Of a DNA stretch of 64,000 nucleotides, positions 1 through 64,000 are shown in pieces. The notes under the pieces are model-generated. The model searched no databases. It was not told the DNA's origin and worked only from the letters and a program-made list of their open reading frames with translations. Made by a program: the position numbers and the translations under genes. This stretch comes from Leptolyngbya sp. 'hensonii' (GTDB taxonomy: Bacteria > Cyanobacteriota > Cyanobacteriia > GCF-001939115): NCBI RefSeq assembly GCF_001939115.1, contig NZ_MQTZ01000044.1, forward strand, positions 62,001-126,000, in the 5' to 3' direction. How positions within the stretch are numbered: the stretch's first letter is position 1; every line of letters starts with the position of its first letter.

Positions 1-249
1 ACTGCCCGGCAGGAGGGTATAGTTTCCCAAACTTTGCAGGTATTGCCGCAGGTGCAGGCGAGGCCGTACCAGAGCGCACAGAAGGCGTTCATAGCGGCAG
101 AGGGGTGGGGTGGTGTACTCTACGTTGCGGCTATCGGGTTCCCGGACAAAACCTTCCAGGGCCGCCACAATTTTGTCAGACAACCCAACGATGTCCCCTT
201 CTGGGGTGCCAGTGTACATCTCAACTTCAAAGCCTTTGGTCAGGAGCAC
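1..249 (-). CDS. gshA: Glutamate-cysteine ligase, cyanobacterial type (5' end only)
   Basis: This is the first 83 codons of a gene that runs off the left edge. The translation keeps the N-terminal block I know from cyanobacterial gamma-glutamylcysteine synthetases: KGFEVEMYTGTPEG, then a stretch with REPDSRNVEYTT, then the RPRLHLRQYL region. The enzyme joins glutamate and cysteine, the first committed step of glutathione synthesis, in the cytosol. I chose a GTG start at 249 because AGGAGA lies eight bases upstream and the family begins with a LLTKGFEVEM-like sequence. The catalytic body lies outside the window. The family call rests on recognition of this N-terminal block only. Confidence 0.85.
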   Translation of the reverse strand, partial: MLLTKGFEVEMYTGTPEGDIVGLSDKIVAALEGFVREPDSRNVEYTTPPLCRYERLLCALVRPRLHLRQYLQSLGNYTLLPGS

Positions 250-424
250 GACAGGTTTTCTCCTATAACAGTTTGCCTTTCCCTGAAGTACAGTCTGCAC
301 TGCAAAGTGATGGCTTGGAATCCTGCAGCAGGCTGAATTGTTGAAGCTGCTGAGGCTGCTCTATTGTCCCATGTTGGCGTGGCAGTTGCCTGTTTGGGCG
401 ATTTCTCTAGATGGATTCAGGATT

Positions 425-919
425 TTAATCGCTGAGCGCCAGGATTTTTTCGGCTACAGATTCAGGAACTGGAAGGACAGATAGGCGATTGCCCTGGCGC
501 ACGACAACCAGTTCTTCAGCACTGAACTTTTGACGCAACTGTTCCAGAGGAATAATTTCTGGAAATACCTGGACAAATTCAACTTGAACGGTTTGCCAGC
601 GAGGCTGTTCGGGGGTTGATTTGGCGTCGTAATACTTACTTTGGGCATCAAATTGGGTTGGGTCCACCACATCTGGCGTGATCACTCGCATGAGTCCTGC
701 AATACCGGGAGGATTGGAATTGGAGTGGTAGAAAAAGACCAGATCCCCAGGTTGCATCTGCCGGAGGTAGTTTCGAGCTTGGTAGTTCCGGACTCCATCC
801 CAGAGGGTTGTGCCGTCTCTCTGGAGGTCCGTAATGCTATAAACGGCTGGCTCTGACTTCATGAGCCAGTAATTCGGTGTGCTTGTAGACTTTGACATAT
901 TCATACGGTTGTATTCCAT
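425..919 (-). CDS. EVE domain protein
   Basis: A 164-residue protein made almost entirely of one EVE domain, a PUA-like fold thought to bind modified nucleic-acid bases. Visible hallmarks are NYWLMKSEP near residue 16, the LWDGVRNYQARNYLR block and GDLVFFYHSN, all typical of the thymocyte nuclear protein 1 (THYN1) group. Length fits the family. The start is uncertain: ATGs at 919, 904 and 898 are in frame and none has a clear ribosome binding site. The gene stands alone between gshA and a Rieske oxygenase. Its physiological ligand is not known, so no pathway is assigned. Confidence 0.88.
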   Translation of the reverse strand: MEYNRMNMSKSTSTPNYWLMKSEPAVYSITDLQRDGTTLWDGVRNYQARNYLRQMQPGDLVFFYHSNSNPPGIAGLMRVITPDVVDPTQFDAQSKYYDAKSTPEQPRWQTVQVEFVQVFPEIIPLEQLRQKFSAEELVVVRQGNRLSVLPVPESVAEKILALSD

Positions 920-1006
920 ATATATAGATGATCAGGCGTTTCTGCTGGTTTAAATAGGAATAGTAAGCGTTACCTGCAACGCCCCTAATCGGATGTTTCC
1001 AAAAAT

Positions 1007-2050
1007 ATGACCATCTTTAACAATTGGGATGTGGTTGCTCAGGGCTGGTACATCGCCTGCGCCAGTCGATCGTTACCCCGTGAACAGGCCCGATCGGTAG
1101 AATTGTGCGGTCAACGGCTGGTGGTTTTCCGTGGGGTGGATGGGCGAGTTCGGGCGCTGGATGCCTATTGTCCTCATATGGGTACTGACCTGGGTATTGG
1201 TCGAGTGGAGGGAAACCAGATCCGATGTTTCTTTCACCACTGGGCCTTTGATGAGACGGGGCAATGTCAGAATATTCCCTGTGGAGAAGGAATTCCCCCC
1301 CAGGCCCAGGTGCGGGCCTACGCCGTGACCGAGCAGTATGGGTTTATCTGGGTGTATCCCGATCAGGTGGCCCCGGAAGGTCTGGCTGAGTTCGATGAGC
1401 TGCGCGGTCACCCGATCGTTTGCCAGGCTGATCGGGCTTTTGAGCGCAACTGTCACCACCATATCTGCATGATGAATGGCATTGATGCCCAGCATCTCCA
1501 GACGGTGCATCGCCTCCATGTACAGATGAATCTCTCCCTGCAGCAGAACCAGACTGGCACGATCGTGGACTTTACCCTGCACGGCCAGTTTCCAGCCACA
1601 ACCTGGCGAGAAAAAATGGGTCGTCAGGTTCTGGGGCCGACTTACACCTACGCTATGCGCTATGCCCATGGGTGTCTGGGACTGTTAACCGTCATGAAAA
1701 ATGTGCGCCTAGTGCCGCCTCTGCACATGATTTATGCCTATACGCCTGTGGCTCCTGGCAGAACCCGGATTCAACCCATTTATGTGACTCGACAGCGTCA
1801 GGGTCTGGGGGGATGGCTGGTCAGCCAGTTGCTCTTAGGACTGACCCGGCTGGCCTACTACCTGTTACGGGATGAAGATGGGCTGATTTACGACCATATC
1901 CAATTTTCTCCCCAAGCCCTGCTGCCCATCGATCGGCCGATCGTTGCCTATATGCAGTATGTGAATCGCCTGGAGCCTTCGATCTGGTCTAGAGTACCGC
2001 CCAGGTCTGCTGCAGATAGGACGCAGATACCGGTCAACGGTCAACCCTGA
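1007..2050 (+). CDS. Rieske non-haem iron oxygenase
   Basis: A 347-residue oxygenase subunit. The N-terminal Rieske domain binds a 2Fe-2S cluster through C55-P-H57 and C74-F-F-H77. The catalytic domain has the mononuclear iron site around residues 158-168 (NGIDAQHLQTVH; H163 and H168 are the likely ligands). Such enzymes hydroxylate aromatic rings or modify tetrapyrroles and carotenoids, using electrons from ferredoxin. Cyanobacteria have several, including relatives of chlorophyllide and pheophorbide oxygenases. The substrate cannot be read from the sequence. No reductase or beta-subunit gene is adjacent, which fits the single-subunit, ferredoxin-driven forms. Confidence 0.88.
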   Translation: MTIFNNWDVVAQGWYIACASRSLPREQARSVELCGQRLVVFRGVDGRVRALDAYCPHMGTDLGIGRVEGNQIRCFFHHWAFDETGQCQNIPCGEGIPPQAQVRAYAVTEQYGFIWVYPDQVAPEGLAEFDELRGHPIVCQADRAFERNCHHHICMMNGIDAQHLQTVHRLHVQMNLSLQQNQTGTIVDFTLHGQFPATTWREKMGRQVLGPTYTYAMRYAHGCLGLLTVMKNVRLVPPLHMIYAYTPVAPGRTRIQPIYVTRQRQGLGGWLVSQLLLGLTRLAYYLLRDEDGLIYDHIQFSPQALLPIDRPIVAYMQYVNRLEPSIWSRVPPRSAADRTQIPVNGQP

Positions 2051-2074
2051 CAGGCGCTGCCGTGGCTGTCCTGC

Positions 2075-2707
2075 TCAGGGTGACCCGATCGCTCGGGTCA
2101 GCAGAGATTTGCGTTCCGTTTCAGTCAGATCCCGCCACTCTCCTGGGGCCAGCCCCTGTAGGGTCAGGTGGGCGATCGCCACCCGGACCAGTCGCAGGGT
2201 GGGGAAGCCGACCGCAGCCGTCATACGGCGCACCTGGCGGTTGAGCCCTTCAGTTAAGACGATTTCTAACCAGGCTGTCGGGATACTTTTACGAGAGCGG
2301 ATCGGCGGATCTCGAGGGGGTAGATCGGGGTCTTCTGGGAGGAGCTGGATCTGGGCCGATCGGGTCTGGCGTTGTTGTTTCACCCCTGCCCGCCGGGTCT
2401 GGTGGGAGAGGTTAATCCCCTGCCGAAGTTTTTCCAGGGCGGTTTCGTCAGGAATGTGCTCTACCTGGACCCAATAGGTGCGGGGATGCTGATATCGGGG
2501 ATCGGTCAGCCAATGCTGTAGGGCCCCGTGATCGGTCAACAGAAGCAATCCTTCGCTATCTGCATCCAGGCGTCCGACGGGGTAGACCTTGGGAACCGGA
2601 ATAAAGTCCTTCAGGGTTGGGCGAGACCCTGGATCCCTGCGATCGGTAAATTGGGTCAGAACCCCATACGGTTTGTAAAAAAGGATATAGCGATTAGATC
2701 TCGGCAT
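2075..2707 (-). CDS. 23S/16S rRNA pseudouridine synthase, RsuA/RluE family
   Basis: A 210-residue enzyme that isomerises a specific uridine of ribosomal RNA to pseudouridine. The catalytic motif [14 protein letters not shown] starts at residue 45 with D48 as the nucleophile. The KPYGVLTQF motif near the N-terminus and NRQVRRM near residue 176 are also typical. There is no N-terminal S4 domain, which matches the short RluE type rather than RsuA or RluB. It overlaps the end of the upstream diguanylate cyclase gene by 14 bases, so the two are probably translated together, although no functional link is obvious. Confidence 0.9.
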
Positions 2708-4169
2708 GGGCTTGCAAGACGACCCGATCTCGCCCTTCCAACTTAGCCCGGTACAGGGCCTGGTCGGCGGCAGTAATTAAGGTGACAGGGGACGTGTCAT
2801 GGTGGGGAACGATACCGGCAACCCCCAGACTCAGGGTAATCGATCGGTCTACCGAAGAGGTGTCATGCTGAATGCCCAGGGCTTTGACCTTAATGCGAAT
2901 TTCTTCAGCCACATACAGGGCTCCCTCCACGGAGGTATTGGGCAGAATGACGGCGAACTCTTCACCCCCATAGCGGGCTACCAGATCAGCCGGACGCCGG
3001 GTGGCCTGACTGATGGCAAGCGCAACCTGCTTCAAGCACTCATCCCCAGCCTGGTGACCGTAACTGTCGTTATACCCCTTAAAAAAATCAATGTCGCACA
3101 AAATCAGGCTCAGATGGGTTTGCTCTCGGGCTCCCCGTCTCCATTCCTGTTGCAAGTATTCATTGAAGCGGCGACGGTTGGCCAACTGGGTCAGACCGTC
3201 TAATGTTGCCAGGAGATGTAATCTCTGGGTGAGCTTATGTAAGTTTTCATAGAGAATCGTATGCCGGATCGTGAGGGCGACCTGTCCAGCCAATTGCTCC
3301 AGGGCATCAATTTCAAACGGGAACCACTGCCGGGGCTGGGTACATTGATGTGCAACCAGCAACCCCCAGAGCGAATCTTCCAGCAAAATTGGAACTTCCA
3401 GGGCTGCTTGTACCTGGGCCTGCTGGAGAAACTTGATCATGGAGAGGGGGAGGTCAGCCTGATTGAGGTCAGGTGTACTGACAACGTGGCCCCGATTATA
3501 AAGTTCTCGCTTCTCAGCGAACCAGTTAGCATAGGCGATCGTTTGCTGCAGCGACGGAAGCATCGGCTGCACAGCTTCTGAAACCACGACCGCATCCTTG
3601 CTATAGCTAAATTTGTAGATCACGACCCGATCGGCCTCTAAAAAATGCCGAACCTCTGACACAGTTGTATTCAGGACCTCGTCCAGACTGGGCGACTCGC
3701 GCATTTGTCGGAGCAGTAGCGTCCGCAGCAATTGCTCCCGCTCCGTCTGACGACGTAACTCGTCAACCACCTTACCGGTTTTCAGCAAGCGCCTTACTCG
3801 GTGTCGGAGGACAGCAATTTGAATGGGCTTGGTAATAAAGTCACTGGCACCCGCCTGAAAGGCTTGGTCTACGGAAGCCCGATCTTCCAGGCTGGTCACA
3901 ATTAAAATGGGGGTCCGATCGCCCCCAGGTAAGGATTGTAATTGCAGGCAGCAGGAGAAGCCGTCGATACCTGGCATGCGGGCGTCGAGCAAAATAATGT
4001 TGGGCTGCAACCGGGCAAAGCTTTCCAGGCAGGTTGTCCCGTCCGATGCTTCTGCCACCCGATAGCCTTCCTGCTCCATGACCCGACGGAGGAGAACCCG
4101 GATCGTTTCATCGTCATCTGCAATCAGAATTAACGGCGTCTCTTCAATGTGATTAAGATTGCCCATCAT
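2694..4169 (-). CDS. Diguanylate cyclase: REC-GAF-GGDEF response regulator
   Basis: A 491-residue protein predicted to make cyclic di-GMP under two-component control. The receiver domain (residues 13-130) has phospho-acceptor D62 and K114. A GAF domain follows (about 155-305), and the GGDEF domain (about 320-485) carries GGEEF at 401-405. The inhibitory site RPAD (392-395) sits five residues before it, so product feedback should be possible. The GAF domain looks like the phytochrome/cyanobacteriochrome group ([10 protein letters not shown], residues 273-282), but the position where the bilin-binding Cys is expected reads Ser-Met (243-244). It probably binds no chromophore. No cognate kinase is adjacent. 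The stop overlaps the start of the pseudouridine synthase. Confidence 0.93.
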
Positions 4170-4499
4170 GCCTGAGTTCTTGGAGGGGAAAGTGTATTTT
4201 GCTGCTGAATAGGGTGGCCTTCAGAAGTATTCTCCGATGATACGACTGTTAGGGAAGGTGTGGGTGCTAGTCATTAATGTAACCTATTGCCATCAGGCCG
4301 ATCTCGGATTAGCGGCTGCCCCCAATCCGGTAGGTCTGGATTCGGACTCAGCCTGTTGGGTCAGAATCCTATCACCCAGGCAAGGGAATTTTGGCCTGTG
4401 CTTTCTGACACAGGGGTTGCAGGCAACATTCGTCTTAAGGTTAAGGGTGCTCGTTTTCCTTGCCATTGATCAGCCTATTTTCCACGGTAGGAAACCTCA
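4170..4499. other. Intergenic region, nothing recognised
   Basis: About 330 bases between the diguanylate cyclase start and the STAS/SEC14-like relic. Short open frames exist on both strands, but none resembles a protein or has a good ribosome binding site. It probably holds the promoter of the diguanylate cyclase on the minus strand, although I cannot point to clear hexamers. Confidence 0.5.
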
Positions 4500-4712
4500 A
4501 TGCCCTGGCTCTCCCATCTCTCCGACCTGAATGTGATTGAAACGGTTTATAGCGGCTGGCTGACTCCAGTGGAATTGCAGAAGTGCAGAAGGCTTCCCTG
4601 GAGACGATCGCCCTGGTTAAAACCTTTGGCAGTATCCGTTTTCTCTGGGACTGCCGGATGCTAGAGGGTGGCCATTCGATTGCAATCAATGGCCTGAAGG
4701 CTGGCACCCAGC
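4500..4712 (+). pseudogene. Frameshifted relic of a STAS/SEC14-like protein
   Basis: From the ATG at 4500 the frame reads MPWLSHLSDLNVIETVYSGW and LTPVELQ, then loses sense near 4581. The coding sense continues in the next frame from about 4583 as QKASLETIALVKTFGSIRF, then LWDCRMLEGGHS. Together these resemble the small cyanobacterial STAS/SpoIIAA-like proteins (about 140 residues), which have a LxDCxxLxGGHS stretch in the middle. The C-terminal half is missing, and the reading runs into the 3' end of era. A frameshift plus a truncation indicates a dead gene. The family assignment is from memory of similar proteins and is moderate. Confidence 0.5.
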
Positions 4713-5681
4713 CTATTCTTCTTCGACCCGATAGCCCAACTCAGCTAATCGACTGCGGGATTGCCGCCATTTAGGTTGAACTTTAACGAAGAGTTCCAGA
4801 TAAACTTTACCGGCGATCAGTTTTTGCATCTGTTCCCGTGCTGCGCTCCCGATCGTCTTCAGCATGCTGCCTCCTTTGCCAATCAGAATTCCCTTTTGGG
4901 AATCCCGCTCGACGCAGATGGTGGCCAGAATTCTGGTAATCTCCGGTTCTTCTTCGACCCGATCGATGACAACGGCGACAGAATGGGGGACTTCTTCCCG
5001 CGTCAGGAGTAGAATCTGCTCCCGAATCAGTTCGCCCATGATGAACCGCTCTGGCTGATCCGTCACCAGATCGGGGGGATAGTAGTAGGGACCAGGGTCC
5101 AAACGATCGCTCAGAATCTGTTGTAATTCCTCCAACCCTAAGCCGGTCAAGGCTGAAAACTTGACGAGAGGCCAACTATAAGGTTCTACCAGGGTTGCAT
5201 AGGTCTGATCCAGGTCATGGCCTGCTGACCCTGCCATCTCAGGGTTGGCCCTGTCCTGGATCTGCTGATCGGCCTTATTCAGCCCCAAAACGATCGGAGT
5301 TTCCGTCCCTTGCAGCAATTCGACAATGTAGCGATCTCCCCCACCGGCAGCTACGGAACAATCCACGACAAATAAAAGAAGATCCACAGCTTGAATGGCG
5401 ATGCGAGCATTTTGAACCAGAACTCGTCCTAGTTGGTGATGGGGTTTGTGGATTCCGGGGGTGTCCACAAAAATCATCTGGGTCGTCGGCGTGGTTAGAA
5501 TCCCCCGGAGACGGTTGCGGGTGGTCTGGGCTACCGGCGATGTGATGGCAATCTTCTGCCCCACCAAATGATTCATCAACGTGGATTTACCGACATTGGG
5601 CCGACCGATGATGCCAATGAAGCCCGATCGGAAACCCTCTGGAGCGGTAGGAATGAGCGGTGTTAGTTCCATATCGACCAT
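4713..5681 (-). CDS. era: GTPase Era
   Basis: A 322-residue ribosome-assembly GTPase that binds the 3' end of 16S rRNA. The G1 loop is GRPNVGKS (26-33), followed by the switch region with TTRNR, G3 DTPG, G4 NKAD and a G5-like SAL. The C-terminal KH domain has the GKGGSMLKTIG RNA-binding loop. A second in-frame ATG three codons in (MELTP) is an equally possible start; neither has a visible Shine-Dalgarno sequence. A strong hairpin separates it from psbO upstream and ends only a few bases before its ATG. Confidence 0.97.
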   Translation of the reverse strand: MVDMELTPLIPTAPEGFRSGFIGIIGRPNVGKSTLMNHLVGQKIAITSPVAQTTRNRLRGILTTPTTQMIFVDTPGIHKPHHQLGRVLVQNARIAIQAVDLLLFVVDCSVAAGGGDRYIVELLQGTETPIVLGLNKADQQIQDRANPEMAGSAGHDLDQTYATLVEPYSWPLVKFSALTGLGLEELQQILSDRLDPGPYYYPPDLVTDQPERFIMGELIREQILLLTREEVPHSVAVVIDRVEEEPEITRILATICVERDSQKGILIGKGGSMLKTIGSAAREQMQKLIAGKVYLELFVKVQPKWRQSRSRLAELGYRVEEE

Positions 5682-5686
5682 GTAAA

Positions 5687-5712
5687 GGGGGGTACGGAAT
5701 TCCGCACCCCCC
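5687..5712 (-). terminator. GC-rich hairpin between psbO and era
   Basis: An almost perfect inverted repeat: six G's, T, A, CGGAATTCCG, C, A, six C's. Only the A/C pair inside the stem is mismatched. On the minus strand it follows psbO and is followed by TTTAC and then the era ATG. It probably terminates or attenuates psbO transcripts so that the abundant psbO message does not flood era. The T-run is short, so attenuation or 3'-end protection is as likely as full termination. Confidence 0.6.
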
Positions 5713-5749
5713 CAATATCAGGCATGAGCCAAAATTTGAAGTTTGGTGA

Positions 5750-6583
5750 TCAAGCTTGAGCGGGCTCAATGCGACCGTAGAACAGACCTCGAATCTTAAC
5801 TTCGCTGGGTTCGCGAGAGCCCATATCAGTTTCTGAAGGCTGAATACTTTCGAAGGAACCAGCTAGTTCACCAGTGGCTCCGTCTACTTTATTCACCTGG
5901 AGGAAAATCTTGCCTGTACCGACATCAAAGCGTTTGATATTTTCTTTCTGAAGGTCTTCGGCATCTGCAACGGCAGGCAGGGCAACCGCGTTGTCATAGC
6001 CAGCCGTCAGACCCCGTCCCTTAGGATCCAGGAAGTTAGAAGTCCGGTATGAGGGAACCCGAAACTCACCTTCAAAGTCAACAGAGGCGTTAACACTGGT
6101 TACACCAGGCTGGCTTTGGGCCACCAGACCTTTAATCGAGAACAGGAAAGGAACTCGCTCCCCACCAGGCAGTTGCACCGTGATGGCCTGGAAGTCAAAA
6201 CCGTCTTGCTCAGTGAATTTCAGAACACCACCAGAAGCAATTTCCAGATTACCCGAGACCTGATCGATCGTGGAGGTCTTCCGGGTCATCAGCTTGGCTG
6301 GAACGAATTCTGCCTTTGCCCGCTTGCTTGCTCCTTCCTCCTTCACATAGAACTCAGTGGGTTGCAGGCACAGGTTGGTCAGAACGTAGGATTTACCAGA
6401 GTCAAGTGGAATCGAACCCCGAGTAATATCACTGAGTTGGGGGCAGTTGTTTGCCAAACCGGTTCCTACAATCTGATCATATGTTAGTGATTCTCTCCCA
6501 ACAGCTTGCGAGCCTCCGCTGCAGGCAGTTAGAAATCCCAGGCACAAAGCCAGGAATGCAACGATAAGAGCGCGATACCTCAT
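5750..6583 (-). CDS. psbO: Photosystem II manganese-stabilising protein PsbO
   Basis: The 277-residue extrinsic 33-kDa subunit of photosystem II. It caps the Mn4CaO5 cluster on the thylakoid lumen side and supports oxygen evolution. The N-terminus is a signal peptide (about residues 1-25) with LTAC-SGG at 18-24. The mature part shows the family's LTYDQIVGTGLANNCPQL, the conserved Cys pair (C47 and C72), the GGERVPFLFSIKGL block and the GKIFLQVNKVD segment. A good ribosome binding site (GAGGT) lies five bases before the ATG. It is followed by a hairpin and then era. Upstream lie about 1 kb of non-coding DNA and a pair of direct repeats. Confidence 0.98.
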   Translation of the reverse strand: MRYRALIVAFLALCLGFLTACSGGSQAVGRESLTYDQIVGTGLANNCPQLSDITRGSIPLDSGKSYVLTNLCLQPTEFYVKEEGASKRAKAEFVPAKLMTRKTSTIDQVSGNLEIASGGVLKFTEQDGFDFQAITVQLPGGERVPFLFSIKGLVAQSQPGVTSVNASVDFEGEFRVPSYRTSNFLDPKGRGLTAGYDNAVALPAVADAEDLQKENIKRFDVGTGKIFLQVNKVDGATGELAGSFESIQPSETDMGSREPSEVKIRGLFYGRIEPAQA

Positions 6584-6606
6584 AGTTACCTCAATACCAG
6601 TGTTAT

Positions 6607-6727
6607 GAATCCCTTCAAATCACAATCTTAAAATAGAATGCTTGACCAAGGCTTCTTAGAGCATTTTACATGGCTTTGTGACGCCTGATATGTAGTCCTA
6701 CCGATTCTCTGAATCCCCTCAAATCAC
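6607..6727. repeat. Pair of 17-base direct repeats upstream of psbO
   Basis: GAATCCCTTCAAATCAC (6607-6623) and GAATCCCCTCAAATCAC (6711-6727) differ at one base and are 104 bases apart. Both lie within 150 bases of the psbO start codon. They could be regulator binding sites or remnants of a local duplication; the sequence alone does not decide. Confidence 0.45.
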
Positions 6728-6875
6728 GAGCAAGAAGCTAATCGGGTAGGTTTTTTTGTGAGTAGGGTTCAATCTGACTGGTTGACAAAACTCTGGTCAA
6801 TAGAGTCAGGACTGGCCTTCGGGTTTGGCTGGTGCAACGTTGCACATAATGACTCCCTGCCCTATATCCATAAAT

Positions 6876-6900
6876 CCCCTCTTGGGAGGGGGAGGGGTGG
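6876..6900. repeat. Copy of a dispersed CCCCTCTTGGGAGGGG repeat
   Basis: The segment AATCCCCTCTTGGGAGGGGG forms a short stem and is followed by AGGGGTGGGTT. It belongs to the type of dispersed repeat often seen between cyanobacterial genes; a related pair occurs near 45738-45801. No coding content. Confidence 0.45.
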
Positions 6901-7652
6901 GTTCAACGCTCCTGCTCCCCTTTCTAGGCCTTGCCTTGGCCCTGCGGGCTATCCCTACCGACAGGGTATTTCACGCGAGCCTGCTGACTGGGGCCAAACT
7001 TTTCAGAGATTCTGTATATACGATAATCCAGGGTGGGAGAGGGGGCGCTACAAAAGTGAGATGCGTTAGGGACTCAAGCTCCTTGTCTGCTGCTCAGACA
7101 TGCGAATAGGGTCTCTATTGGCACCGAAGCCTATTACTAGTCCGTTCAAGGAACTTTGCTGAAGTATTAGTTTCAGCAAAATTACTGTTGTGCTGTTCAG
7201 GAGAAATAGCGGAGTGCTTGTTGAACGGTTTTAATGGTTTTCTAATAGGAAACTCATTCATAGATCCGACCTTTAGATCAAGCATCTTTGGGATGAGCTT
7301 CGCTTTGCTGTAATGGGTCTTAAAAGAGGCTGATGAAAAGTGAAGAAGAGAATAATTCTGGATAAAAAAATGAAACTTATATGTGTTTTTCTCGAACAAA
7401 AAGATATTTTACGTCCTGATTTTAGATCGATTTACTGATTAATTAATAGGGATAAAACTTTTTCTGGATATGGCTTTTTGACCTCAAAGACTTTAATTTT
7501 GGTGTCCAGATAAAACTCTTCAATTGTGCAGAAGTTTAATGAGTGGTTAAGTGGAGATTATGATTTTTTGGCTGCAATTCTAATAGTGAACAGGCAAAAT
7601 ACATTTTATGAGGGTGCCCTGTGCTCATACCCCAAGCAAGCAGGTTTTAGCG

Positions 7653-9086
7653 ATGTCTTTACAGATTAAACCTTCCCCTAAGTCCGATCGTGAGCCAGTG
7701 CCTGTGACTGCCCTCTCTCAGGCCGTTGGGTTCTCAGAAAACAGCCTGCAACCAGGGTCTCTCTCAACAGATACGGCCAAAAACCTGGCTTTGGATTCCA
7801 CCCTGCAAGAACTTACCCTTTGTCGATTCCAGATTGAGACCGATCAAGTCTGCCGAGAAATTGCCCAGGTTTTTGATCAGGATCCCCTGATGCCCGGTGT
7901 GATCGTACTGGAGTCAGGGAATTTCTTTGGGATGATTTCCCGGCGGCGCTTTCTGAAGCACATGAGCCATCCCTTTGGTCCGGATCTGTTTTTGAGAAGA
8001 CCGGTGCGCCTACTCCATGAGTTTATCAGTGACACTGTATTAGTTCTGACCGGCGAGGAGTCTATTATAAAGGCGGCTGAGCAGGCTTTAGAACGCCCAT
8101 CAAAATTGCTCTACGAGCCGATCGTGGTCAATCTGGGATCTGCCGGGTATGGTCTTCTGGACATGCATCAGCTTTTGGTAGCCCAATCCCAGATCCATCA
8201 GTTAACCGTTCAGTTACTGCATGAGAAAACCCAGGCCCAGTTGATTCAGACTGAGAAGATGGCTAGTTTGGGGCAGATGGTTGCCGGGGTGGCCCATGAA
8301 ATCTTAAATCCGATTAACTTTATCTGGGGCAATATTGGGTACCTCTCAAACTACAGCCAGGATTTGATTGAACTTCTCTCGGCTTATGAAGAAGAACAGC
8401 CGACCCCCTCTGCCAGGGTAGAGGAGATCAAGGAGGCCATTGAATTGGATTTCCTGCTGAAAGATTTGCCTCAGGTGATTGATAGCGTCAGATTGGGCTC
8501 TGAGCGGTTGCGGAAGATTGTCATCGGTCTGAAGACGTTTTCCCATATGGACGAAGTCAATCGGCGAGTTGCTGACCTGCACGAGTGCATTGATAATACA
8601 CTTCTGATTCTGAACAACCGGCTCAAAACTGGAATTGAGGTTGTGAAGCATTATGGTAACCTGCCCCCAGTAAGCTGCTATTCCGGGCAACTCAGTCAGG
8701 TTTTCATGAACCTGCTCAGCAATGCGATCGATGCTTTGTTGGAGGAATGGACAGCCAGAAAAGAGGAACAGCATGATTTTCCTTCCGAGATCGACTGGCA
8801 GCCTCAGATTGTCATCCGCACCACCGTTCTACCAGCAGCCTCCGATCCCTCCCCTGAGCCTAAAGGCTGGGTTGTGATTCATATTGCGGATAATGGGCCA
8901 GGCATTCCGCTAGAAATTCAGAGCCGGATCTTTGAAACCTTCTTTACCACCAAACCTGTGGGTAAAGGAACTGGGCTGGGCTTGGCTATCAGCTATCAGA
9001 TTGTGGTAGAGAAACATCAGGGGAAACTCAATTTCCAATCACAACCGGGTTCAGGCACTGAGTTTTCGATTCATTTGCCGCTTTAG
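7653..9086 (+). CDS. Soluble histidine kinase with N-terminal CBS-like module
   Basis: A 477-residue cytosolic sensor kinase. The input region (about 45-185) is a tandem CBS-like module with MPGVIVLESG, GMISRRRFL and YEPIVV; the same module occurs in the next gene and at 60756. The DHp helix has H-box GVAHEILNP with H215. The catalytic domain has N-box N357, G1 DNGPG (413-417) and G2 GTGLGL (438-443), all intact, so autophosphorylation is expected. There is no membrane segment. I prefer the ATG at 7653, preceded by AGGT, over the in-frame ATG at 7608. The partner response regulator is not adjacent; a close homologue with a broken ATP site lies 120 bases downstream. Confidence 0.9.
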   Translation: MSLQIKPSPKSDREPVPVTALSQAVGFSENSLQPGSLSTDTAKNLALDSTLQELTLCRFQIETDQVCREIAQVFDQDPLMPGVIVLESGNFFGMISRRRFLKHMSHPFGPDLFLRRPVRLLHEFISDTVLVLTGEESIIKAAEQALERPSKLLYEPIVVNLGSAGYGLLDMHQLLVAQSQIHQLTVQLLHEKTQAQLIQTEKMASLGQMVAGVAHEILNPINFIWGNIGYLSNYSQDLIELLSAYEEEQPTPSARVEEIKEAIELDFLLKDLPQVIDSVRLGSERLRKIVIGLKTFSHMDEVNRRVADLHECIDNTLLILNNRLKTGIEVVKHYGNLPPVSCYSGQLSQVFMNLLSNAIDALLEEWTARKEEQHDFPSEIDWQPQIVIRTTVLPAASDPSPEPKGWVVIHIADNGPGIPLEIQSRIFETFFTTKPVGKGTGLGLAISYQIVVEKHQGKLNFQSQPGSGTEFSIHLPL

Positions 9087-9206
9087 CGAAAGAGTTATGG
9101 GTCAACTATCATTGGACTGGTGATGGACGGATGACGGTTGGCCCATAACAATTGACAATGAATAGTTCATCCTTGTTCACTGGTAATTGAGTGTTCCTGC
9201 GGTTGC

Positions 9207-10613
9207 ATGGCATTGTCTGATGACTTCGGTGCTACTCTCATTCCTCCAAACCGCTCTGAAGGCAGTGGTCAGGACTTCAACCTGGATTCTACGCTACAGG
9301 AATTGAGGTTGTATGCCTTTGAGGCTGAGACCCATTGCACCAGCGTTGAGGTGCTGCGGGTATTTGAGAAATATCCGCTCCTGCCAGGGGTCATCCTGAC
9401 AGATCAAGGGCAATACCAGGGAATGTTGTCCCGTCAGCAGTTGATGGAATATCTGGTGCGTCCCCATGGGATGGACCTGTTCCTGGAAGCCCCGATCACA
9501 TTGCTGCACAGTTATGCTCGCCGGGATGTGCTGGTGCTGGCTGGTCACACTTCGATTCTGGTTGCGGCCCAGTATGCACTCCGACGATCGTCCGAGTATC
9601 AGGGGGAGCCAGTAGTTGTGAAACTGGACCCGATGACCTATCGCCTGCTGGATGTGCATGAACTCAATATTGCCTACTGGCAAATCCGGGGGATCGAGAC
9701 CCAGGTCCGTTATGAACGGATGCAGGTGCAGATGATCCAGAGCGACAAGATGGCGAATCTGGGTCGCCTAGTGGATGGGGTAGCTCATGAGGTTCTGGAT
9801 CCAGTCAGCTTTATCTGGGGAAATTTGACCTATGTCAGCGATTATGCTCAGAATCTGCTGTACTTGCTGGAAGCCTATGAAGCTCATGTCCCTAATCCAC
9901 CAATTGAGATCGCAGCATTAGCAGAGGAAATTGAGTTGGACTATATCCGAAAGGATCTGTTGCGATCGTTCGATAGCATTAAAGCGGGGGCTGAGCGTCT
10001 GACCAAACTGGCGACCAGCCTGCAAAATTTCTGCCATATTGATGAGGTCTACCCTAAGCCAGCCGATCTACATGAATCGATCGATGGGATTCTCCTCCTC
10101 CTAAAGGGTCGCTTGGCCAGTGATATTGAGGTGATTAAACACTATGGGGATCTGCCTCCTGTGGTGTGTTACATTGGCCAGCTCAGCCAGGTGTTCATGA
10201 ACATTATCAGCAATGCTGTGGGCACATTGCTGGATCAGGTGGTGCGGCAGCGTATCATCGCAGACTTTAACCCGACGGTGGCAGTTCCCCCCGAGGCTTC
10301 AGAACTAAAGCCCCGCATTGAAATTACAACCCAGGTGCTCTCGATCGAACCCCAGACTGCCGGAAGTTCAGAGTCTCGTTGGGTCTCTGTGCGCATTGCC
10401 AATAACGGTCCGCTGATCTCGGAAGATCGACAGAAACAGCTCCGGGAAGCCCTCTCCGAAGAACGACGGGCAGCCAAAGAAACCAGCCTCTCCGTTAGCT
10501 ACCAAATCATCACAGCCAAGCATGGGGGCAAGTTGAAGTTGCGATCGCCCTGTTACACGATCGGAACAATTGCAACCGGAACGGAATTTGAAATCTTGCT
10601 CCCCATGATTTAG
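9207..10613 (+). CDS. Histidine kinase paralogue with degenerate ATP site (pseudokinase)
   Basis: A 468-residue paralogue of the preceding kinase, aligned over its whole length: the CBS-like module (about 25-155), H-box GVAHEVLDP with H194, and N-box around N332 and N336. The ATP lid motifs are lost. G1 DNGPGI has become NNGPLI (399-404), and the G2 glycine motif GTGLGL has become ETSLSV (425-430). The reading frame is open throughout, so this is not simple decay. It probably cannot bind ATP normally and may act as a phospho-acceptor or regulatory partner, perhaps dimerising with its neighbour. That role is inferred. The start ATG at 9207 has only a weak ribosome binding site. Confidence 0.85.
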   Translation: MALSDDFGATLIPPNRSEGSGQDFNLDSTLQELRLYAFEAETHCTSVEVLRVFEKYPLLPGVILTDQGQYQGMLSRQQLMEYLVRPHGMDLFLEAPITLLHSYARRDVLVLAGHTSILVAAQYALRRSSEYQGEPVVVKLDPMTYRLLDVHELNIAYWQIRGIETQVRYERMQVQMIQSDKMANLGRLVDGVAHEVLDPVSFIWGNLTYVSDYAQNLLYLLEAYEAHVPNPPIEIAALAEEIELDYIRKDLLRSFDSIKAGAERLTKLATSLQNFCHIDEVYPKPADLHESIDGILLLLKGRLASDIEVIKHYGDLPPVVCYIGQLSQVFMNIISNAVGTLLDQVVRQRIIADFNPTVAVPPEASELKPRIEITTQVLSIEPQTAGSSESRWVSVRIANNGPLISEDRQKQLREALSEERRAAKETSLSVSYQIITAKHGGKLKLRSPCYTIGTIATGTEFEILLPMI

Positions 10614-10714
10614 CTTGATCTTGGGCCAGAGCATGGCTTTCATAACATTTCCATAGGAGAATTTTCTGACTTGTCGGCTACGATGGGAATATTCTTAGCC
10701 AGTTTGCCTAACGC

Positions 10715-11737
10715 ATGTCTGACTACACGACGATTGTAAAGACCCTGATGCAGCAAACCTGCGATCGAGAGGATGGCTTGCCCCTGCGGAATGAATCCTG
10801 TCGGTCTCGGTTTTTCCTCAAGTCTGCGCCTACTCAACGAGTCTGTCTCTTCTTTCATGGTTTTACGGCGGCTCCCTACCAGTTCGTTCCCATGGGGGAA
10901 ACCTTCTTTAAGGCGGGCTATAACGTTCTGGTTCCCCTGATGCCGGGCCATGGTCAGGGTGGAGATTGGAATGCTAAAAACCCTGCCCCGCTGCCCGTCC
11001 AGAAGAAAATCTACCAGGATTTTGTGCTGCACTGGCTGGATATAGCCCGGACCCTGGGGCAGGATGTGATTGTGGGGGGGCTGTCGGCAGGGGGAACCCT
11101 GGCAGCCTGGTTAGCCCTGGAGCGTCCCCAGCAGATTTACCGGGCCATTCTCTTTGCTCCCTACCTGAGCAGTAGTAGCAGGGTGGTGGATATGTTTACC
11201 CGGGCTCTGGATACTTACTTCGAGTGGCAGGGATTGCCGGAAACTGGCATCCTGGGCTATTCGGGGTTTGCCTTGCCAGCCCTACGGGTGTTTCTCGATT
11301 TGGGGCAGATCATTCTGCAACGGGCCCAGCAGTATCCTGCGCCGCCCCTGTTCACGATCTCCAGTGAGAGTGATATTGCTGTCGATAATTACGACCATCG
11401 GACCCTGGCTGAAACGGTTCGGCAACGTCAGCCTCAGTCCTGGTATCACCTGTTCAGCCGGGTGCTGGATATTCCCCACACCATGATGACGGTGGCAGAT
11501 GGCAACAAGTATCAAAACCTGTTGATCACCATGACGAAAGCCTTTGTGGAGAGTAATTTGACCTGGGCTGAAGTGGAGGAGATTGGCTATCGCATGGCCA
11601 TGGGCAAGACCTTTCCAGCCGTAGTGGCTGAACTGAATTTGACCCAGAAGGTCTCACGGGATATGCCCGCCATGATGACGATGGTAGATAAGCGATCGAT
11701 CGTCCAAGACCGGCAGGGCTTCCACAGGCGCATCTAG
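10715..11737 (+). CDS. Alpha/beta hydrolase (esterase/lipase-like)
   Basis: A 340-residue serine hydrolase. The oxyanion-hole segment FFHGFTA (46-52) and the nucleophile elbow GGLSAGG (121-127, S124) are clear. A later Asp in SESDIAVDN and a His in LDIPHTMM are the likely remaining triad members. The GHGQGG stretch near residue 79 resembles monoacylglycerol-lipase and carboxylesterase relatives. There is no signal peptide, so it should be cytosolic. The last 60 or so residues are not part of the usual fold. Substrate unknown. The next gene starts 122 bases downstream on the same strand. Confidence 0.82.
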   Translation: MSDYTTIVKTLMQQTCDREDGLPLRNESCRSRFFLKSAPTQRVCLFFHGFTAAPYQFVPMGETFFKAGYNVLVPLMPGHGQGGDWNAKNPAPLPVQKKIYQDFVLHWLDIARTLGQDVIVGGLSAGGTLAAWLALERPQQIYRAILFAPYLSSSSRVVDMFTRALDTYFEWQGLPETGILGYSGFALPALRVFLDLGQIILQRAQQYPAPPLFTISSESDIAVDNYDHRTLAETVRQRQPQSWYHLFSRVLDIPHTMMTVADGNKYQNLLITMTKAFVESNLTWAEVEEIGYRMAMGKTFPAVVAELNLTQKVSRDMPAMMTMVDKRSIVQDRQGFHRRI

Positions 11738-11859
11738 CTGGTTGAGTGTCTGCAGTCCCAGGCTGGGGGTGGAGCGGTTGCGGCCCAACCCACTCAACTG
11801 GATGGGCCTGGCCATCCCTGTCCAGACCGTTAACGATATCACAGCCCTGTGAGGCCTGA

Positions 11860-13800
11860 ATGTCCACAGCCCCAATCTGGGATCACTGCTTCGATAGCCT
11901 CCAAGCCAGCCTGGTTTTGCTGAGTCTGGCCGTCCTGGGGCTGTTTTGGTGGCGGCAGCGCCAGCCAGTCCCGCCCCAACCCTCGAATTACGATCGGTAT
12001 CGTCCAGATCCGTTCAATCACTGGGATACCTATCCGGTGGCGGGCATTGTTCCGCCCCTGGATCACCCTGTTGCCCCCTGGATGGGACGGTTGATCTTGC
12101 CGACTCCAGACCAGCGGACTCCGGGAGACTCGGTGTTGTTTGAAATTCACCATCAACCTTCCCAGGCTCCCCCCTTGGCGGGTGCCATCGTGCGCCTGCA
12201 ATGGAGTCAGGAGCCAGCCGTTCAGGCTTATGTTCAGGCGGCGACTCAAAGCATTCAGTTCACCCAGACGACGATCGCCAGTCAACGGGCCGGTCGGCTC
12301 CATCCCGATCGCCTCAACCATTGGCACCGGGTCGGTCCTCTGGAGTCCCTGGCTGGGGCACGACCGGATGACAATGTCATGGTGCTATTGCGGGAGCCGG
12401 TCTTGGTCAGGGAGCCGGACGAAGAGGCGGTAGAAAATCGACTCACGGTCCAAATTGCGCAGGAACCGGTTCAGATCACGGGCTGTTTCTATACCCTGTT
12501 CACCGTGCTGGAACGATGTGATCCAGAAGATGACCGGTTTACGGTGCGTCATTTTAATCAACAGTCCGGCCAATTTGACGGGACTGCCGAGGTGATCCGG
12601 ATTCCCCAGGTGGTAGCCGATCGGGATGGGATTTTCCGATCGACGAACCAGGGGTTGGAACAGTCTCCCTTGAATCGGGCTGGATGGTATGGCTACGGGG
12701 CCAGGGATATCCACGGTACTTTTGTGGTGCAGGCGCTAGAACCCCGTGCCCTGACCCGGTTGGAACCCGATGAAATCATTCTGGGGGTTGAGGCCGGGTT
12801 GCAGTACATCCATCAACAAAATTGGGCTGATACAGGAGGGAGAAAAGGGACCTGGCGCAGCACCCTCTTAGATCCATTGGCCCAGGATGTTCCAGCGGCG
12901 CTGGCCAGTTGGCAGGCAGGCGATCGGGCGCTTGTGATTCATCTTTATGGAGGTATGCGAGGGGAGCAGAAGGATGAGCGGGGCTGGTTGGGTCTGGTCA
13001 CTGGCCATTTTGCTTACGGGCAGGCCACTGTGGTCCGCGATCCCCTCTCGGATGAGCTGCGCTTCGAGATTGAATACCAGCAGATCTACGCCCACAATGC
13101 GGATGGCATTATTGCAGGAGCCATGACCTGGGCAAACTATATGGGAGATTTGCAGCGAGGGTGGCTGGGCGATCGGCCTGTGTCTGATCTGATCATTCAA
13201 TGGGATGTCATCACCCAGGATTATGAGTTTGACGGGCTGAAACTGTCTCCGCTAGGGGAGTTGTTGCGAGAGTTAAACTACGAGATGGCCCTCTGCCGCA
13301 CTGGTGGAGGAACGGGAGCGACGATCGTGACGCCAGCCCGATCCTGTGTGCAGAATTCCAATCAGGCCCTATATCGGGCGCTGCATAACATGGAGCAGAT
13401 CGTGCAGGCCCATCCAGAGATTACGTTTTGGCTGTACCATCATCCCGACCATCCCCAGACCGCTCGGTTTCACCAGTTAGTCGCCTTGGGTCGATCTCTG
13501 GAGCGACAACTCCTACCCTTGGGGTTTGTCCGGCGGGATTGGCAGAACAAGACAGATGAATTGGCCAGTCTGACTCAACCGGAGCCTCGCCTCCAGACAC
13601 TGTTGCGGGCTCTGGAAACCTGGCGGACTATGCTGCCTCGTCTCGCCCACGATGAAATGGCCAGTCTCTTGTTAAAGCAGGGGGCAAAGCTCTGGGTTAT
13701 CCGGACAAACCAGATTGGGGGACTCAATCCAGACATCCTGCCCTTGGCCCCGACGACGTTGTTGGGCGATCGCTCAAGACAATCAAATCAACCGTTGTAG
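11860..13800 (+). CDS. Large membrane-anchored protein of unknown function
   Basis: A 646-residue protein I cannot assign. One hydrophobic segment near the N-terminus (about residues 15-31, ending WWRQRQ) suggests a membrane anchor, with the rest on one side of the membrane. The body has no catalytic motif I recognise. A run from about 300 to 460 is rich in conserved-looking glycines, tryptophans and histidines (for example IHLYGGMRGEQKDERGW and YAHNADGIIAGAMTWANYMG). The region near 480-500 (RTGGGTGATIVTPARSCVQN) resembles an active-site or ligand loop. The segment around YHHPDHPQTARF is His-rich. The 3' end overlaps the convergent CheA-like gene by 18 bases. Confidence 0.7.
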   Translation: MSTAPIWDHCFDSLQASLVLLSLAVLGLFWWRQRQPVPPQPSNYDRYRPDPFNHWDTYPVAGIVPPLDHPVAPWMGRLILPTPDQRTPGDSVLFEIHHQPSQAPPLAGAIVRLQWSQEPAVQAYVQAATQSIQFTQTTIASQRAGRLHPDRLNHWHRVGPLESLAGARPDDNVMVLLREPVLVREPDEEAVENRLTVQIAQEPVQITGCFYTLFTVLERCDPEDDRFTVRHFNQQSGQFDGTAEVIRIPQVVADRDGIFRSTNQGLEQSPLNRAGWYGYGARDIHGTFVVQALEPRALTRLEPDEIILGVEAGLQYIHQQNWADTGGRKGTWRSTLLDPLAQDVPAALASWQAGDRALVIHLYGGMRGEQKDERGWLGLVTGHFAYGQATVVRDPLSDELRFEIEYQQIYAHNADGIIAGAMTWANYMGDLQRGWLGDRPVSDLIIQWDVITQDYEFDGLKLSPLGELLRELNYEMALCRTGGGTGATIVTPARSCVQNSNQALYRALHNMEQIVQAHPEITFWLYHHPDHPQTARFHQLVALGRSLERQLLPLGFVRRDWQNKTDELASLTQPEPRLQTLLRALETWRTMLPRLAHDEMASLLLKQGAKLWVIRTNQIGGLNPDILPLAPTTLLGDRSRQSNQPL

Positions 13801-15318
13801 GGTTGTCAGGAGAATCTCCTGGTTGAAGCTGCCTTTGGTGATGTAGGCATTGGCTCCTGCTTCAGCGCCCCGGCGTTTGTCGTCATCACTGGCCAGGGAG
13901 GTGACCAGGATAATCGGCATTTCATCGTAGTCCTGATGCTGACGAATCCGGGTGGTCAGTTCCAGGCCATCCAGATGGGGCATCTGGACATCGGAGATGA
14001 CGGCATCAAAGGGGCGCGATCGCAACTTGTTGTAGCCATCCATTCCATCAACTGCGGTGATCACTTCATAGCCAGCTGCCTCCAGGATGCGCTTTTCCTG
14101 GGTGCGGGTGGCGATCGAGTCTTCGACTAGCAGCACGGTTGGGCGGGCTGGATTTCGCATGTCAGCCTGGAAATGCTCAACAGCGCTTCCCCGTTGCCAC
14201 ACCGATTTGATCAAATCCTGGGGATTCAGGATCATGCAGACTTCGCCGGTGCCCAGAATGGTTGCTCCAGACACATTGCGAACCCGCTTCAGTAGCTGGC
14301 TCTGGGGCTTGAGGACCACATCCTGTTCATCGACCAGGGTATCCACAAACAACCCCAGACGCTCCTGACCCACCTGCAGGATAATGCAGGGCAGGGAACC
14401 GGTCGGCAGGGAGGATTGCCCCGGTAGTTCCAGCAGATCGGAGAGATAGGCGACGGAAAGGGGGCGGTCATCGTGGACGATCGTCTCCCGCCCTTCCAGC
14501 GTGAAAATATCCTCCCGCTTAACCAGACAAGTGGTCTGGACAAACTCCACCGGGATCGCGTAGGGGATCTGGTTCAGGGCCACAATCAGCACATGCATGG
14601 TGGCCAGGGTGAGGCCCAGATGAATCCGGATCGTGCAGCCCTGACTAGGTATCGATTCCACCTGAATATGGCCCTTCAACTTCTCGACCTGGGTCTGCAC
14701 CACATCCAGGCCGACTCCCCGTCCAGAGACTTCGGTGACCAGGGGGCAGGTGGAAAAACCCGGCGTGAAAATCAGGGATTGGATCTGGCTGGGGGAGAGG
14801 GTGGCTAGATCATCTTCCCGACAGAGCCCTTTTTTGAGGGCAGTCTGTTTGATCTTTTCCAGATCCAGACCCCGACCGTCATCTTTGACCTCCAGCACAA
14901 TGCTGGTGGGGGTTTGATAGCCCCGCAGATGAATGGTGGCTGTGGCCGGTTTGCCCTGTTGTTCCCGTTCTGCAGGCAGCTCAATCCCATGATCCACAGC
15001 ATTCCGCAGGATATGCATCAGGGGATCTTTCATCTCCTCCAGAATGCGTTTATCAGCGCGGGTGTCGCCACCTGCGATCGTCAGTTCGACCTGTTTGCCT
15101 TCCTGGCGAGCCAGATCCCGCACCATGCGGGGGAAGAGGTTGAAGATGGTGGAGAGGGGTAACAGGCGCAGGGTGCGGATACCTTCTTCTAGATCGTGAC
15201 TGATGAGTTCCAACCGGGTGGTGTCTTCATTCAAGGCACTTTGCAGGGTCTTAACCAGAGAGCCGAACTGCTCCAGGCGTTGATCCATGCGGTTGTACAG
15301 GGCTTCCAGATGTTGCAA
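13783..15318 (-). CDS. CheA-like hybrid kinase core: HATPase-CheW-REC, without Hpt
   Basis: A 511-residue C-terminal part of a CheA-family hybrid kinase. In order: the end of the dimerisation helices, HATPase_c (N106, DDGRG 146-150, GRGVGL 199-204), a CheW-like coupling domain (about 235-375) and a receiver (about 393-511, D443). All ATP-binding motifs are intact. The 5' part of the same gene lies upstream in the same frame (15334-15597), separated by a single TAG at 15333-15331. No Hpt (P1) domain exists between here and cheW, so the normal phosphorylated His is missing. The start shown is a TTG just after the stop; whether it is used is unknown. The gene overlaps the convergent unknown gene by 18 bases. 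Confidence 0.8.
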   Translation of the reverse strand: MQHLEALYNRMDQRLEQFGSLVKTLQSALNEDTTRLELISHDLEEGIRTLRLLPLSTIFNLFPRMVRDLARQEGKQVELTIAGGDTRADKRILEEMKDPLMHILRNAVDHGIELPAEREQQGKPATATIHLRGYQTPTSIVLEVKDDGRGLDLEKIKQTALKKGLCREDDLATLSPSQIQSLIFTPGFSTCPLVTEVSGRGVGLDVVQTQVEKLKGHIQVESIPSQGCTIRIHLGLTLATMHVLIVALNQIPYAIPVEFVQTTCLVKREDIFTLEGRETIVHDDRPLSVAYLSDLLELPGQSSLPTGSLPCIILQVGQERLGLFVDTLVDEQDVVLKPQSQLLKRVRNVSGATILGTGEVCMILNPQDLIKSVWQRGSAVEHFQADMRNPARPTVLLVEDSIATRTQEKRILEAAGYEVITAVDGMDGYNKLRSRPFDAVISDVQMPHLDGLELTTRIRQHQDYDEMPIILVTSLASDDDKRRGAEAGANAYITKGSFNQEILLTTLQRLI

Positions 15319-15330
15319 GGAACCATTGCC

Positions 15331-15597
15331 CTAGCGCGCATCCTGGAGCACAAATCGGTTGGTAAACAGATCCCGACTCCATTCCTCCCAGAGGTTGGCC
15401 ATGCCCTCCACCTCTGCGAGGCGGTGGGCAACTCGGATCTTCGTGACCGTGAGTTCACCGGCCTGCGTCAGCAGGGAGTCCAGTTCTTTCGTGGGCACTC
15501 GGATGGTTTCGATCCGGTAGTTAGACCGGGAAAGGGGAGAGGGGGCGTGGTTGAGGCTTGGGGGTTCAGCCTCCGTGGCTCCATGGCGTGGCTCCAC
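15331..15597 (-). pseudogene. 5' fragment of the CheA-like kinase (dimerisation domain), ended by TAG
   Basis: Eighty-eight codons from a GTG at 15597 to an amber stop. The translation has a short Ser/Pro-rich lead, then the typical CheA dimerisation start (IRVPTKELDSLLTQAGELTV) and the NLWEEWSRD block found in cyanobacterial CheA hybrids. After the TAG the same frame continues without loss into the next helix (GNGSLQHLEALYNRMDQRLE), so one base change (for example CAG to TAG) would explain the break. The fragment begins five bases after the cheW stop. There is no room for an Hpt domain in front of it. Confidence 0.75.
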
Positions 15598-15601
15598 CTC
15601 T

Positions 15602-16156
15602 CTAGAGTCTTCCTTGGCTTGGCGTGCCGCCCTTTGGGCTCCCTATTGCCGCTTGCACTTCTGGTGGAGCAGTTGGGCTGTCCGGCTGAAAAGTAGGCTG
15701 GTGACCGTTGGACTGCAGATCTGAAAGCGGGGTGAGGGGATGTAGCAGTTGCTCTCCATTCAACAATGTGACGATTTCCTCCCCCACCCTGGCCATGCCA
15801 CTGATCAGGCTTGCTCCAGGGGGCTGGCTTTGCATCACTTGAGTGCTGATTTGATCCGTCCCGATCGGCTGGACTTCTCGCACCTGATTCACAATGATTC
15901 CCAGGCGATCGGTAGTTGTCTGGATAATAATGACACAGTCGGAGAGTTGGTAAGGGGGAGACTTGCGCCCCAGACGACGATGCAGATCCAGCACGGGCAC
16001 AATGTCGCCCCGCAAGTCGATGACGCCAGCAATGGCAGAGGGAGAATCTGGGACTGCCATGATCTCTGGCAGGAGGAGCAGTTCCTGGACCGTGGCGGCT
16101 GCCAGACCATAGCAGGTGTGACTGAGTTCAAAGGTGAGATAGGGTTGGTATTCCAT
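15602..16156 (-). CDS. cheW: CheW-type coupling protein
   Basis: A 184-residue adaptor that links receptors to a CheA kinase. Residues 1-145 form the CheW fold, with FELSHTCYGLAAATVQELL, the GVIDLRGDIVPVLDLHRRLG signature (about 44-63) and LGIIVNQVREV. The last 40 residues are a Pro/Ser-rich tail, longer than usual. The start overlaps the end of cheR by 29 bases, and the CheA-like gene follows within five bases, so the three form one transcription unit on the minus strand. Confidence 0.93.
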   Translation of the reverse strand: MEYQPYLTFELSHTCYGLAAATVQELLLLPEIMAVPDSPSAIAGVIDLRGDIVPVLDLHRRLGRKSPPYQLSDCVIIIQTTTDRLGIIVNQVREVQPIGTDQISTQVMQSQPPGASLISGMARVGEEIVTLLNGEQLLHPLTPLSDLQSNGHQPTFQPDSPTAPPEVQAAIGSPKGGTPSQGRL

Positions 16157-17597
16157 AGTTCTGCAGACTCTTTTCTACCTGAGTTTGTAATTCCTTGACA
16201 GTGAAGGTTCCCTGGGGCTCGATCACCCGATCCTGGGGCATGTGATGTAACAGATCCAGGGCCGAGCGCCAGTTCCTGATCGCCCTGGCTTCGTTGCCTA
16301 ACCGCTGATGCAGGGAACCCAGTTCCAGGTAGGCCATCACTGCTTCCGGGGCCAGATAGATGATGCGCCTGAGCAGTTGCATGGCCTGTTCCACATCCCC
16401 CTGTTCTTCGGCAATCTGAGCCAGGAGATAGCAGGGCTCTACACTCAGGGGATGAAACTGCAGAGCTTGCTGACAGACCATCACCGCCTGCTGATGATCC
16501 CCCAGGTTGGCATAGATCTGTGCCAGCAGGCAGTGTCCCCGCAGATGCTGGGGTTCCAGCAGCAATAAGGTTCTGGCTGTGTGAATGGCTGCGCTGTAAG
16601 ATTGCTGGGCCACTAAAGATTCCAACTGCTGAAAAAGGGTTTCTGGGGTTTTGTCCTCAACCTTCGCGCTGGGGAGGGGAGCGGCTGTTTCCAACCCGAT
16701 CGTTGGTGCTGGTGTTGGGAGTGCAACTTTCAGTTCCGGTGTTGGGATTGTTTCATCGGCGGGGGACTTCTGATAAACGATTGACTCCGAAAAACTGCGG
16801 ACGGCAAATAGATGGATACGTTGTCCCTGCAGTTCGGTATGCCCTGTGATCAGATACCCGTCTGGTCGTAGGGCGTCGTAGAAGGTCTTCAGAGTTGCTG
16901 CGATCGCTGCCGGATCAAAATAGATAAATACATTGCGACAGAGGATCACATCTATGTTGGAATGTAACTTGCCTGAATCAGGCTGCTGAACTAGATTTTC
17001 CACCTGAAAGGTCACCATGTCTCGCAGTTCCGGAGCAATCTCCCATCCTTCCCGGTGCGGTTGAAAATATCGCTGTCTCAGGTCTTGATCCACCAATCGA
17101 AACGACCAATCACTATAGATGCCTCGCTCTGCCCGATCGATCGCAGCAGGATTGATGTCTGTGCCCAGAATGGAAATGCTCCAGGCCGACAAATTTGGCA
17201 CAACTTCCCTTAAAAGAATGGCCAGAGAGTAGGCTTCTTCCCCTGTGGAACAACCGGCACTCCAGAGACGCAGGGAAGGGTGAGGGTGGGTTTGCTGTCG
17301 ATGGATCAGGTCTGGTAAGAGGGTGCGCCGCAGTAATCCAAACTGCCCCTGATCTCGCAAGAAATAGCTTTCTCCGATCGTGATCAGACTGGCCAGTTCC
17401 TGCCACTCTGCTTTGACTGACGCTGAACCCTGCCCAGAGGCCAGGAACTGATAGTATGAGTCCTGACTGGGTAGGCTCAGGGCTGTAGTTCTAGTCTTGA
17501 TTTTGCCCCAGAGCTGACCCCAATCTTTCGCATCTACTCGCAATCCCAGGGTTCTAGCAATCAGTTGGCTGAAGGGCAATCCTAGGGTATTCTGCAT
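16128..17597 (-). CDS. cheR: CheR methyltransferase with C-terminal TPR repeats
   Basis: A 489-residue protein that methylates glutamates of chemoreceptors with S-adenosylmethionine. The CheR domain spans about 1-275: LITIGESYFLRD (71-82), the SAM-binding SAGCSTGEEAYSLA (113-126) and ILCRNVFIYF further on. A Pro-rich linker follows, then TPR-like repeats from about 310 to 465 (for example LLAQIYANLGDHQQAVMVCQ). CheR-TPR fusions are usual in Wsp- and Frz-like systems that control outputs other than flagella. It is the first gene of the cheR-cheW-cheA unit. A 1.1 kb region separates it from the response regulator at 18718. Confidence 0.95.
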   Translation of the reverse strand: MQNTLGLPFSQLIARTLGLRVDAKDWGQLWGKIKTRTTALSLPSQDSYYQFLASGQGSASVKAEWQELASLITIGESYFLRDQGQFGLLRRTLLPDLIHRQQTHPHPSLRLWSAGCSTGEEAYSLAILLREVVPNLSAWSISILGTDINPAAIDRAERGIYSDWSFRLVDQDLRQRYFQPHREGWEIAPELRDMVTFQVENLVQQPDSGKLHSNIDVILCRNVFIYFDPAAIAATLKTFYDALRPDGYLITGHTELQGQRIHLFAVRSFSESIVYQKSPADETIPTPELKVALPTPAPTIGLETAAPLPSAKVEDKTPETLFQQLESLVAQQSYSAAIHTARTLLLLEPQHLRGHCLLAQIYANLGDHQQAVMVCQQALQFHPLSVEPCYLLAQIAEEQGDVEQAMQLLRRIIYLAPEAVMAYLELGSLHQRLGNEARAIRNWRSALDLLHHMPQDRVIEPQGTFTVKELQTQVEKSLQNYGIPTLSHL

Positions 17598-18164
17598 GGT
17601 TCACACCCACCGAAATATCAATGCACCAGGAGAACCAATCACCTGGATTTATCTATTCACCAGCGTTCCCATCCCCCATGGCAGCAAACGATACGGACCA
17701 TAAAACTACGGAATCATTTACGCCCCGTTACAAAGACTGATTTAGAAGTCAGGAATTTTAGGTCACTCGACGCAATGCAAGTGAGGTGCTCTTTGGGGGT
17801 GCAGGGGCATGGGGATTCCGCCCTAGCCTCCCTTGCTAATAATGAATTTCATCCAATGCGTTCACCAGAAGATCCCGATCGGGCCTTTGCAGGTAATTCA
17901 CACAAACAGCAGGAAATTTAAACCAGGTTTCAAGATTTTGCATCTCAGGTTTTGTAGTCATAGTCATCGTGTTACTACTGAGTTATCAACTACAACATCT
18001 GGAAATTATCGTTAGTCATTCGGAAGTTTTCATCGGTCATTCCTGATTAACTAAGATTGTGAGGAAAAGATTAAACCTTCTGGTTGTTGTAGAGAAAAGA
18101 GTAATTGATTCTACTTCAGGCATAGCTCCAATAATATTTCCCTAAATGATTTGAGGTGATTCTT
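17598..18164. other. Intergenic region upstream of cheR and the 43-codon gene
   Basis: About 570 bases between the divergent cheR and the short gene at 18165. The sequence becomes AT-rich towards the right. I see no convincing gene. It should contain the cheR promoter on the minus strand and the short gene's promoter on the plus strand, but no clear -35/-10 pair stands out. Confidence 0.45.
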
Positions 18165-18296
18165 ATGTCTACGCGCTACAATCAAAACCACTCTCCACTC
18201 GTCAGAATCGTCTACGTTAAAACTCAAGTTAATGGCAAGCTCGAATTAGTTCCAATGGAGTTATATGCAGATAACTCTCTGAAGCGGAGCGCATAA
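18165..18296 (+). CDS. Small protein of 43 residues, unknown
   Basis: A short gene inside a 1.1 kb space usually read as non-coding. The ATG at 18165 is preceded by a strong ribosome binding site (GAGGTGA, six bases upstream). The product is basic and begins MSTRYNQNHSPLVRIVYVKT, continues QVNGKLELVPMELYADNS and ends LKRSA. It reads like a small beta-rich protein, with no signal peptide or membrane segment. A strong rho-independent terminator lies 140 bases downstream, giving a compact unit of about 300 bases. I do not recognise the family. It lies between cheR and the single-domain response regulator; a link to chemosensing is only positional. Confidence 0.6.
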   Translation: MSTRYNQNHSPLVRIVYVKTQVNGKLELVPMELYADNSLKRSA

Positions 18297-18433
18297 TTAA
18301 GGCCGGATCCAAACTAATTTCAGAGTTCAGATAATGATTGGATACGAGCACAATAATGCAGGAATGAACCGGCAGGATTAATGTCCTCCGGCTTCTGCAT
18401 ATTTAAAGGGTATTGAAAAAGATATAGGTTTTT

Positions 18434-18474
18434 AGATCTCCGACTTCTGTAAGAAATCGGAGATCTGTTTTTTA
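18434..18474 (+). terminator. Rho-independent terminator after the 43-codon gene
   Basis: AGATCTCCGA (18434-18443) pairs with TCGGAGATCT (18457-18466). The inner bases TTCT and AGAA extend the stem with one mismatch. The stem is followed at once by GTTTTTTT. This is a textbook intrinsic terminator on the plus strand. A third copy of the arm (ATCGGAGATCT) follows directly, at 18474-18484. Confidence 0.85.
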
Positions 18475-18513
18475 TCGGAGATCTAAGTAATCGGGTGAGA
18501 TTAATTATAAGAA

Positions 18514-18543
18514 GGGGGGAAGGGGGTACGCCCCCTTCCCCCC
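18514..18543. repeat. Perfect 13-base GC stem with TACG loop
   Basis: GGGGGGAAGGGGG (18514-18526), TACG, then CCCCCTTCCCCCC (18531-18543): a perfect hairpin with a four-base loop. No T-run follows on either strand. It could be a second transcription barrier, an mRNA end-protecting structure or a dispersed repeat. It lies 175 bases before the response regulator gene. Confidence 0.7.
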
Positions 18544-18717
18544 GACTCTCATCCTTAATTTAATTGTGCCGACCTACTTATTGGCTCGACCATGGTGAAG
18601 ATCGACCTGACATTCCTACAAAATGTTGAGAGTCGTCAACCCTGCAGGAGAGTTCATCAAGATTGGGCAGTTTAGGAATATCCGCAGGGATTTCCTGACT
18701 GAGTTCAAGTAACCATC

Positions 18718-19116
18718 ATGACGATCGACGCGATAGCCCCAACCGTGCTGGCCGTGGATGATAGTGCGGTGATGCACCAGATGATTAAGCGAGCCCTGGA
18801 ACCTCAGTATCGGGTGCTCGTCTCAGATAACGCAGTTGAAGCATTGTCGATGATCTATCACGAACCCATTTCAGTGGTTCTGCTGGATGTCATGATGCCG
18901 GATGTCGATGGGTTGGAATTTTGCCGCACCCTGCGAAGTTTGCCTCAGTTTCAGCAATTGCCTGTGGTGATGGTGACCTCCAAAGACACGGCCTTCGATC
19001 GGGTCAAGGGCAAACTGGCGGGGGCAACGGAATATCTGATCAAGCCGTTTGATATTGACCAGTTGCGGCAAATTGTGGATCAGCTTTCAACCGCCTCTGT
19101 ATCTGAAGTGGGCTAG
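18718..19116 (+). CDS. Single-domain response regulator (CheY-like)
   Basis: A 132-residue protein consisting only of a receiver domain. The acidic pair DD (14-15), phospho-acceptor D57 in LLDVMMPDVDG, T87 in MVTSKD and K109 in LIKPF are all present. Receivers of this kind carry phosphate from a CheA kinase to a target protein. It lies between the cheR-cheW-cheA unit and cheB, converging on cheB, so it probably belongs to this chemosensory system. The output partner is not visible. Confidence 0.93.
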   Translation: MTIDAIAPTVLAVDDSAVMHQMIKRALEPQYRVLVSDNAVEALSMIYHEPISVVLLDVMMPDVDGLEFCRTLRSLPQFQQLPVVMVTSKDTAFDRVKGKLAGATEYLIKPFDIDQLRQIVDQLSTASVSEVG

Positions 19117-19161
19117 TGGTCTGACTGAATGGTACTGTCAGGGAACGGTCGTACCCAGGAT

Positions 19162-20232
19162 TCAAAGAGGCGCAAAAATTTTGTGCAGCAATATCGGGGC
19201 AATCTGATCCAAGGGCAGCACCTGTTGCACTGCCCCTAGGGCGATCGCTTCTTTGGGCATCCCAAATACGACACAACTGGCTTCATCCTGAGCGATCGTG
19301 ATGCCACTGGCTTGAGCCAGTTCGGCCAATCCTTCCGCCCCATCCCGCCCCATGCCCGTGAGCAAAATGCCGACGGCCGATCGCCGGTAGTAGGCGGCTA
19401 CTGAGCGAAACAAAATGGTCGCAGAAGGACAATGGCCTGCGACTGGGGGGCCTTGGGGCAGTAGGAAGCGCCCATGGGGGTCCAGTTGTAGATGACAGCG
19501 TTCGGGCGGAAAGTACACGGTGCCGACCTGGGGGATTTCTCCAGGCTGGGCGATCCGAACTTTCAAGCTACACTCAGCCGCCAGCCAGTTCACTAAACCG
19601 GTTAAAAAGCCTTCACTGATGTGCTGGACACAGAGAATGGGCACTGCAAAGGACCGGGGGATCTGGCTGAGGATGGTATGCATGGCTTGGGGACCTCCGG
19701 TCGAGGCCCCGATCGCCACCACCCTCGGGAAGCAGATATCTCTGGGGACCGAGATCGCTGGGAGGGAACTTGGCAGGGGCACAGGTTTGATCTCAGAGGA
19801 TGAAGCTGGGCGACGGGTAAATACTGAAACCCCGGCTAGGACTCTGATGCGGTTGAGCAGGTCTATTTTCATCTGTTCGTACTCAGAGGAAAGACCTGTC
19901 CGAGGCTTAGGGAAGACATCTAGGGCTCCGGCCTGCAACAATTGAAAAACAGTATGGCTATCTTCAGCCTGGACCGAGGCACTGATGACGAGAATGGGTC
20001 TGGGACACTCTGCCATGACTCGGCGGGTTAACTCCAACCCACCCATTTTGGGCATGTGCAGGTCAGTGCAAATGACGGTAGGGTTGACCTGAGGAATGAG
20101 TGCCAGCGCTTCTATTCCATTGTGGGCAGTCCCTACAATCTCCATATCGGGCGTTTCTGCCAGCAACCGTCGGAGAATGGTCAGAACTACGGGGGAATCC
20201 TCAACCAGTAAGACACGAATGGGGACAGCCAT
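19162..20232 (-). CDS. cheB: CheB protein-glutamate methylesterase
   Basis: A 356-residue response regulator that removes methyl groups from chemoreceptors and can deamidate glutamines. The receiver (1-120) has D57 and K109 in PKP. After a linker, the methylesterase domain (about 168-350) shows the triad: S177 in GASTGGP, H204 in VQHIS and D297 in GMGRDGA. Together with cheR it completes an adaptation loop. No transmembrane chemoreceptor gene lies in the window; the soluble receptor-like protein at 60756 is a possible partner, but that is speculative. Confidence 0.96.
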   Translation of the reverse strand: MAVPIRVLLVEDSPVVLTILRRLLAETPDMEIVGTAHNGIEALALIPQVNPTVICTDLHMPKMGGLELTRRVMAECPRPILVISASVQAEDSHTVFQLLQAGALDVFPKPRTGLSSEYEQMKIDLLNRIRVLAGVSVFTRRPASSSEIKPVPLPSSLPAISVPRDICFPRVVAIGASTGGPQAMHTILSQIPRSFAVPILCVQHISEGFLTGLVNWLAAECSLKVRIAQPGEIPQVGTVYFPPERCHLQLDPHGRFLLPQGPPVAGHCPSATILFRSVAAYYRRSAVGILLTGMGRDGAEGLAELAQASGITIAQDEASCVVFGMPKEAIALGAVQQVLPLDQIAPILLHKIFAPL

Positions 20233-20466
20233 GACTTAAGCAAACAAGGGCCCAAAAACAGGGAGGGAATTGAGTGGGGTGTCATCCACCCTACTCAACT
20301 CCCGAGTCGCAGTCACACACACAACTGGCCTTATCGAAGGTATGAGCATTGCTTCCTTTGCTCTATCTAAAGAGTAGGCAATAAAGGTGAAGAATTCGGG
20401 AAGAAGAAAAAAATTAGTTCAACAGTCAAAATAACGAGGAGTCTGGCAGCTTTCCATAGGCTCTGA

Positions 20467-21057
20467 CTAGAGATCCAGCAGCCCCGCTGGGGGCAGAATT
20501 TCAATCCGTCTGTGCTTCAAATCGACGATCGGCACAATCGCTTTGACAAATGGAATCAGAACGGTTGTCCTTTTCTGCTTGACGCTGGTAGTGTCTGGAT
20601 CTGTTCCTGCATCATCCGATTCAAGCTGACTGAGCTGGACCTCCAGCAAGTCATTGCCAGCGGTGAAGACATCGACCACTTCTCCAATCTGGATCTGCTC
20701 AACTTGGTGGAACACGGGTAACCCAATCAGATCCATCACATGGAACTCATCCTCTTCCAGGGGTGGTCGATCGGTATCTGGAACCAGTAATCGACTTCCT
20801 CGCAGGGCTTCTGCCTGGTCCCGATCGGTGACTCCAGCAAACTGCAACACGTATAAGCCCTTGCCCTGAATCAGGCGTCCCTTCAGTAACTCGACAGGCT
20901 GGGGCTCGGTGTCTCCCGGTTTCAGGAGCCAGCGGCGACCAGGGTCTTCAAACCGTTCCGGAAAGTCAGAGTCGGGATAAATCCGAACTTCTCCCTTCAA
21001 TCCTTGAGCCGCAACAATTTTGCCAATTTCGAGCCAGCCTGCTTTGCTATAAGTCAT
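20467..21057 (-). CDS. rimM: Ribosome maturation factor RimM
   Basis: A 196-residue protein needed for late 30S subunit assembly through binding of S19. The N-terminal RimM barrel has IGKIVAAQGLKGEVRI (about 11-26) and the RDQAEALRG segment. The C-terminal PRC-barrel part ends in VLIPFVKAIVPIVDL and IEILPPAGLLDL, the usual RimM ending. An insert of about 20 residues rich in Asp/Thr (near 148-165) precedes the VLIPF strand, as in several cyanobacterial forms. It appears to be transcribed alone; cheB lies 234 bases beyond its stop. Confidence 0.95.
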   Translation of the reverse strand: MTYSKAGWLEIGKIVAAQGLKGEVRIYPDSDFPERFEDPGRRWLLKPGDTEPQPVELLKGRLIQGKGLYVLQFAGVTDRDQAEALRGSRLLVPDTDRPPLEEDEFHVMDLIGLPVFHQVEQIQIGEVVDVFTAGNDLLEVQLSQLESDDAGTDPDTTSVKQKRTTVLIPFVKAIVPIVDLKHRRIEILPPAGLLDL

Positions 21058-21185
21058 TAGTGATTAGTGATTAGTTATGAGTCATTTGTGAGCCTTCGGA
21101 ACTCTCGTTTGAGCGTCTAGGATTTCTGACCAACTGACCACAATTCAGACCTCATCAGCCATGTCAGTCACTTATGACCAATGCC

Positions 21186-22472
21186 CTATTGACTTAAAAC
21201 GGCCGATCGCTGGTAAACCTTTTGCACCACTTCGGCCAAGCGGCGCATGCCGGTGGCAATTTCTTCGTTCGTGGCTGTCAGGCTGATGCGTAAGCACTGG
21301 TGGGTGTGCTCCCACCCCTCAGCTAAGCCGGGGAAAAAGTCTTTGCCAGGGACTACTATGATGCCCACCTGCTTGAGCTCTTGGTAAAGATCCCAGTCTG
21401 TGGCCGGTAGATCCCGTAACCAGAGCCAGGCAAAAATTGCCCCTTCCCCACGATGGAGAAACCAGGGCAGACTTCCTGGCATAGCTTCCTCCAGGGTTGA
21501 TTCCAGGACAGCAAATTTACTGTGATAGTGGGGCCGGATCACGTTGATGGCAATATCTGCCAGGGCACCAGATTTAATCGCCCGGGCCGCGATCGCCTGC
21601 CCGTAGCGAGACGAGTGGATCATGGCGTTGGTCTGGAAGCACTCCAGCACCTGAATGAAGGACTCATCCCCGATCGCGATCCCAATCCGTTCTCCCGGTA
21701 GCCCGGCTTTAGACAGGCTCATGCAGTGAAGAATATTCCCTCCAAACAGGGGTGTCATGTCGGTAAAGTTCAGCGCTGGAAAAGGCGGAGCATAGGCGGA
21801 GTCAATAAACACAGGCACGTTATAAGGAGCGGCTAGGGCAGAGATTTTCTGGACTTCCTCATCTGTTAGGACATTCCCGGTGGGGTTGCAGGGCCGGGAG
21901 AAGATGACACAGCCCGTCTGTTCGTTAATCTCTAGTTGGCTAAAATCTGGCCGGTATTTGAACCGGTGTGCCGCTTCATCAATATCCAGAGCCGGTCGGT
22001 AGGCAACCAGAGCTTCCGGGATCAGACTCACCCCGCCGTACCCGGTGTAGTCAGGGCTCAGAGGCAGCACAATCCGCTTCAACTGGCCACTACTGGTATA
22101 GCCACCAAAACTATTCGCACCATAAAAATAAAGCGTCTGGCTGCCAGGAGTAATCAAAACATTGCGATCGGTCAAATTCAGGTTGTAGCGCTGATTAAAG
22201 TCCTGAACGATCGCATCGATTAAGGGTTGATAGCCTTGACTGGCACCGTACCGACACACCACTTCGCCGTACTCTCGGCTGGCCAGTAAATCTGCGGTGC
22301 AGTCGCGCCAGAGTTGTTCCACTTCCGGTAGGATGACCGGATTCCCGGCACTGAGATTGATAAATTCCCTGTTCTCGGCGGACCGTAAGGTTTCCACGAT
22401 GTCCTTCATGATGGCCCGTACCCCAGTCAGGTGGGACATCTGTTCGCCAAATTGAGTCAGGGCAGGGTTCAT
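21186..22472 (-). CDS. Valine-pyruvate aminotransferase-like PLP enzyme
   Basis: A 428-residue fold-type I aminotransferase. The PLP lysine is K255 in SLSKAGLPGERIG, with the substrate-side RPCNPTGN motif (193-200) and the D224-S-A-Y segment that contacts the cofactor. The N-terminal SAGNPVILPE and the overall length fit the AvtA group, which interconverts valine/alanine and their 2-oxo acids. Substrate specificity within this group is hard to read from sequence. It stands alone, with a 390-base gap to the divergent phosphorylase. Confidence 0.85.
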   Translation of the reverse strand: MNPALTQFGEQMSHLTGVRAIMKDIVETLRSAENREFINLSAGNPVILPEVEQLWRDCTADLLASREYGEVVCRYGASQGYQPLIDAIVQDFNQRYNLNLTDRNVLITPGSQTLYFYGANSFGGYTSSGQLKRIVLPLSPDYTGYGGVSLIPEALVAYRPALDIDEAAHRFKYRPDFSQLEINEQTGCVIFSRPCNPTGNVLTDEEVQKISALAAPYNVPVFIDSAYAPPFPALNFTDMTPLFGGNILHCMSLSKAGLPGERIGIAIGDESFIQVLECFQTNAMIHSSRYGQAIAARAIKSGALADIAINVIRPHYHSKFAVLESTLEEAMPGSLPWFLHRGEGAIFAWLWLRDLPATDWDLYQELKQVGIIVVPGKDFFPGLAEGWEHTHQCLRISLTATNEEIATGMRRLAEVVQKVYQRSAVLSQ

Positions 22473-22862
22473 AGGAATTATTCAGGAATGATGGCTATTC
22501 TCCGAAGTAAGCTGGTAGCCAGCTTCAAACCTCGTATCTCTGATGCTAACCGATAGGGGTCAAAGAGTGCTACAGGCTACGCGGGCTCAGCCAGCCAAAA
22601 CCTTACAGTTTAAAAAGAAACCGCAAGTTTGATAGCAAAGCTTTAGAGACTGTAAAAAAAACGTTATTGATGGGTGGATTCCTGGCAAGCTATAAAGTCA
22701 TGGCGATTTTCTATGCGGCCCCGTATCTTATCAGCCGCTCGCCGGTGGAGTTTCCGTTTCTTGAATGATCACAAATTCCGGATATCGTTGAAGCAGATTA
22801 TTGAAACCCCGGTTGCGATCTCCTCTACTGTCACCCATTGACCTATTGCGAGTAATGCCTAT
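22473..22862. other. Divergent promoter region, nothing recognised
   Basis: About 390 bases between the aminotransferase and the alpha-glucan phosphorylase, which are divergently transcribed. Promoters for both should lie here. I see short AT-rich stretches (around 22610-22700) but no convincing paired hexamers, operator palindrome or small gene. Confidence 0.45.
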
Positions 22863-25070
22863 ATGACTCACCCTGTTACGAATCCTGCGGCTCAATTGCA
22901 GGCAAAATTGCCGTCTCCACTGAAACGTCTGGCGGATCTGGCTTATAACTACTGGTGGAGCTGGTCTACTGATCATCTGTCCCTGTTTCGTGCCATTAAT
23001 GCGGACGAGTGGGAGCATTGTGGGCACAATCCAGTTGCTTTGCTGGAAATGTCTTCCTATAACCGCCTGACCCAACTGGCTGAAGACCCTGTATACCTGA
23101 AGCGACTTCAGGTGCTGGTCGGAAAGTTCGATGCCTACATGGCCGAAACCAATACCTGGGCCAGTCGGGTTGCCCCCCAGATCACCCACGAACATCCGAT
23201 CGCTTACTTCTGTGCTGAATTTGGCCTCCATGAGTCGTTACAAATTTACTCTGGTGGCCTGGGTATCCTGGCCGGAGATCATCTCAAATCCGCGTCTGAT
23301 CTGGGTGTTCCCATGGTTGGCATTGGTCTGCTCTATCGTCAGGGGTACTTTCACCAACGGCTCAACCGCCATGGCTGGCAGGAAGACTACTACACCGACA
23401 ATATCTTTGATCGGTTGCCCTTGGAGCTGATCCGGGATGAACGGGGTGAGGCCATCACTTTTGAATTGTTGATTCGTCAGCGCCTGGTGCGGGTCCAAAT
23501 CTGGAAGGTGCGGGTGGGCCGAGTGAACCTGTACCTGCTCGATACCGATCGTCATGATAATGATCCGGTCGATCGCTGGTTGACAGGTCACCTGTACGGC
23601 GGGAACCAGGATACCCGGATTGCCCAGGAGGTCGTTCTGGGGATTGGGGGGGTGCGGGCTCTGCAGGCTATGGGCATTGAACCGAGCGTTTATCATCTGA
23701 ATGAAGGTCATGCCGCCTTCAGTTTGCTGGAAATTGCCCGGACGGAAGTTTTGAAACAGGGCAAGTCCTTCTATGACATTGAAGCCTGGGTTCGCGATCG
23801 CTGTATCTTCACCACCCATACGCCTGTCCCGGCAGGCCATGATGTGTTCTCTGCCGATCTGATGGACTCTTACTTCGCCACCTACTGGCCAGAATTGGGC
23901 CTCTCACGGGAGCAGTTCCTGGCTCTGGGGGCCAGACGTTTGGGTGATCCCTGGGAGCCCTTTGGGATGACGGTGCTGGCTCTACGCCTTTGTCGTGCCG
24001 CCAATGGGGTCAGTGAATTGCATGGTCAGGTTTCCCGCAAGATGTGGAACATTCTCTATCCAGAGCGGAGTGAGGACAATGTTCCGATCGCCCACATTAC
24101 CAATGGGGTGCATAGCCGGACCTGGACTGCGCCTCTGATTGGCGATCTGTATAACCGTTACCTCGGTGAAGACTGGTCCATCCATGTTTCCGATCCAGGG
24201 ATGTGGTCGAAGGTAGACCAGATTCCTGATGTGGAGCTCTGGGAACGGCATATGATTTTGAAGGAGCGGTTGATTGCCCATACCCGTTACCGGGTGAAGC
24301 ATGCGCGTCAATCTCGAGGTGAGGAAGATTACTATGTGCAGTCAGCCAATCACCTGCTGGATCCCCATGTGTTGACCATCGGCTTTGCTCGCCGGTTTAG
24401 CCCCTACAAGCGGGGGGATCTGTTGCTGCGAGATGCCGATCGGGCGCTCAAAATTCTTGGCAATTCCGATCGTCCGGTGCAGATCATTTTCTCTGGCAAG
24501 TCCCATCCGGCAGATGAAGAGGGCAAGCGGATTATTCAGCGATTGATGGAATGGTGCCGACATCCGGCCATCCAGAACCGGGTTGCCTTCATCGAAGACT
24601 ACGATATCTATACGGCTAAAAAGCTGATTCAGGGGGTAGATGTCTGGTTGAATAATCCCCGCCGACCTCTGGAAGCGTCTGGCACCAGCGGCCAGAAAGT
24701 TTGCTTTAATGGCGGAATTAATTGCAGTGTGCTGGATGGCTGGTGGTGTGAAGGCTATCAGGCTGGTCCTGATGGCAAGGGCCTGAACGGTTGGGCGATC
24801 GGGGAAGATAAGCATACGAGCGATCAGGATCTGCAGGACCGGGTGGATTCCGAGTCTCTCTATGCCCTGCTGGAACAGGAAATTGTGCCGCTCTACTACG
24901 ACCAGGATGAACAGGGCATTCCCCACAACTGGATTCGCCTGATGAAGGCATCGATTAAGTCGAATTCTCCAGCCTTCAACACCGATCGCATGATTGCCGA
25001 TTATGTAACCCAGATGTATGCTCCCGGAGCAGCCAAGGGAGAACCGATTCTGGCAAGTCTGGCTCTCTAA
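22863..25070 (+). CDS. glgP: Alpha-glucan (glycogen) phosphorylase, GT35
   Basis: A 735-residue enzyme that releases glucose-1-phosphate from glycogen with a PLP cofactor. The PLP-lysine motif EASGTSGQK begins at residue 604, with K612 as the Schiff-base lysine. Other landmarks are the YFCAEFGLHESLQIYSGGLG block near 120, HLNEGHAAF and FTTHTPVPAGHD. The N-terminal DUF3417-type start (LKRLADLAYNYWWSW) marks the short bacterial alpha-glucan phosphorylase group rather than the classic GlgP/MalP. It should feed stored carbon into glycolysis in the dark. Confidence 0.95.
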   Translation: MTHPVTNPAAQLQAKLPSPLKRLADLAYNYWWSWSTDHLSLFRAINADEWEHCGHNPVALLEMSSYNRLTQLAEDPVYLKRLQVLVGKFDAYMAETNTWASRVAPQITHEHPIAYFCAEFGLHESLQIYSGGLGILAGDHLKSASDLGVPMVGIGLLYRQGYFHQRLNRHGWQEDYYTDNIFDRLPLELIRDERGEAITFELLIRQRLVRVQIWKVRVGRVNLYLLDTDRHDNDPVDRWLTGHLYGGNQDTRIAQEVVLGIGGVRALQAMGIEPSVYHLNEGHAAFSLLEIARTEVLKQGKSFYDIEAWVRDRCIFTTHTPVPAGHDVFSADLMDSYFATYWPELGLSREQFLALGARRLGDPWEPFGMTVLALRLCRAANGVSELHGQVSRKMWNILYPERSEDNVPIAHITNGVHSRTWTAPLIGDLYNRYLGEDWSIHVSDPGMWSKVDQIPDVELWERHMILKERLIAHTRYRVKHARQSRGEEDYYVQSANHLLDPHVLTIGFARRFSPYKRGDLLLRDADRALKILGNSDRPVQIIFSGKSHPADEEGKRIIQRLMEWCRHPAIQNRVAFIEDYDIYTAKKLIQGVDVWLNNPRRPLEASGTSGQKVCFNGGINCSVLDGWWCEGYQAGPDGKGLNGWAIGEDKHTSDQDLQDRVDSESLYALLEQEIVPLYYDQDEQGIPHNWIRLMKASIKSNSPAFNTDRMIADYVTQMYAPGAAKGEPILASLAL

Positions 25071-25183
25071 GCAAGGCGGGGATTGTCCTTGAACATTTGG
25101 TTATGGGTTATCCGTTGGGAGTCATTCATAATGACAAATGACGGATAACCGATGACAGTCGATTGATTGTGGAGACACTGTTT

Positions 25184-25399
25184 ATGTTTGCTGAGGAGTT
25201 GTCCCCTCTATTGAAGGAGTTCGCGAAGGAACCGATCGCCTTTATGGGTGGTCTGGTTACGGGTTTCCTGCGGCTAAACCTGGCGGAGGATCCCGTGAAG
25301 AGCTGGCTAGATCGGCAGGCCCGTGGGGGCTCCCATGCCGCTGGAATGGGTCGTCACGATGGCAATGGTAGTGGCCCTCAGTCCATCACGATCGAATAA
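25184..25399 (+). CDS. Small conserved cyanobacterial protein, unknown
   Basis: A 71-residue protein beginning MFAEELSPLLKEFAKEP, followed by a Gly-rich hydrophobic stretch (IAFMGGLVTGFLRLNL) that could lie along or cross a membrane, then EDPVKSWLDRQ and a low-complexity Gly/His/Ser tail. I chose the ATG at 25184 because GGAG lies nine bases upstream; an in-frame start at 25163 is weaker. It looks like a family I have seen in cyanobacteria without an assigned role. It follows glgP by about 110 bases on the same strand. Confidence 0.7.
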   Translation: MFAEELSPLLKEFAKEPIAFMGGLVTGFLRLNLAEDPVKSWLDRQARGGSHAAGMGRHDGNGSGPQSITIE

Positions 25400-25416
25400 A
25401 TCCATGGAATGCTGCC

Positions 25417-25462
25417 CATAAACCCATAGGGAGGTGGTATGCCGCCTCCCTATGGGTTTATG
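25417..25462. terminator. Long bidirectional hairpin between convergent genes
   Basis: CATAAACCCATAGGGAGGTGG (21 bases from 25417) pairs with the 21 bases ending at 25462 with a single mismatch, around a TATG loop. The upstream gene ends at 25399 and argC, convergent, ends at 25466. The stem's outer arm AAACCC/GGGTTT gives a T-run on both strands, so it can terminate from either side. Confidence 0.75.
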
Positions 25463-25465
25463 GCT

Positions 25466-26524
25466 TCAGGGATAGAAACTTAATTGGGGCAATCCCAACA
25501 TTTCCGACCATCCCATCATTAAGTTCAAACATTGGATGGCCTGTCCAGCCTGCCCTTTAATTAGGTTGTCGATCACAGCCATGACAATCACCCGATCGGT
25601 GCGCGGATCGGTTTCAATCCCAATGTAGCCATAGTTCGTTCCACAGACCCATTTCGTCTGAGGGTAGACGCCGCTGGGGAGAATCTTCACCCAACTGGAT
25701 GCCCGATAAAACGCCGTATAGATAGTGATGAGATCTTCCCGAACCAGTCCTGGATCCCGTAGGGTGGCGTAAACCGTGGACAAAATACCCCGCACCATGG
25801 GAATGAGGTGAGGTGTAAATTGGACCGTGACCTCATGGCCAGCCAGGTCACTGCAAATTTGCTCAATTTCTGGAGTGTGGCGGTGAGTAGCGACACTGTA
25901 GGCCCCCAGAGAGCCTTCGGCCTCTGCCAAGAGCAGGTGGGTTTTGGCCTGCCTGCCCCCACCTGAAGTGCCAGATTTAGCGTCAATAATGGCACTTTCG
26001 GGCACAATCAGTCCTTGCTTCAGCAGCGGGGACAGGGCGAGCAAACTGGCGGTTGGATAACAGCCGGGGCACCCCACCAACCTGGCTTCTGCAATTCGAT
26101 CACGGTATAGCTCCGGCAGCCCGTAGACAGCGGTTTCGGCGATGTCTCGATCGTTGCGATCGCCCCCGTACCAGGCTTGGTAAGTTTCCAGATCGGAAAA
26201 CCGGTAGTCCGCTGACAGATCCAGAACCTTGCATCCTTTAGTCAACAGCGTCGGAGCCATCTTATAGGCAAGACCATTAGGGAGGGAAAGAAAAACGGCC
26301 TGACAGCGGGCCGCAATCGCCTCCAGATCGATCGGTTCTACCACCAGCTTTACCCGATCGGCGAAGTGGGGGTATAGTTCAGAGAAAAGCTGACCAGCAC
26401 TGCTTTCCCCGCCCAGATAAACAATTTCTACCCCAGGATGCTCCAGCAACAGGCGGACCAGTTGGACTCCACCATACCCTGACGCACCAACAATTCCAAC
26501 AGGCACACGACCTAAGTCACCCAT
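25466..26524 (-). CDS. argC: N-acetyl-gamma-glutamyl-phosphate reductase
   Basis: A 352-residue enzyme of arginine biosynthesis that reduces N-acetylglutamyl phosphate to the semialdehyde with NADPH. The nucleotide-binding loop GASGYGG (13-19) and the active-site Cys C155 in [10 protein letters not shown] are clear. The later HRHTPEIEQ segment holds a catalytic His. Length is standard. The arginine gene argH also occurs in the window (41846) but is not linked. Confidence 0.97.
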
Positions 26525-26947
26525 ACGACGGATACCAGATTTTTTAAAGAAAAGATGATGAATCGGGGATGCAGGAACTATGCGACCTGTTTGAGGGCAG
26601 AGCCTCCCAGATCCCCAAGCTTAGCAATGGATGATTGCTGCAGGTTGACCTTATAGAGGTCTCAAGAAGACCTGATACCCAGGTTGATTGGGCTCAATTT
26701 GATCTGCAATTGAAACACAAAAATGATGACCAGGCATTGCAGGCCACACCTTTGATTTTGAATTGGTATTGAGCTTCTGCTGCATTGTAGTACTAAAGCC
26801 CAAAGACTGGTAACGGAAATTCTAAGCCCTCCATGGGAGCGAGCAGCCTGACATTCAGGACCAGGCATCGCAAGTAATCTGCTCTGCTGAATTCTGTCCC
26901 ATCTCCCACCCCTGGGGGTGTTTGAACGTCCGCTCAGAGGCAGTCTT
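26525..26947. other. Intergenic region, nothing firm
   Basis: About 420 bases between argC and the phytol kinase stop. A 14-base sequence GACCAGGCATTGCA (26728-26741) recurs with one change at 26859-26872. No gene, terminator or regulatory motif could be supported. Confidence 0.4.
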
Positions 26948-27652
26948 TTACAGGAGCGATCCCAAGGCGAAGGCCAGGGCTGCGCTGCCCAGAGGGACTG
27001 TTAAATTATCAATCCCTAATTTTGAAAAAGTTTCCAGCAAAGTTGCAACGGCAGCTACCGCCAGTGGAATCCAGACCATTTCCCAGAGGTTTGCCTGCAC
27101 CCCTAGCAAAATCAGGCTGCAAATGGTCCAGCTTGTCAGGACCATGGCCAGAGATCCCTCCCAACTTTTTTGCATACCCCAGACTTGGTAGGGATGACGA
27201 CCAAAGCGTTGCCCAATCAGGGCTGCCATCCCATCCCCCCAGGTCATGACCAGAATACCGAGGGCGGCGTACTGGGGTTGCTGCAGAGGCCAGAACCAGG
27301 CTACCAGGATGCCAATACTGACCGCATAAAAAAAGGTACCCCAGCTATGGCGTCCGATGCCATTCACGCTGGTCAGAATTGGGAAGTGGTAGGAGAGGAG
27401 GGCGATCGTACTGGCGACAACAGAAGCTGCAATGCCGATCCAGGCTGGAATCTGCAGCCACCAAGCCAGAAGAATCACATTGCCAGCCCCCATGTGCAAT
27501 ACCTTGCGGACTACTTCTGGACTCGCATTGCTGAACCGACTGACTGCTTCTGTGGCCAGTAAAACCAGCCCCAACCATAGTCCTGCGATCAACAGTTGCA
27601 GATCTAGGCCAGGAGGGGTAGAAAAGAGGGGCAAAGCGCTGAGCAAGGGCAC
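26948..27652 (-). CDS. Phytol kinase (VTE5/dolichol kinase family)
   Basis: A 234-residue integral membrane protein with about six hydrophobic segments. The family pattern is present: VVRKVLHMGAGN near residue 45, TWGDGMAALIG (about 137-147) and GRHPYQVWGMQKSWEGS, which contains the CTP-binding region. Cyanobacterial members phosphorylate phytol released by chlorophyll breakdown for reuse in tocopherol and chlorophyll synthesis. Specificity for phytol rather than another polyprenol is inferred from the cyanobacterial context. Confidence 0.85.
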   Translation of the reverse strand: MPLLSALPLFSTPPGLDLQLLIAGLWLGLVLLATEAVSRFSNASPEVVRKVLHMGAGNVILLAWWLQIPAWIGIAASVVASTIALLSYHFPILTSVNGIGRHSWGTFFYAVSIGILVAWFWPLQQPQYAALGILVMTWGDGMAALIGQRFGRHPYQVWGMQKSWEGSLAMVLTSWTICSLILLGVQANLWEMVWIPLAVAAVATLLETFSKLGIDNLTVPLGSAALAFALGSLL

Positions 27653-27843
27653 AGAGTTTGGAGGAATGGCTTCTCTAAAACTTTAATACTAATTTGGATG
27701 GGGAAGCATGGTAGATTCCTGGCTGGATAGCTGGATGCTTTAAACATCCTCTGATGCCAGTCGATCACCACAGGGATTCTCTATACTCAAGGAATAGACA
27801 AATCATCGATTAAACGTCCACGGGTCAATGTTTCTTCTGGAAT

Positions 27844-28602
27844 ATGAAAAGTCTGATTCGGCAACTTATCCGTCGATTGGGTTTTGACATTGTCAGATAC
27901 TATCCGTCAGCATTTGAACGGGCTCAGGCAATTGACAATCGACGAGAAGGCTCGAAAATTCTGAAGCTGTTGACTCTCCACGAAATTGACTTAGTTCTAG
28001 ATGTGGGCGCAAATATTGGACAATATGCCAAAGGACTTTTTCAAATTGGATACCAGGGTAAGATCATCTCTTTTGAACCCCTCTCATCTGCTCATGCACA
28101 GTTGTTCCTTTCAAGTCGAAATTACCCGAACTGGGAAGTGGCAGAGCGGGGTGCAATTGGTCATGCAAATGGTGAAGTCGAAATTCATATTTCAGGCAAT
28201 TCCGAAAGCAGTTCGTTGCTCAATATCTTGCCTGCCCATGTCAATGCGGCCAGGAAGTCAGCTTACGTTGATTCTGAGGTAGTCAGGATCTTTCGATTAG
28301 ATGAGTTGATAGGCCATCGTCTGGCCGATTTCCGGGCTCCTTTCCTCAAAATTGATACTCAGGGTTACGAAGATAGGGTACTCCAGGGGGCATCAGGAAT
28401 TCTTCCCCAGATTAAAGGGCTGTATTTAGAAATGTCTTTAATGCCTTTGTATGAAGATCAAATCCTTTTTGAGGAGATGCTAAGAACTGTGAATCAAATG
28501 GGGTTTTCTCTGTATGACTTGGTTCCTGGATTCTTTGATTACCGTACGGGTAGATTGCTGCAGGTGATGGGGACATTTTTCAGACATAGGGAAGATAGTT
28601 GA
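27844..28602 (+). CDS. FkbM family methyltransferase
   Basis: A 252-residue SAM-dependent methyltransferase. The SAM motif LDVGANIGQYA (about 52-62) is followed by FEPLSSAHAQL, and the FkbM signature FLKIDTQGYEDRVLQGA (about 167-183) is intact. Members usually O-methylate sugars or polyketide-type compounds. The gene is visibly more AT-rich than its neighbours and stands alone, which suggests acquisition by transfer. The methyl acceptor is unknown. Confidence 0.88.
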   Translation: MKSLIRQLIRRLGFDIVRYYPSAFERAQAIDNRREGSKILKLLTLHEIDLVLDVGANIGQYAKGLFQIGYQGKIISFEPLSSAHAQLFLSSRNYPNWEVAERGAIGHANGEVEIHISGNSESSSLLNILPAHVNAARKSAYVDSEVVRIFRLDELIGHRLADFRAPFLKIDTQGYEDRVLQGASGILPQIKGLYLEMSLMPLYEDQILFEEMLRTVNQMGFSLYDLVPGFFDYRTGRLLQVMGTFFRHREDS

Positions 28603-28666
28603 GCGGCGCTGGCGACAACCAATTCCTCTGGGTGAATTTCTCTATACTGGAGAAATACAAACAAAA

Positions 28667-28680
28667 GTTATCTAGATAAC
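28667..28680. promoter_or_regulatory. 14-base palindrome just before the psb28-type gene
   Basis: GTTATCTAGATAAC is a perfect palindrome ending eight bases before the ATG at 28689, in a stretch with no Shine-Dalgarno sequence. It could be a repressor operator or a small hairpin covering the start region. A TATACT element (28643-28648) just upstream may be the -10 box. No regulator is identified. Confidence 0.4.
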
Positions 28681-28688
28681 ATCACCCT

Positions 28689-29060
28689 ATGACAACCTCA
28701 GTACCTGCGATCGAGTTTTTTGAAGGAGTTTCAGAACAAATCAGCAATGTCAGCCTCCGCCTGAACCGGTCTTCCGGAGTCCGCACGGTGCTGATGACAT
28801 TTACTGAACTCAACTCTATTCAGCGATTTAAAAGCTTTACCAGTAAATTTAATGGCGCTTTGCGCCTCCTGGATGAAGAAGGGGAAATCACGATCGAGCC
28901 CGATTCTGTGAAGTTTGTGTTCGGTGGCCCTGAAGGGGACGATTTTGAGCGCATGGACTGTCAGTTCGAAGTCAATCGGGAGGACCATTGGGAGCGATTT
29001 ATGCGATTCATGAACCGCTATGCTGCAGTCAATGGGATGGACTACGGGGATCGATCTTAA
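28689..29060 (+). CDS. Photosystem II assembly protein Psb28 family (Psb28-2-like)
   Basis: A 123-residue protein matching the Psb28/Psb13 family: SLRLNRSSG (about 22-30), LRLLDEEGEI near 58-67, and the C-terminal signature DHWERFMRFMNRYAAVNGM (about 99-117). Psb28 proteins bind transiently to the cytoplasmic side of photosystem II during assembly and repair. The EGDDFERMDCQF stretch and the longer N-terminus resemble the second paralogue (Psb28-2) more than Psb28-1, but I cannot compare both here. It is followed 80 bases later by an epimerase. Confidence 0.88.
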   Translation: MTTSVPAIEFFEGVSEQISNVSLRLNRSSGVRTVLMTFTELNSIQRFKSFTSKFNGALRLLDEEGEITIEPDSVKFVFGGPEGDDFERMDCQFEVNREDHWERFMRFMNRYAAVNGMDYGDRS

Positions 29061-29140
29061 AAGCATCGGTACCCGGACCCAAAACTTCCCGACTGGAAAT
29101 CCCTGATAATAGCTGAAGAATCGTTATCAAGATTTAACAA

Positions 29141-30070
29141 ATGAAAATTGCGATCACCGGAGCCACTGGATTTGTTGGATCCAGATTGGTCCAGCACCTC
29201 CAGGCAGAGGGTCATCAGTTGTTGATTTTTAGTCGGGATGCTGCGCGAGCCAGACGGGTATTTCCCCAGGCAGCCTTTCCGACCCTGGAAGTGGTTGAAT
29301 ACAGCCCTACTGAAGCGGGGGCTTGGCAATCGGCGATCGCCGGTTGTGACGGAGTGGTGAACCTGGCTGGAGAGTCCATTGCGGAAGGTCGCTGGACGCT
29401 TGAGCGTAAGCAAAAAATTCTGGAGAGCCGTCAGTTGGGAACCCGTCGTCTGGTAGAGGCGATTGCCCAGGCTCAACCCAGGCCGTCTGTGTTGGTGAAT
29501 GCGTCCGCGATCGGCTACTACGGCACCAGTGAAACGGCCAGTTTTGATGAAGCCAGTCCGGCTGGGGAAGATTTTCTGGCCCAGGTGTGTCAGGCCTGGG
29601 AAGGGGAAGCGCTGCGGGTGAAGGAGAGTGGGGTCCGGTTGGTGATTTTCCGGACGGGCATTGTTCTCGGGTTGGGCGGGGCTGTGGCCAAAATGATCCC
29701 GCCGTTTAAACTGTTTGCTGGCGGCCCGATCGGCTCGGGACGGCAGTGGTTCTCCTGGATTCATCGGGAAGATTTGGTGGCCCTGATCCGGCAGGCTCTC
29801 ACCCAATCCGACCTGGAAGGAGTCTTCAATGCGACTGCCCCCTATCCTGTCCGGATGGCTGAATTCTGTCAGGCGATGGGGGAGGTGCTCCACCGTCCCT
29901 CCTGGCTTCCTGTTCCCGGTTTTGCCCTGGAGGTGCTCCTGGGAGATGCGGCTCAGGTCATCCTGGAGGGCCAGCAGGTCTTGCCGAAGCGCATGCTGGA
30001 GCAGGGATTTCAGTACCGCTATCCCCTGGTGAAACAGGCCCTGGAGGAAGTAGTGCATGAACACCCATGA
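29141..30070 (+). CDS. TIGR01777 family NAD(P)-binding epimerase
   Basis: A 309-residue atypical short-chain dehydrogenase. The Rossmann start MKIAITGATGFVGSRL holds the glycine motif; NLAGESI (about 70), SAIGYYG (about 124-130) and the WISWIHREDL-type region (here WFSWIHREDLV) define the family. Related plant and cyanobacterial proteins (SulA-like) sit at plastid or thylakoid membranes, and some affect cell division or thylakoid organisation; the reaction is not established. Its end overlaps the next gene by 14 bases. Confidence 0.88.
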   Translation: MKIAITGATGFVGSRLVQHLQAEGHQLLIFSRDAARARRVFPQAAFPTLEVVEYSPTEAGAWQSAIAGCDGVVNLAGESIAEGRWTLERKQKILESRQLGTRRLVEAIAQAQPRPSVLVNASAIGYYGTSETASFDEASPAGEDFLAQVCQAWEGEALRVKESGVRLVIFRTGIVLGLGGAVAKMIPPFKLFAGGPIGSGRQWFSWIHREDLVALIRQALTQSDLEGVFNATAPYPVRMAEFCQAMGEVLHRPSWLPVPGFALEVLLGDAAQVILEGQQVLPKRMLEQGFQYRYPLVKQALEEVVHEHP

Positions 30071-30470
30071 TGTAGGATCGGGGCGGCTTCTGTCCTATTC
30101 GGGCAGGACGTGGAAACGGGCGGAAATAGCGGTTCGTTGTTCACCATTCCAGTTGACCCTGTTGATGGCGATGCAGCATCAGAGTGTTTCCCTCCGGACG
30201 ATCGCAGGCCAGTCTGGCTTGGACCTGCATTACACTGACCGACCGCTCCCTGAATTGGTGACAGAAAATGAGCTGCTCTGGTTGATTCAAGTGGGGGTGC
30301 TGCGGCGGGAAGTGGATGGTCAGGGACTGACCGATAGCTTTCGCCTTACTCCCCTGGGCCGACAACTGGTTGAGCATTGGCAAGCGCAGGGAACGCATGG
30401 GTTCTCTGTCCCGTCTCTCTGGGATCGCCTATACAACATTCGGAACCGTTGGCTAAGATTAAGTGTTTAG
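30057..30470 (+). CDS. Npun_F0494-like conserved cyanobacterial protein
   Basis: A 137-residue soluble protein. After a variable start it shows RAEIAVRCSPFQLTLL, then LWLIQVGVLRREVDGQGLTD and SFRLTPLGRQLVEHW, a pattern I associate with the Npun_F0494 family. The middle and C-terminal parts look like a winged-helix fold, so DNA binding is possible but unproven. The start overlaps the epimerase gene by 14 bases, implying coupled translation. Confidence 0.72.
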   Translation: MNTHDVGSGRLLSYSGRTWKRAEIAVRCSPFQLTLLMAMQHQSVSLRTIAGQSGLDLHYTDRPLPELVTENELLWLIQVGVLRREVDGQGLTDSFRLTPLGRQLVEHWQAQGTHGFSVPSLWDRLYNIRNRWLRLSV

Positions 30471-30608
30471 GGAGTATAAAGTAAAAACTGGGAAGTGTAA
30501 CGGAGACTTGGAGAAAATCTCCTCCTGGGTCTGCAGTGGTTAGCAAAACTTCATGGCCCTCCCGTCTGCACTTTTCTGAGTCCTATCCCCTCTCCCCCTT
30601 CACCCTCT

Positions 30609-32096
30609 ATGAAAGCCATCATGGTTGTGGGCACCACATCCAATGCCGGAAAGTCCCTCATGACTACTGCGCTCTGTCGCATTTTAAGTCGGCGGGGCTG
30701 GCAGGTAACCCCCTTTAAAGGGCAGAACATGGCTCTGAATGCCTATGTGACTGCCAGTGGCGGGGAAATTGGTCACGCTCAGGCCGTCCAAGCCTGGGCT
30801 GCGGGGGCTATCCCTCGTATTGAGATGAATCCAATTCTGCTCAAACCCATGGGGGATATGACCTCGCAGGTGGTTTTGAAGGGTAAAGCCGTGGGCCGAG
30901 TCAGTGCAGAGGAATACTATCAGCAATACTTTGATGTGGGCTGGCAGGCGATCGAAGAATCTCTAAAACGTCTGGGGGAAGAATTTGATCTGATTATTTG
31001 CGAAGGGGCGGGCAGTCCGGCAGAGGTGAACCTAAAACACCGGGATCTGACCAATATGCGGGTAGCCAAGCACCTGAATGCCTCGACGGTTCTGGTGGCC
31101 GATATCGATCGGGGGGGTGCATTTGCCCACATCATTGGCACCCTGGAACTCCTGGATCCAGATGAGCGGGCACTGATTAAAGGAATTGTCATTAACAAGT
31201 TTCGAGGGCAACGTTCCCTGCTCCAATCTGGGATTGACTGGCTGCAGGACCGCACTGGGATTCCGGTAATGGGGGTGGTGCCGTGGATTGACCAGGTGTT
31301 TCCGGCAGAAGATTCCCTTAACCTGTTTGAGCGGCGCTCCAGTAAAACGACGGGAGAGCTCACCATCGCAGTGATTCGTCTGCCCCGCATCTCCAATTTC
31401 ACGGACTTTGACCCCTTGGAGGCTGAAGCATCGGTTAACCTGAAGTACCTGAGCCCCCGGGATTCCCTGGGGTACCCGGATGCGATTATTTTGCCCGGTT
31501 CCAAAACGACGATTGCAGACCTGCTGATGCTGCAAAAGTCAGGCATGGCCGAGGAGATTCAAAACTATGCGGCAGCAGGTGGCACGATTCTGGGGATTTG
31601 CGGTGGGTTTCAGATGATGGGGAAAATGCTGGCTGATCCGGAGGGCATTGAAGGTCACGAAGGCCGCTATCGGGGCCTGGGTCTCTTTCCGCTGAAAACT
31701 ATCATCACGGGTCAAAAAGTGGCCCGCCAGCGACTGGTGACGTCTAACTATCCGCAACTCGGCCTGCCAGTGGCTGGATATGAAATCCACCAGGGCCGTA
31801 CCAGTCCCATGGATCCAGAGAAGCCAATCCTGACAGAAGGTCAGACGTTCAACCCCTTGTTCGACGATCGCAACTTGGGGATTGTCGATTCCACCCAATC
31901 CCTCTGGGGAACTTATCTCCATGGCATTTTTGATAATGGTCCCTGGCGGCGAACCTGGCTCAATCGGTTACGACAACAGCGAGGGTTAAAGGCCCTGCCC
32001 ACAGGAATTCCCAACTATCGGGAGCAACGGGAAGCAATGCTCGATTCTCTGGCGACCACGATCGAAGCCCATCTAGATCTAACTCCTCTGCTGTAA
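30609..32096 (+). CDS. cobQ: Cobyric acid synthase CobQ
   Basis: A 495-residue enzyme that amidates four carboxyl groups of adenosyl-cobyrinic acid a,c-diamide during vitamin B12 synthesis. The N-terminal ATP-binding domain has VVGTTSNAGKS (about 5-15) and the QNMALNAYVT segment. The C-terminal class I glutaminase domain has nucleophile C331 in GICGGFQMMG and the late His in GTYLHGIFDN. Length is standard. No other cobalamin genes are adjacent; the ferredoxin-like gene follows 24 bases downstream. Confidence 0.96.
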   Translation: MKAIMVVGTTSNAGKSLMTTALCRILSRRGWQVTPFKGQNMALNAYVTASGGEIGHAQAVQAWAAGAIPRIEMNPILLKPMGDMTSQVVLKGKAVGRVSAEEYYQQYFDVGWQAIEESLKRLGEEFDLIICEGAGSPAEVNLKHRDLTNMRVAKHLNASTVLVADIDRGGAFAHIIGTLELLDPDERALIKGIVINKFRGQRSLLQSGIDWLQDRTGIPVMGVVPWIDQVFPAEDSLNLFERRSSKTTGELTIAVIRLPRISNFTDFDPLEAEASVNLKYLSPRDSLGYPDAIILPGSKTTIADLLMLQKSGMAEEIQNYAAAGGTILGICGGFQMMGKMLADPEGIEGHEGRYRGLGLFPLKTIITGQKVARQRLVTSNYPQLGLPVAGYEIHQGRTSPMDPEKPILTEGQTFNPLFDDRNLGIVDSTQSLWGTYLHGIFDNGPWRRTWLNRLRQQRGLKALPTGIPNYREQREAMLDSLATTIEAHLDLTPLL

Positions 32097-32120
32097 CCTG
32101 CCCTCGCTACCCTGTATTCC

Positions 32121-32360
32121 ATGACTATCCGGATTCGATTCCTCCCAGATGATGTCACGGTTGAGGCTCAGCCGGGGGAACCTCTCCTGCAAGTGGCTCA
32201 CCGGGCAGGCATTTCCATTCCAACGGGTTGCCTGATGGGGTCTTGCTGTGCCTGTGAGGTGACAATCGAAGAGTGGGGAGATGTCCGAGCCTGTATCACC
32301 TCGGTGCCTCCCGGATCAGCAGATTTGACGATTAATCTCTTTAGTGACCCGACCTGGTGA
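32121..32360 (+). CDS. Short 2Fe-2S ferredoxin-like protein
   Basis: A 79-residue protein with a plant-type beta-grasp start and cluster ligands C37-x4-C42-x2-C45. The fourth cysteine is C58, only 12 residues later, instead of about 29 as in photosynthetic ferredoxins. An extra cysteine (C43) lies in the loop. It could be a compact electron carrier for a specific partner. It lies 24 bases after cobQ on the same strand, so it may be co-transcribed. Confidence 0.82.
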   Translation: MTIRIRFLPDDVTVEAQPGEPLLQVAHRAGISIPTGCLMGSCCACEVTIEEWGDVRACITSVPPGSADLTINLFSDPTW

Positions 32361-32367
32361 TGGAGGT

Positions 32368-32679
32368 TCAGGCAGCGTCTGGCTTTTGGAAGGACAGGGG
32401 CTGCTTGTGAATCACGGTCAGGCGTGTTTCTGGCTCTTCCAGATAAGCAGTGAAGCCCCGGGCGGTTCGTTCAACCCGAATGACAGAACCGTCTTTATTT
32501 CTGATGTAGGTGGTTCTCATGGGTCCCAGGGCAAGCGATCGGGAAACCAGCATATTCAGGGAAAGAGCCTGAAAGGTGACCGTCGCATAATCTGCCAGAT
32601 GTTTGGCAATGGTAATAGGTAAACCAGAGCTATCAAAGGTGCCTATACATACCACCAGTTCCGTCTTTTCCGTATCCAT
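32368..32679 (-). CDS. Conserved hypothetical protein
   Basis: A 103-residue soluble protein starting MDTEKTELVVCIGTFDSSG, with RTTYIRNKDGSVIRVERT and a C-terminal LTVIHKQPLSFQKP. It reads as an alpha/beta protein with no signal peptide. I chose the ATG at 32679; the frame is open to a TTG at 32721, which is less likely. Convergent with the ferredoxin gene, with seven bases between the stops. Family not recognised. Confidence 0.6.
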   Translation of the reverse strand: MDTEKTELVVCIGTFDSSGLPITIAKHLADYATVTFQALSLNMLVSRSLALGPMRTTYIRNKDGSVIRVERTARGFTAYLEEPETRLTVIHKQPLSFQKPDAA

Positions 32680-32892
32680 CTTTAACCGTGCCTTACAACA
32701 GTAACCACCCGATTGATCCAAATTATGCTGCAGGATTTGTAGTCTTGGTCACAGTGATAATCCTCATTTTCGATCCTGGAGTATAGCGAGTTGTCTGTAC
32801 ACACCTAAGTAAAACTCAATAAAAAGTGATATCTGGTTGTTTTTATTTACATTCACGGCGGCTGGGGGTAGTAGCCTGTCCAGCAAATATTG

Positions 32893-32921
32893 AGAAATAA
32901 AGGGTGGGAACGTTCCCACCC
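32893..32921 (-). terminator. Rho-independent terminator of the AAA+ gene
   Basis: GGGTGGGAACGTTCCCACCC (32902-32921) is a perfect 20-base palindrome. On the minus strand it is followed by TTTATTT. It lies 30 bases after the stop of the AAA+ ATPase gene. Confidence 0.8.
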
Positions 32922-32951
32922 ATCAAAATTTCTGTGGCGAAGTCCTGGCAG

Positions 32952-34352
32952 TTAGGATGGGAGCAGCTCTAGCGGTGGAATATCTTCTGGTAAGAGTGTG
33001 CTCAAAACCTCATCCGTGATCGTCTGAATATTCACTAAACGATTCGCCTGCCGTTCAATGGTCTTCTCAAAAATATTTCTGACTAACCGACCATTGCCAA
33101 AGGATTTGTCCCGTTTATCATAGAGGGTTTGAAAGATTTCTAACAACCGCGTCTCTGTTTCAGGCATGACTTTGAAGTTACTTTCTCGACATAGTTTGTG
33201 AAAGATTGCCAGGAGTTCCTCAGGGCGATAATCCTTGAAGTAAAAGTAACGATTAAATCGGGATTTTAGACCGGGATTAGACTCCACAAACTCGGTCATA
33301 TTGTCGGTGTAACCGGCAGCGATCACGACTAATCGATCGCGATGATCTTCCATCCGTTTCAGCAGCGTATCAATCGCTTCCTGACCAAAGTCATTACCAC
33401 TCGTTTGGGGGGTCAGGGCATAGGCTTCATCAATAAACAAAACCCCATCCAGAGCAGATTTTAGAAGCTCATCCACCTTTTTGGCTGTCTGGCCGACATA
33501 TCCGGCCACCAGCCCAGCCCGATCGGTTTCGACCAGGTGGCCACTAGAGAGAAAGCCCAGATGTTTGTAAATACGACCCAGCATCCGGGCCACTGTGGTT
33601 TTGCCCGTTCCCGGATTGCCCGCAAAAACAGCATGCAAAGAGACAGTGGTTTTTGCCAATCCCCGTTCTGTTCTCAACTTCTGAACTTTCAAAAAATTCG
33701 TGAGGGTTTTGATTTCATCTTTGACAGTCTCCATGCCGACCAGGCTATTGAGCTGTTCTAAAACTTTCTCCAGGCTATCTTCAGCGGGTGGATAGACGGC
33801 ATTGGGTTGCTCTTTCTGGTCCGTTGATTTTTCGGAAGACTCCCCCTGATGGAGCAGTTTCCAGATGGTTTCCAGGGCCTTTTTTTCGAGTTCTGTTTCC
33901 TCCCCATCTGCTTTGACCACCACCTGAGCAAATCGGTACAGGGCGTTGGTGATGGGGGCAAAAAACTGGGTTCCATTTTGGCGATCGTGCTCTTTCAGAA
34001 CCCCTGGCAAATAGAGTTGATTTTCCTGAAGATCGTTGTTGATTCTAGCCTGTTTGTAGTCTTCAAAAATTTTGAGAATACTGAGTTCTCCCCGCTCTCT
34101 AATTTCGGGAGAGAGTTCCCATTGATTAACCAAAATAAAGAGCAGTTCTCGGTTTTGCTTGATCAGAGCATAAACAGTGCCATAGGCCAGCATTTCATTC
34201 GAGGTGAAGCGATGATCGACAGCGACGAAAATCCGAATGATTTCGGTCAGGTCCAGCAGGATCATGCTTTGATACGCCTGCCCCAGTTCTAATAAGGGTT
34301 GGAGCGCTTTCAGAAGGAGATTGGCTTCTTTTTTGATTTCTCGGGTATCCAT
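32952..34352 (-). CDS. CbbX/SpoVK-like AAA+ ATPase with N-terminal helical domain
   Basis: A 466-residue ATPase. Residues 1-170 are helical and resemble a TerB-like tellurite-resistance domain (for example FVAVDHRFTSNEM and VVVKADGEETELEKKAL). The AAA+ module has Walker A GNPGTGKTT (245-253), Walker B VLFIDEA (304-310), a pore-loop-like GYVGQT (284-289) and an arginine-finger region near LKSRFNR. The ATPase half is closest to CbbX, the Rubisco activase of red-type Rubisco, and to SpoVK. No Rubisco gene is nearby, so the substrate is unknown; remodelling of a protein complex is a fair inference. Confidence 0.85.
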   Translation of the reverse strand: MDTREIKKEANLLLKALQPLLELGQAYQSMILLDLTEIIRIFVAVDHRFTSNEMLAYGTVYALIKQNRELLFILVNQWELSPEIRERGELSILKIFEDYKQARINNDLQENQLYLPGVLKEHDRQNGTQFFAPITNALYRFAQVVVKADGEETELEKKALETIWKLLHQGESSEKSTDQKEQPNAVYPPAEDSLEKVLEQLNSLVGMETVKDEIKTLTNFLKVQKLRTERGLAKTTVSLHAVFAGNPGTGKTTVARMLGRIYKHLGFLSSGHLVETDRAGLVAGYVGQTAKKVDELLKSALDGVLFIDEAYALTPQTSGNDFGQEAIDTLLKRMEDHRDRLVVIAAGYTDNMTEFVESNPGLKSRFNRYFYFKDYRPEELLAIFHKLCRESNFKVMPETETRLLEIFQTLYDKRDKSFGNGRLVRNIFEKTIERQANRLVNIQTITDEVLSTLLPEDIPPLELLPS

Positions 34353-34584
34353 TCAGAGCGTTGCGTGCAAAAAGCACAGTGATGGATGGGGCAATAACTT
34401 ACTGGCTATTTTATGCTGCTTCTGCTGAACCCCATCTCCCTGAGCGGATGAATATTCGGATCTTGGATGCTGAAGTCAAAGCAGCAAAATCTACGCTAAA
34501 CTAACCTGACTGAGTTTCAGATTGCTCAACCCTGAATCATGGGGATTGCTCTCAAGTGTCTGTTGCAGGGGATAGGTTAGCCGC

Positions 34585-35592
34585 ATGAATCAACTCAACA
34601 GTGCGTTTACCCTGTTTTTGAGCCTGTTGGTGGAAGCCATTCCCTTTCTGCTCCTGGGGGTGTTGTTTTCCAGTTTATTGCTGGTTTTCGTGAATGAACG
34701 GAAGCTGATTGCCGTGATGCCAAAGAACCCAATTCTGGGGGCTCTGGTGGGCAGTCTAGCTGGGTGCCTATTCCCGGTCTGCGAGTGTGGTAATGTGCCT
34801 GTGGCCCGACGCCTGTTGATGCAGGGTGCCCCCACGTCGGTCGCGATCGGATTTTTGCTGGCAGCCCCAACGATTAACCCGATCGTCTTTTTCTCTACCC
34901 GGACTGCTTTTCGAGATCAGCCAGAGGTCATCCTGTTCAGGTTTGCCATTTCCCTGGCAATCGCAGCTTTCATCAGCCTGGTTTTTAGCGTCCAGCGAGA
35001 TCTGCGTCCCCTCTTGCAGCCATCAGTGGTCTGGATGATGCCCATCAGTCGTACTGAGCAGAGTCTGGCAGCGACATCGTCTCCGTTGCTCCAATCTGGA
35101 ACCTTTCTCCTGGGGGTTACGGGGCAGCCCCAACGATTGGATGCAACCCAGATTACCTTTGACTCTCCCAGTCAAAAACCCCTGGCAGATAAACTGGTTT
35201 TGTTCCTGGAAAATATGGTCCAGGAACTGCGGGAACTGGGGGCGATCCTGGTGTTGGGGAGTGCGATCGCTGCAACAATTCAGGTGTTTGTTCCCAGAGA
35301 AATCATTCTCGACCTTGGTCAGGGGCCTGCGACCTCGATTCTGGCCATGATGTTGCTGGCGACGATCGTCTCTATTTGTTCCACCGTGGATTCGTTTTTT
35401 GCCCTTTCTTTTGCCTCCACCTTTACCACAGGGTCACTCCTAGCGTTTTTGGTCTTTGGGCCTATGATTGACCTGAAAGGGCTGGGGTTAATGATGTCTA
35501 TCTTTAAACCTAGGGCGATGATCTACCTGTTCGGCCTGGCTGCTCTCCTGACTTTCCTGACGACACTCGTGATTAACCTCCATGTCAGCTAG
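34585..35592 (+). CDS. Permease, ArsP_1/UPF0718 (YcgR-like) family
   Basis: A 335-residue membrane protein with about eight hydrophobic segments. The family motif around GCLFPVCECGNVPVARRL (about residues 55-72) includes two close cysteines, and a second copy-like region lies near VSICSTVDSFFALSFA. Related permeases export methylarsenicals or are linked to metal homeostasis. The next gene overlaps by 11 bases and encodes the usual partner (TIGR03943/DUF1980), as in Bacillus ycgR-ycgQ. The transported substrate cannot be deduced. Confidence 0.88.
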   Translation: MNQLNSAFTLFLSLLVEAIPFLLLGVLFSSLLLVFVNERKLIAVMPKNPILGALVGSLAGCLFPVCECGNVPVARRLLMQGAPTSVAIGFLLAAPTINPIVFFSTRTAFRDQPEVILFRFAISLAIAAFISLVFSVQRDLRPLLQPSVVWMMPISRTEQSLAATSSPLLQSGTFLLGVTGQPQRLDATQITFDSPSQKPLADKLVLFLENMVQELRELGAILVLGSAIAATIQVFVPREIILDLGQGPATSILAMMLLATIVSICSTVDSFFALSFASTFTTGSLLAFLVFGPMIDLKGLGLMMSIFKPRAMIYLFGLAALLTFLTTLVINLHVS

Positions 35593-36388
35593 TTCCTTCT
35601 TTCAGAACCGAGAGCGCAATCGGCGACACCGGAATCGCCGATCTCCTTTCCAGCAATGGTTAGAAGTGTTAGCCATTGGGTCTTGGGGGGGCCTGTTTTT
35701 GAAGTACTGGCTGACCGGGAAACTGTATCTGCTCATCCACCCCAACTATTTTGGGTTGACTGTAGTCGGGGGGATAGGGCTCATTGTTGTGGCTCTGTTG
35801 CGCTTGCTGTACCTCTTCCGGGGTCAGTCTGCTTCTGTTGTGGGTGGTGCTCAACATCTGAATCTGTTTCCTCCCCTAATCAGTTCGCTGTTGCTGCTGG
35901 TGACGGCGATCGCGGGTCTGATGGTGGAGCCCCGTGCTTTTGCCAGCCCCATGGCAGCCCAGCGAGGTCTGGGAGAGTCCAGTGCCCTCACCCGCACGCG
36001 GCCCCAGGCGTTTCGGAGTCAGACTGTTCCGGAAGATCGCTCCCTGATTGATTGGGTCAGAACGCTGAACGTGTATCCGGAGCCGGATGCCTATACCGGA
36101 CAGAAGGTGAAGGTACAGGGATTTGTTACCTATCCTTCGGTCAGTAGCGGCCTCGGCGATCGGTATTTGGGTATTACTCGCTTTGTGATTACCTGCTGTG
36201 CAGCGGATGTTTACCCGGTCAGTTTGCCGGTTAAATTAACCCAGAATCGTGCGGCTTACCCGCTGGATCGGTGGTTTGAGGTGGAGGGGCGGATGATCAC
36301 AGAAACGCTGGGGGGGAAACGCCAGTTGGTGATTGAAGCTAAATCCCTCAAATCTATCCCTGAACCGAAAAATCCCTATGATTATTAG
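35582..36388 (+). CDS. TIGR03943 (DUF1980, YcgQ-like) membrane protein
   Basis: A 268-residue partner of the preceding permease. Two or three hydrophobic segments (about 22-105) are followed by a soluble domain with a conserved ITCCAADVYPVSLPV stretch. In this domain GQKVKVQGFVTYP resembles an OB-like fold. The overlap with the permease gene indicates a two-component membrane system. The twin cysteines could bind metal; this is inferred. Confidence 0.88.
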   Translation: MSASSFFQNRERNRRHRNRRSPFQQWLEVLAIGSWGGLFLKYWLTGKLYLLIHPNYFGLTVVGGIGLIVVALLRLLYLFRGQSASVVGGAQHLNLFPPLISSLLLLVTAIAGLMVEPRAFASPMAAQRGLGESSALTRTRPQAFRSQTVPEDRSLIDWVRTLNVYPEPDAYTGQKVKVQGFVTYPSVSSGLGDRYLGITRFVITCCAADVYPVSLPVKLTQNRAAYPLDRWFEVEGRMITETLGGKRQLVIEAKSLKSIPEPKNPYDY

Positions 36389-36473
36389 AATTCCATGAAA
36401 ATGTCATTCGTGGGAAATGTCGTGAATTGTGTCGCTGATAAAATTCCTGTTCTTGCGGTTTGGGTCTGTGAGG

Positions 36474-36501
36474 GTAGAGACGTAATTTATTACGTCTCTA
36501 C
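36474..36501. repeat. GTAGAGACGTAA inverted repeat
   Basis: GTAGAGACGTAA, TTTA, TTACGTCTCTAC: a perfect 12-base inverted repeat with a four-base loop. Hairpins with the GTAGAGACG core are common dispersed repeats in cyanobacterial genomes. It lies 25 bases before the ATG of the following gene. Confidence 0.75.
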
Positions 36502-36525
36502 TACGGGGTGGTTTGGGGGGATGCT

Positions 36526-38070
36526 ATGACTGCCGATCGTGGGACTCGTTTTCCCCAACCGCTGGATGTCGTTGCGGTGATGCTGATGCTCTTGCTTGGC
36601 CTGCTGATTGGGCTGACGCTCTGGGGGGGAGAGCAGGCTGCACCCCGGATTAAAGACTTTAGCTGGCAGGAGCGTCAGGTGGGGGCGGAGGATATTGCTT
36701 TTGTGCTCCACTTCAGCCGTCCGATGGAGCATGACACCGTGGAAGCAAACCTGACGATCAATCCATCTCTGCCGGGGAAAGTGAGTTGGGCTGGACGACG
36801 CATGGCTTACACGCTGACCCAGCCTGCTCCCTATGGAACGGCTTACGAAGTGCGTCTACAGGGGGCTAGGGATAGTTTTAAACGGATGGGCAGGCGACCA
36901 GCTATGGAACCCTTTGTGGGCCGATTTCGCAGTCGCGATCGGGCTTTTGCTTACATTGGCATTGACGGGGATGAGCAGGGCCGACTCATTCTCTATAACC
37001 TGACGCAACAGAAAAAGCAGGTGTTGACCCCCAAAAATTTGGTGGTGATGAATTTTGATGCTTTTCCCAAAAGTGATCGGATTCTCTTTTCTGCCTACGA
37101 TCGGCAGCCGAATAATCCCCAGGCCATGCTGGATCAACGCCTCTATAGTGTGACGACTGGGATTCAGGTGCAGTCCCCCCAGCAGCCCTCGGAGCAAACC
37201 TATGATTTTCTGGGTCGCCCGCTCCAGCCGGTGTCTCCACCGACCCGTTCCCTGGGTGAGTTGCAACAGATTCTGGATAGTAAGGACTATCAGAACTTGA
37301 AGTTTGATCTCGCTCCAGATGGGAAGACGCTCGTGGTGCAGCGGATCAGCCGTCGGAATTCAGCGGATTCTGGCCCCTGGATTGTGAAATTGGATGAGAT
37401 TGGTAATGTGTTGGGAGCGCCTACTCCCCTGAAAAGTCAGGGGGGGGATTTCCTGATTACCCCAGACAGTAACTCTCTGGCGATCGCCCAGGGGGAAGGG
37501 ATGGCCATTCTGCCACTGCAACCAGACACCAAAGCGCTGGACTTCTTGCCCAAGTTTGGCATGGTGCTGAACTTTTCTGGAGATGGCTCCCAGGCGGCCA
37601 TGGTGAAGTTCAACAAAGACTATACCCGTTCCTTATTTCTGGTGACAACCCAAGGGGTGCAGAAGGAGCTATTGCGGATTACGGGTTCGATTCTGGATGC
37701 CCAATTTGATCCCCAGAATCAAACCTTGTATTGTCTGCTGACGCGCTTGATTCCTGGCGAAACCTATCAGGAGCAGCCCTTTATTGCGATCGTGGACCTG
37801 AAAACAGCTAAGGTGACCCCCTGGCTGGTCCTGCCCAATCAGCGGGATATTGAGATGCACTTGGCTCCTGATGGTTTGGCGCTCCTGTTTGACCAACTGG
37901 TCTCTGCTAAGGATAATCCCAAAACGGGTCCCCGTAACAGTTCTGGAGAAGTGATTGCCACCAGCCGCCTGTGGTTGCTGCCGATCGCCAATGCCGACCC
38001 CGCCGTTCAGGCCAGAGTGCAGCCAGAGGAACTGCCCTTGCCGGGATTCCATCCTCGCTGGCTGCCCTGA
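36526..38070 (+). CDS. Membrane-anchored protein with Ig-like and beta-propeller domains
   Basis: A 514-residue protein starting MTADRGTRFPQPLDVVAVML. One N-terminal membrane segment (about 12-31) is followed by an SbsA-type Ig-like domain (about 40-130; FVLHFSRPMEHDTVEANLTINPS). The rest consists of repeated strands with TolB/WD40-like patterns (LAPDGKTLVVQRIS, FLITPDSNSLAI, LNFSGDGSQAAMV). It most likely faces the periplasm and binds proteins or glycans. I start at ATG 36526, preceded by GGGGGG; the frame extends upstream to 36508. Function unknown. Confidence 0.78.
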   Translation: MTADRGTRFPQPLDVVAVMLMLLLGLLIGLTLWGGEQAAPRIKDFSWQERQVGAEDIAFVLHFSRPMEHDTVEANLTINPSLPGKVSWAGRRMAYTLTQPAPYGTAYEVRLQGARDSFKRMGRRPAMEPFVGRFRSRDRAFAYIGIDGDEQGRLILYNLTQQKKQVLTPKNLVVMNFDAFPKSDRILFSAYDRQPNNPQAMLDQRLYSVTTGIQVQSPQQPSEQTYDFLGRPLQPVSPPTRSLGELQQILDSKDYQNLKFDLAPDGKTLVVQRISRRNSADSGPWIVKLDEIGNVLGAPTPLKSQGGDFLITPDSNSLAIAQGEGMAILPLQPDTKALDFLPKFGMVLNFSGDGSQAAMVKFNKDYTRSLFLVTTQGVQKELLRITGSILDAQFDPQNQTLYCLLTRLIPGETYQEQPFIAIVDLKTAKVTPWLVLPNQRDIEMHLAPDGLALLFDQLVSAKDNPKTGPRNSSGEVIATSRLWLLPIANADPAVQARVQPEELPLPGFHPRWLP

Positions 38071-38090
38071 TTGCGCTTGCGTACCGGATC

Positions 38091-39818
38091 TTAGTAGTGG
38101 TTACCCACCTTGCGGTGATGGACCGCAGTCAGGGCATCTGGATTCGAGACTCGACCAGCCTGAACTGAACTGTAAACAATCCAGTGATCGCTGCACTCCA
38201 TCCGACTCAGGACCTCACATTCCAGATAAGCCAGGGCGTCAGCCAGGATCGGAGAGCCATTTTCTGCCGCCTGGATTTTGATCTCAGCAAATCGATCGGC
38301 CCCCGGTGCAAACCGTTTCAGGAAGTGTTTCATCAGGGGTAGGTGGTTGCCTTCCTCCAGAACATTGAGGACAAACCGATCGCCGACCTGCATCAGAGAT
38401 TCGATTGCCCGGTCCTTTGCCACGGCAATGGTAATTCCCAGGGGCTTAAAGCTGGCCTGAGCAACCCAGGAGGCTAACATTGCACTCCGCACCGAGCCCT
38501 TTTGAGCCGTGATGATGTAAAGCCCGCCACTGATCCGCCCCAGGGCTTTGTCCAGGTCTGTGTCTAGGGCTTTCATCTGCTGAATGGCCCGATCTCTGGA
38601 GAGGAACTGTCCCAGGTCTGTTCCGGCTTCTTCACAAAGCTGATAGGTCCCTTCTGTGGGAACATCCTTAATCCGAATCGCAGGAAATGCCTCTGCCAGA
38701 CCCAATTCTCGAAACCGGGCCCGAACGGCGTCGATCGGTTCATCATCGCCGCCATAGGACTCGAACAGTCCAAACACCTGCTTATTTTTGACCGCTGCCA
38801 GCACGGTACTGACGGCTGCCTGGGTACTAGAGGTGGCAGTACCCGAAGAGGGGGGGAGACTCAGCGCCACCGCTGCGACCCGGCCCACCAGTTCGTTGAC
38901 TTCCTGGGGATCTGCTCCCCGCAGGTTCATCATTTCAACGGCCACCCCGGTTTTGGTAATGCCTCTGGCCAGAGATTGGGAGAGCCGATCGCTATAACCG
39001 TAATCTGACACATAGAAGACGGCCACAGTGGTTTCCGACTTTGCTTTTGCCTGACTCCAGCGGCGATAGCAATCGATCAGTTCTGAAACGTTGTAATACA
39101 GGAGAGGTCCGTGGCCTGTGGCGACCATGCGGATGGTGGCCAGTTCATCCATGCGCTTCAGAGCTGAAAGCACCGATCGGGCATTGGGAGCCATCAGACA
39201 TTCATAGTAGAACCGGAAATCTGGTTCAATCCGGGCCAGATCCTGATCGAAGATGTGGTCATCGCAGTAATGCATCCCAAAAGCATCACAGGTGAACAGG
39301 ATCTGGGTCTTGGTATCGTAGGTGAACATGGTATCGGGCCAGTGGAGATTGGGGGCAATCACAAACTCCAGGATGTGCCCCTGGCCCAAGTCGAGCTGAT
39401 CGCCATTCTTGACGATGCGCCGTTGGTAGGGCTGATGGACCAGATCATCTAGAAACTGCAGGGCGACCTTCGAACCCACCACGGTGACCTGAGGAGCCAG
39501 TTGCAGGATATCCCGCACCAGGCCACTGTGGTCTGGCTCGGTATGGCTGATGATCAGGTAGTCGATCTGGGTCGGGTCGATCTGGCCCTTCAAGGTGTCC
39601 AGATAAAGGGTGCGAAACTTTTCGTGGGAGGTATCGACCAGGGCGGTCTGATCTCCCTGGATCAGAAAGGAGTTGTAGGTGGTCCCATTCTGCAGCCCAA
39701 ATTCGATGTCAAAGCGATCGCGATCCCAGTCCAGGGAACGGATTGTCGTTGTGTCTGCAGCAATATCACTGACCTGGATGGTCAGCCGTTTTTGGGTTTG
39801 ATCTGTCAGTACTACCAT
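38091..39818 (-). CDS. flv3: Flavodiiron protein, Flv3-type (diflavin)
   Basis: A 575-residue cytosolic protein that reduces oxygen to water with photosynthetic electrons (Mehler-like reaction). Domains: metallo-beta-lactamase-like diiron domain (about 30-250), flavodoxin-like domain (about 265-410) and a C-terminal flavin reductase domain (about 425-575). The diiron ligands are canonical: H92-x-E94-x-D96-H97, H159, D178 and H236. That fits Flv3 or Flv4 rather than Flv1, and the sequence is closest to Flv3 as I recall it. I start at the ATG 39818, preceded by GGGAGGA. The partner flv1 is not adjacent. Confidence 0.92.
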   Translation of the reverse strand: MVVLTDQTQKRLTIQVSDIAADTTTIRSLDWDRDRFDIEFGLQNGTTYNSFLIQGDQTALVDTSHEKFRTLYLDTLKGQIDPTQIDYLIISHTEPDHSGLVRDILQLAPQVTVVGSKVALQFLDDLVHQPYQRRIVKNGDQLDLGQGHILEFVIAPNLHWPDTMFTYDTKTQILFTCDAFGMHYCDDHIFDQDLARIEPDFRFYYECLMAPNARSVLSALKRMDELATIRMVATGHGPLLYYNVSELIDCYRRWSQAKAKSETTVAVFYVSDYGYSDRLSQSLARGITKTGVAVEMMNLRGADPQEVNELVGRVAAVALSLPPSSGTATSSTQAAVSTVLAAVKNKQVFGLFESYGGDDEPIDAVRARFRELGLAEAFPAIRIKDVPTEGTYQLCEEAGTDLGQFLSRDRAIQQMKALDTDLDKALGRISGGLYIITAQKGSVRSAMLASWVAQASFKPLGITIAVAKDRAIESLMQVGDRFVLNVLEEGNHLPLMKHFLKRFAPGADRFAEIKIQAAENGSPILADALAYLECEVLSRMECSDHWIVYSSVQAGRVSNPDALTAVHHRKVGNHY

Positions 39819-40063
39819 GAACGATCCTCCCGATGTCTCAGTTTTACTATAGCGGTTTGCAGGAGCCCCGAATATGGGCGATAAGACAGGGCCAGAGAGA
39901 TTAGCTCCAAAGCCTGATAGCAAAAATTTGATGGGCGTCCGGTGGGGATGTCGCCCACTGGCTAAGAAATCACTGTATTTATCATTTTATTGCGACCAGG
40001 TTAAAAGAATAAGTAAAATTACCTATGATAATAATTTGAATCCCTGCAGGTGGTCCCGTAACC

Positions 40064-40789
40064 ATGGAGGAAGATTGGCTGGCGCTGGCGATTGGGAATT
40101 CCCGACTGCATTGGGCTCACTTCAACAGCTCCCTGCTGACAGCAACCTGGGACACCTCCCATCTGACTGCGCTACCGGCTTTTGCGCTCTCCCCATCAGC
40201 GACGGAACTCTGGATTGCCTCGGTTGTGCCGGAACAGGCACTCCTCTGGCAAAAGCTGCCTACCGTTCACTGGATTACCCTGGATGATATTCCCTTGCGA
40301 GAGGGGTATGCGAATCTGGGTCTGGATCGAGCCCTGGCCGTGTGGGCGGCAGGGGAACTCCTGGGCTGGCCAGTGCTGGTCATTGATGCGGGAACATCTC
40401 TCACCTTTACTGGAGCGAGTCGAGATCATCAGTTCAAGGGTGGGGCTATTTTGCCAGGGCTACGGTTACAACTGCGATCGCTGGCAGTCAAGACAGCCCA
40501 GTTGCCGGAAGTCCAGCTTGGGGATCAACTCCCCAGCCGGTGGGGGCATAACACACCGGATGCGATTCGCAGCGGTGTGGTCTATACCGTGTTGGCAGGA
40601 GTCCGAGAGTTTGTCCAAGCCTGGCAGCAACAATTTTCCAATGGGGCGATCGTGCTGACGGGAGGAGATGGGGAAACCCTATTATCCTATCTGCGAGACT
40701 ATGATCCCAATCTGGCTGTGCTGTTTACCCTCGATCCCCACTTGATCTTTTGGGGCATACGGATGATTCGAGAACGGAGACGGGCATAG
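40064..40789 (+). CDS. coaX: Type III pantothenate kinase
   Basis: A 241-residue enzyme for the first step of coenzyme A synthesis. The N-terminus ALAIGNSRLHWA is the phosphate loop of the acetate-kinase-like fold. The second conserved block is LVIDAGTSLTFTG (about 106-118), followed by GGAILPGL and, near the C-terminus, VLTGGDGE. All match CoaX. The gene is convergent with the Nudix gene. Confidence 0.95.
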   Translation: MEEDWLALAIGNSRLHWAHFNSSLLTATWDTSHLTALPAFALSPSATELWIASVVPEQALLWQKLPTVHWITLDDIPLREGYANLGLDRALAVWAAGELLGWPVLVIDAGTSLTFTGASRDHQFKGGAILPGLRLQLRSLAVKTAQLPEVQLGDQLPSRWGHNTPDAIRSGVVYTVLAGVREFVQAWQQQFSNGAIVLTGGDGETLLSYLRDYDPNLAVLFTLDPHLIFWGIRMIRERRRA

Positions 40790-40802
40790 AGGCCTTGCCT
40801 CC

Positions 40803-41258
40803 TCAGGCCACGATCGTGCGTCCCTCCAGATAATCTCGAAGTTGACGATCGTGGTCATGGGCCAGGTCCCCGAGGGGCAGATCGGTTTTGGAAAATGCTT
40901 TGATGCCCAGTACCTCCAGGGTGTCCTGCACTTGCAAACTTCCCTGGACCTCGGCTTCCAGGACCACACTGATGGAATGGATGCGAGGATCCCGATCGGG
41001 AGCCGAATAAACCCCCACCAGCCGCCGAATTTGGATCAGCGTCAGTCCCGTTTCTTCCACCAATTCCCGGCGGGCAGCAGTTGGAATGTCTTCTCCCCAA
41101 TCAATAATGCCGCCTGGAATAGACCAGCGGCCATTATCACGACGCCGAATGAGGACAATCCGCCCATCAGGTAGGACGGGAATAATAGCCACGCCAGTGA
41201 TGGGATGGCGAAAGACCAACCCGATGATGGCTTGCATATAGCGCCAGAGATGACGCAT
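40803..41258 (-). CDS. Nudix hydrolase
   Basis: A 151-residue pyrophosphohydrolase. The Nudix box is complete: G50-x5-E56-x7-R64-E65-L-V-E68-E69-T-G71. The N-terminal GVAIIPVLPDGRIVLIRRRDNGRWSIPGG is typical. The substrate (nucleotide sugar, dinucleotide or damaged nucleotide) is not predictable. It starts ten bases after the end of the peroxiredoxin gene, so the two may be co-transcribed. Confidence 0.93.
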   Translation of the reverse strand: MRHLWRYMQAIIGLVFRHPITGVAIIPVLPDGRIVLIRRRDNGRWSIPGGIIDWGEDIPTAARRELVEETGLTLIQIRRLVGVYSAPDRDPRIHSISVVLEAEVQGSLQVQDTLEVLGIKAFSKTDLPLGDLAHDHDRQLRDYLEGRTIVA

Positions 41259-41268
41259 GGGTTCAACC

Positions 41269-41739
41269 CTAAGAAGACAGTTGGACTAAGTCGGCCAGCA
41301 CAGTCGTTGCATGGTCCTCGGGCTTCACCTTCAAGTAGATCTGGGCAATTTTGCCGTCTGGTCCGATGAGAAATGTGTTGCGGCTAATGCCCATATATTC
41401 TTTTCCCATAAATTTCTTGAGGCCATAGCTTTCGTAGGCTGTCGCCACGGTGCCACCTGCGTCAATCAACAGGGGAAACGGCAGGTCAAACTTGGTGATG
41501 AATTTTTGGTGAGATTTGGCATCATCCGTGCTGATCCCCAACACGATAACATCACTCCCCTGGTAATCGGTGTAGGCATCCCGAAAGCCACAGGCTTCCT
41601 TGGTGCAACCAGGGGTGTTATCTCTGGGATAGAAATAAACCACGACATATTTCCCCTGCAAGCTAGATAGGCTGATCAGATTGCCCTGAGCATCGGGCAG
41701 GCTAAAATCAGGGGCTGGATCGCCAACTTTGAGAGCCAT
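41269..41739 (-). CDS. Peroxiredoxin Q/BCP
   Basis: A 156-residue thiol peroxidase. The peroxidatic cysteine is C45 in PGCTKEAC, with the resolving cysteine C50 five residues on, as in PrxQ. The ATTVLADL C-terminal end fits. It removes hydrogen peroxide and lipid peroxides with thioredoxin. The Nudix gene follows immediately downstream. Confidence 0.95.
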   Translation of the reverse strand: MALKVGDPAPDFSLPDAQGNLISLSSLQGKYVVVYFYPRDNTPGCTKEACGFRDAYTDYQGSDVIVLGISTDDAKSHQKFITKFDLPFPLLIDAGGTVATAYESYGLKKFMGKEYMGISRNTFLIGPDGKIAQIYLKVKPEDHATTVLADLVQLSS

Positions 41740-41845
41740 GACTGCACTGAATTTGAAAGGACATTCGATCTAATAAGGTAGTGCTTTTTGAGGTCTTCTT
41801 CCGAGCCCTCAGAGATTCAGAAGCCTGTTGCAGGGACCCCTGAAC

Positions 41846-43258
41846 TTAATCCTTAATTCTTTTCCGAGCTTCCTGGAGGGCCTGTCGAACCTGTTCAAAG
41901 CCCGTGCCTCCATAACTATTACGAGCAGAAACCACCTGACGAGGGGCGATCGCCGCATAGATATCGGAGGCAAATTGGGGATGAAGGGCCTGCCATTCTT
42001 CCAGGGTCAAGTCCTTCAGGAGTTTCCCTGCAGCCAGACAGGTGCGAACCACTCGACCCACCAGATTGTAGGCTTCCCGGAATGGCACCCCCCGGGCCGC
42101 CAGATAATCTGCCACATCCGTGGCATTGGAGAAGTCTTCATCCACAGCCTCGGCCAGTCGATCTGTACGAAAGGCCAAACCCTCACTAAACAGGATTGTC
42201 ATGGCTTCAAGGCAGGTCTGCACTGTTCTGACCGCATCAAACAGGGCTTCCTTGTCTTCCTGTAAATCCTTGTTGTAGGCCAGGGGCAGCCCCTTCATCA
42301 GTACCAGCATCGCCTGCAGGTGGCCAAAGACCCGCCCCGTCTTGCCGCGTACCAGTTCGGGGACATCAGGGTTCTTTTTCTGGGGCATAATACTCGACCC
42401 TGTGGCGCAACTATCCGTCAGGGTAACGAACCCGAATTCCTGGGAGGACCAGAGGATCACCTCTTCAGACAGCCGACTGAGATGGACCATGATCAGACTG
42501 GCAGCGGTCAGAAATTCGATCGCAAAATCTCGATCGCTGACCCCATCCAGACTATTGCTGTAGACTTGCTCAAATCCCAGAATATCTGCTGTCAGGCGAC
42601 GGTTGATTGGGAATGTGGTCCCGGCAAGAGCCCCACAGCCCAGGGGAGAAATATTAACCCGGTGATAGATTTCACTCAGCCGTTCCCAATCTCGCTGAGC
42701 CATTTCAAAGTAGGCCAATAGATGGTGAGCCAGGCTGATCGGTTGCGCCCGTTGCAGATGGGTATAGCCGGGAATCAGGGTTTCTACATGGCGATCGCTG
42801 AGATCCAGCAGGATGAGCTGAAACTGTCGCAGTTGACTCTGGATACGACGAATCTGATCCCGTAAATAGAGCCGGGTATCCGTTCCAACCTGATCGTTGC
42901 GCGATCGGGCAGTGTGCAGTTTTTTGCCCACATCACCGACCAGCTCAGTCAGGCGACGCTCCACAGCAAAGTGAACATCCTCTGCTTCCACACCCGGACG
43001 GAAGAAGCCTTCGCGATACTCCTGGCGGATTCGCTCTAATCCCTGGACCAACTGTTCACCCTCTTCCCGGGAAAGAATGCCTGTATGAGCCAGCATCCGA
43101 GCATGGGCCTGAGAACCAGTCAGGTCATGCTCAATCAGCTCCAGATCAAAACTGATGCTGGCATTGAACCGTGCAATTGCAGGATGTAATGCTGACTCAA
43201 AGCGCTGACTCCAGGTCTGTTGACCCGCCTCAGTCTCGGGGGGAAGTTCGGGATTCAA
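41846..43258 (-). CDS. argH: Argininosuccinate lyase
   Basis: A 470-residue enzyme that splits argininosuccinate into arginine and fumarate, the last step of arginine synthesis. The family signature [12 protein letters not shown] is present (about 288-299), as are the [20 protein letters not shown] block near residue 115 and the TxLQRAQP-like segment ([10 protein letters not shown]). Length is standard. It is followed by a Prx-Nudix pair after about 100 bases. Confidence 0.97.
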
Positions 43259-43287
43259 CCTTTGCTGTCCTCTCTAAAATTTTAGGA

Positions 43288-43587
43288 TTAACCGAAGGAG
43301 GTCAAACTCTTGAACAGGTAGCCCAGGATAATGCCAACCAGTAGAGCCCAGACCTGGCCAGTCTTGACGAAGTGATTGAACGCCTTCTGCATGTCGGACA
43401 TAATATCCTGATTGAACTGTTGCTGGGCCAGCACTGTTCCATCCCATGACAGATGCCAGTGCAGCCCTTGAGCCAGATCAGTGACATGATGCAGTCCTGT
43501 CCACCAGGATCCTAAATCAGGGATTACCTCTATCACCATCTCCTCCCTCTCAAACCGTAAATGGATAGTTGATTCATATCTGTTCAC
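43288..43587 (-). CDS. Small hypothetical protein with C-terminal membrane segment
   Basis: A 99-residue protein with an N-terminal soluble part (RFEREEMVIEVIPDLGSWW) and one hydrophobic segment near the C-terminus (about 78-95, VWALLVGIILGYLFKSL). It is probably tail-anchored. The gene lies between the SpoIIE-type phosphatase and argH on the same strand, so it is probably part of the same unit. Not recognised. Confidence 0.6.
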   Translation of the reverse strand: MNRYESTIHLRFEREEMVIEVIPDLGSWWTGLHHVTDLAQGLHWHLSWDGTVLAQQQFNQDIMSDMQKAFNHFVKTGQVWALLVGIILGYLFKSLTSFG

Positions 43588-43639
43588 TTAATTAACATGA
43601 AACCCAGAAATTTCGAAGCGATCGCGCTGAAATCCGGTG

Positions 43640-45199
43640 TTATCGAGGATCAAATCGGGGGAGCACAACTTCTTTACGGGATGGCTTAGGTGGGGGCACG
43701 GGCAGAGATGGCAGGGTCGATCCCGTGGCAACATCTGGTTGGCCCCTCTCTGCCTCAACTGGGAAATGGTTGCCATGCTCTGATGATTTAACGTGCATGA
43801 CGATCAGGGTCATGTCATCCTCGTTCTGGCTGGGTGTTCCAATGAACTGCTGCACTTGAGCGAACAGGTACTCCAGAATCGCCTGCGCGCTCTCACAATG
43901 CTGACAGGCCCACTGGAAGGTCTTGATCAGGTTTTCCTCATCAAAGCGTTCCCCGCTCCGGTTCGCCGCATCTGTAAAGCCATCGGTGTAGTAAATGAGA
44001 ATATCTCCAGGCTGGAGCTGAATTTGGGCATCCTGGTATTCTGCATCGGGGTCCAGACCAATCAGCATGCCCAATGTGTCCAGGCGGGTGACCGCCCGTT
44101 TTTCCGCCTGCCAGAGCAGGGGTGGATTGTGGGCAGCGTTGCTGTAGGATAGGATGCGCGTGTCCGGGTTGTATTCCGAATAGAACAGCGTCACAAAGCG
44201 ATTGGAGTTTTCCAGATCTGCATACATGACCCGATTCAGGTGTTGCAGGATGCGGGCTGGAGAGTGGCGATTCAGAACCTCTGCTCGCAGCATTCCCCGC
44301 AGCATCGTCATAATCAAGCCCGCAGGCACCCCTTTGCCCATCACATCTCCGATCGCCAGACTCCAGCACCCCGATTCCAGTTCATCATCCTTGCGGGGAC
44401 GGACCTGGCCGTAACTGGCTGGGATGAAATCGTAGTAATCCCCTCCAACCCGATTTGCATTTTGGCAACGGGCCGTGAGTTCAATGCCGTTGATCTTGGG
44501 AAATTTCCGGGGTAGAAGCTGCAATTGAATTTCAGCCCCGATTTCTAACTCCCGATCCAGACGCTCTTTCTTCCGAAGTTCCACGGTTAATTCATCGTTC
44601 TCAATGGCAACTGCGGTCTGATCAGCCACCAATCGGACTAACTTTTGCCGGGTTTCCGTCCAGGTATACTCTGGATCTCGACTGAAGACATACAATCTCC
44701 CCCGCTCAGCATTTTTGACGATGATGGCTGTTCCAAACAGATGAACATCCGAACCCAGGTAGTAACTGACCTGGTGGTCGAGGGCCGCTGTGGTCTTATG
44801 GGGGGAAATGGAGCCTCCCGGGGCTGTTCCATTCAGAGAGGCAGTCATCTGGCGAGTGGCCATTTCCAGGGCCTTACGAATATCGTTGCACTGACGATTG
44901 TCCTGGCAGTGGAGCCGCTCCAAGCGCATTTGCCCATTCGGCTTGAACATGACCAGGGCACCTCCATCTGCGTCTGTCACCCGGCTGGCCATGAGGGGAA
45001 TCAGCTCCAGGAATTGGTTGAGATTGTTCAGGCTGCGTAGGGCAAAGCTGAGGGAACTAAGTAAATCCTGAATCTTGTGCTGTTCCCGGTGCAGACGGGC
45101 AACCAGTTCCTTCAACGCAAAAACGGGCGTCATCTCCGGGGATGCGCCAGCGCGATCGGGGGGTTGGGAAGGCTGTCTGGGAACGGGTACAGCAGTCAT
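43640..45199 (-). CDS. SpoIIE/RsbU-type protein phosphatase with GAF domain
   Basis: A 519-residue PP2C-like serine/threonine phosphatase. A helical start and a GAF-like sensor domain (about 60-205) precede a short coiled coil (ELRKKERLDRELEIGAEIQ, the usual linker) and the SpoIIE phosphatase domain (about 240-470). Metal-binding Asp residues lie in RVGGDYYDF, LAIGDVMGKG, YTDGF and NEDDMTLIV. These enzymes act on anti-sigma-factor antagonists (STAS proteins). In cyanobacteria this gene often sits near nusB-ftsY and argH, as here. Confidence 0.92.
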   Translation of the reverse strand: MTAVPVPRQPSQPPDRAGASPEMTPVFALKELVARLHREQHKIQDLLSSLSFALRSLNNLNQFLELIPLMASRVTDADGGALVMFKPNGQMRLERLHCQDNRQCNDIRKALEMATRQMTASLNGTAPGGSISPHKTTAALDHQVSYYLGSDVHLFGTAIIVKNAERGRLYVFSRDPEYTWTETRQKLVRLVADQTAVAIENDELTVELRKKERLDRELEIGAEIQLQLLPRKFPKINGIELTARCQNANRVGGDYYDFIPASYGQVRPRKDDELESGCWSLAIGDVMGKGVPAGLIMTMLRGMLRAEVLNRHSPARILQHLNRVMYADLENSNRFVTLFYSEYNPDTRILSYSNAAHNPPLLWQAEKRAVTRLDTLGMLIGLDPDAEYQDAQIQLQPGDILIYYTDGFTDAANRSGERFDEENLIKTFQWACQHCESAQAILEYLFAQVQQFIGTPSQNEDDMTLIVMHVKSSEHGNHFPVEAERGQPDVATGSTLPSLPVPPPKPSRKEVVLPRFDPR

Positions 45200-45472
45200 T
45201 GGTTAAGGATTGGAAAGTCCAGGTGAACGGGCTGAAAGGGAACTTAAGGAGGTTGACTTGTATTTAACAAGTCGCCACTGGCGAAAGCGATCAAACCAGT
45301 TGATTAATCTTAGTAAAGTTTCTTGAATGAACGTTTACAGATGTAATTTGCGCTTGCGAATGATTGACAAATCAGAGGAGAAATACAATTTAGCACTTCT
45401 TGAGAATAGGGGAATAGAAGATTTCTAGAAAATCCTTGCAAGATTGATAGCACATCTTTTGAGGATCTGAGT

Positions 45473-45610
45473 ATGAAAAAAATATATTGGCTTCTATTGT
45501 TAGCCTTAAAAAAGAGAGATGCCAATGATCCGATCGGGCGGTTTACCCTACTGAATCATTGGCATCAAGAAGGTAGTCTTGCGATCGATGAGAAAAAATC
45601 GAAATCATAG
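45473..45610 (+). CDS. Possible small protein of 45 residues
   Basis: A short open frame in the 660-base gap between the phosphatase and ftsY, starting MKKIYWLLLLALKKRDANDP. GAGGA lies nine bases before the ATG. The first ten residues are hydrophobic, like a very short signal or membrane anchor; the rest is polar (GRFTLLNHWHQEGSLAID) and ends in a Lys/Ser run. A perfect 12-base inverted repeat lies inside the frame (45518-45529 and 45555-45566), so the locus could instead be an RNA structure. Unrecognised; coding is uncertain. Confidence 0.35.
   Translation: MKKIYWLLLLALKKRDANDPIGRFTLLNHWHQEGSLAIDEKKSKS
45518..45566. repeat. 12-base perfect inverted repeat
   Basis: GATGCCAATGAT (45518-45529) and ATCATTGGCATC (45555-45566), separated by 25 bases. 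It lies inside the possible short gene at 45473. It could form an RNA stem, or the two arms could be protein binding sites. Confidence 0.6.
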
Positions 45611-45737
45611 AAAGAAGTTTCGTCAACCCTGTCCCACAGATATCTGTCCATGCAAGTTAGCACAGATGATCAAGGACGAATGAGAGTGCATCCCACTTTT
45701 GTAGCCCACCCTGCGGGAAGCAAGCTACACCCTAAAT

Positions 45738-45801
45738 CCCTCTCCCAGAACGGGAGAGGGACTTTGAATCTGGCTTCCCTTCTCCCAAAAAGGGAGAAGG
45801 G
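45738..45801. repeat. Two dispersed-repeat hairpins
   Basis: CCCTCTCCC/GGGAGAGGG (45738-45760) and CCCTTCTCCC/GGGAGAAGGG (45777-45801) form two short stems in the ftsY 3' flank. Both match the common cyanobacterial intergenic filler repeat. They may stabilise or end transcripts of ftsY. Confidence 0.6.
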
Positions 45802-45862
45802 GCTGGGGGATGAGTGCAACCTTGCAAAACTGGGATGCTCTCGACGAATGACCCATGACAAA

Positions 45863-47653
45863 TTAATTACTTAAAAGAGCCTCTATGAATTCATAGCTGG
45901 AGAAGGGACGCAGATCTTCGATCCCTTCACCGGCTCCGATAAAGCGGATGGGCAGGCCCAATTGTTGAACGATCGCCAAGGCAATTCCCCCTTTAGCGGT
46001 ACCATCCAGCTTCGTCAGTACCACACCCGTGAGCTGGGCCGCTCCCTGGAAGACCTCAGCCTGACGCAGCCCATTTTGCCCCAGGGTGGCATCCAGAACT
46101 AGGAGGGATTCAATCTTCACACCCGTGGCTTTTTTGTCAATAATGCGGCGGATCTTGCTCAGCTCGTCCATCAGATTCTTCTTATTCTGCAGACGACCAG
46201 CGGTATCCACCAGCAAGAGTTCCGTACCCCTAGCTTGGGCCGCCGCAATGGCATCAAATACCACTGCTGCCGGGTCCGTATTCTGGCCTGGATTGGCGAT
46301 GATCTCGACCCCACTGCGTTGCCCCCAGACCTTGACCTGCTCCACCGCTGCGGCCCGGAACGTATCCGCTGCGGCAATCAGACAGTTGTAACCAGACTTC
46401 TGGGCGATATGGGCCAGTTTCCCGATCGTAGTGGTCTTGCCAGCTCCATTCACGCCGGTAATCAACCAGATGTTCAAGCAGTCCTTTTCAGGGACCAGCA
46501 CGGGAATGCGATTGTTCGCCCTCTCTCCCAGGGGTTGATCCAGCATATCCCGCAGGATTTGCTTCAGATAGGCGATGGCGGCTTCTGGGGGCAGAACTTC
46601 GTCCCGCAGTTTTTTCTGCAGTGCTGTGATAATGCGATCGGTGGCGGCGACCCCCACATCAGCCTGTAGGAGCAGGGATTCAATCTCATCTACCCCGTCC
46701 TGGTTCAGGGGACCCTGACCCACGATGGCTTTTAACTGGTTCACCAGACTACGGCGGGTTTTGTCCAATCCCTGGCGGAGCCGCTTCAACCAGGTAATTT
46801 CCTCCAGGGAAATCTGACTGGCTCGACGGCCTTGGGCTGCTAGAACCTCAGCTGACCACAGGAACCCTTCATCAAACCTCAGATCAGGCAGGTCTATCTC
46901 AGGGGCAGGGGCCGCCTCTGCTGGCACCGGAGGGAGGGAGTCAGGTTCTTCGATCGCCCTCTCCTTCAGCCGTTCCAACCGTTCCAACCGTTCTGCTTCG
47001 GCTCTGGCCCAGAAGGGCAGGGGAGCAGCCGGGTCAGACTCAATCACGGGCTCCAAGGCCACTTCCTCAGGCTCACCCCCGATCGAATCTGGGGTCGAGA
47101 GGGCTGCCTCGACGGGTGCCCCTGGCAACTCTTCAAGAGCTACCTCTTGGACAGGCTCAACGGTGGGGGCTGCTTCTGCCTCAACAATGGTGGCAGGTTC
47201 CAAGGCTAGTATGGGCTCGCTGGGAGCCAATGCCAACTCAGGGATTATGCCTGTCGTCCCTGCTTCTGTTGCTGCGGAGGGGAGCACTGGTTCCTCAGCC
47301 AGGGCAGGGCTGGTTTCAGCCATCACTGGCTCTGCTTGTGGCTCTTCCCGGGAGGTTGCCCCTGCTGGTTCTGCTGCACCTGGGGCTGCGATCGCCTCCT
47401 GTTGGGAAGCCTCTCCCTCTCTTGCTGGTTCCGCAGTTTCAACTGCTACCCTGGCGGCCGCTTCCTCTTGCTGCCGCCGCCGGATATTTTCATAAGCGGC
47501 CTTGGCATAGTTGAGGTAATCCACCGCTGGTGGGGCTGCTTCTGCCGCAGGCTCCGGGGCAGCGGGCTCAGCCGCTGTTTGGTCATCTGCCGGTGGGTCA
47601 GCAGTCGGCTCCTGGGAGTCATTAAACTGGCGACGGAACCAATTGAAAGTCAT
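45863..47653 (-). CDS. ftsY: Signal recognition particle receptor FtsY
   Basis: A 596-residue SRP GTPase that docks ribosome-SRP complexes at the membrane. The NG domain occupies about 290-596: P-loop GVNGAGKTT (400-408, K406), DTFRAAAVEQ, DTAGR and TKLDGTAKGG. The first 280 residues form an acidic, Ala/Glu/Pro-rich region, far longer than the catalytic need, with a basic start (FNWFRRQF) that may touch the membrane. It follows nusB by 69 bases. The length is large for a bacterial FtsY. Confidence 0.97.
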   Translation of the reverse strand: MTFNWFRRQFNDSQEPTADPPADDQTAAEPAAPEPAAEAAPPAVDYLNYAKAAYENIRRRQQEEAAARVAVETAEPAREGEASQQEAIAAPGAAEPAGATSREEPQAEPVMAETSPALAEEPVLPSAATEAGTTGIIPELALAPSEPILALEPATIVEAEAAPTVEPVQEVALEELPGAPVEAALSTPDSIGGEPEEVALEPVIESDPAAPLPFWARAEAERLERLERLKERAIEEPDSLPPVPAEAAPAPEIDLPDLRFDEGFLWSAEVLAAQGRRASQISLEEITWLKRLRQGLDKTRRSLVNQLKAIVGQGPLNQDGVDEIESLLLQADVGVAATDRIITALQKKLRDEVLPPEAAIAYLKQILRDMLDQPLGERANNRIPVLVPEKDCLNIWLITGVNGAGKTTTIGKLAHIAQKSGYNCLIAAADTFRAAAVEQVKVWGQRSGVEIIANPGQNTDPAAVVFDAIAAAQARGTELLLVDTAGRLQNKKNLMDELSKIRRIIDKKATGVKIESLLVLDATLGQNGLRQAEVFQGAAQLTGVVLTKLDGTAKGGIALAIVQQLGLPIRFIGAGEGIEDLRPFSSYEFIEALLSN

Positions 47654-47722
47654 GGGGCTGCAATAGGAAAGATTTGCTGTCTTTCAGTGTATACAGAATC
47701 GGGCTTTGTGCTGGACTTGGCC

Positions 47723-48349
47723 TCAGACCGATTCTGCCTTGATCAGATTGCTGACGCGACGGAGCACCCCATTAATGAAGCGGTAACCATCGTCACTGCT
47801 ATAACGCTTGGCCAGTTCTACTGCCTCATTAATAGCGACCTGTTCGGGCACATCATCGATGAACATAATTTCGGTGACGGCAATGCGTAGAATGTCTCGA
47901 TCGATGCGAGCCAGACGATCAAGCTGCCAATCAACCAGCGACTGAGTCAGCATCTCGTCAATCTTGGCTTGATGGGAATGGAACGCACTGATCAGGCGCA
48001 AGGCATAGGCTCGCACCTCCTCCTGATTGGCCAAGTGAATCAGTTCTGGTAACTCGATCGCACTACCCATGCGATTAATGGCTCCCTGGGTGGAGGCGAT
48101 GGCTGTTTCCAGCAGGGTCTTGGCCGCCTGCACATCAGCGGCTCGCACGTCGCTATCTATCAGGCGATCGCGGGCTCGACTGACCTCTGATGCCGCTCCT
48201 TCCAGGACATCATGAACTTCCGTTCTCAGGGCTCGAATGGCTGCCAATAACAGGCCAGACAGTTGCTGAGCTCCCTGAAAGCCCTGGTTGGCCCGCAATT
48301 GACTGATACCCAGCAGAGCAAGTTCTCGGGCGATTTGGCGCGATTGCAT
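47723..48349 (-). CDS. nusB: Transcription antitermination factor NusB
   Basis: A 208-residue RNA-binding protein for rRNA antitermination. The N-terminal RQIARELALLGISQL and the C-terminal ILRIAVTEIMFIDDVPEQVAINEAVELAKRY with RFINGVLRRV are standard. A helical insert lengthens the middle by about 60 residues relative to E. coli NusB, as in other cyanobacteria. It lies between the DUF502 gene (six bases) and ftsY, forming one unit. Confidence 0.95.
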   Translation of the reverse strand: MQSRQIARELALLGISQLRANQGFQGAQQLSGLLLAAIRALRTEVHDVLEGAASEVSRARDRLIDSDVRAADVQAAKTLLETAIASTQGAINRMGSAIELPELIHLANQEEVRAYALRLISAFHSHQAKIDEMLTQSLVDWQLDRLARIDRDILRIAVTEIMFIDDVPEQVAINEAVELAKRYSSDDGYRFINGVLRRVSNLIKAESV

Positions 48350-48355
48350 AACAGT

Positions 48356-49084
48356 CTAATCCTCGTTGTGCTCCAGGGAGAGGGTTTGCCAGGTTCTTTC
48401 CGCTAGGGGCGGGTCTAACTTTAATTCTGCCTCAGAAACCAGGGGACCAGAGGGTAGAGAGGTGGGGCTGACAATTCCCCCAGAAACAATGACCTTAAAA
48501 GCTTCTTCGATCGGCATGGCTAGGTTAATCACATCCTGCTCTGGCACAACCACATACCAGCCAGTAGCAGGATTGGGCGTCGTCGGAATAAAGACGCTCA
48601 GCATGTCGTGGGAGAAATGGGATTGAATCTCGTTGCCCAATGCGCCGGTGACAAAGCCGAGGGACCACAATCCCTGGCGGGGATATTCCACCAGCACAAC
48701 CCGACGGAACTTATTGCCGGAATCTCGCAGCAGCGTTTCCAGGAGCTGCTTTAGGGTTTTGTAAACGGCCCCAGCCAGGGGAATAGCCTGCAGGAGTTGC
48801 TCCCCGAAATCCAGCAACCATCGACCCGCAATATTCCGGGCCATCAGACCGATCAGCAAAATGCCCAGGAATGGAACCGTTAAACCAACGGTCAGATTGA
48901 GCAGATTGACCAGGATGGGGTGAAATCCATCAAAGGGGTTCAGTTGCTTGGGAATTTGGGTCAGGAAGTCAATCACCCAATTGGCACAGGTAATTGTCAG
49001 CCAGATAGTTGTAGCCAGTGGGATGACCACCAGCAGGCCGGCAATCAGGTCATTCTTCAGGTCCTGTTTTAAGCGTTGCAGCAC
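48356..49084 (-). CDS. DUF502 membrane protein
   Basis: A 242-residue protein with two membrane segments (about 13-38 and 55-85). The family blocks are present: DLIAGLLVVIPLATTIW and LLIGLMARNIAGRWLL, followed by YKTLKQLLETL, VVLVEYPRQGLWSLGFVTG and VFIPTTPNPATGWYVVVP. The start is a GTG with TAGGGC upstream. Function unknown; related plant proteins (LCV/COV1) affect membrane trafficking. It is the first gene of the unit with nusB and ftsY. Confidence 0.9.
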   Translation of the reverse strand: MLQRLKQDLKNDLIAGLLVVIPLATTIWLTITCANWVIDFLTQIPKQLNPFDGFHPILVNLLNLTVGLTVPFLGILLIGLMARNIAGRWLLDFGEQLLQAIPLAGAVYKTLKQLLETLLRDSGNKFRRVVLVEYPRQGLWSLGFVTGALGNEIQSHFSHDMLSVFIPTTPNPATGWYVVVPEQDVINLAMPIEEAFKVIVSGGIVSPTSLPSGPLVSEAELKLDPPLAERTWQTLSLEHNED

Positions 49085-49232
49085 GAGTGCCCTATTCTCC
49101 TAAGGATGCAAATCCATGTTGCATGGGCAATGGTTCTTGTAAAGAATTGTAACCGATGTCCAGCATAACGGTAGGGGTCAGGATGTTGGATCGATTATCC
49201 CAGTATCTGCCCCTGTTCGTTCAGTTTGTAGC

Positions 49233-50972
49233 TCATTTAACACTTATAAAGACTTGCCCTCGTTGCAGTTGAGCCTCTGAGCCAGAACTACTGAAGGTCA
49301 GGGATTGTAAGTGATTGAAGAAAGGCTGGCCTGCAATATTTAAGAGGCGCAGTAGCGGGAACTGGGCTTCCAGTGACCTCTGACCGGTAACCCAATTAAT
49401 AAAGAGATACCCATCATTGGGCTGAGGAAGTTGATTTGCCGCCCTGGCAAAGTGGGGATCCGTCAATAAAGCAGCTTGGGGAGCTTGCAGGGCCGCCGTC
49501 ATTGCCTCAATCGAGGTGGCAAAAATTTCGTAGTCGGCGATGGTTGCATGTAGCCCCTGAACCTGGGCTTCCAGACCAGCATCAGCCCGTTGCTTCCGGG
49601 ATTGTTTGCCGCTGGTGGTCAGGCGGGTCCAGGCGGAAACGGTCTGGGTGCCCAAGGTCAGGGAGCCGACACTGAACCCTTGCCGCTGAGCCAACTCATC
49701 CAGGTGGGTGATGGCTGCTCCAGTATCTGCCGATCGTTGGGCGACGAAGATCCAATCCGACTGAGACTGATGGGGGTGGGGCAGTAGACCCAGGGCAAAC
49801 TCTCCCTGTACCCAGCTAAAGACATCGGTGGGCAGATCGAGGGGTTGCAGTTGCTGCAGCCCTGTCAGGCTCCGGTTAATCCGACTGGCAAGGCTGGGAT
49901 AGCCCGTCAGACTCTGGCTGACCTGCTGCCAGAGGTGATTCAGATTGGTCCCCCCAGCGGCCAACAGGCTATCTGCCGGAATATACTGGAGTGCCTGGAC
50001 GGGCTTGGCCAGGGGAGAGGAATAGGCCATCAGAGATTGGCCAGGGGCAGTCAGAAGGAGGGTTTCGGCTCGCAGCCCTCCGGGGGCAATGCCAGGGGCG
50101 ATCGCTAGGCTCTCATAAGTTGGCGGGAGGGTGTTTGTTAGGTTTGTACGGGATGAGCCACCCAGCCAATCAGACCAATGGGGTAGGTTAACGTAGACCA
50201 GGCCAATACGGTTTTCTGTGAGGTTGGCGATTGCTGTTTGATAGGTGGGGCTGCTAGCTAGGGCTAATTCTTCAGCCTGGACATTATTGATGGCATCTCG
50301 CAGAACCCGAGGATGGTTTGCGAACAGGACAAACTGATTGCCCACGGCAGCACTGGCCAGGGATAGGCCGGGAGCGATGTCTTCCCCGGATGGTTTTCCT
50401 TTTTCCTGCCGCTTGTCGGATTGACTGGCATCCGGTGAATTGCCATAGATTAACTTGACGCCCTTATATTGCTCAAAGACTAGATCCACGCCCGCAAGGG
50501 CCTGCTTCTGCCAGAAGACCTGCAGAAACTCCCGTGAGCGATCAGCATCTTTCGTGGCGATCGCCAGCAGATAACCAGGCTGGCGGCCATTCTGGCCATC
50601 GCGGTCAATATCTGCTGTGGTAACCGCAACAGTCAGTTCATTCCCTACCCAGGGTTGAACATCACGCTCATAATTCAGATCGGTTCCTGCCAGGAGACCC
50701 TGCTGGAGGTGCTGCCACTCCATTCGGGCCTGCCGTCGGCCTGCAGGTGGGGTGGCGATCTGGCGAAAGGCAGCCAGTTGATCGGGATTGATCAACAGGG
50801 AGGCGACGATCGGAGCCTGTTTTGGCACAAAAATAGCTGCAGTTGGTGTGCCCTGTTGTCCCGCCACCCCCAGCGGACTCTGACCCAACAACCAATAGAA
50901 CCCCCCGGCACCGACGGCCAGTAAGGTCAGGACAACGCCTGCCAGGATAGAGAAAAATGACCGTTGCTTCAT
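49233..50972 (-). CDS. DUF3352 exported protein
   Basis: A 579-residue protein with an N-terminal membrane segment (about 8-29) and a long periplasmic part. VPKQAPIVASLLINPDQL near residue 50 and the later FSWVQGEFALGLLPHP and GYLFINW segments are typical of DUF3352, which is common in cyanobacteria. Function unknown; no catalytic motif is visible. It stands between DUF502 and the SH3-like protein genes on the same strand. Confidence 0.85.
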   Translation of the reverse strand: MKQRSFFSILAGVVLTLLAVGAGGFYWLLGQSPLGVAGQQGTPTAAIFVPKQAPIVASLLINPDQLAAFRQIATPPAGRRQARMEWQHLQQGLLAGTDLNYERDVQPWVGNELTVAVTTADIDRDGQNGRQPGYLLAIATKDADRSREFLQVFWQKQALAGVDLVFEQYKGVKLIYGNSPDASQSDKRQEKGKPSGEDIAPGLSLASAAVGNQFVLFANHPRVLRDAINNVQAEELALASSPTYQTAIANLTENRIGLVYVNLPHWSDWLGGSSRTNLTNTLPPTYESLAIAPGIAPGGLRAETLLLTAPGQSLMAYSSPLAKPVQALQYIPADSLLAAGGTNLNHLWQQVSQSLTGYPSLASRINRSLTGLQQLQPLDLPTDVFSWVQGEFALGLLPHPHQSQSDWIFVAQRSADTGAAITHLDELAQRQGFSVGSLTLGTQTVSAWTRLTTSGKQSRKQRADAGLEAQVQGLHATIADYEIFATSIEAMTAALQAPQAALLTDPHFARAANQLPQPNDGYLFINWVTGQRSLEAQFPLLRLLNIAGQPFFNHLQSLTFSSSGSEAQLQRGQVFISVK

Positions 50973-51035
50973 CTGGCCGATTTTTATTATCCAGAAATAT
51001 AGTCCAGAACCATTATTTCAGGATTTGGCCACAAA

Positions 51036-51656
51036 TCAGGTACATGGTGTCAGAACCGTAATGCCCTTCATGCTGCCGATCGCCCAACCCGGTACCGGAC
51101 TAGCCAGTTTAACCCAGATCCGATCGCCGGTATCCTGACGCACCACTGGCGGTTCTGTGAGATAGACCAGGGATTTGTAGGGCAAGCGGGCCAAAAAATC
51201 TTTGGAATTTGGCTGCATCCAGATTTCCAGACCTTCTTTGGCGGCAATTTTACGGCACAGACCCACCCCAGAACCGTTGCCGGGAGTCGTTGAGTTACAA
51301 GGTTTCAGATTTGCCGCCTGAATGTAACCCACTTCCGGGTTGTCGATCGCAATGAAACCGTTAACTGGGGTGTTTTCTGCCAGAGTAACTACCTGGTCAG
51401 GGTCTAGGCGCATAAGGGTACCACTCTCGAACGATCGGCCCCGGTAAATGAAGGCGGCCTTTCTGAGGCTACGGCATTGCCCCCGGGCGGCTGGCTGGGT
51501 TGGTTGCGCGATCAACAAGGAGGGCTGCAGACTGTGATCGGAATGGAGGGGTGGCATCATCGTAGCCCTGGCGGGACTCTGGACAGCCCAGAGGTTCATC
51601 AGCAGCAGGATAGAGGACAGGGTAAATCGGTTCAGGGTGTGACTGCTCACAGGCAT
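51036..51656 (-). CDS. Exported SH3-like domain protein
   Basis: A 206-residue protein with a signal peptide (about 1-31, ending ARA). The secreted part shows two bacterial SH3-like repeats: one around SFESGTLMRLDPDQVVTLAEN and another around LEIWMQPNSKDFLARLPYKS, each followed by a GWAIG- or GYIQA-like strand. Such repeats bind cell-wall or periplasmic targets. Four cysteines may form disulfides. Function unknown. Confidence 0.75.
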   Translation of the reverse strand: MPVSSHTLNRFTLSSILLLMNLWAVQSPARATMMPPLHSDHSLQPSLLIAQPTQPAARGQCRSLRKAAFIYRGRSFESGTLMRLDPDQVVTLAENTPVNGFIAIDNPEVGYIQAANLKPCNSTTPGNGSGVGLCRKIAAKEGLEIWMQPNSKDFLARLPYKSLVYLTEPPVVRQDTGDRIWVKLASPVPGWAIGSMKGITVLTPCT

Positions 51657-51903
51657 CTCCTAATCTATGAAGACGAGATTAGATGGATAGACGATCAGAT
51701 TGTCAGGACCATGATTTGGGAAACCACTCTTGGATTGAGGCAGGATCAGGAATTCACCTCAAATGTTGCATGTGTCAGCTAAAATGCCATCTGTAAATTC
51801 CGGGTTGACTCACAAACTCTTGCTGCAAAATACCTGCTGATAAACCCAACCAATATGGCCTCAAAACTCTGGATGGGTGGCCAAAGAGTGCCGGTTGTGA
51901 GAG

Positions 51904-52332
51904 CTATGAATGCCAGTAGGGTCGTCCTTTCCAAAAGACTCCCATCAGCATTCCCAAGACTACTGTCTGGTCTAAATCAATCAGCAGGACGGGGATGGGG
52001 AACACAAAACCCAGGTAATATTTAGCCATTAACAGGGCAAACAGGCTAAATACCAGTGCCCACAAGAGTGCAGTATTGACGACAATTTCTGCAAAGAATT
52101 GTTCCAGGATAGAGACAGCCAGAGCTCCAATCCCCAGCCCTCCCACCACTGGAAGGAGTAACTTAAAGGGAGGTAAGCGAAGCATAGTCAGGGTTTGACC
52201 CACTGCCGGGATCTCCTTTGACCCTAAAATAATCAAGAATTCCAGCAGCATACTGATGGCGATTGTCAGGGTTGCAATCTGAAACAGCACGCTCCAGGGC
52301 AATCTTTTAAGACGGTGAAGGGGGTTCTCCAT
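51904..52332 (-). CDS. Hypothetical membrane protein
   Basis: A 142-residue protein with four hydrophobic segments and a basic N-terminus. It starts nine bases after the end of the ABC1 kinase gene on the same strand, so the two are probably co-transcribed. Not recognised; a role as membrane partner of the kinase is a guess from position only. Confidence 0.65.
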   Translation of the reverse strand: MENPLHRLKRLPWSVLFQIATLTIAISMLLEFLIILGSKEIPAVGQTLTMLRLPPFKLLLPVVGGLGIGALAVSILEQFFAEIVVNTALLWALVFSLFALLMAKYYLGFVFPIPVLLIDLDQTVVLGMLMGVFWKGRPYWHS

Positions 52333-52341
52333 AGCACGATC

Positions 52342-54033
52342 CTATTTCTCTGCCAGACGATCGAATTTTTCCCGCACGGCCAGATCAACCAGAGAGCGGA
52401 TCAGGAGCACCGAGCAGAAGCCAGCCACCCCAAAGGCTGCGATCGCCCAAATGGTATGAGGTCCCAGCAACAGCACCACACCAGATAGGAGGGTGAAGCC
52501 GCTGAGGCAGGCATAGATTAGACTCTTAATGGCAATACTGATGCGTTTAAGGGCTCGATCACTCTCGATCGATTTGACCCTAATTTCCAGTTCTCCCTGC
52601 TCCAGCCGTTCTTCCAGACGACGTACCATGAGCTGGGTTGGGTTTGGCTGCTGCAGTTTGAATCGGATGAAGGCTTGGGCCTGACGGGCCAGTTCTCCCA
52701 GACTCCGGCCCCTCTGGGGCGCGAGGGTAATACTTTTCACGAAGGGGCGTGACGCCGCCATCAGGTTATAGTCTGGGTCTAGGGCGCGAGCAATGCCATC
52801 CAGGGTGGTGAGAGACTTGAGGATGTAGGTCATTTTGGCTGGGAGCCGGAAGGGTTGCTGCTCAAACAGAGTATAAATTTCTCGCTTGACCTGGCTGAAC
52901 TCCTGCAATTCGATCGGGCGTTCCGTAAACTTGTCTAGAATAAACCGAACCAACCGGCGCACAGGGGCCATATCCTGCAAGGGTTCAATCAGCCCCATGT
53001 CGGTCAGGGTGCTAATCACCTCATCCGGGTCTTTTTTGAGGACAGCAAAAAAGGTTCGGACCATCTGATCTTTGTTGATCGATCGCACTTCAGACATCAT
53101 GCCAAAGTCGTAGAAGATCAGCTTTCCATCCTGACTAACGGCCATATTGCCGGGGTGGGGGTCGGCCTGGAAAAAGCCATCCTGCAGCAGTTGCTGGAGA
53201 TAGCAACAAATCCCAACCTGATTGATTTCTTTGACATTCAGACCGCAGGCTTCCAGACTCTGGCGATCGCTGATCTTAATGCCGGGGGCATATTCCATCG
53301 TCAGGATTTTTTGGGTAGTGTAGCGCCAGTAAATCACCGGGACTTTGATGCGGGAATTTTCAATAAAGTTCTGGCGGAAGCGATCGGCGTTTTTTCCCTC
53401 CTGCACATAGTCAATTTCCTGATTCAGGATGGTGTAAAACTCCTCATAAATGCCTTCCAACTCATACTGGCGGATCCAGGGAAAATAGCGTTGGGTAAAG
53501 CGCATCAGCCGATAGAGTACCCGGAAATCCAGGGCAAATAGCTTTTCCAGGCCCGGTCGCTGCACCTTGACCACCACATCTTCGCCGGTATGGAGACGGG
53601 CCTTGTGGACCTGGCCCAGACTGGCGGCTGCGATCGGCTCCCGGTCAAAGTCCCGAAACAGGTTCGGGAGAGGCTTCCCCAGTTCTGTTTCAATGATGGC
53701 GATCGCCTCAGTCGCGGAAAACTGGGGCACCTGATCCTGCAGGCGGCTGAGGGCTTGGACATACTCCAGAGGCAGCAGGTCAGCCCGAGTGGAGAGGGCC
53801 TGACCAATTTTGATGAAGGTGGGTCCCAGGTCCAGGAGCGTTCCCACCAACCATTGGGCCCGCCGATGGCGGTGGCTGCTGGAATTCGGGGCAATAAATC
53901 GGTCCCACCAGAGGTAAAACATCAGGGTGGCTGCCGATCCAAAAATATCCGCCTGACGTGCCAGGAGCGAGTACCGGGAGCGTTGCCAGCGCAGGGGTTT
54001 GTTGTGGATCGGAGTAATTGCGCTGGAGGCCAT
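52342..54033 (-). CDS. ABC1 (UbiB/AarF) family atypical kinase
   Basis: A 563-residue protein-kinase-like ATPase. The family N-terminal motif [17 protein letters not shown] (75-91) is complete, followed by the Ala-rich loop [16 protein letters not shown] with its catalytic Lys and the metal-binding DFGMM (the DFG equivalent). Two C-terminal hydrophobic segments anchor it in the membrane. Relatives support quinone and tocopherol synthesis and thylakoid lipid balance. Cyanobacteria have several paralogues; which one this is cannot be told. Confidence 0.92.
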
Positions 54034-54093
54034 CAGGGGTGCTCAGGAATGTCCTTTACTTACCTACACAATAATGCCCACTTTAGAACCAAT

Positions 54094-54353
54094 TTAGTCA
54101 AAAAAACGGGAGATCGGACAGGCAAAATCTGGTAACAGGGGAGAGATCAACGCATCCGCCGGAAAAAGCGTCAGGTTCAATTTCAGCAGCACCTGCTGTT
54201 TGCGGTAGATCTCAACCTGTTGCAACTGCCAGTTCACGATCCAGTAATGATTTCATAGTGGTTGTTGCTATCTGGCAAAAGGGCCAGGTCTGAGCTGGTC
54301 CAGCGTACCCGCTCCATATTATGTTCTGGCAGAGAATCCACGATCTGACCCAT
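54094..54353 (-). pseudogene. Uma2-family nuclease relic with internal deletion
   Basis: From the ATG at 54353 (or 54317) the frame reads the N-terminal Uma2 block MERVRWTSSDLALLPD, then NNHYEIITG, and hits a TGA near 54234. In a shifted frame the C-terminal Uma2 block follows directly: WIVNWQLQQVEIYRKQQ, then SPLLPDFACPISRFF and a stop at 54096-54094. About 100 middle codons with the nuclease site are gone. Uma2 proteins are abundant, dispersed cyanobacterial PD-(D/E)XK-like proteins; this one is dead. Confidence 0.75.
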
Positions 54354-54363
54354 TGCCCCCCCG

Positions 54364-54921
54364 TTATCGAATGATCCGATTTAGTAGGAATAGCCCTGCA
54401 AACAGTCCGATAAATAGTCCCAATAAAATATTGGTATTGGCCTGAACGACAAAAATATCCAGGGCTTGAATCAGGCGGCTGGGGTCATTCACGAAGCCCC
54501 CCTGTTGGGTCGAGGCTTTGAAGAACAGGGCTCCCACGGTCGCCCCTGCCCCCAGCAAGGTTAGACCCATCCCCCCCAGATTCAGTAAGAGTCCGATCCG
54601 CAGGGATTGGATCGTGTCCGCTTTTTTGGGTCGGTCTTCTGGGGCAACATTCACCAGACGTCTGGCCAGACGGGTGTAGCGAAACGCCCAGTAGATGCCG
54701 CCATAGAGGAGCAGCAGGCCACAAACAGTCAGAAACAACCCAGACCCTCGGCCCGGATCGGGAGCGGTATTGGGCCGAATATTATTCGAAACCCCAGCAA
54801 ACATGAGAATAAAACTGGCCACAACCGCCACGACAAGTTGAACCCAAAAACTAATCCAGCCGACAAAACGAAAGTTACGGGCAACCTGTTGCACAGTTGG
54901 CGGCGATCCGGGCTTTAGCAT
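54364..54921 (-). CDS. DUF3611 (Tic21-like) membrane protein
   Basis: A 185-residue protein with four membrane segments. The family pattern appears in NFRFVGWISFWVQLVVAVVA near residue 16 and YTRLARRLVNVAPEDRPKKAD in the loop, ending with ANTNILLGLFIGLFAGLFLL. The chloroplast relative Tic21 is tied to protein import or iron transport; the cyanobacterial role is not fixed. The stop lies ten bases beyond the Uma2 relic. Confidence 0.87.
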   Translation of the reverse strand: MLKPGSPPTVQQVARNFRFVGWISFWVQLVVAVVASFILMFAGVSNNIRPNTAPDPGRGSGLFLTVCGLLLLYGGIYWAFRYTRLARRLVNVAPEDRPKKADTIQSLRIGLLLNLGGMGLTLLGAGATVGALFFKASTQQGGFVNDPSRLIQALDIFVVQANTNILLGLFIGLFAGLFLLNRIIR

Positions 54922-55018
54922 AGTCTTGATAGGTCACTCCAGGGGTTCCAGGCTGAAGAGTCAGCAAACAACTGAATGATTCTATTCTGCACCCAGTTCG
55001 ATCGTATTGTCGCATGCC

Positions 55019-55705
55019 ATGAAGCCCTATCAGAAAGTCCCCATTTCAGAATGCCAGGAGCCCTTACTGCCCATTCCGCTGCATCGATTTGCCGTGGAGA
55101 CTCCCCACCCCTATGAGAAGTTGGGAGCTCCCTATGGGGGCAAGTCGCCTTATTTTCTGCGTCAGGGGGTGTTAGCCAGCCTGATAGCAGCTCAGCAACT
55201 CCTTCAGGAGCAATATCCCGGCTGGCAGATTCAGATTTTTGATGCCTATCGTCCGATCGCCGTGCAACAGTTCATGGTCGAGCAGGCTCTGGCGGAACTG
55301 GCCCACACCCGTGGCCTGGTGGCAGCGACGTTGAGCCAACCCGATCGACAGGTGCTCCTGCAAGAGGTCTACCAGTTCTGGGCGCTGCCCAGTCAGGATC
55401 CGGCCACGCCACCGCCCCACAGCACCGGAGCCGCCCTGGATATCACCCTGGTGGATGCCACTGGCGCGATCGTGACGATGGGCTCCCCGATCGATGAGAT
55501 CTCTCCTCGATCCCTCCCCAACCATTTTGCCGAGAGTTCAGACCTGGCGGGCCAGACCTACCATCAGCACCGTCAGATTCTGCGATCGGTGATGGAGTCA
55601 ATCGGGTTTCGGCAACACCCCAACGAGTGGTGGCATTTTTCCCTGGGAGACCAGATGTGGGCCTGGCTGAGCCAGCAGCCCGTAGCCCGTTACGGCAGTT
55701 GCTAA
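55019..55705 (+). CDS. D-Ala-D-Ala dipeptidase, VanX/DdpX family
   Basis: A 228-residue zinc peptidase. The ligands are H134 and D141 in HSTGAALD and H206 in EWWHF, with catalytic E203. R78 in DAYRP, which stabilises the transition state, is present. There is no signal peptide, so it should act in the cytosol. In non-pathogens this group recycles peptidoglycan dipeptides; no van resistance genes are nearby. I start at ATG 55019; a TTG at 55007 is in frame. Confidence 0.92.
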   Translation: MKPYQKVPISECQEPLLPIPLHRFAVETPHPYEKLGAPYGGKSPYFLRQGVLASLIAAQQLLQEQYPGWQIQIFDAYRPIAVQQFMVEQALAELAHTRGLVAATLSQPDRQVLLQEVYQFWALPSQDPATPPPHSTGAALDITLVDATGAIVTMGSPIDEISPRSLPNHFAESSDLAGQTYHQHRQILRSVMESIGFRQHPNEWWHFSLGDQMWAWLSQQPVARYGSC

Positions 55706-55714
55706 CGGCGGGGA

Positions 55715-57715
55715 TTACTCTGCCTCTCCGATCAGGGTGAACGCGGCCCAGGCTTTTGGGTCGGGATATTCTTTCATCGTCGCCAGCATGGCCTGCCGCA
55801 GGGCTCTGGCCTTATCTGGCCGTTGCTTCAGGTTCTGATAGAAATGGGTCATCAGGGTGGCCGTTGGTGCGTCTGGAACTGCCCAGAGGGAAACGACGAC
55901 ACTGGGTACTCCTGCCCCAATCAGCGATCGGGCCAGACCCACCACCCCATCTCCCGTGACCCGTCCCCGTCCAGTATTACAGGCACTTAACACCACCAGG
56001 TCTGCCTGCAACCGCATCTGCAGGAGCGCTTTGGCACTCAGAAAGCCATTATCTTGGCCGGAGGGAGCCAGGGCTATCAGGCCTGGCATATCGACCTGGA
56101 CGACTTTCTCCCGGGCCAGGGCGGACTCTGCGGCCACCCCACCCACCCGCACATTCGGACCCACGATCACCGCTCCCGGTGTGACGAAGACCCGACTTTG
56201 ACGGGCCGTGCGCCCATTGGGATCGACGGGCAGGCCAAACTCAGTCAGATTGGGGTCCAGATCCAGGAGCCCATGGGTGGCCAGATGGATGACCCGACTT
56301 TTGCCGATCAGCTCCAGAATGCGGGCCTTGGTGGCCTGACTGCCGAGGATGGGGGTTGTCCCCAGCAGGGCCGCGATCGCCCGGGCTTCCTGTTCCGAAC
56401 CGGGGAGACTGGCCAGGGGCCGGGGTGGAATACCAGGTTCGGAGGCGAAGCTGGGCATGGTGGGATTGCCCACCACCAGAGCTGGGGTCAGGGATCTCGG
56501 AGATCGCCGCTGTTGGTGGGTCAGGGCCAGAAGCTGAATCGAGGGAGTGGTCAAAATGGTGTGTTGCTCAATCAGGTACTGGCTTTTCTGGTCTTGCAGG
56601 CTGGCAAAGGACACCAGAAACAGCGGTCCTTGCGGGATGAAGGTGATGCGAGCTTCTGGCTGCGTCGGCAACAGGTCGGCGATCGGCTGAATCAGGAGCT
56701 GGTGCAGTTTCTGCAATTTGGGATGGGTGCGATCGACGGCTGTGGCCACCCGAATCGTCTCCAGATTTTCCTGAAACACCAGCCCTCGACTGGGAATGCC
56801 CAGGGCACTGCGGCTATCCCGCACCAGGTTGACCAGCCCGGAAGTCTGGTTCAGCTCATTCAGACCCTGGCGCAGGGGTTTCAGGTCTACCCGACGAAAG
56901 GTGACTTCCCCGGTGGGGCGGATGACCCAGATGTACAGGTCTGTTTCCGTCTCTGGCTCGTCCCCCAGCACCCGCACCTCATCCCCCACGATCGCATATT
57001 CGACCAGGGTGCTGTTTTGGGTACGGGCAATGTGCCGGATCTGTTGCAGGGTGGGTGGGATGGTGGGGCGAGTTGTGGCACTGCGTTGAGCCAACAACTC
57101 AACTAGCGCTCTGGCCCGACTCCATTCCGATAGCTCCAGGGCGGCATCCGTCTGGTTGCGAGCCACCAGCACCTTTAACAGCAGGCGATAGGTATAGGCC
57201 TGTTGCTCAAACAGGGTGATCTGGTTGGTGTCCACGTTATCCAGCGATCGCACTGATTCCCAAGCGGCGATCGCCCGCCGCAGGGTCTGCTCTGCTTCCA
57301 GGAGCTGACCAGCCTGGAAGTAGGCTAGTCCAAGATTGCTCAGGATGGTTCCCTGCTGGGCCGCATTTCTGGCTGGTCCCAGTTGCTTGAACAGTTGGAT
57401 CGCTGAGGCATAATTTCCCAGGAGGAGATAAGCCCGGGCCAGCCCATACTGAGCTTCAGAAACCTTATCTGCCTGATTGCGGTCCTGATAGAGTTGCAGA
57501 GCCCGCTCGTAGGATTGGGCTGCCCCCTTAAAATCGCGCTGGTTGAGCTGGTCAAACCCCTGGTCCAACAACGGATCTGGGTTCTCGGTTTGGGCTAGGG
57601 GGAGGCCGATCGGGGCTGGGGAGAGGGGCTGACGGGCGATCGTGCCAGGGGCGATCGTCAGCACGAGCAGGGTGCTCAGGGCCAGGCGTTTTAGGTGTCC
57701 CATGGGAATATTCAT
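55715..57715 (-). CDS. TPR-CHAT protein (caspase-like peptidase), exported
   Basis: A 666-residue protein. A signal peptide (about 1-27) is followed by TPR repeats (about 50-150), a helical linker, and a CHAT domain (about 345-660). The presumed catalytic dyad is H481 in HLATHGL and C579 in LSACNTGRGRVTGDGV. The His-Cys distance is about 98 residues, 42 more than in the neighbour, owing to an inserted loop (about 490-545). CHAT is a caspase/separase-like cysteine peptidase domain. The substrate is unknown. It lies five bases after the larger TPR-CHAT gene. Confidence 0.9.
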   Translation of the reverse strand: MNIPMGHLKRLALSTLLVLTIAPGTIARQPLSPAPIGLPLAQTENPDPLLDQGFDQLNQRDFKGAAQSYERALQLYQDRNQADKVSEAQYGLARAYLLLGNYASAIQLFKQLGPARNAAQQGTILSNLGLAYFQAGQLLEAEQTLRRAIAAWESVRSLDNVDTNQITLFEQQAYTYRLLLKVLVARNQTDAALELSEWSRARALVELLAQRSATTRPTIPPTLQQIRHIARTQNSTLVEYAIVGDEVRVLGDEPETETDLYIWVIRPTGEVTFRRVDLKPLRQGLNELNQTSGLVNLVRDSRSALGIPSRGLVFQENLETIRVATAVDRTHPKLQKLHQLLIQPIADLLPTQPEARITFIPQGPLFLVSFASLQDQKSQYLIEQHTILTTPSIQLLALTHQQRRSPRSLTPALVVGNPTMPSFASEPGIPPRPLASLPGSEQEARAIAALLGTTPILGSQATKARILELIGKSRVIHLATHGLLDLDPNLTEFGLPVDPNGRTARQSRVFVTPGAVIVGPNVRVGGVAAESALAREKVVQVDMPGLIALAPSGQDNGFLSAKALLQMRLQADLVVLSACNTGRGRVTGDGVVGLARSLIGAGVPSVVVSLWAVPDAPTATLMTHFYQNLKQRPDKARALRQAMLATMKEYPDPKAWAAFTLIGEAE

Positions 57716-57720
57716 TCAGG

Positions 57721-60603
57721 TTATTCGGCTTCGCCAATTAATATAAACGCCGCCCAGGCCCTTGGATCGGGAAATTGCTTCTGGGTCTCTAGCATTGCCT
57801 GGCGCAGGGCCTGGGCCTTGTCTGAGTGGCGCAGGAATTGCCGGTAGAACTCGGTCATCAACAGGGCAGTGGGCTGATCGGGGACCTGCCAGAGGGAGAC
57901 GACGACGCTGGGGGCTCCTGCCGAAATCAAGGCCCGGGAGAGGCCAATTACCCCGTCGCCTGTAATTCTTCCCCGTCCTGTATCGCAGGCACTCAAGACC
58001 ACGAGTTCTGCTTGGAGTTGCAGGTTCAAGATTTCATTGGCGGTCAGCAGGCCATCGTCTGGGGCCGTAACATCCAGAGTAGACCGACCTGCAGCAGGGG
58101 CCAACGCGATCGCCCCAGGTACCCCCTGCCCAATCAGCACGTCCAGCAACCCATGGGTGGCCAGATGGACGATGCGGGCCTGGGGCATCTGTTTTACGAT
58201 CGCCCGTTCAGTTGCCTGGTTGCCGATGATGGCCCTGGTCTTGAACAGGGCTGAGATCGTCTGGGCCTCCCGCTCTGCCCCTGGTAAACTCGCTAACTGT
58301 TTAGCGGGACTCCCCGGTTCAAAAGCAACCCTGGGCATGGTCGGGTTGCCCACGATTAGCACTCCTTCTGATGAGTTGGCCCTCCTGAACCGTTGCCGTT
58401 GCTGCCGGGTCAGAGCTAGCACCTGAATGGAAGGGGCTATCAGAACCGTGTGGTGTTCGATCAGGTACTTGCCGTTTTGATCCTGCAGTGCGCTAAAGGG
58501 AGCCAGAAACAGGGGACCCTGGGGAATAAACGTGACCCGATCGGTCGGATTTTTGGGCAGCAGGTCCGCGATCGGCTGAATCAGGATCTGATGCAATTGT
58601 CGCAGACTTTCCTCCGTTCTGCGGCTGTTTTGGGTTTCAGCATTGGCTTGGGCCAGAATGGCGGCATTTTCCTGAAAAGCAATCCCCCGGGTGCCCGCTC
58701 CGATTGCCTGTCGGGTTCCCGTCACGAACTCTTCCAGAACAGAAAACCCAATCTGAGGTTGAGGATTGGGTTGGGCGTAGGGCCGCAGATCGACCTGGCG
58801 GAAGTGAATCTGCCCGGAAGGCTGGATGACCCAGATAAGGAGATCAGCTTCCCGGGCTGTCACCCTGCCAGCGACCTCGATATCCTCATAGGTGAGGGCG
58901 TATTGCACCAGAGTGGATTGCTGATCGCGGGCAATCTGCTGGATTTGGGCAATCTTGATCGGCGGTACGGCAAGACTGCGATCGTTGCGATCGGACAACC
59001 GTTGGGATAACAGTTCCACAAAGGCTCGCGATCGCCCCCGCTCCGCCACTTCTAGGGCCGCATCAGTTTTCTTCTCTGCAGTCAACACCCGGAGTAAAAG
59101 CCGGTAGGTGCGAGCCTGTTGTTCAAAAATCGAGATTTTGTTGGCATCATTGCTGCCTAATCCAGACCGAATTGACTCCAGAGCTTGCAGGGCCTGGAGG
59201 AGGGTCTGCTCTGCCTGGGCCAGATTGCCCATCAGAAAATAGGAGTTTCCCAGATTGTTCAGGATGAGAGCTTCTCCTGGCAAGTCTTTTAGGCTGCGGG
59301 CGATCACGAGAGCCTGTTGCTGATAAACGATCGCTTCAGGATAATTTTTTTGAATGTTCAAAAGAGTTCCCAGGTTCACCAGGGCCGTTTCCTCCCCAGC
59401 CCGATCGCCGAGCTGCCGACTTAAATTCAGGGCCTGCTGATAGGCGGTTAGAGCTTGGGTAGGCTCTCCCTGGGCTTGATAAGCATTGCCCAGGTTATTG
59501 TAGGCTGCTCCCTCCCCGGCCCGATCACCCAGGTTTTGAGCAATGGCCAGGCGCTGCAGATGAAGTTCGATCGCTTTGGCATAATTGCCCAAGACCGCAT
59601 AAAGATTTCCCAGATTGCCCAGGGCCTGACCTTCCCGCAGGCGATCACCTGTCTGCCTGGCCAAAGTCAGACTCTGGGTTTGGTACTGGATGGCCTGCGG
59701 GTAATTCCCAATGTCCAGATAGAGGGTTCCTAAATTGCCGAGAGCTTTGCCTTCCCCGGCCCGATCGCCAATTTTGCGGGAGATCGTCAGGCTTTGTTCC
59801 AGGTAAGCAATAGCCTGTCCATAATCTCCCAGCGCTTTGTAGTCATTGCCCAGGTTGTTGAGAACAGAGCTCTGTTCGTACAGATTCTGCATTGCCTGAG
59901 CAACGGCCAGATGCTGTTTGTGGTAAGCAATTGCCTGAGGGTAATTGCCCATACTGTAATAGACCAACCCAATATTTCCAAGGGTGCTGGCTTCTGTCCG
60001 TTTGTCTTGCAGAACTCGCAACAGAGTTAGACTTTGCTGGTAGGCTTCCAGGGCGCGAGGGTAATCCCCCTGGTTCAGGTAAACATTGCCAATGTTGCCA
60101 ATCACTGCTGCTTCCCCGGCCCGGTCCTTGAGGGCCTGATAGAGGGCCAGACTTTGCTGGGCGTAGTCTAAGGCTTGCTGCAAATTTCCCTGGGATTCGG
60201 CCACATTGCCTAGATTCTGTAACACCGAGGCTTCTCCTTGCCGATCTTGCTGGGTGCGGGCCAGGGTCAGACTTTGCTGGTAGTAATCCAGGGCTTGGGA
60301 AATCTCCCCCGTGACATAGAACACGTTCCCGATATTGCGTAGGGCTTTGACTTCCCCACGTCGATCCCCCGCCTGACGATATAGAATCAGCGCTTGCTGA
60401 AAAGCCTGTAATGCGGTTGGAAACTGACCCAGTTTGAACTGGGTTCTGCCAGCTTCCAGGGTCTGATCAGCCGCTTGAGACCCGACTTGGCCCTGGGCTA
60501 AACTAGGGAGAACGATCGTCAGCGGCAATATGGGGGGAAGCAGGAAGCCAGTAGTGGTGACGACCGCAATGCATTGGGCCAGACTCTTGCTAACAGAAAC
60601 CAT
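57721..60603 (-). CDS. Large TPR-CHAT protein, exported
   Basis: A 960-residue protein. A signal peptide (about 1-37, ending SLAQG) precedes about eleven TPR units of 40 residues (about 45-500) of the type GEGKALGNLGTLYLDIGNY, a kinesin-light-chain-like array. A helical linker (AARTYRLLLRVL-like) leads to the CHAT domain (about 640-955) with H817 in HLATHGL and C873 in LSACDTGRGRITGDGV. The repeats are nearly regular, so they could bind an extended protein. It is the first gene of a two-gene unit with the shorter paralogue. Cyanobacteria carry many such genes; targets are unknown. Confidence 0.92.
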   Translation of the reverse strand: MVSVSKSLAQCIAVVTTTGFLLPPILPLTIVLPSLAQGQVGSQAADQTLEAGRTQFKLGQFPTALQAFQQALILYRQAGDRRGEVKALRNIGNVFYVTGEISQALDYYQQSLTLARTQQDRQGEASVLQNLGNVAESQGNLQQALDYAQQSLALYQALKDRAGEAAVIGNIGNVYLNQGDYPRALEAYQQSLTLLRVLQDKRTEASTLGNIGLVYYSMGNYPQAIAYHKQHLAVAQAMQNLYEQSSVLNNLGNDYKALGDYGQAIAYLEQSLTISRKIGDRAGEGKALGNLGTLYLDIGNYPQAIQYQTQSLTLARQTGDRLREGQALGNLGNLYAVLGNYAKAIELHLQRLAIAQNLGDRAGEGAAYNNLGNAYQAQGEPTQALTAYQQALNLSRQLGDRAGEETALVNLGTLLNIQKNYPEAIVYQQQALVIARSLKDLPGEALILNNLGNSYFLMGNLAQAEQTLLQALQALESIRSGLGSNDANKISIFEQQARTYRLLLRVLTAEKKTDAALEVAERGRSRAFVELLSQRLSDRNDRSLAVPPIKIAQIQQIARDQQSTLVQYALTYEDIEVAGRVTAREADLLIWVIQPSGQIHFRQVDLRPYAQPNPQPQIGFSVLEEFVTGTRQAIGAGTRGIAFQENAAILAQANAETQNSRRTEESLRQLHQILIQPIADLLPKNPTDRVTFIPQGPLFLAPFSALQDQNGKYLIEHHTVLIAPSIQVLALTRQQRQRFRRANSSEGVLIVGNPTMPRVAFEPGSPAKQLASLPGAEREAQTISALFKTRAIIGNQATERAIVKQMPQARIVHLATHGLLDVLIGQGVPGAIALAPAAGRSTLDVTAPDDGLLTANEILNLQLQAELVVLSACDTGRGRITGDGVIGLSRALISAGAPSVVVSLWQVPDQPTALLMTEFYRQFLRHSDKAQALRQAMLETQKQFPDPRAWAAFILIGEAE

Positions 60604-60755
60604 CGGTTTTCATCCCCAGGACAATCATATTTTTATTTTTCGTTGAAGAGTACTTCATTAACAGAAACAAGCCTGCCGGTGCCCTTAATCTCTGCATAAT
60701 GTCCAGACGGTAGGTTAAAACCATCCCCGCCTAACTCCTTCGTGGTGACTCTGCC

Positions 60756-62039
60756 ATGCTTAACTTCACGCAGCTCACACCAGACTCCTCAATTGGAGAT
60801 CTGCCTGCCTACAAAGTGCATCTGGATATTGAAACTCTGGGTCGGGAACTTTCGGATCTCTTTGAGCAGCAGCCCATTTTACCTGGCATCGTCATCATTG
60901 AAGGGAACCGGATGGTGGGGTTGATCTCCCGACGTAAATTTCTGGAACGGATGAGCCAACCCTACAGCCTGGAACTCTATCTTAAACGGCCAGTCCGGGC
61001 TTTGTTGGAGGTGATGAAACATGAGCCAACGCGGTTACCAGGGGACTGTAAGATCGAGCAGGCAGCTCAGATTGCCCTGACTCGACCCGCTGAGACGGTT
61101 TACGAACCGATCGTGGTCGTGGGTCGGGATAAAAAATTGCGGGTTGTGGATGTCCCGGTGCTTCTCCTGGCTCAGAATCACATCATGAGCCAGATCAACC
61201 GCATGATTCAACAACAAAAGGATGAACTGGATCGCTGCTTGCACCAGGTGCAGCAGGAGCAGGCTAGGGCTCAGGAGTATGCGCACCTGCTGGAGATCAA
61301 GCAGGCAGAGAGTCAAGAGCGCAATCGCTTGCTGGAATCTCAACAGAGTGAGTTGATCAATCAGGCTCAGCAAATTAGTGATTTGAATCAACGCTTTATT
61401 AAGATTGGTCAACTCCTCTCTCTTGAGGGTAAGAAAGCGTTTCAGGCCACCTTTGAAGGGGTAGAAGCCATTTGCCAGAACACCGATCACATTATCAGTA
61501 CGGGCAAATCCCTGGCCAGAGAACTGGAAACCGTCCAGGAAGCCTCCCGGTTGATTGAAAAGGTGAGCAAGCAGGCCCGCTATCTGGCTGTTCAAGCGGC
61601 GGTGATTGCCAATCAAACCGGGGGACAGTTTGAAGGATTCAGCCGGGTCACCAATGACATCAGCCAGTTGGTCAGCCAGACTTTTGAAGCAGCCCGCCAA
61701 ACCAATGAAACCGTAACTCAGTTTCGGTTTCTCATCAGTGAGTTAACGAAGTTTGCTCAGCAAGGAGCCGGTACAGCCCAATCTCTGATTGAAAAAACCG
61801 CTCAAGCAGAGATCGCCCTGCTGGAACTGGAACAACTGGTGTCCCATCAACAGGTCCAGAAGGTGTCTGAGTTTGAGGTCATCCTCTCCAACAGCGCAGT
61901 TCAAACTCTGGTGCAGAAAATCCAGAGTGCGGGTGCTGCCATCAAAGAACTTGAGGAAATGGCCAAACTGAGGGATGTCCAGCAGTTGATTCAGAAAGTG
62001 GATCAGCCCCTCAAATATGGTCGCAGGCCAATTAGTTGA
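60756..62039 (+). CDS. Soluble chemoreceptor-like protein with CBS-like module
   Basis: A 427-residue protein without membrane segments. Residues 20-140 are the same CBS-like module as in the kinases at 7653 and 9207 (ILPGIVIIEG, GLISRRKFLERMS and YEPIVV). A long coiled coil (about 142-215) follows. Residues 230-360 resemble a methyl-accepting receptor hairpin, with the tip around ARYLAVQAAVIANQ (275-288) and FSRVTNDISQL. This places a CheA/CheW-type output on the shared input module. Methylation sites cannot be fixed. Start ATG 60756. Confidence 0.82.
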   Translation: MLNFTQLTPDSSIGDLPAYKVHLDIETLGRELSDLFEQQPILPGIVIIEGNRMVGLISRRKFLERMSQPYSLELYLKRPVRALLEVMKHEPTRLPGDCKIEQAAQIALTRPAETVYEPIVVVGRDKKLRVVDVPVLLLAQNHIMSQINRMIQQQKDELDRCLHQVQQEQARAQEYAHLLEIKQAESQERNRLLESQQSELINQAQQISDLNQRFIKIGQLLSLEGKKAFQATFEGVEAICQNTDHIISTGKSLARELETVQEASRLIEKVSKQARYLAVQAAVIANQTGGQFEGFSRVTNDISQLVSQTFEAARQTNETVTQFRFLISELTKFAQQGAGTAQSLIEKTAQAEIALLELEQLVSHQQVQKVSEFEVILSNSAVQTLVQKIQSAGAAIKELEEMAKLRDVQQLIQKVDQPLKYGRRPIS

Positions 62040-62060
62040 GGGTCATTAGTCCTTTGTTAT

Positions 62061-62255
62061 TTAATCGGTATACCCGACACAGTTGACCGTGCCATTCAGC
62101 AGGACATCAATCAGCTTGCTGAGGGCTTCCATGTCCACGGTATCGAACTCTTTGCTCCAGAGGAGATGGTTGATTTCGTTTTCGACAGAGGGGGTCAAAG
62201 TTTTCGCTGAAATCACTTGCTCTACGATCGTTTTGAGTCTCATATTGTCTTCCAT
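62061..62255 (-). CDS. Small conserved cyanobacterial protein
   Basis: A 64-residue helical protein, beginning MEDNMRLKTIVEQVISAKTL and with INHLLWSKEFDTVDMEALSK in the middle. I have seen this family in many cyanobacteria, often as a lone gene; its role is unknown. It converges on the receptor-like gene, with the stops 21 bases apart. It could start at M5. Confidence 0.75.
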   Translation of the reverse strand: MEDNMRLKTIVEQVISAKTLTPSVENEINHLLWSKEFDTVDMEALSKLIDVLLNGTVNCVGYTD

Positions 62256-62421
62256 CGCACTTCAAAAAGGATAGTTACTCATCTCTGATATCTGTACTCT
62301 CTCTCTTTTTCCTGGCTGATTCTGTGATGACCCGGCCAGCTCCCCGTGACTTTATCAACGTCAGGGTGTGATTTCTCTCACATCTATCCCTGGACCCCCT
62401 TCTGCGCCTGAGATTCTGGCA

Positions 62422-63225
62422 TTATGGAAGTGCTGCTTTCTGGCCCCAGGCGGAAACCATCGTGTAGTCCAACATCCAGGTTCCGGGATCTTGGGTGCCT
62501 TGTAGAAAGAGGTCAAGGTCTGCTTCCGAGACGATCCCTGTGTCTGATAGGGGTTGTTGCAGGTGTGCCACGGCCATTTGCCAGATCTGCGATCGAGGGG
62601 ATGCTCCAGGGAACAGAGCAATGTTCGAATGGGTATCAATATCCTGTAAGCCCAGTTCCTGCAACAGGAGAGGCAATTGGCGTCCCAGGGCCGGATTGAT
62701 CTGCAAAGAGGCATAGAACTGGCGAGTGGCCTCAAAAACCCGGTTGATGACCCGGGCGGTTTCTCCCTCCGTGAGGGCTGCAATGTTGGTGGTGAAATCG
62801 GGGTCTTCCAGCAGCAGCCAACCGCCGGGTTTCAGGGCATGGACCAGATGGGCCAGCGCCTGTTGCCGATCGACAATATGGAGCAGGACGCAGCGGGCAT
62901 GAATCAGATCGTAACGATTCGCCTCTACTGCTGTTTTAGCAATGTCCTGGGTGCGGATCTCCAGATTGGGCCGCTGTTCTTGGGCAATGAACCGGGGATC
63001 CAGATCCAGGGCTACGACCCGGCCCGACTCGCCAACTCGATCGCAGAGCCAACGCAGGATTGATCCGGCCCCAGCTCCCACCTCTAGACAGGTCCAACCG
63101 CTGGTGACCCCCAGTTTTTCTAGCAGGCTGGTGGTCACTGGATCAAACACTTCCTGAACCCACTTCAGTCGCTGCCATTCGGTGTCCTGTTTGGTATCAG
63201 CAAATACATAATCGGATTGAGTCAT
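62422..63225 (-). CDS. Class I SAM-dependent methyltransferase
   Basis: A 267-residue enzyme. The SAM-binding loop CLEVGAGAGSILRWL (about 46-60) and DLDPRF are clear, followed by DLIHARCVLLHI and PGGWLLLEDPDF. I chose the ATG at 63225 (MTQSDYVFADTKQ), where the family normally begins; the frame is open further upstream to 63273. The fold resembles small-molecule methyltransferases of the UbiE type, but the acceptor is unknown. Confidence 0.85.
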   Translation of the reverse strand: MTQSDYVFADTKQDTEWQRLKWVQEVFDPVTTSLLEKLGVTSGWTCLEVGAGAGSILRWLCDRVGESGRVVALDLDPRFIAQEQRPNLEIRTQDIAKTAVEANRYDLIHARCVLLHIVDRQQALAHLVHALKPGGWLLLEDPDFTTNIAALTEGETARVINRVFEATRQFYASLQINPALGRQLPLLLQELGLQDIDTHSNIALFPGASPRSQIWQMAVAHLQQPLSDTGIVSEADLDLFLQGTQDPGTWMLDYTMVSAWGQKAALP

Positions 63226-63431
63226 GGGTCTATTTTGCTGGAGGGAACTGAGGATGAAACAAACCGGGTACAATTTCGCTCAGATTCTAATACTACTTTG
63301 CTGGGAAAGTGCCACAGATGGCTGTAGGAGTTCGTTCCTGCAAGTGCCAGATGAAGGGTAGGCAACCTCAAAGCAGTATCACCCTTATGACGTGACGATT
63401 TCCATCCCCCGATGAGGTGATGACTGGAGCT

Positions 63432-63623
63432 ATGACCAAAGAAAAGCCTGATGCTGTTGCCGATTATGTCGATCGCACTGCGGCACTGATGGATCTACCC
63501 CTGCAACCGGAGCATCGTCCCGGTGTGATCGCTAATTTGACTCGCATTACTGAGATCGCCCGACTGGTGACCGAGTTTCCCCTGTCAGAAGACATTGAAA
63601 TCGCTCCCATCTTCAAACCATGA
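63432..63623 (+). CDS. AtzG-like small subunit (DUF4089)
   Basis: A 63-residue protein (MTKEKPDAVADYVDRTAALM at the start, ending IEIAPIFKP). It belongs to the AtzG-type small subunits that resemble GatC and stabilise an amidase partner. The stop overlaps the amidase start (ATGA at 63620-63623), so the pair is translationally coupled. The start is uncertain: ATG at 63420 and GTG at 63417 are also in frame. Confidence 0.82.
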   Translation: MTKEKPDAVADYVDRTAALMDLPLQPEHRPGVIANLTRITEIARLVTEFPLSEDIEIAPIFKP

Positions 63624-64000
63624 CTCAAAACCATGCAGACGCGACGAGCATTGCTGCTTCCGTACAGGGTCGGGAAGTCACAGCCAGGGAAGTGGTGGCC
63701 GCTGCTCTGGCCCGCATTGCAGCTCAGAATCAGGTTCTCAATTGTTTTACCACGGTGATGGCTGCAGCGGCCCTGGTGGATGCCGATCACCTGGATGCGG
63801 CGATCGCGGCTGGAACCGCTCCTGGCCCTCTGGCGGGGGTGCCTTTTGCGGTCAAAGATTTATTCGACATTACCGGGATTCCCACCCTGGCTGGCTCCAA
63901 AATCAATGCCGAAAAACCTCCAGCAACGCAAGATGGGCGGGCTGTTGCGCTGCTGAAGCAGGCGGGAGCTATCCTGGTGGGAGCCCTGACCATGGATGAA
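63620..64000 (+). CDS. AtzE-type amidase (5' end only)
   Basis: The first 127 codons of an amidase-signature enzyme that leaves the window. The amidase catalytic lysine is present in GVPFAVKDLFD (about 73-83), and the N-terminus resembles AtzE/GatA. AtzE with AtzG releases ammonia from carboxybiuret or a related compound in cyanuric-acid breakdown; in cyanobacteria the natural substrate is not established. The Ser-Ser-Lys triad's serines lie beyond the edge. Confidence 0.88.
   Translation, partial: MTQNHADATSIAASVQGREVTAREVVAAALARIAAQNQVLNCFTTVMAAAALVDADHLDAAIAAGTAPGPLAGVPFAVKDLFDITGIPTLAGSKINAEKPPATQDGRAVALLKQAGAILVGALTMDE

Follow-up and report, generated by a model that had tools for sequence, protein, structure and literature searches.

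A putative double-lesion cheA pseudogene in a decaying chemotaxis operon of Leptolyngbya sp. 'hensonii'

On the minus strand of the 64-kb stretch of Leptolyngbya sp. 'hensonii' DNA analysed here (the window) there is a CheA-like frame that encodes no Hpt domain and is split by one TAG codon, which raises the question of whether it represents a new kind of kinase or the remains of a familiar one. A sequence-only reading of the same DNA had left three options: a sequencing error in a naturally Hpt-less kinase, a recent null mutation, or a two-polypeptide kinase that uses a separate Hpt protein. We regard the locus, with considerable confidence, as an ordinary pseudogene carrying two lesions, in a copy, now decaying, of a chemotaxis operon that is conserved in cyanobacteria, and not as a new kinase type. 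The features discussed are these:

13783..15330, minus strand: 3' part of the putative cheA pseudogene (Pfam matches; orthologues in other cyanobacteria 64-74% identical)
15331..15333, minus strand: in-frame TAG inside the P3 dimerisation domain (frame, orthologue alignment, codon-usage scan)
15331..15597, minus strand: 5' part of the putative cheA pseudogene, 88 aa, GTG start (PF02895 positions 2-41; homology to orthologous CheA)
15520..15740, minus strand: interval holding the proposed deletion junction (distance comparison with relatives, alignment, uniqueness in the genome)
15602..16156, minus strand: truncated cheW, consisting of the first CheW domain and a 45-aa tail (one CheW domain by Pfam, against two in the orthologue at locus L053; alignment)
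16128..17597, minus strand: cheR with TPR repeats, apparently intact, 489 aa (Pfam; collinear with orthologues)
18718..19116, plus strand: cheY-like single receiver, intact (Pfam; gene neighbourhood comparison)
19162..20232, minus strand: cheB, intact, 356 aa (Pfam; gene neighbourhood comparison)

The CheA-like frame runs from a GTG at 15597 to a stop at 13785-13783, and inspection of the frame together with a codon-usage scan bears out the earlier statement that the TAG at 15333-15331 is its sole interruption. CheA sequence is found on both sides of this codon, as had also been proposed. The 88-aa 5' part comprises a residual Pro-rich linker and the beginning of P3, matching PF02895 at profile positions 2-41 of 68, with clear homology to orthologous CheA beginning at about 15519. 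The 3' part (511 aa, its ORF being callable from a TTG at 15318) contains the remainder of the dimerisation domain followed by Pfam matches to HATPase_c, CheW and Response_reg, that is, the ATPase, the CheW-like domain and a receiver. P3, the P4 HATPase and the P5 CheW-like domain are thus all recognisable by Pfam, but not in one continuous frame, the TAG cutting P3. A functional CheA also carries an Hpt (P1) domain with a phosphorylatable His. The Pfam scan found no Hpt encoded in the cheA remnant, and it was rightly noted before that there is no room for one, since cheW ends only 4 bases ahead of the GTG.

In the codon-usage scan of the window, stops were retained if they had 60 open codons on both sides, which left 74. 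The TAG at 15333-15331 ranks first among these by a wide margin in coding score (33.3), and the next-best stops are either antisense to a stronger frame or ordinary gene boundaries, so that chance does not explain the interruption and nothing marks the window as rich in errors. The TAG lies in a variable, length-polymorphic stretch of P3, where 80 orthologues show many different sense residues or a gap.

These orthologues, of a gene that is widespread among cyanobacteria, come from a scan of 84,980 GTDB species, in which 80 orthologous loci were kept, 8 of them cut by a contig end. The gene order in the cyanobacterial neighbourhoods that were fetched is cheR (with TPR), cheW, MCP and cheA, with cheB usually next, and such operons, in which cheA ends in a receiver, occur in Leptolyngbya, Nodosilinea, Oscillatoria, Planktothrix, Microcoleus and others. 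Their proteins measure 345-391 aa (cheW), about 485 aa (MCP) and 825-1210 aa (cheA). By Pfam, the orthologous operon at L053 encodes two CheW domains, an MCP with CHASE3 and MCPsignal, and an Hpt at the start of CheA. The window shares with these operons an orthologous cheA (64-74% identical in the closest cases), cheR, cheW and the gene order around the lesion; it differs from them in having no second CheW domain, no MCP and no Hpt, and in having a nonsense codon.

An Hpt match is present at the start of cheA in all 72 of the orthologues that are not cut by a contig end (the match being partial in L115). The absence of Hpt is therefore not a trait of the family, and the idea of a naturally Hpt-less kinase is not supported. 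A seemingly short orthologue of 590 aa (G203) was considered as a second Hpt-less case and rejected, the contig ending there. In Nodosilinea sp. LEGE 06152 (L086), the Hpt of cheA and the remainder of the gene are in separate open frames, a break due to error or mutation. A split of cheA similar to that in the window was not found in any orthologue from the scan. The compared genomes share only the class with Leptolyngbya sp. 'hensonii': no closer relative was found among the 390 class members searched, and the highest cheA identity is 74%.

The genes around cheA also follow the relatives, up to the point at which cheW breaks off. The cheW gene of the window is without the second CheW domain that its orthologues carry. 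The placement of cheB upstream of cheR is that of Nodosilinea-type loci, most other loci having it downstream of cheA, and the cheY-like gene is convergent with cheB, as in locus L057. In the 1.1-kb gap from cheR to cheY there is a strong, near-perfect G/C palindrome at 18514-18543 (GGGGGGAAGGGGG..CCCCCTTCCCCCC, 13 pairs), followed on the minus strand by T-rich sequence; a terminator and a dispersed palindromic repeat are both possible.

Relatives have 2.3-6.2 kb (29 loci, median 4.3 kb) between the end of the first CheW domain and CheA P3, and Nodosilinea-type loci with the same placement of cheB ahead of cheR have 3.3-3.4 kb; in the window the two points are about 0.21 kb apart. Relative to the loci examined in other cyanobacteria, cheA and its neighbours have lost several kilobases, and the earlier view that the gene has not decayed does not hold. 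The missing parts, namely the second CheW domain, the MCP and the CheA Hpt with its linker, adjoin one another in relatives. Since cheR is complete, cheW is halved, the MCP is absent, cheA begins from P3 with only about 0.2 kb left between, and the lost parts are nowhere else, one deletion fits every missing part. The simplest account is probably a single deletion of about 2-6 kb, and probably of 3-4 kb, with 3.2-4.1 kb the most likely size. The reading frame is broken across the junction interval (15520..15740), cheW and the cheA remnant lying in different frames, so no cheW-cheA fusion protein is made. The sequence of the interval occurs once in the genome, by which a mobile or repeated element at the junction was rejected.

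The assembly is a 77-contig draft of 5.94 Mb, 99.98% complete, and the window lies on a contig of 250 kb. No remnant of the MCP, the second CheW domain or the Hpt was found within the window, and searches of the whole genome with orthologous MCP and Hpt as queries found neither lost part, so that their relocation was rejected. The best matches in these searches had 24-34% identity, against 51-63% between relatives for the orthologous MCP and Hpt, and the strong matches came from the three other che clusters. The CheA genes of these three clusters all have an Hpt and each adjoins an MCP gene, the clusters being intact; the cluster in the window is the only one of the four CheA clusters without a neighbouring MCP. 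A 427-aa ORF at 60756-62039 of the window has a coiled coil that matches MCPs weakly (26 bits, below the cut-off); the matching region, 61131-62006, was rejected as an MCP remnant, having only about 20% identity to MCPs. A second CheB/CheR pair lies outside the four che clusters (C36:21051-22682).

The combination that characterises a pseudogene in a degraded operon, intact orthologues in relatives and disabling lesions in the copy concerned, is what is found here. In the ancestral order, cheR would have been followed by a two-domain cheW, the MCP and a cheA encoding Hpt-P3-P4-P5-REC. A single deletion with one end midway through cheW and the other in the linker ahead of CheA P3 would have taken the receptor gene together with the sequences for the second CheW domain and the Hpt, and the nonsense codon in P3 of the leftover cheA would be a further lesion. 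The kinase remnant would be unable to autophosphorylate, having no Hpt. It would be translated only as the 88-aa fragment, which stops inside P3, joined at best by a fragment re-initiated at TTG 15318, which would be without the beginning of P3. With no Hpt and only fragments translated, the locus most likely makes no working CheA.

Some features sit less easily with a pseudogene. Every catalytic motif is preserved, the frame is whole apart from the TAG and has no frameshift, and nothing is missing from cheR, cheB or cheY; all of this would also fit continued selection. Of 149 near-invariant residues (conserved in at least 97%), 2 are altered in the cheA remnant, a number typical of an intact orthologue. 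On a neutral assumption, no more than about 2% of change per site can have built up since inactivation, and one stop would be expected after about that much change. The small number of changes makes the inactivation look recent, and it probably was; the conserved-site data, drawn from genomes of the same class only, are consistent both with recent loss and with continued selection, and at this distance they do not show directly which lesion came first or how old either is. A recent null mutation was the best of the three options first put forward, but an incomplete one, the main lesion probably being the deletion of several kilobases.

The TAG by itself might be a sequencing or assembly error, in which case what the deletion left would really be an uninterrupted CheA fragment without Hpt. 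In favour of this, the stop stands alone in a frame that is clean elsewhere, and relatives have sense codons at the site. We nevertheless consider it unlikely: the rest of the 64-kb window contains no other comparable stop and no sign of an error-rich assembly. An error could account for the TAG but not for the missing parts, and correcting it would not restore the Hpt.

An Hpt-less CheA can function, as shown by CheA4 of Rhodobacter sphaeroides, which has no P1 and phosphorylates the P1 of CheA3 in trans (PMC3591291). By analogy, the P3-P4-P5-REC fragment might phosphorylate the Hpt of another CheA or hybrid protein, the TAG being a sequencing error, a site of readthrough, or a break at which two chains reassemble within P3. 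Like CheA4, the remnant keeps P3-P4-P5 without P1; it has whole ATP-binding, CheW and receiver domains and has lost few conserved residues, the break falls in a length-variable stretch, and other Hpt domains exist in the genome. In Rhodobacter, however, the partner CheA3 is present and P3 is whole, whereas in the window P3 is cut by the TAG and the receptor of the cluster is lost, along with the second CheW domain. A listing of every CheW and Hpt domain in the genome showed no protein of the CheA3 kind (Hpt and CheW without the P3/P4 kinase core). In addition, the deletion is out of frame, and no orthologue is organised in this way. A working split kinase is therefore very improbable.

The separate Hpt protein that had been envisaged was also looked for. 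There are 15 Hpt matches in the genome, three of them in the full CheAs. Of the twelve others, seven were scanned with Pfam, six proving to be of receiver, DNA-binding or GGDEF type and one (on contig C20) matching below the cut-off only; for the remaining five, the class was assigned from position and ORF length alone. The Hpts above the cut-off belong to the three full CheAs, to four long proteins that carry them C-terminally, or to receiver/GGDEF-type proteins. No partner was found among them, and a free-standing Hpt partner was rejected on this survey. The match on C20 (L180:2916-3644) is a membrane-anchored coiled-coil protein of about 242-243 aa with the Hpt-like motif ELAHKFRGSASLL, encoded between genes for VWA-domain-like and substrate-binding-like proteins; it is a possible free-standing Hpt-like protein. 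Within the window, two tandem paralogous proteins are encoded at 7608-9086 and 9207-10613, the former histidine kinase-like with an ATPase end that looks intact, the latter with a C-terminal ATPase motif that looks degenerate.

That the deletion is an assembly collapse, with an intact operon in the cell, is extremely unlikely: a 77-contig draft could harbour such an artefact, but the junction is unique and inside its contig, so that no repeat-driven collapse is evident, and no other contig of the nearly complete assembly carries the lost MCP or Hpt. It is scarcely credible that the fragment is still used through two separately translated chains rejoining within P3, as a receptor-less kinase acting in trans on the Hpt of another che cluster.

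Read as a pseudogene, what appeared to be a split, Hpt-less CheA becomes a clear case of operon decay, in which the receptor, the second adaptor domain and the phospho-acceptor were probably removed together. As a biological finding such decay is ordinary, and the 511-aa ORF serves as a warning against its annotation as a new class of CheA.
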